From: an uncultured Mucilaginibacter sp.
GTDB taxonomy: Bacteria > Bacteroidota > Bacteroidia > Sphingobacteriales > Sphingobacteriaceae
Direction of reading: 5' to 3'
NCBI RefSeq assembly: GCF_937859865.1
Contig: NZ_CALMAT010000066.1
Location: 264-35,748 of the forward strand
DNA: 35,485 nt
The notes below the pieces were generated by a model. That model was not told where the DNA came from and made no database searches. It was given only the letters and a program-made list of their open reading frames with translations. The position numbers and the translations under genes are program-made. This document shows, one piece after another, positions 1-35,485 of this stretch; the first letter of the stretch is position 1; each line of letters starts with the position of its first letter.

Positions 1-459
1 GTACAAGCCTGTTAGCGGATTTGTAACCATGGAAAGTGCAGGCGGCTTGCCGTTGTAAATACTTCCCTGGCCGCGGTATTGCCGCAACGCTTCTTCCAGT
101 TCCTGTTTTTTAGTTTGGCCAACAACACGCACTTCGCTCAATTGAATAACGGGCGAAAGTTGCAGCAGCACGTCTTTTTCATCTGCAACCGTAAAAATAT
201 ATTCGGTAAAATCTTTTTTGAAAACTTTCAATGTATCGCCAATACTTACTTTGATATTGAAAGCGCCCAAATCGTTACTGGCAACCGTTATCTTCTTTTT
301 TAAGTTAAATATCAATGCGTCAGAAACCCGTTGTGCGTTTTGCTTTTGGAACAAAACACCTTTCAGCACAAACTCCTGCTGGGCAAAAACAGCAGTACTT
401 TGGCTGATGCAACCCAAAATCAGCAAAAACTTTAGCGCAGAAGAAATCCATTTAAACAT
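1..459 (-). CDS. Secreted carboxypeptidase-regulatory-like domain protein, 5' part only
   Basis: The minus strand is open from an ATG at 459 to the window edge, giving the first 153 residues; the C-terminus lies outside. Residues 1 to about 27 form a signal peptide (basic MFKW, a hydrophobic stretch, then AVFAQQ, with cleavage likely after FAQ). The mature part begins EFVLKGVLF and continues through a beta-rich region with VASNDLGAF and GDTLKVFKKDF, the pattern of the carboxypeptidase-regulatory-like (CarboxypepD_reg) fold common at the N-terminus of exported Bacteroidota proteins. That family assignment is inference from pattern. The role is unknown; cell-surface or periplasmic location is likely. 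The gene is divergent from yicC, and its -7 box ends five bases before the ATG. Confidence 0.75.
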   Translation of the reverse strand, partial: MFKWISSALKFLLILGCISQSTAVFAQQEFVLKGVLFQKQNAQRVSDALIFNLKKKITVASNDLGAFNIKVSIGDTLKVFKKDFTEYIFTVADEKDVLLQLSPVIQLSEVRVVGQTKKQELEEALRQYRGQGSIYNGKPPALSMVTNPLTGLY

Positions 460-464
460 CTCGG

Positions 465-472
465 CAAAAATA
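465..472 (-). promoter_or_regulatory. Bacteroidota -7 box for the left-edge gene
   Basis: On the minus strand TATTTTTG fits the consensus TAnnTTTG exactly and ends five bases before the ATG at 459, so the transcript would have almost no leader. No convincing -33 TTTG is seen at the normal distance. Confidence 0.5.
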
Positions 473-512
473 CGAAAAAGCAAACGCGCAGCTGTTAAAG
501 TATGTTAACACC

Positions 513-540
513 GATTTTTAGCCGGTAAAAACAGTATCGG
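513..540 (+). repeat. Short dispersed element, copy in the left-edge/yicC divergent gap
   Basis: GATTTTTAG, CCG, then GTAAAAACAGTATCGG: a near-complete copy of the element. It lies between two divergent genes, upstream of both promoters. Confidence 0.7.
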
Positions 541-591
541 CAACTTTACAAGTGCAAGCAGCTTAAAACTTTAGCCGTACTGATAAATTTT

Positions 592-599
592 TATCTTTG
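592..599 (+). promoter_or_regulatory. -7 box for yicC
   Basis: TATCTTTG matches TAnnTTTG exactly. A TTTA about 18 bases upstream could be the -33 element. The box ends three bases before the yicC ATG at 603, which implies a leaderless or nearly leaderless mRNA. Confidence 0.6.
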
Positions 600-602
600 C
601 AG

Positions 603-1478
603 ATGATTAAATCCATGACCGGTTTTGGCATCAGTAGCCAGGATTTGGGAAACGTAAAATATACAGTCGAACTTAAATCCCTCAACAGTAAATTCCTCGA
701 ACTGTCTATTAAATTGCCACGCACTTTTGCCGAAAAAGAATTTGAATTGCGCAACGAATGCAGCCGTTTGATTGACCGTGGCAAAGTAAACCTCAGCTTT
801 ACAATCGAACAAAATGAAGTAAAAAATACCGCCGCAAGTATAGATGTGGTTTTGCTTCAGCATTATTTACAACAGTTAAAAGAAGTAAGCAGCAAGGTAA
901 ATGAACCGGCGTCCAACCTGCTGCAATTAGCCGTTGGTTTGCCCGATGTGGTGAAATACACGGAAGAAAAAGCTTCGGAAGACGAGTGGAAAACCGTAAA
1001 ACAGGTTTTTAACAAAGCGGTAGAAGCTTTCCAGCAATTTAGGTCAGACGAAGGCAACATGCTGGAAAACGATTTGAAACTGCGCATCAACAACATCCTT
1101 GAAAACTTATCAAAAGTAGCAATTGAGGAACCTGCAAGGATTGTTACCATCAAAGAACGTTTGAATAATTTTTTGGCCGAAGCTATTGGCCGGGAAAACA
1201 TTGATCAAAACCGTTTTGAGCAGGAATTGATTTATTATATTGATAAGCTAGACATTACGGAAGAGAAAATCAGGCTGAAAACACATTGCGATTACTTCCT
1301 GGAAACGTTGAAAAGTGCCGATGCCAACGGTAAAAAATTAGGTTTTATTGCGCAGGAAATTGGCCGCGAGGTAAACACGTTGGGTTCTAAAGCGAACAAT
1401 GCGATCATACAAAAATTGGTTGTGGGCATGAAAGAAGAACTGGAAAAAATAAAGGAACAATTGCTGAATGTGCTTTAG
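603..1478 (+). CDS. yicC: YicC family endoribonuclease
   Basis: This is a 291-residue YicC/YloC-family protein. The start is set at ATG 603, giving the family-typical N-terminus MIKSMTGFG; a TTG two codons upstream lies inside the promoter box and is unlikely to be used. The N-terminal half has the conserved ELKSLNSKFLEL segment, and the C-terminal DUF1732 half has AQEIGREVNTLGSKANN, ending in a helical KEQLLNVL. Known members are Mn-dependent endoribonucleases that affect RNA turnover and stationary-phase physiology. It is followed by gmk after a long hairpin; yicC beside gmk is a common arrangement in bacteria. Length is normal. I am confident in the family, less in the exact substrate. Confidence 0.93.
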   Translation: MIKSMTGFGISSQDLGNVKYTVELKSLNSKFLELSIKLPRTFAEKEFELRNECSRLIDRGKVNLSFTIEQNEVKNTAASIDVVLLQHYLQQLKEVSSKVNEPASNLLQLAVGLPDVVKYTEEKASEDEWKTVKQVFNKAVEAFQQFRSDEGNMLENDLKLRINNILENLSKVAIEEPARIVTIKERLNNFLAEAIGRENIDQNRFEQELIYYIDKLDITEEKIRLKTHCDYFLETLKSADANGKKLGFIAQEIGREVNTLGSKANNAIIQKLVVGMKEELEKIKEQLLNVL

Positions 1479-1481
1479 CTG

Positions 1482-1537
1482 ATGGTTTATAGATAATAGT
1501 TCATGGAAGCTCCCATGAACTATTATCTATAAACCAT
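1482..1537. repeat. Perfect 25-bp inverted repeat between yicC and gmk (family 2)
   Basis: The arms 1482-1506 and 1513-1537 are exact reverse complements separated by six bases (AAGCTC). They contain the words GGTTTATAG and GTTCATGG shared with repeats near 2730, 3335 and 32425. There is no T-run after it, so it is not a standard terminator. It ends 19 bases before the gmk ATG and would form a very stable mRNA hairpin in the leader. Confidence 0.9.
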
Positions 1538-1556
1538 TACCCATCAACCAAAACCT

Positions 1557-2129
1557 ATGAACCAAAACGGTAAACTCATCATATTTTCTGCGCCTTCTGG
1601 GGCAGGCAAAACCACCATTGTGCATCATTTATTAAGCAAGTTTGATGACCTGGAGTTTTCCATTTCGGCCACAACACGAAAGCCGCGCGGCGACGAACAG
1701 CACGGAAAAGATTACTACTTTATCTCGCAGACCGAGTTTTTGCACCGCATTGCGCAAAAAGAATTTGTAGAGTTTGAAGAAGTTTACTCAGGCACTTTTT
1801 ACGGCACGTTGCGCAAAGAAATTGAACGCATTTGGAACCAAGGCAAACACGTTATTTTTGATATTGATGTGGTTGGCGGTTTGCATTTGAAGCGAAAATA
1901 TGATGGACAAGCACTGGCTATTTTTGTGCAGCCGCCATCCTTGGAAGTTTTGATTGAACGTTTAAGCGGCCGCGGGACGGACAGCGAAGAAAAACTGCTG
2001 GAGCGTTATGCTAAAGCCGAAAAAGAACTGGACTACGCGCCGCAATTTGATCTGATCCTGAAAAACTACGATTTGGAAACGGCCTGCCAGGAAGCCGAGG
2101 ATTTGGTTTCCGGTTTTATTGGCCAATAA
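1557..2129 (+). CDS. gmk: Guanylate kinase
   Basis: This cytosolic enzyme phosphorylates GMP to GDP with ATP. The protein has 190 residues, the usual length. The P-loop is at residues 12-20 (APSGAGKTT, with Ala where Gly is usual), followed by the GMP-binding segment SATTRKPRGDEQHGKDYYF and then EEVYSGTFYGT in the nucleoside monophosphate domain. The lid region RLSGRGTDSEE carries the catalytic arginines. The ATG at 1557 comes directly after the family-2 hairpin, with no Shine-Dalgarno site. nadD follows after 24 bases, so co-transcription of yicC-gmk-nadD is likely. Confidence 0.97.
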   Translation: MNQNGKLIIFSAPSGAGKTTIVHHLLSKFDDLEFSISATTRKPRGDEQHGKDYYFISQTEFLHRIAQKEFVEFEEVYSGTFYGTLRKEIERIWNQGKHVIFDIDVVGGLHLKRKYDGQALAIFVQPPSLEVLIERLSGRGTDSEEKLLERYAKAEKELDYAPQFDLILKNYDLETACQEAEDLVSGFIGQ

Positions 2130-2130
2130 C

Positions 2131-2155
2131 AATTTTTATCCGATAAAAGAAGCAT
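2131..2155 (+). repeat. Short dispersed element supplying the nadD start codon
   Basis: AATTTTTATCCGATAAAAG then AAGCAT. The final AT of the element plus the next G form the ATG of nadD, so the gene boundary is made from the element. Confidence 0.75.
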
Positions 2156-2726
2156 GAAGATTGGTTTGTTTTTTGGCTCTTTTAACCCAATTCATACCGG
2201 GCATTTAATTATTGCCAGCTACATGGCCAACCATACCGATCTGGAAAAAGTGTGGTTGGTAGTTTCGCCGCACAATCCGCTTAAAAAAGCAAGCGACCTG
2301 ATCAATACTTATGACCGTTTGGAAATGGCGAAACTGGCGACCGAAAATTCCGATAAAATTGAAGTAAGCGATATTGAACTGAAACTGCCGCGCCCGTCTT
2401 ATACCATTGATACATTAATTCATCTACAGGAAAAATTCCCGCAACATCAATTTGCGTTGATTATGGGTTCTGATAATTTAAACTCGCTGCAAAAGTGGAA
2501 GAACTACGAAATTTTGCTGCGCGATTACCAGATCTATGTTTATCCTCGGCCAGGATTTGAGCATACTGTTTTTAGCAACCATTTTTCGGTAACGGTAACC
2601 GATACGCCGCTAATTGAAATTTCCTCCACTTTTATCCGAAAATCCATCACCCAAAAAAAGAACGTGCAGTATTTTTTGCCGGATAAGGTGCTGGAATTTA
2701 TTGAGAGTAAAAATTTGTACAGGTGA
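2154..2726 (+). CDS. nadD: Nicotinate-nucleotide adenylyltransferase
   Basis: NadD transfers AMP from ATP to nicotinate mononucleotide in NAD synthesis (cytosol). The 190-residue protein has the nucleotidyltransferase signature at its N-terminus, GSFNPIHTGH (residues 8-17, with the HxGH motif), the middle segment MGSDNLNSLQKW that binds the mononucleotide, and the C-terminal ISSTFIR motif. Length is normal. The start is the ATG at the end of a dispersed element; it puts GLFFGSFNP at the expected distance from the N-terminus. It is the third gene of the yicC-gmk-nadD cluster and is followed by a family-2 repeat. Confidence 0.96.
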   Translation: MKIGLFFGSFNPIHTGHLIIASYMANHTDLEKVWLVVSPHNPLKKASDLINTYDRLEMAKLATENSDKIEVSDIELKLPRPSYTIDTLIHLQEKFPQHQFALIMGSDNLNSLQKWKNYEILLRDYQIYVYPRPGFEHTVFSNHFSVTVTDTPLIEISSTFIRKSITQKKNVQYFLPDKVLEFIESKNLYR

Positions 2727-2727
2727 A

Positions 2728-2795
2728 AGTTAATAGGTGATGGTTTATAGATTATGGTAGCTGCACTATGAAGTATAAACAATCAACTAAAAGCA
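2728..2795. repeat. Family-2 imperfect dyad after nadD
   Basis: The left part has GGTTTATAGATTATGGTAGC and the right part TGCACTATGAAGTATAAAC, which pair imperfectly around AGC-TGC. The words match those at 1482-1537 and 3335-3393. Confidence 0.65.
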
Positions 2796-2832
2796 ATCCT
2801 TAATTTTGTTATCTTTATAAAAAGAAGAATTT

Positions 2833-3021
2833 ATGGTTATCGCAAAAGAAAAAATACTTCATTTACTTACCCGAATGCCGGAGGAAATTGATGTTGATGA
2901 AGTGGTTGATCAGATAAAACTAACTGCTAAAATTGAGCAGGCATTAGAAGAATCAAACCAGGGTTTAGGCCAGGATTGGGAAAAATTTAAAAAAGAATGG
3001 CTAAAAGAGGACGGGCTGTAA
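2833..3021 (+). CDS. Putative antitoxin of a ParE/RelE-type pair
   Basis: The 62-residue acidic protein runs from MVIAKEKILHLLTRMPEEID through a helical, Glu-rich region to WEKFKKEWLKEDGL. It has no clear DNA-binding motif visible by eye. Its identity rests on context: it overlaps by 25 bases the start of a ParE/RelE-like toxin gene, the normal antitoxin-first layout. The segment EEIDVDEVVDQIKLTAKIEQAL resembles small Bacteroidota antitoxin-like proteins that I cannot name precisely. A TATCTTTA box at 2810-2817 (one mismatch to TAnnTTTG) may be its promoter. The pair is more AT-rich than its neighbours, consistent with transfer. Confidence 0.6.
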   Translation: MVIAKEKILHLLTRMPEEIDVDEVVDQIKLTAKIEQALEESNQGLGQDWEKFKKEWLKEDGL

Positions 3022-3323
3022 ATATCGAAATACTTCCTACCGCGAAAGCGGATTTGAATGACATTTATCAGTATATCGCTAAAAATTCTGTTAAGTATGC
3101 GAAAATTGAAAAGCAGTTAATAATCGAAGCAATCGATCAGCTTTATAGTTTTCCAAATTCTGGCGCCCCTTTCAATTATAAAAACATCGAGGCCCGAAGA
3201 TTGATCTTTAAAAATTACACTATAATCTATCGTTATAAAACTGAAGATTTATTTGAAATCCTCACCATTCGTCATCATTCCCGACTTTTATCTAATAATC
3301 CAGCTTTAAAAGACGAGGAATAA
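2997..3323 (+). CDS. ParE/RelE-superfamily toxin
   Basis: The 108-residue basic protein has the plasmid-stabilisation (ParE/RelE) fold signature: an early ILPTAKADLNDIYQYIAKNS segment (beta strand plus long helix), a middle YSFPNSGAPF loop, RRLIFKNYTIIYRYK strands and a final ILTIRHHSR. The last block matches the family pattern of a conserved Arg near the C-terminus. Members are ribosome-dependent mRNA interferases (RelE) or gyrase poisons (ParE); the sequence alone does not decide which. The ATG at 2997 overlaps the antitoxin gene, so translation is probably coupled. A start a few codons later at the native strand VNIEILP cannot be excluded. Confidence 0.8.
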   Translation: MAKRGRAVNIEILPTAKADLNDIYQYIAKNSVKYAKIEKQLIIEAIDQLYSFPNSGAPFNYKNIEARRLIFKNYTIIYRYKTEDLFEILTIRHHSRLLSNNPALKDEE

Positions 3324-3334
3324 ATTGGCAAAAA

Positions 3335-3393
3335 GTTCATGGTTCATAGGTTATGGTAGCTGCACCATGAACCATCAACTACAAACCATTCCC
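3335..3393. repeat. Family-2 dyad between the toxin gene and miaE
   Basis: The left part GTTCATGGTTCATAGGTTAT and the right part ACCATGAACCATCAAC flank the same AGCTGC centre seen at 2728-2795. The copy ends just before the miaE promoter. Confidence 0.65.
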
Positions 3394-3400
3394 TAATTAT

Positions 3401-3408
3401 TACCTTTG
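3401..3408 (+). promoter_or_regulatory. -7 box for miaE
   Basis: TACCTTTG matches TAnnTTTG and ends four bases before the GTG start of miaE, implying a leaderless transcript. Confidence 0.5.
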
Positions 3409-3412
3409 CTTC

Positions 3413-4012
3413 GTGAGCGAGAAAACCATCCTGAAACTGCAACTACCAACTGACCCGCAATGGGTTACCAATGTGGTGCAAAGCAACATCGAAGAAATTT
3501 TGACCGATCATGCTTTTTGCGAACAAAAAGCCGCCAGCAATGCCATTACGCTGATCGTTCAAAACCCAAACCTTTCTGAATTGGTGCAGGAAATGGTGCA
3601 ATTGGCCCAAGAAGAATTAGACCATTTTAAACGCGTGCACGACATCATTTTACAGCGCGGTTTTATTTTGGGCCGGGAACGGAAAGACAATTACGTAAAC
3701 GAACTGGCTAAATTTATCATCAAAGGCGGCGGACGGGAAGCACAATTAATTGATCGTTTACTGTTTTCGGCGATGATTGAAGCACGAAGCTGCGAACGTT
3801 TTAAGGTGATGTCGGAACATATCCACGATACCGAACTTTCTGCTTTTTACCACGAATTAATGGTGAGCGAGGCTGGCCATTATTCGATGTTTATCCGTTT
3901 GGCCAAAAAATATGCTTCAACAATTGATGTGGACAAGCGCTGGAAAACCTTTTTGGAATACGAAGCGCAGGTGGTTCAGAATTACGGCAAAAGCGAAACG
4001 ATTCACGGTTAG
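3413..4012 (+). CDS. miaE: tRNA-(ms2io6A) hydroxylase
   Basis: MiaE is a non-haem di-iron monooxygenase that hydroxylates the isopentenyl group of ms2i6A37 in tRNA. The 199-residue protein shows a ferritin-like four-helix pattern with paired metal ligands: EELDHFKRVHDII (about residues 70-82), EARSCERF (about 125-132) and EAGHYSMFI (about 155-163). The start is GTG at 3413, the first in-frame start after the -7 box. It complements MiaB, encoded at 21168-22583, which makes the ms2i6A substrate. It is convergent with a flavin monooxygenase only 12 bases away, with the dispersed element across the junction. Confidence 0.9.
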   Translation: MSEKTILKLQLPTDPQWVTNVVQSNIEEILTDHAFCEQKAASNAITLIVQNPNLSELVQEMVQLAQEELDHFKRVHDIILQRGFILGRERKDNYVNELAKFIIKGGGREAQLIDRLLFSAMIEARSCERFKVMSEHIHDTELSAFYHELMVSEAGHYSMFIRLAKKYASTIDVDKRWKTFLEYEAQVVQNYGKSETIHG

Positions 4013-4015
4013 CCC

Positions 4016-4031
4016 ATGCTTCTTTTACACC
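4016..4031 (-). repeat. Short dispersed element at the miaE/monooxygenase junction
   Basis: Minus strand GGTGTAAAAGAAGCAT. Its internal TAA (4025-4027) is the stop codon of the monooxygenase gene. Confidence 0.6.
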
Positions 4032-5641
4032 TGTTTTTTTGGTGCCTTGATGCAGCCCGCAACCTGCTCCAAATATTGGTCAATCAAATCCACATGAATC
4101 GTATCGTTTAAATAACCAATGTACATATCTGGCCGAACGATAATAGCTTTATGCTGATCTTCTTTCAACTCAAAACAATCAAAAACGGCTTTATTTTTTG
4201 CAGAAAAAGGCAGGTAAAAAAAGTTCAATTGCTGCGGATAATGCTGCGTAATCCATCGCGCCAGGTTAAACAAATCGTTTTCCTTTAACTTTCCCAAAGC
4301 GATAAAAGTGAAACCAGGCTTAGCGCACCAGGCGTGCAAATCGGTTTGCTGCTTTTTCTTTTCGTCGAAAATTTGGATAAAAGGCAGCCGGTCGCCTGCT
4401 TTTATGGTTTCAGCTTTACTAAAATTTAAGTTGATTTTGCTGTCACGATAATTAATTCCGGTTTGCGAAATCGTTTCAAAACCAAACGCCTGGAACTTTT
4501 CCTGCTTCCAAAAAAAGTGAACCAGTTTTGGCAGGATTTGATTCCTTAGAAACCGATTTAACACATTTTGAGAATTGATGAGGTTGAAAAAACGATCCGT
4601 GGTTTGCAGTAATCGCCGCGCAACCGGCATCCGTTCTTCGGCATAGCTTTCTAAAATTGCTGGTTGCAGATTTTGGTTGATTACTCCGGCCAGTTTCCAA
4701 GCCAAATTGTACGCATCCTGCAAACCGGTGTTCATACCTTGGCCACCAACCGGCGAATGGATATGCGCAGCATCGCCAATTAAAAAACTTTTTTTATCGC
4801 TAAATTTTGAAGCCATGCGATGGTGCAGTTTATAAATCGAAAAAGCGTGGCATTTTTCAATCGCCACATTTTCGGGTAATGATCTGCTTAAATCTGATTT
4901 AATCTCCTCAAAACCAACTTCTTCACGATCTGCAAACTGCTTAGGCAAAGTTGCCACCACGCGAAAACGGTTAACGCCTTTCATCGGAAAAAAGCCGGTA
5001 AAAGCAGTATCGCCCATTTTTAAAGTAACCTGCTTTTCCTCAAAACAGTGGTTCAGTTCGATGTCTGCCAGGTAAAACTTGTTGGTGTAAGCATCGCCTT
5101 TAAAATCAACCTGCAGTTTTTTCCGAACGAAACTATGCGCACCATCTGCACCAATCAGCCAATCGGCCGTGATCGTACTTCTTTTATCATCACTTTTTAA
5201 GTGCGCCGTGATGCGGTTTTCCTCCTGCAAAAAATCGGATAAACTGGTATTCCAATAAACCGGACAACAATTTTGCGTGAGGAAACCGAGCAGCAAACGC
5301 TCGTTTTTACTTTGTTCGAGCAGGTGGACGAACGGAAAAGGCGTGGTATTTTTTCCCAGGTTTTGGAGCGAAAGTTTGATGAGTTCTCTGTGATCGTTTT
5401 GGATGGAAACTGTTTCTGCCTGGATTCCTTCCTGCAAAGCACGATCGGCCAAACCCATTTGCCGGTAAATTTCCATTGATCGCGCCTGAACAGCCAATGC
5501 ACGGGATTGATCTGTCAGCCCTTTTTTTACATCAATAATTATCGGCTGAACGCCGTAACGCAGCAATTGCGCGGCCATCATCAAACCGGAAGGCCCGGCA
5601 CCTACAATTAAAACAGGATAATGACCGTCGGCAGGAATCAT
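4025..5641 (-). CDS. FAD-dependent monooxygenase (PheA/TfdB-like)
   Basis: A 538-residue flavoprotein of the aromatic hydroxylase family. The N-terminal Rossmann motif is VGAGPSGLMMAAQLLRYG (from about residue 11), the middle has the DG-type motif WLIGADGAHSFVRKKL (about 160-175), and the FAD-ribityl motif is IGDAAHIHSPVGGQGMNTGL (about 285-305). The C-terminal 130 residues resemble the thioredoxin-like dimerisation domain of phenol hydroxylases. Members hydroxylate phenols, polyketides or antibiotics with NAD(P)H and O2; nothing nearby identifies the substrate. The gene stands alone between miaE (convergent) and the RsmI-like gene upstream. Its stop codon lies inside the dispersed element. 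Confidence 0.85.
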   Translation of the reverse strand: MIPADGHYPVLIVGAGPSGLMMAAQLLRYGVQPIIIDVKKGLTDQSRALAVQARSMEIYRQMGLADRALQEGIQAETVSIQNDHRELIKLSLQNLGKNTTPFPFVHLLEQSKNERLLLGFLTQNCCPVYWNTSLSDFLQEENRITAHLKSDDKRSTITADWLIGADGAHSFVRKKLQVDFKGDAYTNKFYLADIELNHCFEEKQVTLKMGDTAFTGFFPMKGVNRFRVVATLPKQFADREEVGFEEIKSDLSRSLPENVAIEKCHAFSIYKLHHRMASKFSDKKSFLIGDAAHIHSPVGGQGMNTGLQDAYNLAWKLAGVINQNLQPAILESYAEERMPVARRLLQTTDRFFNLINSQNVLNRFLRNQILPKLVHFFWKQEKFQAFGFETISQTGINYRDSKINLNFSKAETIKAGDRLPFIQIFDEKKKQQTDLHAWCAKPGFTFIALGKLKENDLFNLARWITQHYPQQLNFFYLPFSAKNKAVFDCFELKEDQHKAIIVRPDMYIGYLNDTIHVDLIDQYLEQVAGCIKAPKKQV

Positions 5642-5694
5642 TTTTCAGGAACGAAAAAACCCGGAAATAGTTGAAGGTTATGAAATTTCCGCTG

Positions 5695-5717
5695 GTGCTT
5701 CTTTTATCGGCATAAAA
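5695..5717 (-). repeat. Short dispersed element 3' of the RsmI-like gene
   Basis: On the plus strand GTGCTTCTTTTATCGG then CATAAAA. It ends two bases before the stop codon of the RsmI-like gene and lies between it and the next minus-strand gene. Confidence 0.65.
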
Positions 5718-5718
5718 T

Positions 5719-6429
5719 CTATAACCGTTGCAGCAAAAAAATTGTTGGCTTTTTATGCAAATCCAAGGTTTGCTTCCGCCACTCGGCAATGTCTTTGGTA
5801 GCAATCATTTCATCGGCGGCGGTTAAATTGCAAGCGATGCACAACAGCGTTTTCGGATGTGCGCTTTTTAACACTTCTTCCAGCAACTGGTTGTTGCGGT
5901 AAGGAGTTTCGATAAAAATCTGCGTTTGCTGGTAACGTTCGGAAAAACCTTCCAACTCCTTGATTTTACGCGAACGTTCGGCTTTGTCAATCGGCAAATA
6001 ACCGTGAAAAGTAAAGCGTTGGCCATCAAAACCCGAAGCCATCAAAGCAAGTAAAATAGAACTCGGTCCAACCAGCGGAACTACTTTTATGTTTCGGCGA
6101 TGTGCTTCGGCAACAATATCCGCGCCCGGATCGGCGACGCCGGGGCAACCCGCTTCGCTCATCAAACCTACATCTTTTCCGGCTTCCAATCCGCCAAAAA
6201 AATACGACAAGCTGCCGCCCCGCTGGTGTTTGCCGTAATCGTGCATGGTTAAGTCGGCTTGCGGCGTTTTCAATCCGGCTTCTTTCAAAAATTTCCGCGC
6301 CGTTTTTTCGTTTTCAACAATATATTCGTTGATGTGGTTGATCTTTTCCTTCAAAAAAGGCGTAAAAGATTTTGCACCGGCTTCATCGGCCAGCGGTACA
6401 GGAATTAAAAACAGGTTTCCTTTTTGCAT
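5719..6429 (-). CDS. SAM-dependent methyltransferase, RsmI-like (tetrapyrrole methylase fold)
   Basis: The 236-residue protein starts NLFLIPVPLAD and carries the tetrapyrrole-methylase segment GLMSEAGCPGVADPGADIV (about residues 87-105), VPLVGPSSILLALMASG and FIETPYRNNQLLEEVL. These match RsmI, which 2'-O-methylates C1402 of 16S rRNA. Bacteroidota often carry a second shorter RsmI-like protein, and this one, with an N-terminus that differs from LYIVATPIGN of typical RsmI, is probably that paralogue. Substrate is therefore uncertain. The ATG at 6429 lies five bases after a near-consensus -7 box (CACTTTTG, 6442-6435, minus). Divergent from the 238-aa gene. Confidence 0.85.
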   Translation of the reverse strand: MQKGNLFLIPVPLADEAGAKSFTPFLKEKINHINEYIVENEKTARKFLKEAGLKTPQADLTMHDYGKHQRGGSLSYFFGGLEAGKDVGLMSEAGCPGVADPGADIVAEAHRRNIKVVPLVGPSSILLALMASGFDGQRFTFHGYLPIDKAERSRKIKELEGFSERYQQTQIFIETPYRNNQLLEEVLKSAHPKTLLCIACNLTAADEMIATKDIAEWRKQTLDLHKKPTIFLLQRL

Positions 6430-6434
6430 CGCTA

Positions 6435-6442
6435 CAAAAGTG
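6435..6442 (-). promoter_or_regulatory. Possible -7 box for the RsmI-like gene
   Basis: CACTTTTG has one mismatch to TAnnTTTG and ends five bases before the ATG at 6429. Confidence 0.35.
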
Positions 6443-6467
6443 TGATTTTTTATCTAAATTTAATTTT

Positions 6468-6475
6468 AAAAGGAG
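6468..6475 (+). promoter_or_regulatory. Shine-Dalgarno site of the 238-aa gene
   Basis: AAAAGGAG lies six bases before the ATG at 6482. Strong Shine-Dalgarno sites are unusual in this phylum and in this window, so it supports that start. Confidence 0.6.
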
Positions 6476-6481
6476 CAATAA

Positions 6482-7198
6482 ATGAAGGCGTTAGGCATCA
6501 ACTGGTTTATTGAAGGCTCGATTGATTTTGAGCACAAAAAGTACGTTTTGCTGGCTTATTTGCAGCATATCAACAAGCATTTCCGCAGCAGTCAATTGTA
6601 TCCGGATTTGGGCGATTTGATCTTTCATTACAACAACCTGCTGCACTTTAAAAATAATAAGGTTTTGATGCAGCAAAATTTTCCGCAGCGGTTAACCAAA
6701 GCCGATTTTGATGCGTTAAAATTAACGTATGAAAAGATGGTGAAAGACGATTACGTGATGCAGGAAATTGAGCAGATCATCACTTTTTCGTTGGAAAAAA
6801 TGAACCCGGCTTTGCAGCAAGGCAAAGAAATTTATGATTTTGTAGAGACACGTTTGCTGATTGATTCGGTTGGCGTGATTCCGTTAATCCCCGATTTTGG
6901 TTATTTGTTTATCCGCAATGGTGATGAAAAAGGCTTGCACGTTTACGAATACAGCATCAGTGTTTTTGAAGGAAAAGACGACAAATACCGCGGCATCAAC
7001 ACCACGTATATTGCCAATTACAGCCTGAGTTTTGTGCATACGCCGGAATCCATCAAGATTGATTTGATCAACAGCCGGAAGCAATTGCCTAACCCAGCCG
7101 TTTACCAGGTGGCTTGTGATATTAATTTTCCATTAGAACAAACTTTGCTGCCCGTTGCCAAAAGGAGTTTGGTGAAGTATATTAGTAAGGCGGCGTGA
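6482..7198 (+). CDS. Uncharacterised 238-residue protein
   Basis: I do not recognise a named domain. The protein begins MKALGINWFIEGSIDFEHKK, has an acidic and aromatic N-terminal half predicted to be helical (YLQHINKHFRSSQLYPDLGDL, with LIFHYNNLLHFKNNK), then a mixed region with LLIDSVGVIPLIPDFGYLFI and YEYSISVFEGKDDKYRGINT. It has no signal peptide or membrane segment, so it is probably cytosolic. Start choice is supported by the AAAAGGAG site six bases upstream. Codon use is like the neighbours, which suggests an established resident gene, probably a conserved Bacteroidota hypothetical. It is divergent from the RsmI-like gene and convergent with the aminotransferase. Confidence 0.8.
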   Translation: MKALGINWFIEGSIDFEHKKYVLLAYLQHINKHFRSSQLYPDLGDLIFHYNNLLHFKNNKVLMQQNFPQRLTKADFDALKLTYEKMVKDDYVMQEIEQIITFSLEKMNPALQQGKEIYDFVETRLLIDSVGVIPLIPDFGYLFIRNGDEKGLHVYEYSISVFEGKDDKYRGINTTYIANYSLSFVHTPESIKIDLINSRKQLPNPAVYQVACDINFPLEQTLLPVAKRSLVKYISKAA

Positions 7199-7241
7199 GA
7201 AGAGAAGCGAGGTACGAGGTTCCGGGTTATTCGATGATGGC

Positions 7242-7269
7242 AATGCTTCTTTTATCGAGGTAAAATTAG
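7242..7269 (-). repeat. Short dispersed element at a convergent junction
   Basis: Plus strand AATGCTTCTTTTATCG, AGG, TAAAATTAG. It lies just before a family-3 inverted repeat. Confidence 0.7.
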
Positions 7270-7275
7270 TGTTTT

Positions 7276-7354
7276 GTCATTTCGACAGAAGGGAGAAATT
7301 TTCTTCAAAGTTGGTTGTTTGTTGAAAAAGGATCTCTCTTATCGTCGAGATGAC
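7276..7354. repeat. Family-3 inverted repeat (GTCATTTCGAC type)
   Basis: Outer arms GTCATTTCGAC (7276-7286) and GTCGAGATGAC (7344-7354) pair with one mismatch, and the interior carries GGGAGAAATTTTC against GATCTCTC. The same kind of dyad is at 17129-17244. It fills the gap between two convergent genes. Confidence 0.75.
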
Positions 7355-7379
7355 AGAACGGCAAGCTGAAACATACAAC

Positions 7380-8636
7380 TTATTTTAACTTTAACAAAGC
7401 CGCTTCAATCCGCGGCAACATTCCTTCGATTTCTTCCACCGTACTCGCACCAAGCGAAGCGCGAAACCAATTGGTTTTATCATCTGCGCCAAAGGCAGAA
7501 AACGGAACCAACGCAACCTGTGCTTCTTTTATCAGGTAAAAATTAATATCGGTTGAAGTTTGTAAAAGTTTTCCTTCCGGCGTGGTTTTTCCGGCGTAAT
7601 CTACTTTTAAGGTTAAGTAAATGGCGCCCATCGGTTCAATCGCATCAACCGCAAAACCTTTTTCTTTTAAGCTGAGAAACCCTCGATATAATGTATCTAA
7701 ACTTTTCTGGATTTTTTGCCGGAAAGCAGTAAGATAAGTTGCAACCGCTTCGTCTTCCTGCAAAAATTGCGACATCGCAACCTGCTCCGGCTTTGGCGAC
7801 CATGCGCCCATGTGTCCGATAATCGCTTTCATGTAATTGATGATGGCCGCCGGACCAAAACCCCAACCAACGCGAACGCCGGTTGCTGCAAAACACTTGG
7901 AACCGCCATCCACAAAAACCACGTAATCGCGCAACTCCGGACGTAAAGAAACCGGGTTAAAATGTTCGTGCTCGCCAAAAGTTAACTGCGAATAAATCTG
8001 ATCGTACAAAATATACAAGGGCTTTTCGCTTTTGCTCCTGGTTTGGTTTTCTTCGATCACCAAATCGCAAATCGCTTCCAAATCTTCTTTCAAGAACATC
8101 GTTCCGGTTGGATTGAGCGGAGAACATAAAGAAAGCAGCGCTGCGCCTTTTAGATGCGGACGTAAATCTACCGCTGTTGGCATAAAATTATTCTCTGGTT
8201 GTGTTGGAACAATGACCGCTTCGGTACGCAACAAATCGCAATAATGGTTATTGTTCCAGGAAGGCGACGGGAAAACTACTTTTTCGCCTTCGTTAACCAA
8301 CGCTAAATAAATGGCATAAATCAGCGGACGAGAACCGCCGGAAATGATAATTTCATTGGTGCCATAATCCAAATTGAAGCTTTCTTTTAAAAACTTCGAT
8401 ACACTTTCGCGCAGTTCTAAAACGCCGTCAGCCGGCGGGTAATTGGTTTGATGCGCTTCGTAAGCTTTAATAATTAAATTTTTCAGTTCCTCCGGAATCG
8501 GAAAAATGGAAGAATCAAAATCGCCGATGGTCAGGTTGGCAATTTGCTCGCCTTTCCTTTTCAGTTCGTTGATTTCAGCAGCAATTTTGATGATCTCAGA
8601 ACCGTGAAGGTTGTGCGCAAGGTTGGAAGCGTGCAT
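7380..8636 (-). CDS. Class I/II pyridoxal-phosphate aminotransferase
   Basis: A 418-residue fold-type I aminotransferase related to aspartate aminotransferases. The PLP-phosphate segment is ISGGSRPLIYAIYLAL, the substrate segment SLCSPLNPTGTMF has the conserved Asn-Pro-Thr-Gly, YILYDQIYSQL holds the Asp and Tyr that hold PLP, and GGSKCFAATGVRVGWGFGP contains the Schiff-base lysine and following arginine. The exact amino-acid substrate is unclear. The start is placed at ATG 8636 because the longer reading from a TTG at 8663 overlaps the TATCTTTG promoter box. Element-like sequence at 7520-7550 encodes YLIKEAQV, probably native here. Confidence 0.9.
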   Translation of the reverse strand: MHASNLAHNLHGSEIIKIAAEINELKRKGEQIANLTIGDFDSSIFPIPEELKNLIIKAYEAHQTNYPPADGVLELRESVSKFLKESFNLDYGTNEIIISGGSRPLIYAIYLALVNEGEKVVFPSPSWNNNHYCDLLRTEAVIVPTQPENNFMPTAVDLRPHLKGAALLSLCSPLNPTGTMFLKEDLEAICDLVIEENQTRSKSEKPLYILYDQIYSQLTFGEHEHFNPVSLRPELRDYVVFVDGGSKCFAATGVRVGWGFGPAAIINYMKAIIGHMGAWSPKPEQVAMSQFLQEDEAVATYLTAFRQKIQKSLDTLYRGFLSLKEKGFAVDAIEPMGAIYLTLKVDYAGKTTPEGKLLQTSTDINFYLIKEAQVALVPFSAFGADDKTNWFRASLGASTVEEIEGMLPRIEAALLKLK

Positions 8637-8660
8637 GTTTTTATTTGTTATTAAAGATGG

Positions 8661-8668
8661 CAAAGATA
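8661..8668 (-). promoter_or_regulatory. -7 box for the aminotransferase gene
   Basis: Minus strand TATCTTTG, exact fit to TAnnTTTG, 24 bases before ATG 8636. A dispersed element (8676-8700) covers the place where the -33 element should be. Confidence 0.55.
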
Positions 8669-8675
8669 GGAGTTT

Positions 8676-8700
8676 GATTTTTAGGTGGTAAAAGAAGTAT
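8676..8700 (+). repeat. Short dispersed element in the promoter region
   Basis: GATTTTTAG, GTG, GTAAAAGAAGTAT. It lies seven bases upstream of the aminotransferase -7 box and between that gene and the HigBA-like island. Confidence 0.75.
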
Positions 8701-8748
8701 TTATGTTACGCGGTTTTATATTAATAAAAATAGTTGAATTAATTTTAA

Positions 8749-8775
8749 AAATAGTTGGCAATTAACCAACTATTT
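8749..8775. promoter_or_regulatory. Palindromic operator of the HigBA-like module
   Basis: AAATAGTTGG (8749-8758) and CCAACTATTT (8766-8775) are perfect inverted repeats with a seven-base spacer. An extra half-site AAAAATAGTTG lies at 8726-8736. The arms bracket a promoter: TTG at 8755-8757 is 19 bases before the -7 box at 8777. This geometry fits autorepression by the antitoxin (inference). Confidence 0.7.
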
Positions 8776-8776
8776 G

Positions 8777-8784
8777 CATATTTG
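8777..8784 (+). promoter_or_regulatory. -7 box for the HigBA-like module
   Basis: CATATTTG has one mismatch to TAnnTTTG and lies directly after the operator's right arm, with a TTG 19 bases upstream. The leader to the higB ATG would be about 110 bases. Confidence 0.45.
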
Positions 8785-8899
8785 CATGACCTACTATCGA
8801 AAAGAGAAAAATCTTTATTTGGATAGTAAAAAAACAACCAAACTAAAAGCTAACAAAAAATGGAAAAGATTAAAAAATTCAAAACAAGTATTTCGCCCT

Positions 8900-9193
8900 A
8901 TGAGAATTATTTATTTAAAAAGGTTACAAGACTTCTCTCGTAAACACGCAGATTCAGGTAAGAGTTTAGCTGCTTGGAAAACAATAACAGAAAAAGCTAT
9001 TTGGAAACAAAGTATAGATATACTTGAAAGCTTCCCTAATGCTAAAATTATAAAAGGTAATAGAGCGAGATTTAAAATAGTAGGAAACAAGTATAGATTA
9101 GTTGTAGAATTAAACTATGTTGATGAAATTGTAGAGATAAGATTCATAGGAACTCACGATGACTACGATAGTATCAACTTAGAAATAATTTAA
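8900..9193 (+). CDS. higB: HigB-like mRNA interferase toxin
   Basis: The 97-residue protein begins MRIIYLKRLQDFSRKH, then SLAAWKTITEKAIWK, FPNAKIIKGNRARFKIVGNKYRLVVELNY and EIRFIGTHDDYDSI. The block from KGNRARF to IGTHDDYD matches the HigB family of RelE-fold ribosome-dependent endoribonucleases (the type that precedes its antitoxin). The start is set at ATG 8900; the frame is open further upstream but that part (basic, Lys-rich) is not like the family. The toxin gene comes first and higA follows after 106 bases, the normal higBA order. The region is clearly more AT-rich than its neighbours, a sign of transfer. Confidence 0.88.
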   Translation: MRIIYLKRLQDFSRKHADSGKSLAAWKTITEKAIWKQSIDILESFPNAKIIKGNRARFKIVGNKYRLVVELNYVDEIVEIRFIGTHDDYDSINLEII

Positions 9194-9209
9194 GTAAAAC
9201 CAAAATGTG

Positions 9210-9230
9210 AACTTGAATAATTATCAAGTT
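9210..9230. promoter_or_regulatory. Small inverted repeat between higB and higA
   Basis: AACTTGA and TCAAGTT are perfect complements around seven bases (ATAATTA). It may be an operator for a second promoter serving higA alone, or a minor hairpin; an imperfect TAATACTTTG follows at 9232-9241. Confidence 0.4.
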
Positions 9231-9299
9231 GTAATACTTTGCTCCTGAAATCGCACGAAGTAGGAATTGAAATTTTTGAATTAATTGCACTGTAAAAAA

Positions 9300-9698
9300 A
9301 TGAATACAAAACCACAATGGTTTTTATTAGAATCTGAGCAGGACTACGAAATAGCAACTGCCAGATATGAAGAAATCAAGCGTGCGCCTAAAGGTTCTGA
9401 TGACCATAAAGAAAACCTTTTGTTAGTGCACCTTATTTCTGAATATGAAAAAGAACAATGGGATTTACCAGAAGTAGATCCTGTAGAAATGATTAAAATC
9501 AGAATGGAAGATTTTGGATACAAATCTGCCGACTTAGCAAAAGAATACGGAGATAAAGGAACAGTAAGTAAAGTTTTAAATTATAAACAAACGCTTTCAC
9601 TTACGATGATTCGGAAGTTTAGCGAATTATTGCGCATTCCCGTAGAAGCTTTAATTAAGGAATATGATTTAAAAGGAGCTAATAATCAATTAGTTTAA
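9300..9698 (+). CDS. higA: HigA-like antitoxin with XRE-type helix-turn-helix
   Basis: 132 residues. The N-terminal half (QDYEIATARYEEIKRAPKGS and LVHLISEYEKEQWDLPEVDP) is typical of Bacteroidota HigA proteins and probably binds the toxin. The C-terminal half carries the helix-turn-helix: IRMEDFGYKSADLAKEYGDK, then GTVSKVLNYKQTLSLTMIRK and LLRIPVEALIKEYDL. The start is ATG 9300, preceded by no visible Shine-Dalgarno site. HigA neutralises HigB and represses the operon, plausibly through the palindrome at 8749-8775. It is followed after two bases by a DUF2442-like gene. Confidence 0.9.
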   Translation: MNTKPQWFLLESEQDYEIATARYEEIKRAPKGSDDHKENLLLVHLISEYEKEQWDLPEVDPVEMIKIRMEDFGYKSADLAKEYGDKGTVSKVLNYKQTLSLTMIRKFSELLRIPVEALIKEYDLKGANNQLV

Positions 9699-9700
9699 TC

Positions 9701-9919
9701 ATGATCACCAACGTTAGTTTTATCAACGAGAATACGATAATTCTTGATCTTTCCAACAAACGTTCCATACAAATCCCTTTAGATGAATTTCCTGATACTG
9801 CCGCACTCAATGCCCGGGAAAGAGAAGATTTCGAAATTATTGACGATGAATATTTATCATTTTTAGAAATTGACGAAATTTATTCTTTAAAGTATTTGAT
9901 CGGCTATAAAAATCAATAG
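9701..9919 (+). CDS. DUF2442-like small protein
   Basis: The 72-residue acidic protein reads ITNVSFINENTIILDLSNKR, SIQIPLDEFPDTAALNARER, then IIDDEYLSFLEIDEIYSLKY. The order of a short N-terminal beta strand pair, a central helix and a C-terminal Leu-Glu-Ile-Asp strand resembles DUF2442, whose members often sit beside toxin-antitoxin genes. Function is unknown. It begins two bases after higA, so it is translationally linked to the module and may be a third component or accessory. It shares the AT-rich composition of higBA. The family call is from memory of the pattern. Confidence 0.65.
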   Translation: MITNVSFINENTIILDLSNKRSIQIPLDEFPDTAALNAREREDFEIIDDEYLSFLEIDEIYSLKYLIGYKNQ

Positions 9920-9945
9920 GAAATTTCCTTTTTCCTTCAAATGCC

Positions 9946-9970
9946 CATACTTCTTTTACCACCAAAAAAT
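9946..9970 (-). repeat. Short dispersed element before the rplM promoter
   Basis: Plus strand CATACTTCTTTTACC then ACCAAAAAAT. It lies 13 bases upstream of the rplM -33 box. Confidence 0.7.
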
Positions 9971-9983
9971 TTACGGCTAACCC

Positions 9984-10013
9984 TTTGTAATAAAACATTT
10001 TCAAGTATCTTTG
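9984..10013 (+). promoter_or_regulatory. Promoter of the rplM-rpsI-rpsB-tsf operon
   Basis: TTTG at 9984-9987 and TATCTTTG at 10006-10013 are 18 bases apart, close to the Bacteroidota consensus on both elements. The leader to rplM is about 50 bases. Confidence 0.75.
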
Positions 10014-10068
10014 CAGTCCCGAAAAATACGGGGAAAAGTAAAAGTTTAATTAATTTAATACAAAGCAA

Positions 10069-10512
10069 GTGAATACGTTAAGTTACAAAACTGTCTCTGC
10101 CAATAAAAAAACCGTCAGCAAAGAGTGGGTTGTTGTTGATGCGCAAGGCGAGATTTTGGGGCGCTTGTCTTCTAAGATCGCGATGATCATCAGGGGAAAA
10201 CACAAGCCAGGATTCACCCCAAACGTAGACTGTGGAGATAATGTAATTGTTATCAATGCAGACAAGGTAAAACTGACCGGAAACAAATTCAGCGAAAAAG
10301 AATATGTTTCTTACACCGGTTATCCGGGCGGCCAGAGATTCATTTCTCCTAAGGAGTTAATGGCAAAACACCCAACACGCGTGGTAGAAAAAGCTGTGCG
10401 CGGGATGTTACCTAAAACACGTTTGGGCAAAGCCTTATTTGGCAACCTGCATGTTTATGCAGGAGCTGAGCATCCGCACGAAGCACAAACCCCTAAAGCC
10501 ATTACACTTTAA
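10069..10512 (+). CDS. rplM: Ribosomal protein L13
   Basis: L13 (uL13) is an early-assembly protein of the 50S subunit. The 147 residues contain WVVVDAQGEILGRLSSKIA, VDCGDNVIVINADKVKLTG, then SYTGYPGG and the C-terminal MLPKTRLGKALFGNLHVYAG, all diagnostic. The start is GTG at 10069; no closer start precedes the conserved SYKTVSANKKTV. It opens the operon rplM-rpsI-rpsB-tsf, driven by the promoter at 9984-10013. Confidence 0.97.
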   Translation: MNTLSYKTVSANKKTVSKEWVVVDAQGEILGRLSSKIAMIIRGKHKPGFTPNVDCGDNVIVINADKVKLTGNKFSEKEYVSYTGYPGGQRFISPKELMAKHPTRVVEKAVRGMLPKTRLGKALFGNLHVYAGAEHPHEAQTPKAITL

Positions 10513-10517
10513 TTTTT

Positions 10518-10524
10518 AAAGGAG
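10518..10524 (+). promoter_or_regulatory. Shine-Dalgarno site of rpsI
   Basis: AAAGGAG seven bases before ATG 10532. It is one of only three clear sites I see in the window. Confidence 0.65.
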
Positions 10525-10531
10525 AAAAAGA

Positions 10532-10918
10532 ATGTCAGTTACCAACACATCCGGCAGGAGAAAAACTGCAGTTGCCCGCATTTATTTGCAAGAAGGCAAC
10601 GGTGCCATCATCGTTAATGGCAAAGATTACAAAGAGTATTTCCCAACATTACCATTGCAATACATGGTTACCCAATCATTAGAAGTTTCTGGTTCTGCCG
10701 GAAAATTTGATGTGAAAGTTAACGTAGCAGGCGGCGGCGTAAACGGACAGGCTGGTGCCGTGCGTTTGGCTATTGCCAAAGCAATTGTTGAATTGGATGC
10801 TGAAAAGAAACCTGCGTTAAGCGCAAAAGGCTTAATGACGCGTGACCCTCGTATGGTAGAGCGTAAAAAACCAGGCCGTAAAAAAGCACGTCGTAAATTC
10901 CAATTCAGTAAACGTTAA
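10532..10918 (+). CDS. rpsI: Ribosomal protein S9
   Basis: S9 (uS9) of the 30S subunit, whose C-terminal tail reaches the P-site tRNA. 128 residues with TSGRRKTAVARIYL at the start, GNGAIIVNGKDYKEYFP, VAGGGVNGQAGAVRLAIAKA and the basic tail MVERKKPGRKKARRKFQFSKR, whose final KR is the conserved terminus. The gene starts 20 bases after rplM, with a clear AAAGGAG. Confidence 0.98.
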   Translation: MSVTNTSGRRKTAVARIYLQEGNGAIIVNGKDYKEYFPTLPLQYMVTQSLEVSGSAGKFDVKVNVAGGGVNGQAGAVRLAIAKAIVELDAEKKPALSAKGLMTRDPRMVERKKPGRKKARRKFQFSKR

Positions 10919-10924
10919 TTTTTT

Positions 10925-10930
10925 AGGAGG
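10925..10930 (+). promoter_or_regulatory. Strong Shine-Dalgarno site of rpsB
   Basis: AGGAGG nine bases before ATG 10940. A full consensus site is rare in Bacteroidota, so high or regulated initiation of S2 is likely. Confidence 0.7.
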
Positions 10931-10939
10931 ACACAAACA

Positions 10940-11800
10940 ATGGAAAGAACAACATATCAGGAATTACTGGATTCAGGTGTACACTTTGGTCACCTTACCC
11001 GCAAATGGGATCCAAAAATGGCGCAATATATTTTTATGGAGCGCAATGGTATCCATATTATTGATTTAAATAAAACTTTAAGCAAAGTTGATGAAGCTGC
11101 TGCAGCCATTAAACAAATTGTAAAATCTGGCCGTAAAGTGCTATTTGTTGCTACCAAAAAGCAGGGAAAAGATTTAGTTGCCGATTTTGCAAAATCTGTA
11201 AACATGCCTTTCGTAACCGAGCGTTGGTTGGGCGGTATGTTAACCAATTTTGCAACCGTTCGTAAGTCAATCAAAAAGATGTCTAACATTGATAAGATGA
11301 CGAAAGACGGCACATACAGCATTCTTTCTAAAAAAGAAAGATTGATGATTCAGCGTGAACGTATCAAATTAGAATCACTTTTAGGTGGTATTGCTGATTT
11401 GAACCGTTTGCCGGCCGCTTTATTTTTAGTGGATGTGAAGAAAGAACACATTGCTGTTTCTGAGGCATTAAAATTAAACATCCCAACGTTTGCAATGGTG
11501 GATACCAATTCAGATCCATCAAACATTGATTTCCCGATCCCGGCAAATGATGATGCAACTAAATCCATTTCTTTAATCTGCGGCATTATGACCAAAGCGA
11601 TTGAAGAAGGTTTAGAAGAGCGCAAACGCGATAAAGAAGACGAAGCTGAAAAAGAAGCGGCTGCCGCAAAAGCAAAAGCCGACCAGCCGCAACCAGATGC
11701 AGCAGTTGCCGAAGGCACACGCCGCAGAAGGGTTGCTGCCGAAACTGAAGCGCCTGCAACTGCTGTTGATCATACAGGCAGCGAAGGGCACGGTTCTTAA
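10940..11800 (+). CDS. rpsB: Ribosomal protein S2 with C-terminal extension
   Basis: S2 (uS2) of the 30S subunit. The body matches the family from ELLDSGVHFGHLTRKWDPKM, through VLFVATKKQGKDLV and ERWLGGMLTNFATVRKSIKK, to ALFLVDVKKEHIAVSEA and NIPTFAMVDTNSDPSNIDFP. The 286 residues exceed the roughly 230-250 of many S2 proteins because of a tail from about residue 230 rich in Lys, Glu, Ala and Gln, ending in SEGHGS. Such tails are common in Bacteroidota S2. It lies between rpsI and tsf and has the strongest Shine-Dalgarno site in the window. Confidence 0.97.
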   Translation: MERTTYQELLDSGVHFGHLTRKWDPKMAQYIFMERNGIHIIDLNKTLSKVDEAAAAIKQIVKSGRKVLFVATKKQGKDLVADFAKSVNMPFVTERWLGGMLTNFATVRKSIKKMSNIDKMTKDGTYSILSKKERLMIQRERIKLESLLGGIADLNRLPAALFLVDVKKEHIAVSEALKLNIPTFAMVDTNSDPSNIDFPIPANDDATKSISLICGIMTKAIEEGLEERKRDKEDEAEKEAAAAKAKADQPQPDAAVAEGTRRRRVAAETEAPATAVDHTGSEGHGS

Positions 11801-11820
11801 CAACGAATTATACAGTTTTT

Positions 11821-11863
11821 AGGTTGAGGTTTTAAGCAGTGGAAAGCTTTAATCCCTCAACCT
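11821..11863 (+). promoter_or_regulatory. Stem-loop between rpsB and tsf
   Basis: AGGTTGAGG (11821-11829) and CCTCAACCT (11855-11863) pair perfectly, and inner bases TTAAGC and GCTTTAA extend the stem. There is no T-run, so it is not a classical terminator. It ends 17 bases before the tsf ATG and may set the S2/EF-Ts ratio by attenuation, processing or initiation control (inference). Confidence 0.55.
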
Positions 11864-11880
11864 TATTAAATAAAAAAGAT

Positions 11881-12732
11881 ATGTCAACAGTACAAATTTC
11901 TGCGTCAGATGTAAACAAATTACGCCAACAAACCGGAGCCGGAATGATGGATTGTAAAAAAGCACTGACTGAAACCAATGGTGATTTTGAAGCAGCTATC
12001 GATTTTTTAAGAAAAAAAGGCGCTAAAGTTGCTGCAAGCCGCCAGGACCGCGAATCAAACGAAGGTGTGGTTATCGCGCGTACCAATAATGATAACACAC
12101 GCGGCGTTTTGATCGAAGTAAACTGCGAAACCGATTTCGTGGCTAAAAACGCTGCTTTTATCGCTTTTGCCAATGACATTGCCAACCGTGCAGTTGATGA
12201 AAAACCAAGAAGCATTGACGAACTGGTAGCTTTAGGTGTTGATGTGGATAACGACCGTTTAACCATTGCCGATGCGATTTTAGACCAAACCGGTAAAATT
12301 GGCGAGCGCATTAGCATTTCTAAATACGAAGTTTTGGAAGGCGCACGTGTAGTACCTTACATCCATGGAAATTACCGTTTGGGCGTTTTGGTTGCTTTAA
12401 ACCATGTTGCAGAAGGTGTTGACGAAGCCGGAAAAGACGTTGCCATGCAAATTGCAGCCATGAATCCGGTTGCTATTGATAAAGGTGATGTGGACGCTTC
12501 TACGATTCAACGCGAACTGGAAATTGCAAAAGAGCAAATTCGTGCCGAAGGAAAACCTGAAGAAATGGTAGAAAAAATTTCTCAGGGAAAACTGAACAAG
12601 TTTTACAAAGATTCCACTTTGCTAAACCAGGAGTTTGTAAAAGATTCTTCCAAAACTGTTTCGCAGTTTTTAAACACGGTTGATAAAGGGCTAACGGTAA
12701 CTGCTTTTAAAAGAGTTGCTTTAGGCTCGTAA
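11881..12732 (+). CDS. tsf: Elongation factor Ts
   Basis: EF-Ts is the guanine-nucleotide exchange factor that recycles EF-Tu-GDP. The 283-residue protein starts at ATG 11881, giving the typical MSTVQISASDVNKLRQQTGA; an in-frame GTG at 11839 lies in the intergenic stem-loop and is unlikely. Conserved blocks are GAGMMDCKKAL, the segment EVNCETDFVAKN that contacts EF-Tu, and YIHGNYRLGVLV, ending in the VSQFLNTV region. It is the last gene of the operon and is followed by a good terminator. Confidence 0.97.
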   Translation: MSTVQISASDVNKLRQQTGAGMMDCKKALTETNGDFEAAIDFLRKKGAKVAASRQDRESNEGVVIARTNNDNTRGVLIEVNCETDFVAKNAAFIAFANDIANRAVDEKPRSIDELVALGVDVDNDRLTIADAILDQTGKIGERISISKYEVLEGARVVPYIHGNYRLGVLVALNHVAEGVDEAGKDVAMQIAAMNPVAIDKGDVDASTIQRELEIAKEQIRAEGKPEEMVEKISQGKLNKFYKDSTLLNQEFVKDSSKTVSQFLNTVDKGLTVTAFKRVALGS

Positions 12733-12741
12733 AATATTTCA

Positions 12742-12771
12742 AATCCCCGCCAGCCAGCGGGGATTTTTTTT
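12742..12771 (+). terminator. Intrinsic terminator after tsf
   Basis: AATCCCCGC and GCGGGGATT pair perfectly around CAGCCA, followed by eight T. It is the clearest factor-independent terminator in the window. Confidence 0.92.
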
Positions 12772-12797
12772 GTGCTTTTTTTATCGGTTAAAAAATG
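12771..12797 (-). repeat. Degenerate short dispersed element before nagA
   Basis: Plus strand TGTGCTTTTTTTATCGG then TTAAAAAATG. It overlaps the terminator tail and includes the nagA ATG at 12795. Confidence 0.45.
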
Positions 12798-13913
12798 ATC
12801 ACCTCCTTTTATAACTTAAAACTGGTAACCAACGGAACAATTTCCGAAGGCAAAGTAGTTTTGGTTGAAAATGGTTTTGTTTCGGACGTGATCGGCCAAG
12901 ACCAATTTTATACCGATAAAAACAGTATTGATCTGCAAGGCGCTTACCTTGCCTCAGGTTTAATTGACTTGCAAATTTACGGTAGTGGCGGAAAGTTGTT
13001 CGGTGGAAACCCAAGCGAAGCTGCTTTACAGCAAATGGAAAACGATTTGCTGCAGCAAGGTACAACCGGTTTTTTTGCCACCATTGCTACGAACACAACC
13101 GCTATTGTGGAGCAGGGAATTGAAGCCGCAAAAACATACCGTAAAAACAGTATCGGCAATTTTTTGGGTTTGCATCTAGAAGGGCCGTTCCTCAACCCAA
13201 AACGAAAAGGTGCACACCCGGAAGAACTCATCCAAAAAGCCTCGGTAGCCGAATTAAAACATTGGTTTCACCTTGCCGAAGGTGAAATTAAAATGATGAC
13301 GATTGCGCCCGAATTACAGGACGAGGAAGTGTTGGATTTTCTGGCGCAGCAAAACATTATCCTTTCTGCCGGCCACAGCAATGCTTCTTTTAGCCAGGCA
13401 AACCGTTTTTTAAAATCTCCCGTAAAAGCAGTTACGCATTTATACAATGCCATGCCGCAAATGCACCATCGAGATCCGGGTTTTATTCCCGCTATTTTTG
13501 AGCAAAAACCTTTTACCAGCATTGTTCCTGATGGGATTCATGTTGATTTCCCCATGATCCGTTTGGCCAAACGCGAACTGGGCGAGAAGCTTTTCCTCAT
13601 TACCGATGCTGTTACAGAAACCAAAGAAGGTATTTATCAGCATCAATTTAACCAAAACCATTTTATAATGCCGGACGGAACTTTGTCTGGTTCGGCGTTA
13701 ACGATGCTGAAAGGCGTTCAGAATTGCGTTGAATATGCTGATATTTCATTGGCAGAAGCAATCAACATGGCATCGCTTTATCCGGCACAACTATTAAAAG
13801 ACGAAACAAAAGGCCAGGTTAAAAAAGGCTGCCGTGCGGATTTCATCATATTTAATGCTGATCTCGAACAGGTGCATACTGTTTTTAACGGGCAAATTTT
13901 AGCAAATCCTTAA
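12795..13913 (+). CDS. nagA: N-acetylglucosamine-6-phosphate deacetylase
   Basis: NagA removes the acetyl group from GlcNAc-6-phosphate in amino-sugar and cell-wall recycling. The 372-residue amidohydrolase has the family metal and substrate motifs in order: LHLEGPFLNPKRKGAHP (metal Glu, about residue 127), SAGHSNASF (metal His, about 195), THLYNAMPQMHHRDPG (metal His, about 215) and ITDAV (catalytic Asp, about 272). The C-terminal GQVKKGCRADFIIFNADLE is typical. It lies between the tsf terminator and pyrH. Two dispersed-element-like stretches occur inside it (12903-12930 and 13135-13160), in frame, encoding DKNSI and RKNSIGN. Confidence 0.95.
   Translation: MITSFYNLKLVTNGTISEGKVVLVENGFVSDVIGQDQFYTDKNSIDLQGAYLASGLIDLQIYGSGGKLFGGNPSEAALQQMENDLLQQGTTGFFATIATNTTAIVEQGIEAAKTYRKNSIGNFLGLHLEGPFLNPKRKGAHPEELIQKASVAELKHWFHLAEGEIKMMTIAPELQDEEVLDFLAQQNIILSAGHSNASFSQANRFLKSPVKAVTHLYNAMPQMHHRDPGFIPAIFEQKPFTSIVPDGIHVDFPMIRLAKRELGEKLFLITDAVTETKEGIYQHQFNQNHFIMPDGTLSGSALTMLKGVQNCVEYADISLAEAINMASLYPAQLLKDETKGQVKKGCRADFIIFNADLEQVHTVFNGQILANP
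12903..12930 (+). repeat. Short dispersed element inside nagA, copy 1
   Basis: CAATTTTATACCG then ATAAAAACAGTATTG, in frame, encoding QFYTDKNSI in a poorly conserved N-terminal strand region. Confidence 0.5.
13135..13160 (+). repeat. Short dispersed element inside nagA, copy 2
   Basis: CATACCGTAAAAACAGTATC then GGCAAT, in frame, encoding TYRKNSIGN just before the conserved FLGLHLEGPF. Confidence 0.45.
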
Positions 13914-13943
13914 CCTAAATCCTAATTAATTATTTGATCCATT

Positions 13944-14648
13944 ATGAAATACAAAAGAATCCTCCTGAAACTAAGCGGCGAATCCCTGATGGGCGACCGG
14001 CAGTACGGCATTGACAACAAACGTGTTTTACAGTATGCAGAGGATATCAAAAGTGTGTTTCATTCGGGCATTGAAATAGCGGTTGTGGTGGGCGGAGGAA
14101 ATATTTTCCGCGGGTTGAGTGCCGAAAAATCAGGCATGGAACGTGCACAAGCCGACTATATGGGCATGTTGGCCACGGTTATCAATTGTATGGCGTTGCA
14201 AAGTGCATTGGAAGGGATCGGGATAGAAACCCGTTTGCAATCGGCCATTAAAATGGAACAGATTTGCGAACCTTACATCCGCCGCCGAGCGATGACGCAT
14301 TTGGAAACTGGCCGCGTAGTGATTTTTGGTGCCGGGACCGGAAACCCTTATTTCACAACTGATACGGCCGCCTCTTTACGTGCTATTGAAATTAAAGCAG
14401 ATGTAGTTTTGAAAGGTACGCGTGTTGATGGCATTTATTCTGCCGATCCGGAAAAAGACCCGAACGCCGTACGTTACGATCAAATTTCTTTTCAGGAGGT
14501 TTACGATAAAGGTTTAAACGTGATGGACATGACGGCCATTACTTTGTGCCAGGAAAACAAGCTGCCCATCATTGTTTTTGATATGAACAAAGCAGGCAAC
14601 TTCCGTAAAATTGCGGAAGGTGAAGCCATCGGAACTTTGGTACACTAA
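13944..14648 (+). CDS. pyrH: UMP kinase
   Basis: PyrH phosphorylates UMP to UDP (pyrimidine synthesis); bacterial members belong to the amino-acid kinase fold, not the NMP kinase fold. 234 residues with [12 protein letters not shown] (residues 5-16), [13 protein letters not shown] (about 48-60), the UMP-binding [17 protein letters not shown] and [18 protein letters not shown]. Length is normal. It is followed by frr, a common neighbour in bacteria, separated by a dispersed element and a separate -7 box. Confidence 0.97.
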
Positions 14649-14675
14649 TTTTAGGGGCATAAAAACAGCATCAGC
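14647..14675 (+). repeat. Short dispersed element after pyrH
   Basis: AATTTTAGGGGC then ATAAAAACAGCATCAGC; its first two A are the end of the pyrH stop codon. Confidence 0.7.
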
Positions 14676-14700
14676 ATTAATCTTTTTTGACCAGTATTTT

Positions 14701-14708
14701 TACTTTTG
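14701..14708 (+). promoter_or_regulatory. -7 box for frr
   Basis: TACTTTTG matches TAnnTTTG, 18 bases before ATG 14727. The dispersed element lies where upstream promoter sequence would be. Confidence 0.5.
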
Positions 14709-14726
14709 CAAAAACTAAATTAAGCA

Positions 14727-15290
14727 ATGAGCGAACTCATTAAGAAACAGTTAAAAGACACCAAAACTCATATGGACAAAGCCATTGAGTTTTTAGATAG
14801 CGAATTAACGAAGGTTAGGGCAGGAAAAGCTTCGCCAGCGATGTTGGAAGGCGTTTATGTGGATTATTACGGAACTGCTACACCTTTAAGCCAGGTTGGT
14901 ACCGTAAATTCTCCTGATGCACGTACTTTAGTGATCCAACCTTGGGAAAAAACCATGTTAGGGCCGATTGAAAAAGCAATCATCGAATCTAACCTCAGCC
15001 TAAACCCACAGAACGACGGACAGATTATCCGCATTAACGTTCCGCCGTTAACCGAAGAACGCCGCCGTGATTTGGTAAAACGCGTGAAAGCCGAAGCAGA
15101 AGGCGGCAAAGTTACCATCCGCAACCTGCGCAAAGACGCCAACGAAAAGATCAAAAAATTAAAAACAGAAGGCGTTTCGGAAGATGACATTAAAGTAGGC
15201 GAAGGCGAAGTGCAAAAACTGACCGACAGCTACATTATCAAAGTTGACCAACTGGCCGAAACAAAAGAAAAAGACATCATGACGGTTTAA
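14727..15290 (+). CDS. frr: Ribosome recycling factor
   Basis: RRF splits post-termination ribosomes with EF-G. 187 residues, normal length, with LTKVRAGKASPAMLEGVYVD in the N-terminal helix and YYGTATPLSQVGTVNSPDAR, then IRINVPPLTEERRRDLVKRV and IRNLRKDANEKIKKL, all diagnostic. It is followed by a terminator and then an ABC exporter gene. Confidence 0.98.
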   Translation: MSELIKKQLKDTKTHMDKAIEFLDSELTKVRAGKASPAMLEGVYVDYYGTATPLSQVGTVNSPDARTLVIQPWEKTMLGPIEKAIIESNLSLNPQNDGQIIRINVPPLTEERRRDLVKRVKAEAEGGKVTIRNLRKDANEKIKKLKTEGVSEDDIKVGEGEVQKLTDSYIIKVDQLAETKEKDIMTV

Positions 15291-15316
15291 ACAACTGTCA
15301 TATCAATCCAATTTAA

Positions 15317-15356
15317 AAGAGGGAATAGACTAAGCGTTGTTCCCTCTTCGTATTTT
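15317..15356 (+). terminator. Intrinsic terminator after frr
   Basis: AAGAGGGAA (15317-15325) and TTCCCTCTT (15340-15348) pair perfectly across a 14-base loop, followed by CGTATTTTT. Confidence 0.8.
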
Positions 15357-15365
15357 TAAAAACTT

Positions 15366-17120
15366 ATGAAATTATTAGTCAGTTACTTAAAAAGCCACCG
15401 CATTTACGTATTGATAGCTTTACTGCTTGCCGCTATTAACCAGGGGTTTTCTTTGCTGGACCCGTACATAACCGGACGTGTTTTTGATAACTACATTAAC
15501 AAAGCTCATGTATTGTCCCGCCATCAGTTTATTTTCGGTGTACTTGGTTTAATCGGTTTGGCTGTGGGGGCGGCAATGGTGTCCCGCATTGCCAAAAACT
15601 TCCAGGATTATTACACCAACATCATCACCCAAAAAGTTGGTGCAAAAATGTATGCCGATGGGCTGGAACATTCGTTGAAATTACCGTATCAGGTTTTTGA
15701 AGACCAGCGTAGCGGAGAAACTTTAGGCATTTTACAAAAAGTAAGACTGGATACAGAAAAGTTTATTACTTCTTTTATCAGCGTTTTATTTGTGAGCCTG
15801 ATTGGGATGATAGCGATTATCTTTTATTCGTTAACGGTAAGCTATAAAGTTACCTTGGTTTATTTTGCGGCTATCCCGGTCATTACTTTTGTTAGTATGG
15901 TTTTAAGCCGCAAAATAAAAACGATCCAAACAAAAATTGTAAAGCAAACTACTGCACTGGCTGGTTCTACAACCGAATCTTTAAGAAATATTGAACTGAT
16001 TAAAAGCTTAGGTTTGGCCGGGCAAGAAATTAAACGGCTTAATAAAACCACTTATCGGATTCTTGATTTAGAACTGAAAAAAGTAAAATATGTGCGCAGT
16101 ATGAGCTTTGCGCAAGGAACAACTGTAAATTTTGTCCGCAGTACCATGGTTGTGGTTTTATTGATTTTGATTTTCGAAAAAACCATTTCGCCCGGGCAAT
16201 ATTTGTCTTTTCTGTTCTATTCCTTTTTCCTGTTCAACCCTTTGCAGGAACTGGGCAACGTCATCCTTTCCTGGCGCGAGGCCGAAGTTTCTTTGGGCAA
16301 CTTCAAGCAAATCCTCAACACAGATATTGATGTAAAACCTGCCAATCCCGTTCATCTGCCAAAAATCAACACCTTAACTTTTGAGCAGGTAAGTTTTCGG
16401 CATTTAACCGGCAACCGAAACGCCATTACCGATATTAATTTTAGTGCGGAGAAAGGCGAAACGATTGCATTTGTCGGCCCTTCCGGCTCCGGAAAAACAA
16501 CGCTGGTGAAAATGCTGGTTGGTTTGTACCAGCCTTTAAGCGGAAAAGTACTGTACAATAACATCAGCAGTTCTGAGATTGATTTAGACCAATTGCGCGA
16601 GAAAATTGGTTTTGTAACCCAGGATACACAGCTTTTTTCGGGAACGATACGCGAAAACCTGCTGTTTGTACAACCCAATGCAACGGATGAAGAATGTATG
16701 GGCGTATTGCGCAAAGCAGCCTGCTATAATTTACTGGCCCGTGCAGAACATGGGTTGGACACCGTTATCGGCGAAGGCGGCGTAAAAGTTTCGGGCGGAG
16801 AAAAACAGCGTTTGTCCATTGCCAGGGCTTTATTGCGGAAACCGGATTTACTGGTTTTTGATGAAGCAACTTCCTCTTTGGATTCGATTACGGAAGAAGA
16901 AATCTCGAAAACGATACGCGATGTTTCCGATCAGCAAAACCACATTACGATTTTGATTGCGCACCGTTTGTCCACCATTTTACATGCCGACCGGATTTAT
17001 GTTTTGGAAAAAGGCCACATCATCGAATCGGGCAAACACACCGAACTGCTGGATTTAAAAGGCTTGTATTACGCCATGTGGCGCCAGCAAATTGGCGAAA
17101 GAACGGAAGCGGAAGTTTAG
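15366..17120 (+). CDS. ABC transporter, fused membrane and ATPase domains
   Basis: A 584-residue half-transporter of the MsbA/multidrug exporter type. Residues 1 to about 320 form the six-helix membrane domain (for example IYVLIALLLAAINQGFSLL). The ATPase domain has Walker A GPSGSGKTT (about 371-379), the Q-loop GFVTQDTQLFSGTIREN, the signature VSGGEKQRLSIARALL (about 473-488), Walker B LLVFDEATSSLD (about 494-505) and the H-loop AHRLST (about 531). Members export lipids, drugs or peptides as dimers in the inner membrane; the substrate cannot be told. It begins ten bases after the frr terminator region and ends in a composite repeat. Confidence 0.95.
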   Translation: MKLLVSYLKSHRIYVLIALLLAAINQGFSLLDPYITGRVFDNYINKAHVLSRHQFIFGVLGLIGLAVGAAMVSRIAKNFQDYYTNIITQKVGAKMYADGLEHSLKLPYQVFEDQRSGETLGILQKVRLDTEKFITSFISVLFVSLIGMIAIIFYSLTVSYKVTLVYFAAIPVITFVSMVLSRKIKTIQTKIVKQTTALAGSTTESLRNIELIKSLGLAGQEIKRLNKTTYRILDLELKKVKYVRSMSFAQGTTVNFVRSTMVVVLLILIFEKTISPGQYLSFLFYSFFLFNPLQELGNVILSWREAEVSLGNFKQILNTDIDVKPANPVHLPKINTLTFEQVSFRHLTGNRNAITDINFSAEKGETIAFVGPSGSGKTTLVKMLVGLYQPLSGKVLYNNISSSEIDLDQLREKIGFVTQDTQLFSGTIRENLLFVQPNATDEECMGVLRKAACYNLLARAEHGLDTVIGEGGVKVSGGEKQRLSIARALLRKPDLLVFDEATSSLDSITEEEISKTIRDVSDQQNHITILIAHRLSTILHADRIYVLEKGHIIESGKHTELLDLKGLYYAMWRQQIGERTEAEV

Positions 17121-17128
17121 GTTTTTGC

Positions 17129-17244
17129 CATTTTGACCGAAGGGAGAAATCTTCTTCAAGTATTGCTTACCAATTTTTACCCGATAAAAGAAGCATTAGA
17201 AAATAACTTCAGTAAGAAGAAGATTTCTTCCTTCGGTCGAAATG
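17129..17244. repeat. Family-3 inverted repeat with a nested dispersed element
   Basis: Arms 17129-17157 and 17216-17244 pair at 27 of 29 positions (for example CCGAAGGGAGAAATCTTCTT on the left). The 58-base loop contains a full short dispersed element at 17172-17199. It lies between the convergent ABC exporter and usp genes. Confidence 0.85.
17172..17199 (+). repeat. Short dispersed element inside the family-3 loop
   Basis: AATTTTTACCCGATAAAAG then AAGCATTAG, close to the consensus. Confidence 0.8.
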
Positions 17245-17269
17245 ACAACGTATTTTCAAACATCCCAAC

Positions 17270-17293
17270 TACTTCTTTTATCGCCTAAAATTA
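17270..17293 (-). repeat. Short dispersed element overlapping the usp stop codon
   Basis: Plus strand TACTTCTTTTATCGCC then TAAAATTA; the last three bases are the complement of the usp TAA. Confidence 0.7.
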
Positions 17294-17764
17294 TTTCTCC
17301 TTTAAAGGAACAACCAGCACCGGGATTTCCGAATGGCGCGAAACATCTTCGGCAACGCTGCCGGAAAGCAAACGGTTAAAACCGCTGCGGCCGTGCGAGC
17401 CAACCACAATCAAATCTGCATTAAATTTGATGGCGGTATCAATTAAGACGGTTGCCGCATCACCGTTTTCCAAAAACTGTGTGATGTTATGCTCTTCACC
17501 GTACATCGCCACAAAACGCTGCATTACAGTTTTGGCCGATGATTCCTGTGCGTCTATTATTTCCATTGGCGGTAATGTCGTGTTTAACATGTCCATTTCC
17601 CCGCCTACCAGTCCCGAATTTACCGGCGCAATCATGATCGGTTCTACCACTTCTACCAAACCAACTGCTGCGCCAAGCGATTTGGCCAAAGCAAACCCGT
17701 AAGCGGCTGCTTTTTCGGATTGCCGGCTGTCATCAATCCCAATTAATATCTTTCTAAATTCCAT
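17291..17764 (-). CDS. Universal stress protein (UspA family)
   Basis: A single-domain, 157-residue UspA-fold protein. It begins FRKILIGIDDSRQSEKAAAY, with the Asp that binds adenine, and ends with the ATP-binding motif VVGSHGRSGFNRLLSGSVAE (G-2x-G-9x-G-S), then IPVLVVPL. Such proteins usually bind ATP and form dimers in the cytosol; the process is unknown. It lies alone, convergent with the ABC exporter and divergent from ilvE. Confidence 0.93.
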   Translation of the reverse strand: MEFRKILIGIDDSRQSEKAAAYGFALAKSLGAAVGLVEVVEPIMIAPVNSGLVGGEMDMLNTTLPPMEIIDAQESSAKTVMQRFVAMYGEEHNITQFLENGDAATVLIDTAIKFNADLIVVGSHGRSGFNRLLSGSVAEDVSRHSEIPVLVVPLKEK

Positions 17765-17805
17765 AAGCTGTGCATTTATAATACATAGATAAGATTTTTA
17801 GGCGA

Positions 17806-17831
17806 AATTTTTAGTGCTAAAAGAAGCATTG
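17806..17831 (+). repeat. Short dispersed element in the usp/ilvE divergent gap
   Basis: AATTTTTAGTGC then TAAAAGAAGCATTG. A second GATTTTTAGG half lies just before it (17793-17802). Confidence 0.7.
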
Positions 17832-17921
17832 AAACACGTTCCTTCAACTCCGTTCCCCGCTCCTCAAAAAACAAACAAAAAATTGTAAATTGCAGGCGGT
17901 AACAATTCAATTTTAAGCATC

Positions 17922-18989
17922 ATGGTTTCAGATACGCTCGACATACAAATCAGCAAAGCAGCAACTTCCCGTTTATCCACAATCAATTTTGAAAATTTAG
18001 TTTTCGGAAAATCCTTTAGCGACCACATGTTGGTGGCCGATTATGCCGATGGCCAATGGCAAAACTTCCAGATTTTGCCTTATGGCGAAATGATGATGAG
18101 CCCGGCCATGTCTGTTTTGCATTATGGGCAAACTTTTTTTGAAGGGTTAAAAGCCTACAAATTAGCTGATGGCCGCGTTTCTATTTTCCGCCCTAATAAA
18201 AATGCTGAGCGTTTTAACAAATCTGCCGAGCGTTTGTGCATGCCGCAACTGCCCGAAGATTTGTTTATACAAAGCATTGCCGCACTGGTAGAAGTTGACC
18301 AGCAGTTTATCCCAAACAAAGCAAACCATTCGCTGTACATCCGTCCGTTTATGTTTGCTACCGAAGCTGCTTTGGGCGTTCACCCTTCTTCCACCTATCG
18401 GTTTTGTGTGCTAACTTGTCCGGTTGGCCCGTTTTTCTCTAAAAATTTAAAGGTTAAGGTGGAGACCGAATTCTCCCGTGCCTGCGATGGCGGGTTTGGG
18501 TTTGCCAAAGCCGCAGGCAATTATGCAGGCTCGATGTTGCCGGCAAAAAAAGCAGCGGAAGAAGGTTTTGACCAGTTGATCTGGACGGATTCGCGCGAAC
18601 ATGTGTATGTGGAAGAGCTGGGCGCGGCAAACATTGTTTTTGTGATAGACGGAAAAATGGTAACGCCATCAACCCGCGATACCATTTTAAAAGGCGTAAC
18701 CCGCGATTCGATTTTAGCATTGGCCCGCAGTTGGAACGTGCCGGTGGAAGAACGCCGCGTTGCCGTAACCGAAGTTTTGGAAGGCATAAAAAACGGAAAA
18801 TTGACCGAAGCTTTTGGTGTTGGCACGGCCGCAACCATTACTTCTATTGTTGAAATTGGTTTTAACGGAGAAATTTTCGCATTGCCCAATCCGGCAAAAG
18901 GCGAATTTGCACCTAAACTGCGCCGTGTTTTGGACGACATTAAATACGGCCGAACCGAAGATTTAAACAACTGGAATTATATCGTATAA
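17922..18989 (+). CDS. ilvE: Branched-chain amino acid aminotransferase
   Basis: IlvE catalyses the last step of Leu, Ile and Val synthesis or the first of their breakdown, using PLP (fold type IV). 355 residues, typical of the long BCAT class. Motifs in order: LPYGEMMMSPAMSVLHYGQT with FFEGLKAYK; NKSAERLCMPQLP; LYIRPFMFATE; FAKAAGNYAGSMLPAKKAAE with the Schiff-base lysine in FAKAAGNY; and EELGAANIVFVIDG; plus TKGVTR-like ILKGVTRDSILALA. The TAA stop is the TAA of a dispersed element. No other biosynthetic genes are nearby. Confidence 0.95.
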   Translation: MVSDTLDIQISKAATSRLSTINFENLVFGKSFSDHMLVADYADGQWQNFQILPYGEMMMSPAMSVLHYGQTFFEGLKAYKLADGRVSIFRPNKNAERFNKSAERLCMPQLPEDLFIQSIAALVEVDQQFIPNKANHSLYIRPFMFATEAALGVHPSSTYRFCVLTCPVGPFFSKNLKVKVETEFSRACDGGFGFAKAAGNYAGSMLPAKKAAEEGFDQLIWTDSREHVYVEELGAANIVFVIDGKMVTPSTRDTILKGVTRDSILALARSWNVPVEERRVAVTEVLEGIKNGKLTEAFGVGTAATITSIVEIGFNGEIFALPNPAKGEFAPKLRRVLDDIKYGRTEDLNNWNYIV

Positions 18990-19000
18990 AAGAAGCATTG
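18975..19000 (+). repeat. Short dispersed element providing the ilvE stop
   Basis: AATTATATCG then TATAAAAGAAGCATTG; the TAA at 18987-18989 is the stop codon of ilvE. Confidence 0.65.
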
Positions 19001-19023
19001 CAATAACGGCTTGCGAATAGTCA

Positions 19024-19120
19024 GTCATTCTGAACTCGTTTCACAATCTATCAGGACATTGATTTTATGCCGATAAAAGAAGTACCAATCACGAGGTATC
19101 CTGAACAAGTTTAGGATGAC
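19024..19120. repeat. GTCATTCTGAAC-type inverted repeat with a nested element
   Basis: Left arm GTCATTCTGAACTCGTTTCA (19024-19043) and right arm ending AAGTTTAGGATGAC (19120) pair imperfectly. The loop contains a short dispersed element at 19061-19086. Located between convergent ilvE and the AsmA-like gene. Confidence 0.8.
19061..19086 (+). repeat. Short dispersed element inside the 19024-19120 loop
   Basis: GATTTTATGCCG then ATAAAAGAAGTACC. Confidence 0.75.
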
Positions 19121-19135
19121 AAGAACCTAACTATT

Positions 19136-20956
19136 TCATCCCCGTGCTTCTTTTATCGCCCTTTTTTTGATGCGCTTTAACCGGCGCATTTTTCTTTTCT
19201 CCTGGCGTTCGGCTTTTTGCGCAACCCGTTCCTGCTTGTTCTGCTTGTAGTCGGCCGCTTTTTGCCGCAGGTTTTGTTCGATCTCTGCCGATAAACCAAT
19301 GGATTCTTTGATGCCAGCATAAACCGAACGCCAGAGCAAACCCAAATAAGAACTATTTTCGGGCCGTTGATAAACCACATTGGCCACGCGGACAGAATCG
19401 TTAAACCGCGGATTGTCCCGGATCAGCACAAAAGCATTGGCCAAAATTGAAACGAAAGGCATTTTTTTAAGGCTGCTTTTTTCGTCCTTCCGCAACAGCA
19501 TCACATTCAAATCATGGTACAAAAACGTAACCTTGCCCGTCGCTTTTTTGGCGTTGGTCTGCATGTCAAAATTTAACGCAGTTACAATGCCGTTTGTAAA
19601 TTGGATCAAGCCCAATGGTTTGGTGGCCGGGTTCAGGTTCACCAAATTCATTGATTTTAAGTTTCCTTTGTAAAACAACGTATTGGAAGTATCTGCCGGA
19701 TCAAATTGCAGCCGCAGATCCAGCTTGCCGTAACCCATCAAATATGTGGAAAAATCTGCCGTTAACTTTCTATTCGTTTGCCCGATGGTGTCTTCGCCAG
19801 CAACAATATTGCTGATCTTACCGCTTAACTTTCCAAACGTAATGGCACCGCGCAATTTGGTTTTGGCATTGATTTCCGTGTAAACCACATCCAAATCATA
19901 AATGCGCACAGTTTTAATATTCATTGTTCGATGCACGTTTTTAAGCAGTGCATACAAACCGCTTTTCGAAAAATCCGTTGGCTTTCTGGGCAAAGTTCCG
20001 TTGAAAAAAACTTCGGCTTTGTTTCCGTAAACGTTGATATCCGCAGCAATAAATTTGCGGTAACTGATAAAGTTGTGGTAATCAAAACGGTTAATGACTA
20101 CCGAATCCGTTATCAAATTAACACTTCGGCGTGCCAAAACTTCATTTGCTGTTGCTGATTTTATAGGCATAAAAACAGCATCGGCAATTTTAACGCTGGC
20201 TTTTTCGCTCGAAAATGTAAGCGAATTGGCGCGGTACTGGTACAAACCATTTGCCGTAACCCCATGATAATTGTGGAACACGGCCGTAATATCTTTAAAA
20301 AAATTAAACCTTGTTTTGTCAGTTTGACTGGAAGAATCTATCAGCAAATCCGTTCCGGTAACGTCAACATCTTTTAAACGGGTAATTTTGGTTTGGTTGT
20401 TCAGATCTTCCTGGTACAGCAAATCAATATTCGTAAACAACAACTGCCCGATATGAACGCTTTTTAAAGAACCGGAAATGCGTTGGTAGAACGTTTTTTT
20501 GCCGCTGTCGGGCAAATCGTGGTTGCGCACTTGTCGGTAAATAATTTTAAGCGAAGGGTTTTTTAGTTCGATGGCATTGATAACCAATTGATTTTTAAAA
20601 TACAAATCATACGGATGGACGTGTTTCAACACAATCTTATCAACCGATAAATTGTATAAATTATTTGGCGCCGTGCCTGCTTTTTTTAGGCGGTCATAAA
20701 CAGCAAGGTCAGGTTTTAGCGTGAGGTGGTCAATCACGATAAAACCGGGAAGCACATGCAAACTGCTGTTGGCAAAATCAATTTGGTACAAACCGTTGCT
20801 CAGCTTAAAAACCGTGCTTTTTAACCGGGTTGAAAGGACCGGAGAGAAATAAATGTTTAAAATCAAACCGATCAGCAGTATCAAAAACAGCAAAGCCAGC
20901 AAGGGCCAGCCAATTCTTTTAAACCACTTGTTACCAATCAAATTTTTAAACGTCAT
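19136..20956 (-). CDS. AsmA-like inner-membrane-anchored protein
   Basis: A 606-residue protein with one N-terminal membrane helix (about residues 16-36, WPLLALLFLILLIGLIL) and a long periplasmic beta-rich region. The overall form (short cytosolic start, one helix, then IDFANSSLHVLPGFIVIDHL-type strands and a late GLIQFTNGIVTALNFDMQTN segment) resembles AsmA/DUF748 proteins thought to act in lipid transport to the outer membrane. That family call is inference from pattern. The last 40 residues are strongly basic and coiled (QNKQERVAQKAERQEKRKMR). The final IKEARG and the stop come from a dispersed element. Another copy (20157-20185) lies in frame and encodes DAVFMPIKSA. Confidence 0.7.
   Translation of the reverse strand: MTFKNLIGNKWFKRIGWPLLALLFLILLIGLILNIYFSPVLSTRLKSTVFKLSNGLYQIDFANSSLHVLPGFIVIDHLTLKPDLAVYDRLKKAGTAPNNLYNLSVDKIVLKHVHPYDLYFKNQLVINAIELKNPSLKIIYRQVRNHDLPDSGKKTFYQRISGSLKSVHIGQLLFTNIDLLYQEDLNNQTKITRLKDVDVTGTDLLIDSSSQTDKTRFNFFKDITAVFHNYHGVTANGLYQYRANSLTFSSEKASVKIADAVFMPIKSATANEVLARRSVNLITDSVVINRFDYHNFISYRKFIAADINVYGNKAEVFFNGTLPRKPTDFSKSGLYALLKNVHRTMNIKTVRIYDLDVVYTEINAKTKLRGAITFGKLSGKISNIVAGEDTIGQTNRKLTADFSTYLMGYGKLDLRLQFDPADTSNTLFYKGNLKSMNLVNLNPATKPLGLIQFTNGIVTALNFDMQTNAKKATGKVTFLYHDLNVMLLRKDEKSSLKKMPFVSILANAFVLIRDNPRFNDSVRVANVVYQRPENSSYLGLLWRSVYAGIKESIGLSAEIEQNLRQKAADYKQNKQERVAQKAERQEKRKMRRLKRIKKRAIKEARG
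19143..19161 (-). repeat. Short dispersed element forming the C-terminus of the AsmA-like protein
   Basis: Minus strand GGGCGATAAAAGAAGCACG, read in frame as RAIKEAR directly before the Gly-stop. Confidence 0.6.
20157..20185 (+). repeat. Short dispersed element inside the AsmA-like gene
   Basis: Plus strand GATTTTATAGGC then ATAAAAACAGCATCGGC; the gene reads the opposite strand as ADAVFMPIKSA. It closely matches the intergenic copy at 14647-14675. Confidence 0.6.
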
Positions 20957-21139
20957 CCGGAGTTATCTTTCTACTGCTTGCTTATACGCTTAAATAGCAC
21001 AAATCTGTACAAGATATAGAAATAGTTTTTAAAAAGCAGCGTTCCTTTGGGGATTGCGGCATTTAAACCAGCCGGAAAAATTACAATGGCTTGTTCTGCA
21101 AATGCTGCCAAACTGTCATTTAATTAAACAAGATTTTCT

Positions 21140-21147
21140 TACTTTTG
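21140..21147 (+). promoter_or_regulatory. -7 box for miaB
   Basis: TACTTTTG matches TAnnTTTG, 20 bases before ATG 21168. The 183 bases upstream hold only a decayed dyad (about 21055-21110). Confidence 0.5.
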
Positions 21148-21167
21148 CCTTCTCAATTTTTTAAATA

Positions 21168-22583
21168 ATGAATTTGGATCTTCCAACCAGTAAACACAAT
21201 GAAAGCCGGCAGGGCGAAGCGTTGGTGCTGGATAAACCGGTGCTGAAAAATAACGGACGCAAGTTGTACATTGAAAGTTACGGCTGCGCCATGAATTTTT
21301 CTGACAGCGAAATTGTGGCTTCTATTTTGGCCGACCAGGGTTTTGAAACCACTGCTGATTTTAAAGAAGCGGACGTAATTTTTATCAATACTTGTTCTAT
21401 CCGCGAAAATGCAGAACAACGCGTGCGTAACCGGCTGAAAGAATTCAAGGTTTCCAAACAACGGAACCCGGGAATGGTGGTTGGCGTTTTGGGCTGCATG
21501 GCCGAGCGTTTAAAAGCCAAATTTTTGGAAGAAGAAAAACTGGTTGACGTTGTGGTTGGCCCAGATGCTTACCGCGACCTGCCGAATTTAATTGAACAGG
21601 TGGACAGTGGACAAAAGGCCGTAAACGTATTGCTTTCCCGCGAAGAAACTTATGCCGATATCAGTCCCGTTCGTTTAAACAGCAACGGCATCAACGCTTT
21701 TGTTTCGATTATGCGCGGCTGCGACAACATGTGCTCTTTTTGCGTGGTTCCGTTTACGCGCGGCCGCGAACGTAGCCGTGATGCTTTTTCTATCGTAAAA
21801 GAATGCGGCGATTTGTTCAACGCCGGTTATAAAGAAGTTACGCTGCTTGGCCAAAATGTAGATTCTTACAAATGGACGAGCGAGGAAGGCATCACCCTAA
21901 ATTTTGCCGGTTTGCTGGAATTTGTCGCTTTGATCAACCCAAAACTGCGCGTTCGTTTTTCTACTTCGCACCCAAAAGATATTACGGATGAAGTGTTGTA
22001 CACGATGAAAAAGTACGATAACATTTGCAAATACATCCACTTACCGGTTCAATCGGGCAACAGCCGGATTTTGGAACTAATGAACCGGACTTATGACCGC
22101 ACATGGTACATGAATCGGATTGATGCGATCAGAAAAATCCTTCCTGGTTGTGCCATTTCTACCGATGTGATTACCGGTTTTTGTTCGGAAACGGAAGAAG
22201 AACACCAGGAAACGTTGAGCATGATGGATTACGTGCAGTACGATTTTGCCTACATGTTTATGTATTCGGAACGGCCGGGAACTTTGGCAGCAAAAAGATA
22301 TGCAGATGATATTCCGGAAGACATAAAAGGCCGCCGACTGCGAGAAATAGTTGATAAACAGCAAGCACATTCCCACCTTCGTTTGTTAGAACAAATTGGC
22401 GAGGTACAACAGGTTTTGATCGAGAAGCGTTCTAAAAAATCAGCATTGGATTACAGCGGACGAAGCGATAAAAATGCAACCGTGGTTTTTCCGGCAGATG
22501 ACCGTTTTAAACCAGGCGATTATGTAAACGTTTTGATCGAAAAATGTACAACGGCCACCTTGATCGGTAAAATTGTAGGGTAA
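21168..22583 (+). CDS. miaB: tRNA-2-methylthio-N6-dimethylallyladenosine synthase
   Basis: MiaB is a radical-SAM methylthiotransferase that adds a methylthio group to i6A37 of tRNA. 471 residues. The N-terminal UPF0004 domain holds three cluster cysteines ([35 protein letters not shown]), the radical-SAM motif CDNMCSFC lies at about 183-190, and the C-terminal TRAM domain includes [20 protein letters not shown]. It makes the substrate for MiaE (3413-4012). Its TAA stop lies in a dispersed element that also gives the next gene its ATG seven bases later. It heads the cluster that runs to groEL. Confidence 0.96.
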
Positions 22584-22594
22584 AAACAGTATGG
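22570..22594 (+). repeat. Short dispersed element joining miaB and the sigma54 activator gene
   Basis: AAATTGTAGG then GTAAAAACAGTATGG. Its TAA is the miaB stop and its AT plus G the start codon of the next gene. Confidence 0.7.
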
Positions 22595-23865
22595 AGATAC
22601 AGGAAATAAAACAGCGGTTTGGCATCATCGGCAATTCTCCTTTGCTTAACCGCGCCATTGATATTGCAAACCAGGTTGCGCCAACCGATATTTCAGTGTT
22701 GATTACCGGCGAAAGCGGCAGCGGAAAAGAAGTTTTTTCGCACATCATCCACCAAATGAGCCCGCGGAAACATGGCCCTTTTATCGCGGTAAACTGCGGT
22801 GCCATTCCCGAAGGAACCATTGATTCTGAACTATTTGGCCACGAAAAAGGCGCTTATACCGGTGCCATCGGCGAGCGGAAAGGTTATTTTGAAACCGTAA
22901 ACGGCGGTACCATTTTTTTGGATGAAATTGCCGAAATGCCTTTGGGAACGCAAGCACGTTTGCTTCGGGTTTTAGAATCGGGGCAATACATTAAAGTTGG
23001 CTCTTCCAAAGTCGAAAAAACCAATGTGCGTGTTATCGCGGCAACCAATGTGGATGTTTATGAAGCGGTAAAATCAGGAAAATTCAGGGAAGATTTGTAT
23101 TATCGGTTGAATACAGTGCCGCTTCGGATTCCACCGCTGCGCGATCGGAAAGAAGATATTTATTTGTTGTTCCGAAAATTTACGGCTGATTTTACAGCCA
23201 AATATCGTTCGCCGCCCATCCAAATGAACGAAGAAGCGCAGCAAATGCTGGTCAATTACAGCTGGCCGGGAAATGTGCGCCAGTTAAAAAATATTGCAGA
23301 ACAATTAGCGGTTTTAGAGCGCGATCATACCATTTCTGCGCAAAGCTTGTTGCAATATATCCCGCAGGAAAACAGCGGCAGCAATTTGCCAATGCGCATC
23401 AACCAGCAAAAAAAAGACGATTTTTCTGAACGTGATATTTTGTACAAAGTGCTTTTTGACATGAAGCGCGACATGACGGATTTGAAGAAACTCGTCGTTG
23501 ACATCATTGAACATGGCGGCGTTTCTGATAATTATGCAGGAAATCCGCAGGTTTTAAACCAGTTGTACCGCGATGTGGAACTGGAAAACGACCATAATCA
23601 AAACCCAAACCAGCTTCACCAAAACCATCAGCAGGAACCCACTTTAACCATTCAGCAACCTATCGTTCAGAACAACAACAATAAAGAACTGAATATTACA
23701 CATGAGGCCGAAGAAGTGGAAGAATCACTTTCGCTGATGGAAAAAGAATCAGACCTGATCAAAAAAGCACTGAAAAAACACAAAGGCAAACGCAAATTTG
23801 CGGCGCAGGAACTGGGCATTTCTGAACGGACTTTGTACCGGAAAATCAAAGAACTCAATTTATAA
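22591..23865 (+). CDS. Sigma54-interacting transcription activator without a sensor domain
   Basis: A 424-residue AAA+ enhancer-binding protein that would open sigma54 promoters by ATP hydrolysis. The AAA+ core starts almost at the N-terminus: Walker A GESGSGKEVF (about residue 39), the sigma54 contact loop GAYTGA (about 91, with Tyr for Phe), Walker B GGTIFLDEIAE (about 109) and the arginine-containing FREDLYYRLNTVPLRIPPLR. A polar Asn/Gln-rich linker (about 330-370) leads to the Fis-type helix-turn-helix FAAQELGISERTLYRKIKEL. There is no receiver, PAS or GAF domain. The place between miaB and lptE is the usual one in Bacteroidota as I recall. Confidence 0.93.
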   Translation: MEIQEIKQRFGIIGNSPLLNRAIDIANQVAPTDISVLITGESGSGKEVFSHIIHQMSPRKHGPFIAVNCGAIPEGTIDSELFGHEKGAYTGAIGERKGYFETVNGGTIFLDEIAEMPLGTQARLLRVLESGQYIKVGSSKVEKTNVRVIAATNVDVYEAVKSGKFREDLYYRLNTVPLRIPPLRDRKEDIYLLFRKFTADFTAKYRSPPIQMNEEAQQMLVNYSWPGNVRQLKNIAEQLAVLERDHTISAQSLLQYIPQENSGSNLPMRINQQKKDDFSERDILYKVLFDMKRDMTDLKKLVVDIIEHGGVSDNYAGNPQVLNQLYRDVELENDHNQNPNQLHQNHQQEPTLTIQQPIVQNNNNKELNITHEAEEVEESLSLMEKESDLIKKALKKHKGKRKFAAQELGISERTLYRKIKELNL

Positions 23866-23889
23866 AAACCATCAAAAGCCTAAAAAGGC

Positions 23890-23913
23890 AATGCTTCTTT
23901 TACCATGAAAAAA
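23890..23913 (-). repeat. Short dispersed element at the lptE start
   Basis: Plus strand AATGCTTCTTTTACC then ATGAAAAAA; the lptE ATG (23905) lies inside the element. Confidence 0.7.
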
Positions 23914-24414
23914 TACGTGCTGCTGCTGATTGTGCCTTTGCTGTTCCTGTTTCAATCTTGCGGCGTTTATTCGTTAAGCGGAGGTTCGGTTGGCGCATTA
24001 AAAACCGTAAACGTAATGTATTTTGAAAACGTTGCGCCTTTGGTCATCAATAATTTAAGCCAAACTTTTACCCAGGCATTGCAAGACCGCATCCGTACGC
24101 AAACCCGTTTAAGTACCGTACGCGGCGAGGCAGACGCAACGCTGGAAGGCCGCATCACCAACTATTCCATTGCGCCAACCGTTTTGCCGGCCAACACCAC
24201 CAACACTGCACCGATTGTGAACACCAACCGCTTGACGATTACGGTTACTGTAAAATACACCAACAGTTTAGACCCGAAACAGAGTTTTGAGCAATCGTTT
24301 CCGCGTTATAAAGATTACCAGGGCGATATCGGGACGCAGGAACAAGCCCTGATAGCAGCAATTGTCCAACAGTTGACGGAAGATATTTTTAACCGGGCTT
24401 TTGCAAATTGGTAA
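23905..24414 (+). CDS. lptE: LPS-assembly lipoprotein LptE
   Basis: LptE plugs the LptD barrel in the outer membrane and helps insert LPS. The 169-residue protein has a lipoprotein signal peptide (MKKYVLLLIVPLLFLFQSC, lipid on Cys19), followed by GVYSLSGGS, TVNVMYFENVAPLVINNLSQ and the DATLEGRITNYSIAPT strand. This fits the Bacteroidota LptE-like family (DUF3576-free, short type). The ATG is within a dispersed element. The next gene overlaps its 3' end by 14 bases if it starts at 24401. Confidence 0.85.
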   Translation: MKKYVLLLIVPLLFLFQSCGVYSLSGGSVGALKTVNVMYFENVAPLVINNLSQTFTQALQDRIRTQTRLSTVRGEADATLEGRITNYSIAPTVLPANTTNTAPIVNTNRLTITVTVKYTNSLDPKQSFEQSFPRYKDYQGDIGTQEQALIAAIVQQLTEDIFNRAFANW

Positions 24415-26062
24415 GCTAAATCGTTTTTCAACCGTGGATCAGATACAAAACGCGCCAACGCCCGAAATTTTAAAAAGCTTAATTGCCAATCCGGTTGCTG
24501 CAAACTTCAATCATTTGGAAGTTTTGGAAGCGTTGGTGCAGCTTTATCCGACTTGCAGTATTTTCCACTTGCTGCTGGCCAAAGCGGCACAAAGCAGCGA
24601 CTCGGAAACAGCGGCAAAAATGTTGCAAGCTGCCGCGGCAAACGTTGCCAACCGCGAAGTTTTGTTTAAGCTGATCCATCAACCCAAATTATTGGTTGCA
24701 GCAAAACCAGAAAAGCTGTTTCCGCCGGTACAAATCCCGCAAAAAGCAGAAGCTTATAAACCCAATGCTTCTTTTGCAACGGTAATTTCGTTATCAGATG
24801 ACAATGAAGTTTTGGTTTCGGAAGAGATTGTTCCTCCGATAAAAACGGATGCTTCTTTTACCGATGAAAAATTGGTGTCCGAAGATCATTCAGAATTGGT
24901 TGATGCCGAAACCGAACCAAAAACTGATGCTTCTTTTACCGGCAAAAATTTGGTATCCGAAGAGCAATTAACAACCGTTGAGCCTGGCATCGAACTAAAA
25001 CCGGAAGAAGCGATGGCTGCCGAAAACGACCTTCGCGTAGAAGATGTCAGCTTAAATTTTATCAATACAGATGCACAAGTTGAACAGCCTGCGGAATTAG
25101 GAACCGAACCGGTTTTGGTTGAAGGAACGCCGGAACCATTTTCGATACAGGAAGATATTCTCCAGGAAACCGGCCCTTCTTCAACGCCCAATACTGCTTC
25201 CAACGAAATTGACGAGGAGGTTTTTGAGGAGATCATGGCGATTGAGGACATGGATTTTAAGGCGGTAAAAACAGTATTGCCGCAAAAACCTGAATTTGAA
25301 CCTCAGCCTGAAACCCAACTTCAGCCTGAAATTAAAACAGAAGAAAAACCGGCTTTCACCATTCAGGACAAGGCGGAAAAAGATATGCTGAGCAGCATCG
25401 CTTCTATTGATTACTTTACTTTTAACAACAAGTTCGGGCAAAACCAAACGCCTTCTGTTCAGGAAAAAGCGGCATCAGAAAAAGTTGAAGATAAGCGGGA
25501 AATTGTTTTGGCGAAACCGGAGCCATCGGAACAAACGGAACAAGAAACGGTATCAAAATACCACGATGACAAAATGCCCTACACGTTTATGTGGTGGCTG
25601 GACAAAACCCGGAAAGAATACGCCGGAACTTACCAGCCTTACGTAAAAAACCAGCAAAACGAAAAGGCAAACACCAGTTTGAGCGTTGGCCCGGAACTAC
25701 ACCAGCAATACATTGAAAGTATTTTTCATACCAAACCGCCGCACGAAATGGCGGAAAACAGTTTGCCGCCCGTGATCGAGCCGCCGGTAAAACGCAAGGA
25801 AGACCAGTTGATCGAGCGTTTTATCATCCAGGAACCACACATCCATCCGCCCAGCAGCGATAAACTCGACACGGAAAACAAGGCTAAAAAAAGCTCTGAA
25901 GACGGAGATATTTTGGTAACCGAAACGCTGGCCAAAATTTATTTTGACCAAATGCTTTACCACAAAGCCTTGGATACGTATAAAAAGCTGTTGTTGAAGT
26001 TTCCGGAAAAAAACCGTTACTTTACCGCCCAAATTGAACTGATCGAGAATAAAATAAATTAA
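24401..26062 (+). CDS. Acidic low-complexity protein with C-terminal TPR-like repeat
   Basis: About 553 residues if the TTG at 24401 is used (overlapping lptE); a GTG at 24434 is an alternative. The N-terminal 110 residues are helical and Ala-rich, then comes a long disordered acidic region rich in Glu, Pro and Val, and the C-terminus has one TPR-like helix pair (LAKIYFDQMLYHKALDTYKK with LLLKFPEKNRYFTAQIELIE). No known enzyme domain is seen. The disordered part holds repeated element-encoded peptides: NASFATV, TDASFTDEKLVSE, TDASFTGKNLVSE and AVKTVLPQ. It lies between lptE and secG, so an envelope role is possible. Confidence 0.8.
   Translation: MQIGKLNRFSTVDQIQNAPTPEILKSLIANPVAANFNHLEVLEALVQLYPTCSIFHLLLAKAAQSSDSETAAKMLQAAAANVANREVLFKLIHQPKLLVAAKPEKLFPPVQIPQKAEAYKPNASFATVISLSDDNEVLVSEEIVPPIKTDASFTDEKLVSEDHSELVDAETEPKTDASFTGKNLVSEEQLTTVEPGIELKPEEAMAAENDLRVEDVSLNFINTDAQVEQPAELGTEPVLVEGTPEPFSIQEDILQETGPSSTPNTASNEIDEEVFEEIMAIEDMDFKAVKTVLPQKPEFEPQPETQLQPEIKTEEKPAFTIQDKAEKDMLSSIASIDYFTFNNKFGQNQTPSVQEKAASEKVEDKREIVLAKPEPSEQTEQETVSKYHDDKMPYTFMWWLDKTRKEYAGTYQPYVKNQQNEKANTSLSVGPELHQQYIESIFHTKPPHEMAENSLPPVIEPPVKRKEDQLIERFIIQEPHIHPPSSDKLDTENKAKKSSEDGDILVTETLAKIYFDQMLYHKALDTYKKLLLKFPEKNRYFTAQIELIENKIN
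24836..24953. repeat. Two tandem element-derived units in the acidic TPR gene
   Basis: GATGCTTCTTTTACC occurs at 24848-24862 and again at 24926-24940, 78 bases (26 codons) apart, each followed by a similar LVSE coding stretch. An AAAAAC arm lies before the first. Confidence 0.65.
25253..25280 (+). repeat. Short dispersed element in the acidic TPR gene
   Basis: GATTTTAAGGCG then GTAAAAACAGTATTGCC, in frame, encoding DFKAVKTVLP. Confidence 0.6.
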
Positions 26063-26073
26063 CAATCCCCCAA

Positions 26074-26424
26074 ATGTATTTAGTACATGTTATCCTGATT
26101 ATTATTGTGTGCATCCTGCTTGGCTTGATCGTATTGATCCAAAACCCTAAAGGCGGCGGTTTAAATTCTAACTTTTCGAGTTCAACGCAAATGATGGGCG
26201 TACAAAAAACCGGCGACTTTTTAGAAAAAGGCACCTGGGTTTTGGCCATTGTGCTGATGTTGTTTTCGCTGGCCATTAATGTGGTTGCCAAAAGCGGCCC
26301 GGCAAGGGCTACCAAAATTCAAAACCAGGAACAAATTGAAAAAGCCTCTAAACCAACAGCACCGGTTAGCGGTCCGCTCAATTTGCCTCCGGTAACCAGC
26401 CCGCAGGCTCCAGCAAAAAAATAG
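26074..26424 (+). CDS. secG: Preprotein translocase subunit SecG
   Basis: SecG is the small inner-membrane partner of SecYE. The 116-residue protein has two membrane helices (YLVHVILIIIVCILLGLIVL and WVLAIVLMLFSLAINVVA) around the conserved loop QNPKGGGLNSNFSSSTQMMG, followed by a disordered tail with Pro and Ala. It begins 11 bases after the TPR-like gene and is likely co-transcribed with it. Its TAG stop abuts a dispersed element, which is followed by a terminator. Confidence 0.95.
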   Translation: MYLVHVILIIIVCILLGLIVLIQNPKGGGLNSNFSSSTQMMGVQKTGDFLEKGTWVLAIVLMLFSLAINVVAKSGPARATKIQNQEQIEKASKPTAPVSGPLNLPPVTSPQAPAKK

Positions 26425-26443
26425 GTATAAAAACAGTATCAGC
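26419..26443 (+). repeat. Short dispersed element at the secG stop
   Basis: AAATAGGTAT then AAAAACAGTATCAGC; the TAG at 26422-26424 is the secG stop. Confidence 0.65.
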
Positions 26444-26476
26444 AAAAAAGCTTTTGGACAACCGGAAGCCTTTTTT
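26444..26476 (+). terminator. Probable intrinsic terminator after secG
   Basis: AAAAAAGCTTTTGG and CCGGAAGCCTTTTTT pair with one bulge and end in six T. It separates the miaB-secG cluster from groS. Confidence 0.65.
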
Positions 26477-26667
26477 GTTTCCTGCCCTTTCTGCCAGGAT
26501 GGCACGTTCATTTATTTTTTAAAGGGCTTCCTCTATTTTTAGAAACGCAATTTTGACAAGTTGAAACCGCTGTTAAGCCAATATGTGCATAAAAACGCCT
26601 TTGGCACAGTTGCTGTTAAACCGTCATTAAAATATTTTTATCTAAAACTAAAAATTCAAAAATAACT

Positions 26668-26943
26668 ATGTCATTAAACATCAAACCAATTGGAGACAGA
26701 GTAGTGGTAGAAGCTGCCGCTGCTGAAGAAAAGACTGCATCCGGTATTTTCATTCCTGACACTGCAAAAGAAAAACCACAACGCGGAACCATCGTTGCAG
26801 TGGGCGAAGGCAAAAAAGATGAGCCTTTAGTTGTTAAAGTTGGCGACCAGGTTTTATATGGCAAATATGCCGGTACTGAAATTACTTACGAAGGTAAAGA
26901 GTACTTAATTATGCGCGAATCAGACGTTTACGCTGTATTGTAA
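26668..26943 (+). CDS. groS: Co-chaperonin GroES
   Basis: GroES caps the GroEL folding chamber. 91 residues, standard length, with [40 protein letters not shown] and [20 protein letters not shown], in family order. It starts at ATG 26668 and groL follows 57 bases later. I see no CIRCE element (TTAGCACTC dyad) in the 190 bases upstream; a degenerate TTTGGCAC stretch at 26599-26606 is not a full sigma54 promoter. Confidence 0.98.
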
Positions 26944-27000
26944 ACCGAAAAGATTTCTATTAAAACGATTTATTTCAATAAGTAAAAATTCAAAAATACA

Positions 27001-28641
27001 ATGGCAAAACAAGTTAAATACAATGTAGAAGCACGCGATGCTTTAAAACGCGGTGTTGATATTTTAGCTAATGCAGTTAAAGTAACTTTAGGCCCCAAAG
27101 GACGTAACGTTATTATCGACAAAAAATTTGGTTCCCCAATCATCACCAAAGATGGTGTAACGGTTGCTAAAGAAATCGAACTGAAAGATTCTTTAGAAAA
27201 TATGGGCGCACAAATGGTAAAAGAAGTGGCCTCTAAAACTGCTGATATTGCAGGCGACGGAACAACTACGGCTACTGTTTTGGCGCAGGCTATCGTTACA
27301 GCTGGCATTAAAAACGTGGCCGCCGGTGCAAACCCAATGGATTTGAAACGCGGTATTGACAAAGCTGTTGCGGCTGTTGTTGAAGATTTGAAAAAACAAT
27401 CTCAAACCGTTGGCGAAGACAATAACAAAATCAAACAAGTTGCTTCTATCTCTGCCAATAATGATGAAGTGATTGGTGCTTTAATTGCCACCGCGATGGA
27501 AAAAGTTGGTAAAGATGGTGTAATTACGGTTGAAGAAGCAAAAGGAACTGAAACTGAAGTGAGAACTGTAGAAGGTATGCAGTTTGACCGTGGTTATCTT
27601 TCCCCATATTTCGTTACCAATGCCGATAAAATGGAAGCGGAATTAGAAAACCCTTACATTTTGATCTATGACAAAAAGATCAGCAGCATGAAAGAATTGT
27701 TGCCGGTATTGGAAAAACAAGTTCAAACAGGCAAACCATTATTAATTATTGCTGAAGATTTAGACGGAGAAGCATTAGCAACTTTGGTTGTGAATAAAAT
27801 CCGTGGCTCGCTGAAAGTTGTTGCTGTTAAAGCGCCGGGTTTTGGTGATCGCCGTAAAGCTATGTTAGAAGATATCGCTATCCTAACCGGCGGAACGGTA
27901 ATTTCCGAAGAAAGAGGTTACAAATTAGAAAATGCCGACCTTTCTTATTTGGGCACTGCCGAGAAAATTGTGGTTGATAAAGACAACACAACTGTAATTA
28001 ACGGTGCAGGCCAATCCGAAGAAATCAAAAACCGCGTTAACCAAATCAAATCTCAAATCGAATCAACTACTTCTGATTACGACCGCGAAAAACTGCAAGA
28101 ACGCTTGGCCAAATTATCTGGTGGTGTTGCTGTATTGTACGTTGGTGCTGCTACCGAAGTAGAAATGAAAGAGAAAAAAGACCGTGTTGATGATGCTTTA
28201 CATGCTACCCGCGCTGCGGTTGAAGAAGGTATCGTTGCCGGTGGTGGTGTTGCTTTCATCCGCGCGGTAGATTCTTTAAAAGATTTGAAAGGCGAAAATG
28301 AAGACGAAAACACAGGTATCCAAATTATCCGCCGTGCGATTGAAGAACCATTGCGCCAGATTTGCGAAAACGCAGGTATCGAAGGTTCTATCGTGGTACA
28401 AAAAGTAAAAGAAGGAACTGCTGATTTTGGTTACAATGCCCGTACCGATAAATATGAAAACTTAATTGGTGCCGGTGTTATTGACCCAACTAAAGTAGGC
28501 CGTGTGGCTTTGGAAAACGCAGCTTCTATTGCAGCTATGTTGCTGACAACGGAGTGCGTTTTGGCTGACGACCCTGAAGACGAAAAAGGTGGCGGCGGTA
28601 TGCCTCCAATGGGTGGCGGCGGTATGGGCGGCATGATGTAA
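27001..28641 (+). CDS. groL: Chaperonin GroEL
   Basis: GroEL is the ATP-driven tetradecameric folding chamber. 546 residues, full length, beginning [20 protein letters not shown]. The ATP-binding motif [14 protein letters not shown], the apical segment and [20 protein letters not shown] are all present, and the tail has the usual Gly-Gly-Met repeats ([17 protein letters not shown]). Downstream is a good terminator. No sign of damage. Confidence 0.99.
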
Positions 28642-28678
28642 TCAGCCGTTTCATCACTGTACACTTTTTAATACATTT

Positions 28679-28712
28679 AAAAGCCTGTCTAATTTAGTAG
28701 ACAGGCTTTTTT
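28679..28712 (+). terminator. Intrinsic terminator after groL
   Basis: AAAAGCCTGTCTA and TAGACAGGCTTTT pair perfectly around ATTTAG, followed by T. Confidence 0.92.
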
Positions 28713-28722
28713 GTTTAATACC

Positions 28723-28750
28723 AATTTTTGCAAGGTAAAAGAAGCATTGC
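28723..28750 (+). repeat. Short dispersed element after groL
   Basis: AATTTTTGCAAG then GTAAAAGAAGCATTGC, just past the terminator. Confidence 0.75.
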
Positions 28751-29015
28751 TTTAGCTAATTGTTAAGAAATTTTAATTTCAGCGTTAATCAAGCGATTAA
28801 ATGTTTAAACTTATATAAATATGACAGAATAAGAAATTACAGGCACTAAGTTTGTATTGTAATAGACATGAAACAATTACTTGTAAAAAAGAACCACTAC
28901 AAAACAATCATAATTGATTGGGTTGCATCAGAAGTTCCGACGATATTATTTTCTTTGCTGTAAGTTTGATTGCCGTTACGCTTTATAAATAATTTTAATT
29001 GCCTTTTTAAAATTT
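28751..29015. other. AT-rich stretch without a convincing gene
   Basis: No recognisable protein or RNA. A 31-codon open frame (28868-28963, MKQLLVKKNHYKTIIIDWVA...) has no recognisable family or promoter, so I do not call it. The low GC and adjacent gene remnants suggest decayed or foreign DNA. Confidence 0.5.
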
Positions 29016-29219
29016 TTATAGCTGCTGTTTGGCCTTGATCTCTAAATATTTGTTGATGGTGCTTGCCGTTAAATCTTTAGGATCGCACAAAATAGAATGA
29101 ATACCATACCGGTTTAATTCTTTTACAATTAATTTCTTCTCGTACAAAAACTGTTCTGCAATCGTTTTGATGTAGATTTCTTCCACATCTCCGGCCGGTT
29201 GTTCGGTTATTTTTTTAAT
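29016..29219 (-). pseudogene. C-terminal fragment of a DUF58-like protein
   Basis: The minus strand has an open frame of 67 codons with no start, ending in TAA at 29016-29018. It reads ITEQPAGDVEEIYIKTIAEQ, FLYEKKLIVKELNRYGIHSI and TASTINKYLEIKAKQQL. The last part matches my memory of the C-terminus of DUF58/VWA-type proteins in Bacteroidota (helical, with NKYLEIKA). An in-frame TGA (29220-29222) lies upstream, next to the stop of the DUF2752 gene. The rest of the gene is gone, so it is a remnant. Confidence 0.6.
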
Positions 29220-29234
29220 TCAGTATTTTTTTAA
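29208..29234. repeat. 11-bp direct repeats at the fragment junction
   Basis: TATTTTTTTAA occurs at 29208-29218 and at 29224-29234, exactly where the DUF58-like fragment and the DUF2752 gene meet. This suits deletion by slippage or recombination between short repeats (inference). Confidence 0.65.
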
Positions 29235-29412
29235 AAAACACCGCTAAAAGAAGTACCGGAACCGCTTTCGGATAATAAAGCCGGCTTTCCGCCCAGTTTC
29301 CCTTTAACAAAGCCATCAAAGAGCGCTGAAAACCGCAACCCGGACAATCAATTCCCGTTAAATGTTTAAACGGGCAAGGCAGCAAAAAACGGTTCGTCCA
29401 GCTTTCGGTCAT
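29215..29412 (-). CDS. DUF2752 protein, probably truncated
   Basis: The 65-residue protein contains the DUF2752 core [20 protein letters not shown] (the PxCxxK-x-CPGCG-QR pattern) followed by one hydrophobic stretch (VPVLLLAVF) and an abrupt end KKILN. DUF2752 proteins are usually around 90-130 residues with two or three membrane segments, so the second half seems lost. The stop abuts a DUF58-like fragment. A dispersed-element-like sequence (29238-29259) codes PVLLLAV near the end. It is divergent from sdaA. Function unknown; it may be non-functional. Confidence 0.6.
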
Positions 29413-29461
29413 GGTTATTTCAACAGCAACAATGCCTGCTTTACATCGCTTTTAAAAATAG

Positions 29462-29469
29462 TAATTTTG
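29462..29469 (+). promoter_or_regulatory. -7 box for sdaA
   Basis: TAATTTTG matches TAnnTTTG and ends directly before ATG 29470, with a second ATG at 29473. The transcript would start at or after the first ATG, so initiation may be leaderless at the second. Confidence 0.5.
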
Positions 29470-30903
29470 ATGATGCAAAAAGAGCAGATCTCTGTTTTTG
29501 ATATGTTTAAAATTGGTATTGGGCCGTCCAGTTCGCATACCTTGGGGCCGTGGCGTGCGGCACAGCAATTTGTGCAATTATTAGAAAATTTGGCACAATT
29601 ACAACAGGTTACACAAATCAAGATCCTGCTTTACGGTTCTTTGGCGAAAACCGGAAAAGGCCATGGAACCGATATTGCCGTATTGTTGGGTTTAAGCGGA
29701 GACGATCCGGTTACGTTTGATGTGGATCAAATCGAACCAAAGATTGAAAACATTCAGCAAAGCCGACACTTAAATTTAGGTGGTAAAAGAAGCATCCGTT
29801 TTTCGTACGAAGACGACCTGCTTTTTTTGATGGGTAGCAGTTTGCCTTTTCACCCAAACGCCGTTACTTTTCAGGCTTTTTTGGAAAATGGAAAAGCTGT
29901 TAGCGAAACTTATTATTCTATCGGCGGTGGTTTTGTGGTGAACGATAACGGCACATCTTCTGCTGCAAAACCTGAAGTTGATTTGCCTTTTCCTATCGAA
30001 ACTGCCAATGATTTGCTGCACTGGTGTTTAAAGACCGGCTTAAAAATCTCCGATATCGTGATGGAAAACGAGCTGGCCTGGCGCAGCGAAGAAGCAACCA
30101 AAGCGGGCGTACTGCAAATTTTTGAAGTGATGAAAGGCTGTTTGTACCGCGGCTGCCACACTTCCGGCTATTTGCCTGGCGGTTTGAATGTTGCCCGCCG
30201 TGCTGCCCGAACAAACAAGCGTTTGTTGGGCGATGATGTTTACCACGACTACGAAAGCTGGACCAGTGCCATCAAACAAAAAAGCAACAGCTTTCCATAC
30301 ACTTTGGATTGGGTAAGCTGTTTTGCTTTGGCGGTGAATGAAGAAAATGCTGCTTTCGGACGCGTAGTTACGGCGCCAACCAATGGTGCGGCAGGCGTTA
30401 TCCCATCTGTTTTGCAATATTTATTAATTTTTTGTGATAAAAACAGCATTGGCCAAACCATCCGTTTCTTGTTAACGGCTTCCGAAATTGGCAGCATCTT
30501 TAAAAAAGGTTCTACCATTTCGGCTGCAATGGGCGGCTGCCAGGCAGAAATTGGCGTTTCTTCGGCGATGGCAGCAGCAGCTTTAACCGAATGTTTGGGC
30601 GGAAGCCAACGCCAGGTTTTGATGGCTGCAGAAATTGCGATGGAACATCACTTGGGCATGACTTGCGACCCAATTGGCGGTTTGGTACAAGTTCCATGCA
30701 TCGAACGCAACACGATGGGCGCGATCAAAGCGATCACGGCTTCGCAATTGGCTTTGCAAAGCAATCCGGACAATGCACGCGTCAGTTTAGATGCCGTAAT
30801 AAAAACGATGTGGGAAACTGCGCAGGACATGAACTCGAAATACAAAGAAACTGCCGATGGCGGTTTGGCCGTTCAAATCCCGATTTCGATGCCGGAATGC
30901 TGA
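29470..30903 (+). CDS. sdaA: L-serine dehydratase (iron-sulfur, single chain)
   Basis: It deaminates L-serine to pyruvate with a 4Fe-4S cluster. 477 residues from ATG 29470; a longer reading upstream overlaps the promoter. The N-terminal beta domain begins [20 protein letters not shown], and the C-terminal alpha domain carries [58 protein letters not shown], with the cluster cysteines in GGCQAE, TCDP and PCIE. Fused alpha and beta domains are normal for this type. Two element-like stretches occur inside (29772-29797, GGKRSIR; 30426-30452, DKNSIGQ). It is convergent with the GDSL lipoprotein gene. Confidence 0.95.
30426..30452 (+). repeat. Short dispersed element-like stretch inside sdaA
   Basis: AATTTTTTGTG then ATAAAAACAGCATTGG, in frame, encoding CDKNSIG in a surface loop between conserved blocks. 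A weaker one is at 29772-29797. Confidence 0.45.
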
Positions 30904-30929
30904 TTTTTAGGTGGTAAAAGAAGCATTGG
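30902..30929 (+). repeat. Short dispersed element at the sdaA/lipoprotein junction
   Basis: GATTTTTAGGTG then GTAAAAGAAGCATTGG; the GA of the sdaA TGA stop is its first two bases. Almost identical to 8676-8700. Confidence 0.8.
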
Positions 30930-30956
30930 CTTCCTGTTTAAAAACACAAAATCTAC

Positions 30957-31694
30957 TTATTGCTTCAACCCTAAAACCACCTGTGGCAATAATAACTTTA
31001 CCCACATCAAATACATCAGGCCGGAAGGATGCAGGCCATCGTTGGCCAGTAAAGTTTGATCGCTTGCGGCCAAACGGGAAATATTGGTGATGTTGAGGTA
31101 ATTAACGCCCAAACGTTTGCTTTCCCTTTCGTTGATACTGTTGAATTGGTCAATCTGTGTTTTGATGGTTGCCAAGTTACGTCCGCTGGAGCCAGCATAA
31201 GGCGTAACAGACCAATCCGGAATGGACAACACAAACACATGTTTTAAATTTCCCTTTGCATACTTAATGGACGTGTTTACCAGTTCGTCAAAGTCAGTAC
31301 GGTAAGTTGTGGTATCGCCGTTTTGGTATTGATTGTTTACACCGATCAGCAAAGTAACAAAGCTGTATTTTCTGGTGATGGCAGAATCAGCAATGGCGCG
31401 TTTCAGGTCAGCCGTTGTCCAACCGGTTTGCGCAATAATCTTGGGGTTTGCCGTGCGGTAATTATTGTTGTTTAACTGTGCCGTTAATTGAAAAGGAAAA
31501 GATTGTGTGTACGGCACCGATTGCCCAATGGTATAAGAATCGCCCAAAGCAAGGTAAGTTAAGATGGAATCGGCCGGGGCATTAACAATTGGCGCAGCAA
31601 CCGTAGTTTCAGGCATTGTTGCTGAAGCAATTTGCTGTTTTTTGCAACTTGTAATAACTACAATTGCGATAAATATACCTGCTGCTAATTTCAT
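30957..31694 (-). CDS. SGNH/GDSL-family lipase-like lipoprotein
   Basis: The 245-residue protein has a lipoprotein signal (MKLAAGIFIAIVVITSC, Cys17). The SGNH hydrolase blocks are ALGDSYTIGQS (nucleophile Ser), GVNNQYQNG (oxyanion Asn) and NDGLHPSG (catalytic Asp and His, near the C-terminus). It is an exported esterase or lipase of unknown substrate, probably in the outer or inner membrane. Its ATG overlaps the end of lipB by four bases (ATGA), so the two are coupled. Confidence 0.88.
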   Translation of the reverse strand: MKLAAGIFIAIVVITSCKKQQIASATMPETTVAAPIVNAPADSILTYLALGDSYTIGQSVPYTQSFPFQLTAQLNNNNYRTANPKIIAQTGWTTADLKRAIADSAITRKYSFVTLLIGVNNQYQNGDTTTYRTDFDELVNTSIKYAKGNLKHVFVLSIPDWSVTPYAGSSGRNLATIKTQIDQFNSINERESKRLGVNYLNITNISRLAASDQTLLANDGLHPSGLMYLMWVKLLLPQVVLGLKQ

Positions 31695-32419
31695 ACGATC
31701 TCCATACCAAATAATACGGAAATATGCTGTTTCAGGATTTTCTTTACGTCAACAATACTTACTGCCACGCCTAACTCGCCTTGCATCGAGGTTACCGCTT
31801 TGTCTTCGATCCCGCAGGGAACAATATTTTTAAAATAATCAAGATCAGGGTTAATGTTGAAAGCCAAACCATGCATGGTAACCCAACGGCTGCAGCGCAC
31901 ACCCATCGCACAGATTTTGCGCGCCTTTTGCGGATCAGCGGCATCCAGCCAAACGCCAGTATATCCGGGATAACGTTCGCCTTTAATACCGTATTCGGCT
32001 AAAGTTAAAATCACGGCTTCTTCCAACGTGCGCAGATATAAATGAATATCGGTGAAGAAATTATCCAAATCCAAAATCGGGTAAACCACCAACTGGCCCG
32101 GCCCGTGGTAAGTAATATCGCCGCCACGGTTGATCGGGTAAAAGTGCGCCTGCTTTTCTTCCAGTTGTTTTTCGGACAATAAAAGATGGTCCTTTTTACC
32201 ACTTTTGCCAAGTGTATAAACATGCGGATGCTCACAAAAAATTAAGTAATTGGGCGTTACTGTTTTTATGCCGGTAAAAGAAGTATCGTCTTCCCCGCGC
32301 TTGCGGCTTTCGGTTTTGAGCTTTACGGTTGAAGCGAAAAGGGTTTCCTGCCTGTCCCAAGCTTCTTTGTAATCAACCAAGCCCCAATCTTCAAAAATAA
32401 CTTCCTTGTTTTTGCTCAT
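31691..32419 (-). CDS. lipB: Octanoyltransferase LipB with an element-derived insert
   Basis: LipB moves octanoyl groups from acyl carrier protein to lipoyl domains of 2-oxoacid dehydrogenases (cytosol). 242 residues. The conserved blocks are CEHPHVYTLGKSG, NRGGDITYHGPGQLVVYPIL, and the catalytic AMGVRCSRWVTMHGLAFNI followed by CGIEDKAVTSM. Between the N-terminal helix and the conserved NYLIFCEHPH is an unusual stretch, DDTSFTGIKTVTP (residues 44-56), which is exactly a full dispersed element read in frame. Family proteins as I recall have a short charged loop there. The gene overlaps the GDSL gene downstream. Activity is probably kept, since the insert is in a variable loop. Confidence 0.93.
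   Translation of the reverse strand: MSKNKEVIFEDWGLVDYKEAWDRQETLFASTVKLKTESRKRGEDDTSFTGIKTVTPNYLIFCEHPHVYTLGKSGKKDHLLLSEKQLEEKQAHFYPINRGGDITYHGPGQLVVYPILDLDNFFTDIHLYLRTLEEAVILTLAEYGIKGERYPGYTGVWLDAADPQKARKICAMGVRCSRWVTMHGLAFNINPDLDYFKNIVPCGIEDKAVTSMQGELGVAVSIVDVKKILKQHISVLFGMEIV
32256..32288. repeat. Complete short dispersed element inside lipB
   Basis: On the gene strand CGATACTTCTTTTACCGGC then ATAAAAACAGTAAC. This is the full two-arm form of the element and the clearest in-gene copy. Confidence 0.75.
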
Positions 32420-32465
32420 AGTTTGAAAGTTGATAGGTTATGGTTAATGGTTCATGGTAAGAAGC
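32419..32465. repeat. Family-2 repeat upstream of lipB
   Basis: Contains GTTGATAGGTTATGG and AATGGTTCATGGT, the family-2 words. It is followed by TAGCTGA-like short repeats to 32523 between lipB and the PPTase gene. Confidence 0.55.
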
Positions 32466-32529
32466 ACAAACTGATAAAAGATGAAGGGTTGAAAGGTAGC
32501 TGACCTCTGATAGCTGATTGCTGACGGCC

Positions 32530-33171
32530 TCACGCCTCTTTCGCATAGCCAATCATGTACTCGTTAAACTGAAAATAGGCTACTTCAAAATTTAAATTTA
32601 CCATTTCGTTTTTGATCGTGGCATGAAAAACCCCGGCTTTATGGTAATCAAAAGCATCCAGGTAAATATGGTTTAAAAAGGAAACTTCTTTTCGCCCATA
32701 ACATTTGTAAATGGCTTCTTTGGCGCACCAGCAAATGTACAATTGCATAATCCGGTGTTTGGGTTGGATAAAAGCCAGTTCGTCTGGGCGCAAAAACTTC
32801 TTTACAATGCGCTCTACTTTTTGGTCAACCCGCTCAATATCAATGCCAACCGGTTTGTTTTTGCTGATCATCACTGCCGCATAATCAAAACTATGGCTGA
32901 AAGAAATGTGATAAGGAATGGAGGTTAGATACGGTTTGCCATGCTCGTCGGCGCGGCAGTCAATGTATTCTTCCGTGTTCAGCATCTTGCGCAGCAAAAC
33001 CCGTGTGCCCAGCCAGTGCAAATACCGTTTGCTGTTGCTTAACTTTTGCAGGTACGATTGCTCTTCTTCGTCCAGTTGCAATTGCTGGTACAGTTCTTCG
33101 GCGTTTTCTTCGATCTTCCAAAGGGCAAGTTCGGTGTCGTCATCCACCTTTTTACGATAAGCAATCCCCAT
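32530..33171 (-). CDS. 4'-phosphopantetheinyl transferase
   Basis: It moves phosphopantetheine from CoA to carrier proteins. The 213-residue Sfp/Gsp-type protein starts at ATG 33171 (MGIAYRKKVDDDTELALWKI); the longer reading from a TTG at 33198 is not supported. Motifs are KPYLTSIPYHISFSHS, the Mg-binding VGIDIERVDQK and WCAKEAIYKCYGR (W-x-x-KE-A-x-x-K). The acceptor is unknown; with lipB next to it, acyl carrier protein is a fair guess. It is divergent from dcd. Confidence 0.92.
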   Translation of the reverse strand: MGIAYRKKVDDDTELALWKIEENAEELYQQLQLDEEEQSYLQKLSNSKRYLHWLGTRVLLRKMLNTEEYIDCRADEHGKPYLTSIPYHISFSHSFDYAAVMISKNKPVGIDIERVDQKVERIVKKFLRPDELAFIQPKHRIMQLYICWCAKEAIYKCYGRKEVSFLNHIYLDAFDYHKAGVFHATIKNEMVNLNFEVAYFQFNEYMIGYAKEA

Positions 33172-33243
33172 GAAGTAAAGTTGCAAAAAGGATGGCAATA
33201 TATTTTAAATAATTCTAATTTAGGTTCTGCATCTTCGCACACT

Positions 33244-33780
33244 ATGATTCTTTCAGACAAATTGATTTTACAGGAAATTGAAAAAGGGACGATCATCATC
33301 GAACCTTTTGACCCCGCTTGCCTCGGCACCAATTCTTACGATGTTCACCTGGGAAAATACCTGGCCACTTACCGCAACCGGGTTTTGGATGCCAAACAGC
33401 ATAACGAGATTGATCATTTTGAGATCCCGAAAGAAGGCTTTTTGCTTCAACCTAACACTTTATATCTCGGCGTAACGGTTGAATATACCGAAACGCACCG
33501 CCATGTCCCGTTTTTGGAGGGTAAAAGCAGTACGGGCCGTTTGGGGATTGACATCCACGCCACGGCCGGCAAAGGCGATGTGGGTTTTTGCAATACCTGG
33601 ACGTTAGAAATCTCGGTAACGCAGCCGGTGCGTATTTATGCAGGAATGCCTATCGGACAATTGATTTATTTTGTGGTGGAAGGCGAGATCAAAACGTTAT
33701 ACAACACCAAAGCCAACGCCAAATACAGCAAACCCACCACGCGCCCGGTTGAAAGCATGATGTGGAAAAACAGCTTTTAA
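33244..33780 (+). CDS. dcd: dCTP deaminase
   Basis: Dcd converts dCTP to dUTP in thymidylate synthesis. 178 residues from ATG 33244; the frame is open further upstream but that segment lies under the divergent gene and is not family-like. The conserved segments are PFDPACLGTNSYDVHLG, VPFLEGKSSTGRLGIDIHAT and DVGFCNTWTLEISVTQPVRI, the last holding the catalytic Glu in LEI. GMPIGQLIYF follows. A possible weak -7 box (CATCTTCG) lies before the start. Confidence 0.95.
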   Translation: MILSDKLILQEIEKGTIIIEPFDPACLGTNSYDVHLGKYLATYRNRVLDAKQHNEIDHFEIPKEGFLLQPNTLYLGVTVEYTETHRHVPFLEGKSSTGRLGIDIHATAGKGDVGFCNTWTLEISVTQPVRIYAGMPIGQLIYFVVEGEIKTLYNTKANAKYSKPTTRPVESMMWKNSF

Positions 33781-33861
33781 GTTTGTGATTTAACTTTTAC
33801 GATAAACTATTTGGCAGCAAAACCAGTTATGTTTATTACTTGTTTTCTGTTTTCTAACCCT

Positions 33862-35485
33862 ATGAAATTTAAGCGCTTAATCCTTGTTTCCCTGCTGTTT
33901 TTATCGGCAGGTTTTGTTGGTTTTATTGCAAAGCAAGAGGATGACCCTTTAAAAAAGATCCTCACCCAACTGCAAAAACTGACCGATAATTATCCAACCG
34001 AAAAAGTTTACCTGCAGTTGGATAAACCGTATTATGCCATTGGCGATATCATTTATTTTAAAGCTTACACAACCGTTGGCAGCAAGCACCAGCCTTCGGC
34101 CTTGAGCAAAATTTTGTATGTTGATTTGATCAACGAAAAAGATTCTATCAAACAATCTTTGCGTTTGCCATTGACGGCTGGTTTAAGTATAGGCAATTTT
34201 ACTTTGGCCGATACCTTGCACGAAGGGAATTACCGCATCCGCGCTTACACGCAGTACATGCGCAACTTTGGCGAAGATTACTTTTTTGACAAAACCATCA
34301 GCATTGGCAACGCCATCAGCAATACTGTTTTTACCAGTGTAAATTATAAGTTCTCGAACGAAAATGGTGTGCAGCGCATCAATGCCATTATCCATTATGC
34401 CGATCTGGACAACCATCCTTACGCCAACCGGCCGGTAACTTACAATGCACAACTGGATTTTCGGACGGTTTTGAAAGGAAAAGGCGCAACCGATGCCGAC
34501 GGAAACCTCAGCATCAGTTTCAGCAATACGCAGCCGCAACTGTATAAATCGGGTTTGATTACCACCGGCATTACGATGGAGGATAAAAAAATAGTGGTAA
34601 AAACAGTACCGGTTAAAGCAACATCGAGCGATGTAGATGTGCAGTTTTTTCCAGAAAGTGGCGATCTGGTCAACGGCATCCGCAGCAAAGTTGCCTTTAA
34701 AGCGGTTGGTGCCGATGGTTTGGGCGTGGCCGTTAAAGGCAGCATTTTTAACAGTGATAAAGTTGAAACCACCAAAATCAACACACAGCATTTGGGAATG
34801 GGCATTTTCGCCATGACCCCCGAAAGCGGCAAAACTTATACCGCCCGCATTACTTTTCCGGATGGTTCTGAAAAGAGCTTTGACCTGCCGAAAGCTTCCG
34901 AACAGGGCTTTAACCTCAGCATCAACAATGCTGATCCTGAATTTATCAACCTGCGTATTTCTGTCAGCAACGAAACTTTTAAGCAGAAGCAGAACACGGA
35001 TATTATGGTGGTTGGCCAATCGGCCGGCGAGGCTTATTACACAGCCAAAAGCAAGCTGGAAAGCCAGTCGTTTTCGGCACGCATCCCAAAAAGCCGTTTT
35101 CCTTCGGGGATTGCCCAGTTTACGCTGTTTACGCAGGAAGGCGAGCCTTTGAACGAGCGCATCGTTTTCATCCAAAACTCTGACCTGTTAAATATTGCCG
35201 TTGCTTCGCCCGAAACAACTTCGCCCCGGCAAAAAGTAGATTTAAACTTTACCGCGATAAACAAAGCAAAAGCACCGGTTGTAGGCAGTTTTTCGGTTTC
35301 GGTAACGGATGAAACAAAAGTTCCGGTAGATGAAAATAAAGAAAATACGATCATCTCCAATTTACTGCTTACATCTGATATAAAAGGTTATGTAGAACAG
35401 CCAGGCTATTATTTTAACCAGGTAAACGAAAAAACACAGGCCGATCTGGATGTTTTGATGCTGACGCAAGGTTACCGCCGTTTTG
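33862..35485 (+). CDS. MG2/TonB-plug-type envelope protein, 5' part only
   Basis: The frame runs from ATG 33862 to the window end (541 residues seen, C-terminus missing). A signal peptide is at the start (MKFKRLILVSLLFLSAGFVG). The mature part begins with an alpha-2-macroglobulin MG2-like strand (YPTEKVYLQLDKPYYAIGDI, then IYFKAYTTVG), several beta-sandwich units and ends with LDVLMLTQGYRRF, which in Bacteroidota precedes a TonB plug-like domain. Such proteins are thought to serve outer-membrane import or surface functions. An in-frame ATG 33 bases upstream gives a worse signal peptide. An element-like stretch (34586-34612) encodes IVVKTVP. Confidence 0.78.
   Translation, partial: MKFKRLILVSLLFLSAGFVGFIAKQEDDPLKKILTQLQKLTDNYPTEKVYLQLDKPYYAIGDIIYFKAYTTVGSKHQPSALSKILYVDLINEKDSIKQSLRLPLTAGLSIGNFTLADTLHEGNYRIRAYTQYMRNFGEDYFFDKTISIGNAISNTVFTSVNYKFSNENGVQRINAIIHYADLDNHPYANRPVTYNAQLDFRTVLKGKGATDADGNLSISFSNTQPQLYKSGLITTGITMEDKKIVVKTVPVKATSSDVDVQFFPESGDLVNGIRSKVAFKAVGADGLGVAVKGSIFNSDKVETTKINTQHLGMGIFAMTPESGKTYTARITFPDGSEKSFDLPKASEQGFNLSINNADPEFINLRISVSNETFKQKQNTDIMVVGQSAGEAYYTAKSKLESQSFSARIPKSRFPSGIAQFTLFTQEGEPLNERIVFIQNSDLLNIAVASPETTSPRQKVDLNFTAINKAKAPVVGSFSVSVTDETKVPVDENKENTIISNLLLTSDIKGYVEQPGYYFNQVNEKTQADLDVLMLTQGYRRF
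34586..34612 (+). repeat. Element-like stretch in the right-edge gene
   Basis: AAAAAAATAGTG then GTAAAAACAGTACCGG, in frame as KKIVVKTVP. Possibly coincidental because it suits a native beta strand. Confidence 0.4.

Follow-up and report, generated by a model that had tools for sequence, protein, structure and literature searches.

Palindromes and short elements in the window

The window, a stretch of 35,485 nucleotides on contig C66 of the genome of an uncultured Mucilaginibacter sp. (G000, 3.98 Mb), carries, among others, guanylate-kinase-like and cytidylyltransferase-like genes, an ABC-transporter gene, a universal-stress gene and a branched-chain aminotransferase-like gene, and it holds two kinds of large inverted repeat together with copies of a short element (Table 1). 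The first-pass annotation had described dyads at 17 and 19 kb with different arms and with the short element in the loop, and both points are confirmed: the palindromes belong to two distinct families, type A (17125-17248 and 7276-7354) and type B (19024-19120), whose arm patterns are expected 0 times in shuffled sequence, and the loops enclose elements with cores at 17185-17196 and 19074-19085. Specifically, the element in the 17 kb loop comprises an A/T tract (17173-17178), a spacer and the core TAAAAGAAGCAT. The 17 kb dyad folds with -49.9 kcal/mol vs -19.4 for shuffles (z -9.5), and the 19 kb dyad is weaker (z -3.3). The dyad at 7276-7354 does have an adjoining element, as had been noted, but it is not a third kind of dyad, being of the same family as the one at 17 kb.

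Table 1. Palindromes and short elements located in the window (G001 and G002 are two sister species of the genus).
Feature	Position	Strand	Remarks
Type A palindrome, left arm TTGCCATTTTGACCGAAGGGAGAAATCTTCTTC	17125..17157	+	91% complementary to right arm
Type A palindrome, right arm	17216..17248	-	33-nt arms, 58 nt between arms
Short element in loop of 17 kb dyad	17173..17196	+	Loop of the orthologous place in G001 also has an element
Type B palindrome, left arm GTCATTCTGAACTCGTTTC...	19024..19050	+	Arm pattern match
Type B palindrome, right arm	19094..19120	-	Arm pattern match
Short element in loop of 19 kb dyad	19062..19085	+	A/T tract, spacer, core TAAAAGAAGTAC 19074-19085
Type A palindrome, 23-nt loop without element	7276..7354	.	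Fold z -6.2; orthologues in G001 and G002
Short element beside the 7276 palindrome	7243..7266	-	Core 7243-7254, 21 nt outside the dyad
Element at 3' end of branched-chain aminotransferase-like gene	18975..18998	+	Core 18987-18998; TAA of the core supplies the stop codon
Element after type B palindrome	19144..19167	-	Core 19144-19155
Element between universal-stress gene and aminotransferase	17806..17829	+	Core 17818-17829; conserved in G001 and G002
Element between guanylate-kinase-like and cytidylyltransferase-like genes	2132..2155	+	Core 2144-2155; conserved in G001 and G002

A loopless, near-perfect inverted repeat (28 bp, 96% complementary) lies at 1482-1537, and a search of the window against Rfam at the gathering threshold matched no known RNA family. 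At the core 2144-2155, the last AT lies in the ATG of the cytidylyltransferase-like gene (2154-2726), and 6 of 291 cores in G000 give the TAA stop of a gene.

Census of the dyads

Among named organisms, G000 is closest to Mucilaginibacter arboris HMF7410 (aminotransferase 88% identical); this strain is G001, since a 21-kb stretch is identical letter for letter. Type A arms within 3 mismatches number 30 in G000, with 24 type A arms in G001 and 70 in G002; type B arms number 9 in G000 at the same threshold and, with a looser pattern, 13 in G000, 16 in G001 and 123 in G002, the far greater number in G002 being a recent expansion. In the same genome, type B palindromes form a tandem array of ~1.1 kb (L236, C1:370252-371952). 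Dyads were collected from the surroundings of the arms among the matches listed for G000 and G001 and, in G002, of nearly all type A arms (C13:26743 left out) and a minority of type B arms; loci L032, L042 and L044, duplicates of stretches already included, were left out of both dyad counts.

This yielded 92 dyads with two correctly arranged arms in the three genomes, against 0 in ten shuffled-arm controls. The element, in either form, sits in 14 of the 92 loops: 5/19 of type A and 1/6 of type B in G000, 2/10 and 1/10 in G001, and 4/29 and 1/18 in G002 (looser thresholds gave 22 type A dyads in G000, 6 of them with the element, instead of the final 19 and 5). From the element density in the flanking 80 bp on either side, 16.6 such loops are predicted, so the element shows no preference for loops, and the preferential insertion into dyads that had been proposed finds no support; the remaining 78 dyads lack the element, and its position within the loop shows no preferred site. 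In 79 loci (1.39 Mb) of other Sphingobacteriaceae, palindromes of types A and B are rare and none has the element.

The dyads are ordinary REP/MITE-like repeats in which the element has the same density as in the adjoining DNA, and its presence in loops of more than one dyad type is a side effect of two dense repeats that occur independently of each other. Like REP/REPIN sequences and short MITEs, dyads A and B are intergenic and palindromic, occur in tens of copies and two families and, in G002, in tandem arrays; they differ from these in that the four Y1_Tnp loci (3.2-3.3 kb) contain no dyad, their best arm having at least 8 mismatches, and a RAYT as mover of the dyads was rejected on this ground. 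The important object is the short element rather than the larger palindromes.

Orthologous places of the composites

The composites are mostly fixed in place. 3' of the ABC-transporter gene, the element occupies the loop of a type A palindrome in both G000 and G001; the palindrome of G002 at this place is of type B and has an element in the opposite orientation. 3' of the aminotransferase, a type B palindrome occurs in G000, where it contains the element, and in G002, where its loop shows no consensus element; G001 lacks a palindrome there and has an inverted pair of elements. The element at the 3' end of this gene is kept at the same place in G002, and in G001 a core lies just past the stop. 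The 7.2 kb palindrome is present in all three species, with the adjoining element in the GA form in G000 and G001 and in the AC form in G002. A further composite is orthologous between G001 and G002 (L176/L222).

One pair departs from this picture: the dyad at 19024-19120 and G001 L187:301-398 are type B composites with common loop junctions (CATTG...CAATC) and unmatched flanks, and their junction score is 20 against a null maximum of 19, in 1 of 91 pairs. The suggestion that the composites are mobile as units is therefore mostly unsupported, given the orthology of the 17 kb composite, the 7 kb dyad and L176/L222, and this single pair is what remains suggestive of it. That palindrome and element travel jointly as one unit is very improbable in general, because most palindromes (78/92) lack the element, thousands of elements stand alone, and the composites at the ABC-transporter place and at L176/L222 are orthologous and have not moved.

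Form, abundance and placement of the short element

The element is bipartite and orientation-free, consisting of an A/T tract, ~6 nt, and then TAAAA(GA/AC)AGYAY. Aligned copies show an invariant core, nothing conserved more than ~4 nt beyond it, and the A/T tract ~6 nt upstream; in G000, for the GA or AC form, the tract spans -12 to -7 and A/T reaches 96-100% at -10 to -8. A 13-mer with up to 2 mismatches has 28 matches in the window vs 1.9 expected (0 of 100 shuffles reach 28), and the refined 12-mer has 35 copies vs 0.07 per shuffle. At the whole-genome level, the three members of the genus contain 2114, 1947 and 1118 copies of TAAAAGAAGCAT, vs 0-12 per genome in 396 further genomes of the family; for the pattern GATAAAAGAAGC the counts are 732, 906 and 516, vs 0-5 per genome in 57 others, of which 23 belong to other families of the class. 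Sampling of 415,685 bases of G000, 180 kb of G001, 200 kb of G002 and 1.39 Mb of relatives gave 292, 104, 88 and 4 copies of TAAAAGAAGYAY, and 93, 40, 57 and 9 of TAAAAACAGYAY, both with the same A/T tract. The two forms of the 12-mer together make 385 copies, or ~1.1% of the bases sampled in G000. A viral origin was set aside, as one strict pattern, TTTTANNNGATAAAAGAAGCAT, has 0 matches in viral contigs, and the output of a pooled k-mer search for other words in the 79 loci of relatives was dominated by the shared query gene.

Placement was derived from simple ORF calls, so the following figures are approximate. In G000, copies of the GA form are ~15 times as frequent per Mb outside genes (4101) as inside (274), and about a third of the copies (94/291) lie inside genes, in any orientation. 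Copies are densest between convergent genes (62 in 9.2 kb, 6.7/kb), intermediate between co-directional genes (102 in 26 kb) and sparsest between divergent genes (28 in 12 kb, 2.3/kb). Orientation is independent of transcription, with sense/antisense counts in G000, G001 and G002 of 48/54, 19/14 and 21/18 between co-directional genes and 49/45, 22/15 and 14/14 inside genes, and both strands are used equally, with no bias along 8 contig stretches (binomial p 0.07-1.0). Close pairs are mostly inverted (46/61 in G000, 12/16 in G001 and 8/9 in G002), an arrangement that could form terminators like those of DUS/USS. An RNA-level signal, as part of a transcription terminator or attenuator, would fit the enrichment between convergent genes and the frequent inverted pairs, but sense and antisense copies are equally frequent, and about a third of all copies fall within genes, whichever the strand, which makes it highly unlikely, and it is disfavoured.

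Maintenance of the element as DNA

Across six directed comparisons of syntenic stretches, counted in blastn alignments that leave out unaligned intergenic DNA, interior sites of either form are kept in 22/25, 19/25, 55/69, 55/69, 22/26 and 19/22 cases, that is 76-88%, whereas identity holds for 12-13% of all 12-mers and for 14-27% of those with a similar composition. An exchange between GA and AC at one orthologous site is seen 2, 2 and 6 times in the three pairs of genomes, and losses of orthologous elements occur mostly by substitution. Maintenance extends to coding DNA: in codon-level alignments with an unchanged covering peptide, the 12-mer of the element is identical as DNA in 27 of 33 windows and still a consensus element in 30 of 33, vs identical DNA in 16,948 of 83,661 control windows (20.3%; p 6e-14). 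The 33 windows are not fully independent, because part of the G000 sites enter the comparison with each of the two relatives. The element is therefore a genus-specific, bipartite, orientation-free site that is maintained as DNA at orthologous places. Since a genus-specific site of 12 bp is kept at thousands of orthologous places, some recogniser is needed, even if its role differs from the one proposed below.

Loop length and alternative explanations

The loops of the dyads show an oddity of length. Those with an element have a median of 54.5 nt, and all 14 exceed 38 nt, vs a median of 29 nt for empty loops, of which 75 of 78 measure at most 38 nt and 3 are longer (Mann-Whitney, p 9e-9). Subtraction of 24 nt brings 13 of the 14 to 19-40 nt, in most rows close to the empty length, and the element stands at variable positions inside the loop. 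Because loops with the element are ~25 nt longer than empty ones, it seems to enter them as a whole unit; the earlier suggestion of insertion thus finds support for loops, without the preference for dyads. Insertion is not the general rule, since extra copies elsewhere bring no unit of length in the median: orthologous intergenic regions with one extra copy differ by a median of 3.5 nt (8 pairs; 0 nt for the 7 that come from G001/G002), and the intergenic cases listed include near-matches at the same spot. In a regression of intergenic length on copy number, the slopes are set by a few long regions, and unit insertion is not evident.

That the element is a mobile, MITE-like sequence of 24-30 bp multiplying by insertion, with palindrome loops as one entry place, would explain the length of the loops; we regard it as improbable, because about a third of copies fall within genes, whatever their orientation, elements missing from orthologous sites have mostly been lost by substitution, synonymous sites are maintained, intergenic regions with an additional copy are not longer by a unit in the median, and the one strict pattern had no match in viral contigs. 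The main rival is a binding site of a nucleoid, repair or recombination protein of the genus (Chi-like, KOPS-like) with no role in uptake, which all data for a maintained DNA-level site fit equally. Chi- and KOPS-like sites are strand-biased, however, and the 8 contig stretches show no bias of orientation; moreover, thousands of copies of a 12-mer with an A/T tract, few at divergent promoters and confined to a single genus, are unusual for such sites, and we judge this rival to be rather unlikely.

A putative DNA-uptake signal

The best reading of the element is a putative DNA-uptake signal, the first known to us in Bacteroidota. On balance, it probably represents a sequence-specific recognition site that works like the DNA uptake sequences of Neisseriaceae (DUS) and Pasteurellaceae (USS); we infer a receptor for DNA uptake as the recogniser, and biased uptake as the force that keeps the sites. 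In such a mechanism, a surface or periplasmic DNA receptor of the Mucilaginibacter lineage would prefer DNA with the A/T tract, ~6 nt and TAAAA(GA/AC)AGYAY; fragments bearing this word would be taken up and recombined more often, and copies would pile up and persist where the genome tolerates them, namely in intergenic DNA, terminators, palindrome loops and some codons. The match to the description of DUS/USS comes from the strict core with its A/T tract, the thousands of copies in one clade and the two exchanging forms, as well as from the lack of an orientation rule, the enrichment in permissive DNA, the inverted pairs and the DNA-level maintenance in genes.

According to passages of PMC3630211, DUS occupancy in N. 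meningitidis and N. gonorrhoeae is ~1%, and the DUS shares with the Mucilaginibacter word a length of 12 nt, this occupancy, genus-specific dialects, two co-existing forms, intergenic enrichment and inverted pairs such as those at DUS terminators. The two differ in that their sequences are unrelated and the Mucilaginibacter word has an extra A/T tract, a host in Bacteroidota and no PilB-type ATPase above the cut-off. The USS of Pasteurellaceae, as outlined in part of PMC12616744, likewise joins a strict short core to a spaced AT-rich segment over ~24-32 nt in total; its AT segments lie downstream of the core, whereas the Mucilaginibacter word as written has one upstream tract (the choice of strand is arbitrary), and the two cores are unrelated. 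The same source, in the portion concerned, states that DUS/USS are known in two proteobacterial families only, and the open-licence literature yielded no report of such a word for Bacteroidota, Flavobacteri-, Sphingobacteri- or Mucilaginibacter. Within Bacteroidota, Riemerella columbina likewise discriminates for its own DNA, and the k-mer search described in the relevant passages returned A/T-rich k-mers only and no comparable word (PMC7965970).

As to the machinery, ComEC and DprA are found in 3/3 genomes of the genus. Both are widespread in non-competent bacteria, and ComEC does not explain the genus specificity, since 35 of 37 relatives have it. In none of G000, G001 and G002 does a type IV pilus ATPase of the PilB type (PF00437) reach the cut-off, so that the machinery of DUS/USS seems to be absent; a type IV pilus as a genus-specific feature was accordingly rejected, since, contrary to expectation, the genus lacks PF00437 and some relatives have it. 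Uptake without a PilB-type ATPase nevertheless has room, because natural transformation occurs in Bacteroidota: R. anatipestifer is competent and requires ComEC, DprA, ComF, RecA and genes of unknown function (PMC8459023). The lengthening of the loops by ~25 nt counts against the uptake reading, since the gradual mutation model (PMC1939737) does not predict it. The longest element-free stretch examined (G001:C45:15167-27040, L130/L131; 11.9 kb) carries alternative complex III and cytochrome oxidase genes, and a second one, in G002, signalling and FAD genes; as the longest is a respiratory operon, the idea that element-free stretches are foreign DNA was dropped, and this hallmark of uptake sequences was not confirmed.

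A more specific version of the uptake reading, offered tentatively as possible though doubtful, is that the element might be a third, independently evolved uptake signal, in Bacteroidota, without a type IV pilus ATPase and with two interchangeable core forms, which would spread both by substitution and as whole 24-nt units, perhaps via the uptake of short, degraded DNA bearing the word. If the uptake reading is true, an independent case in Bacteroidota, in which no PilB-type ATPase was found above the cut-off, would mean that preference for self-DNA evolves repeatedly and via different receptors, and the genus would offer a known DNA ligand with which to fish out the uptake receptor of a pilus-poor competence system.
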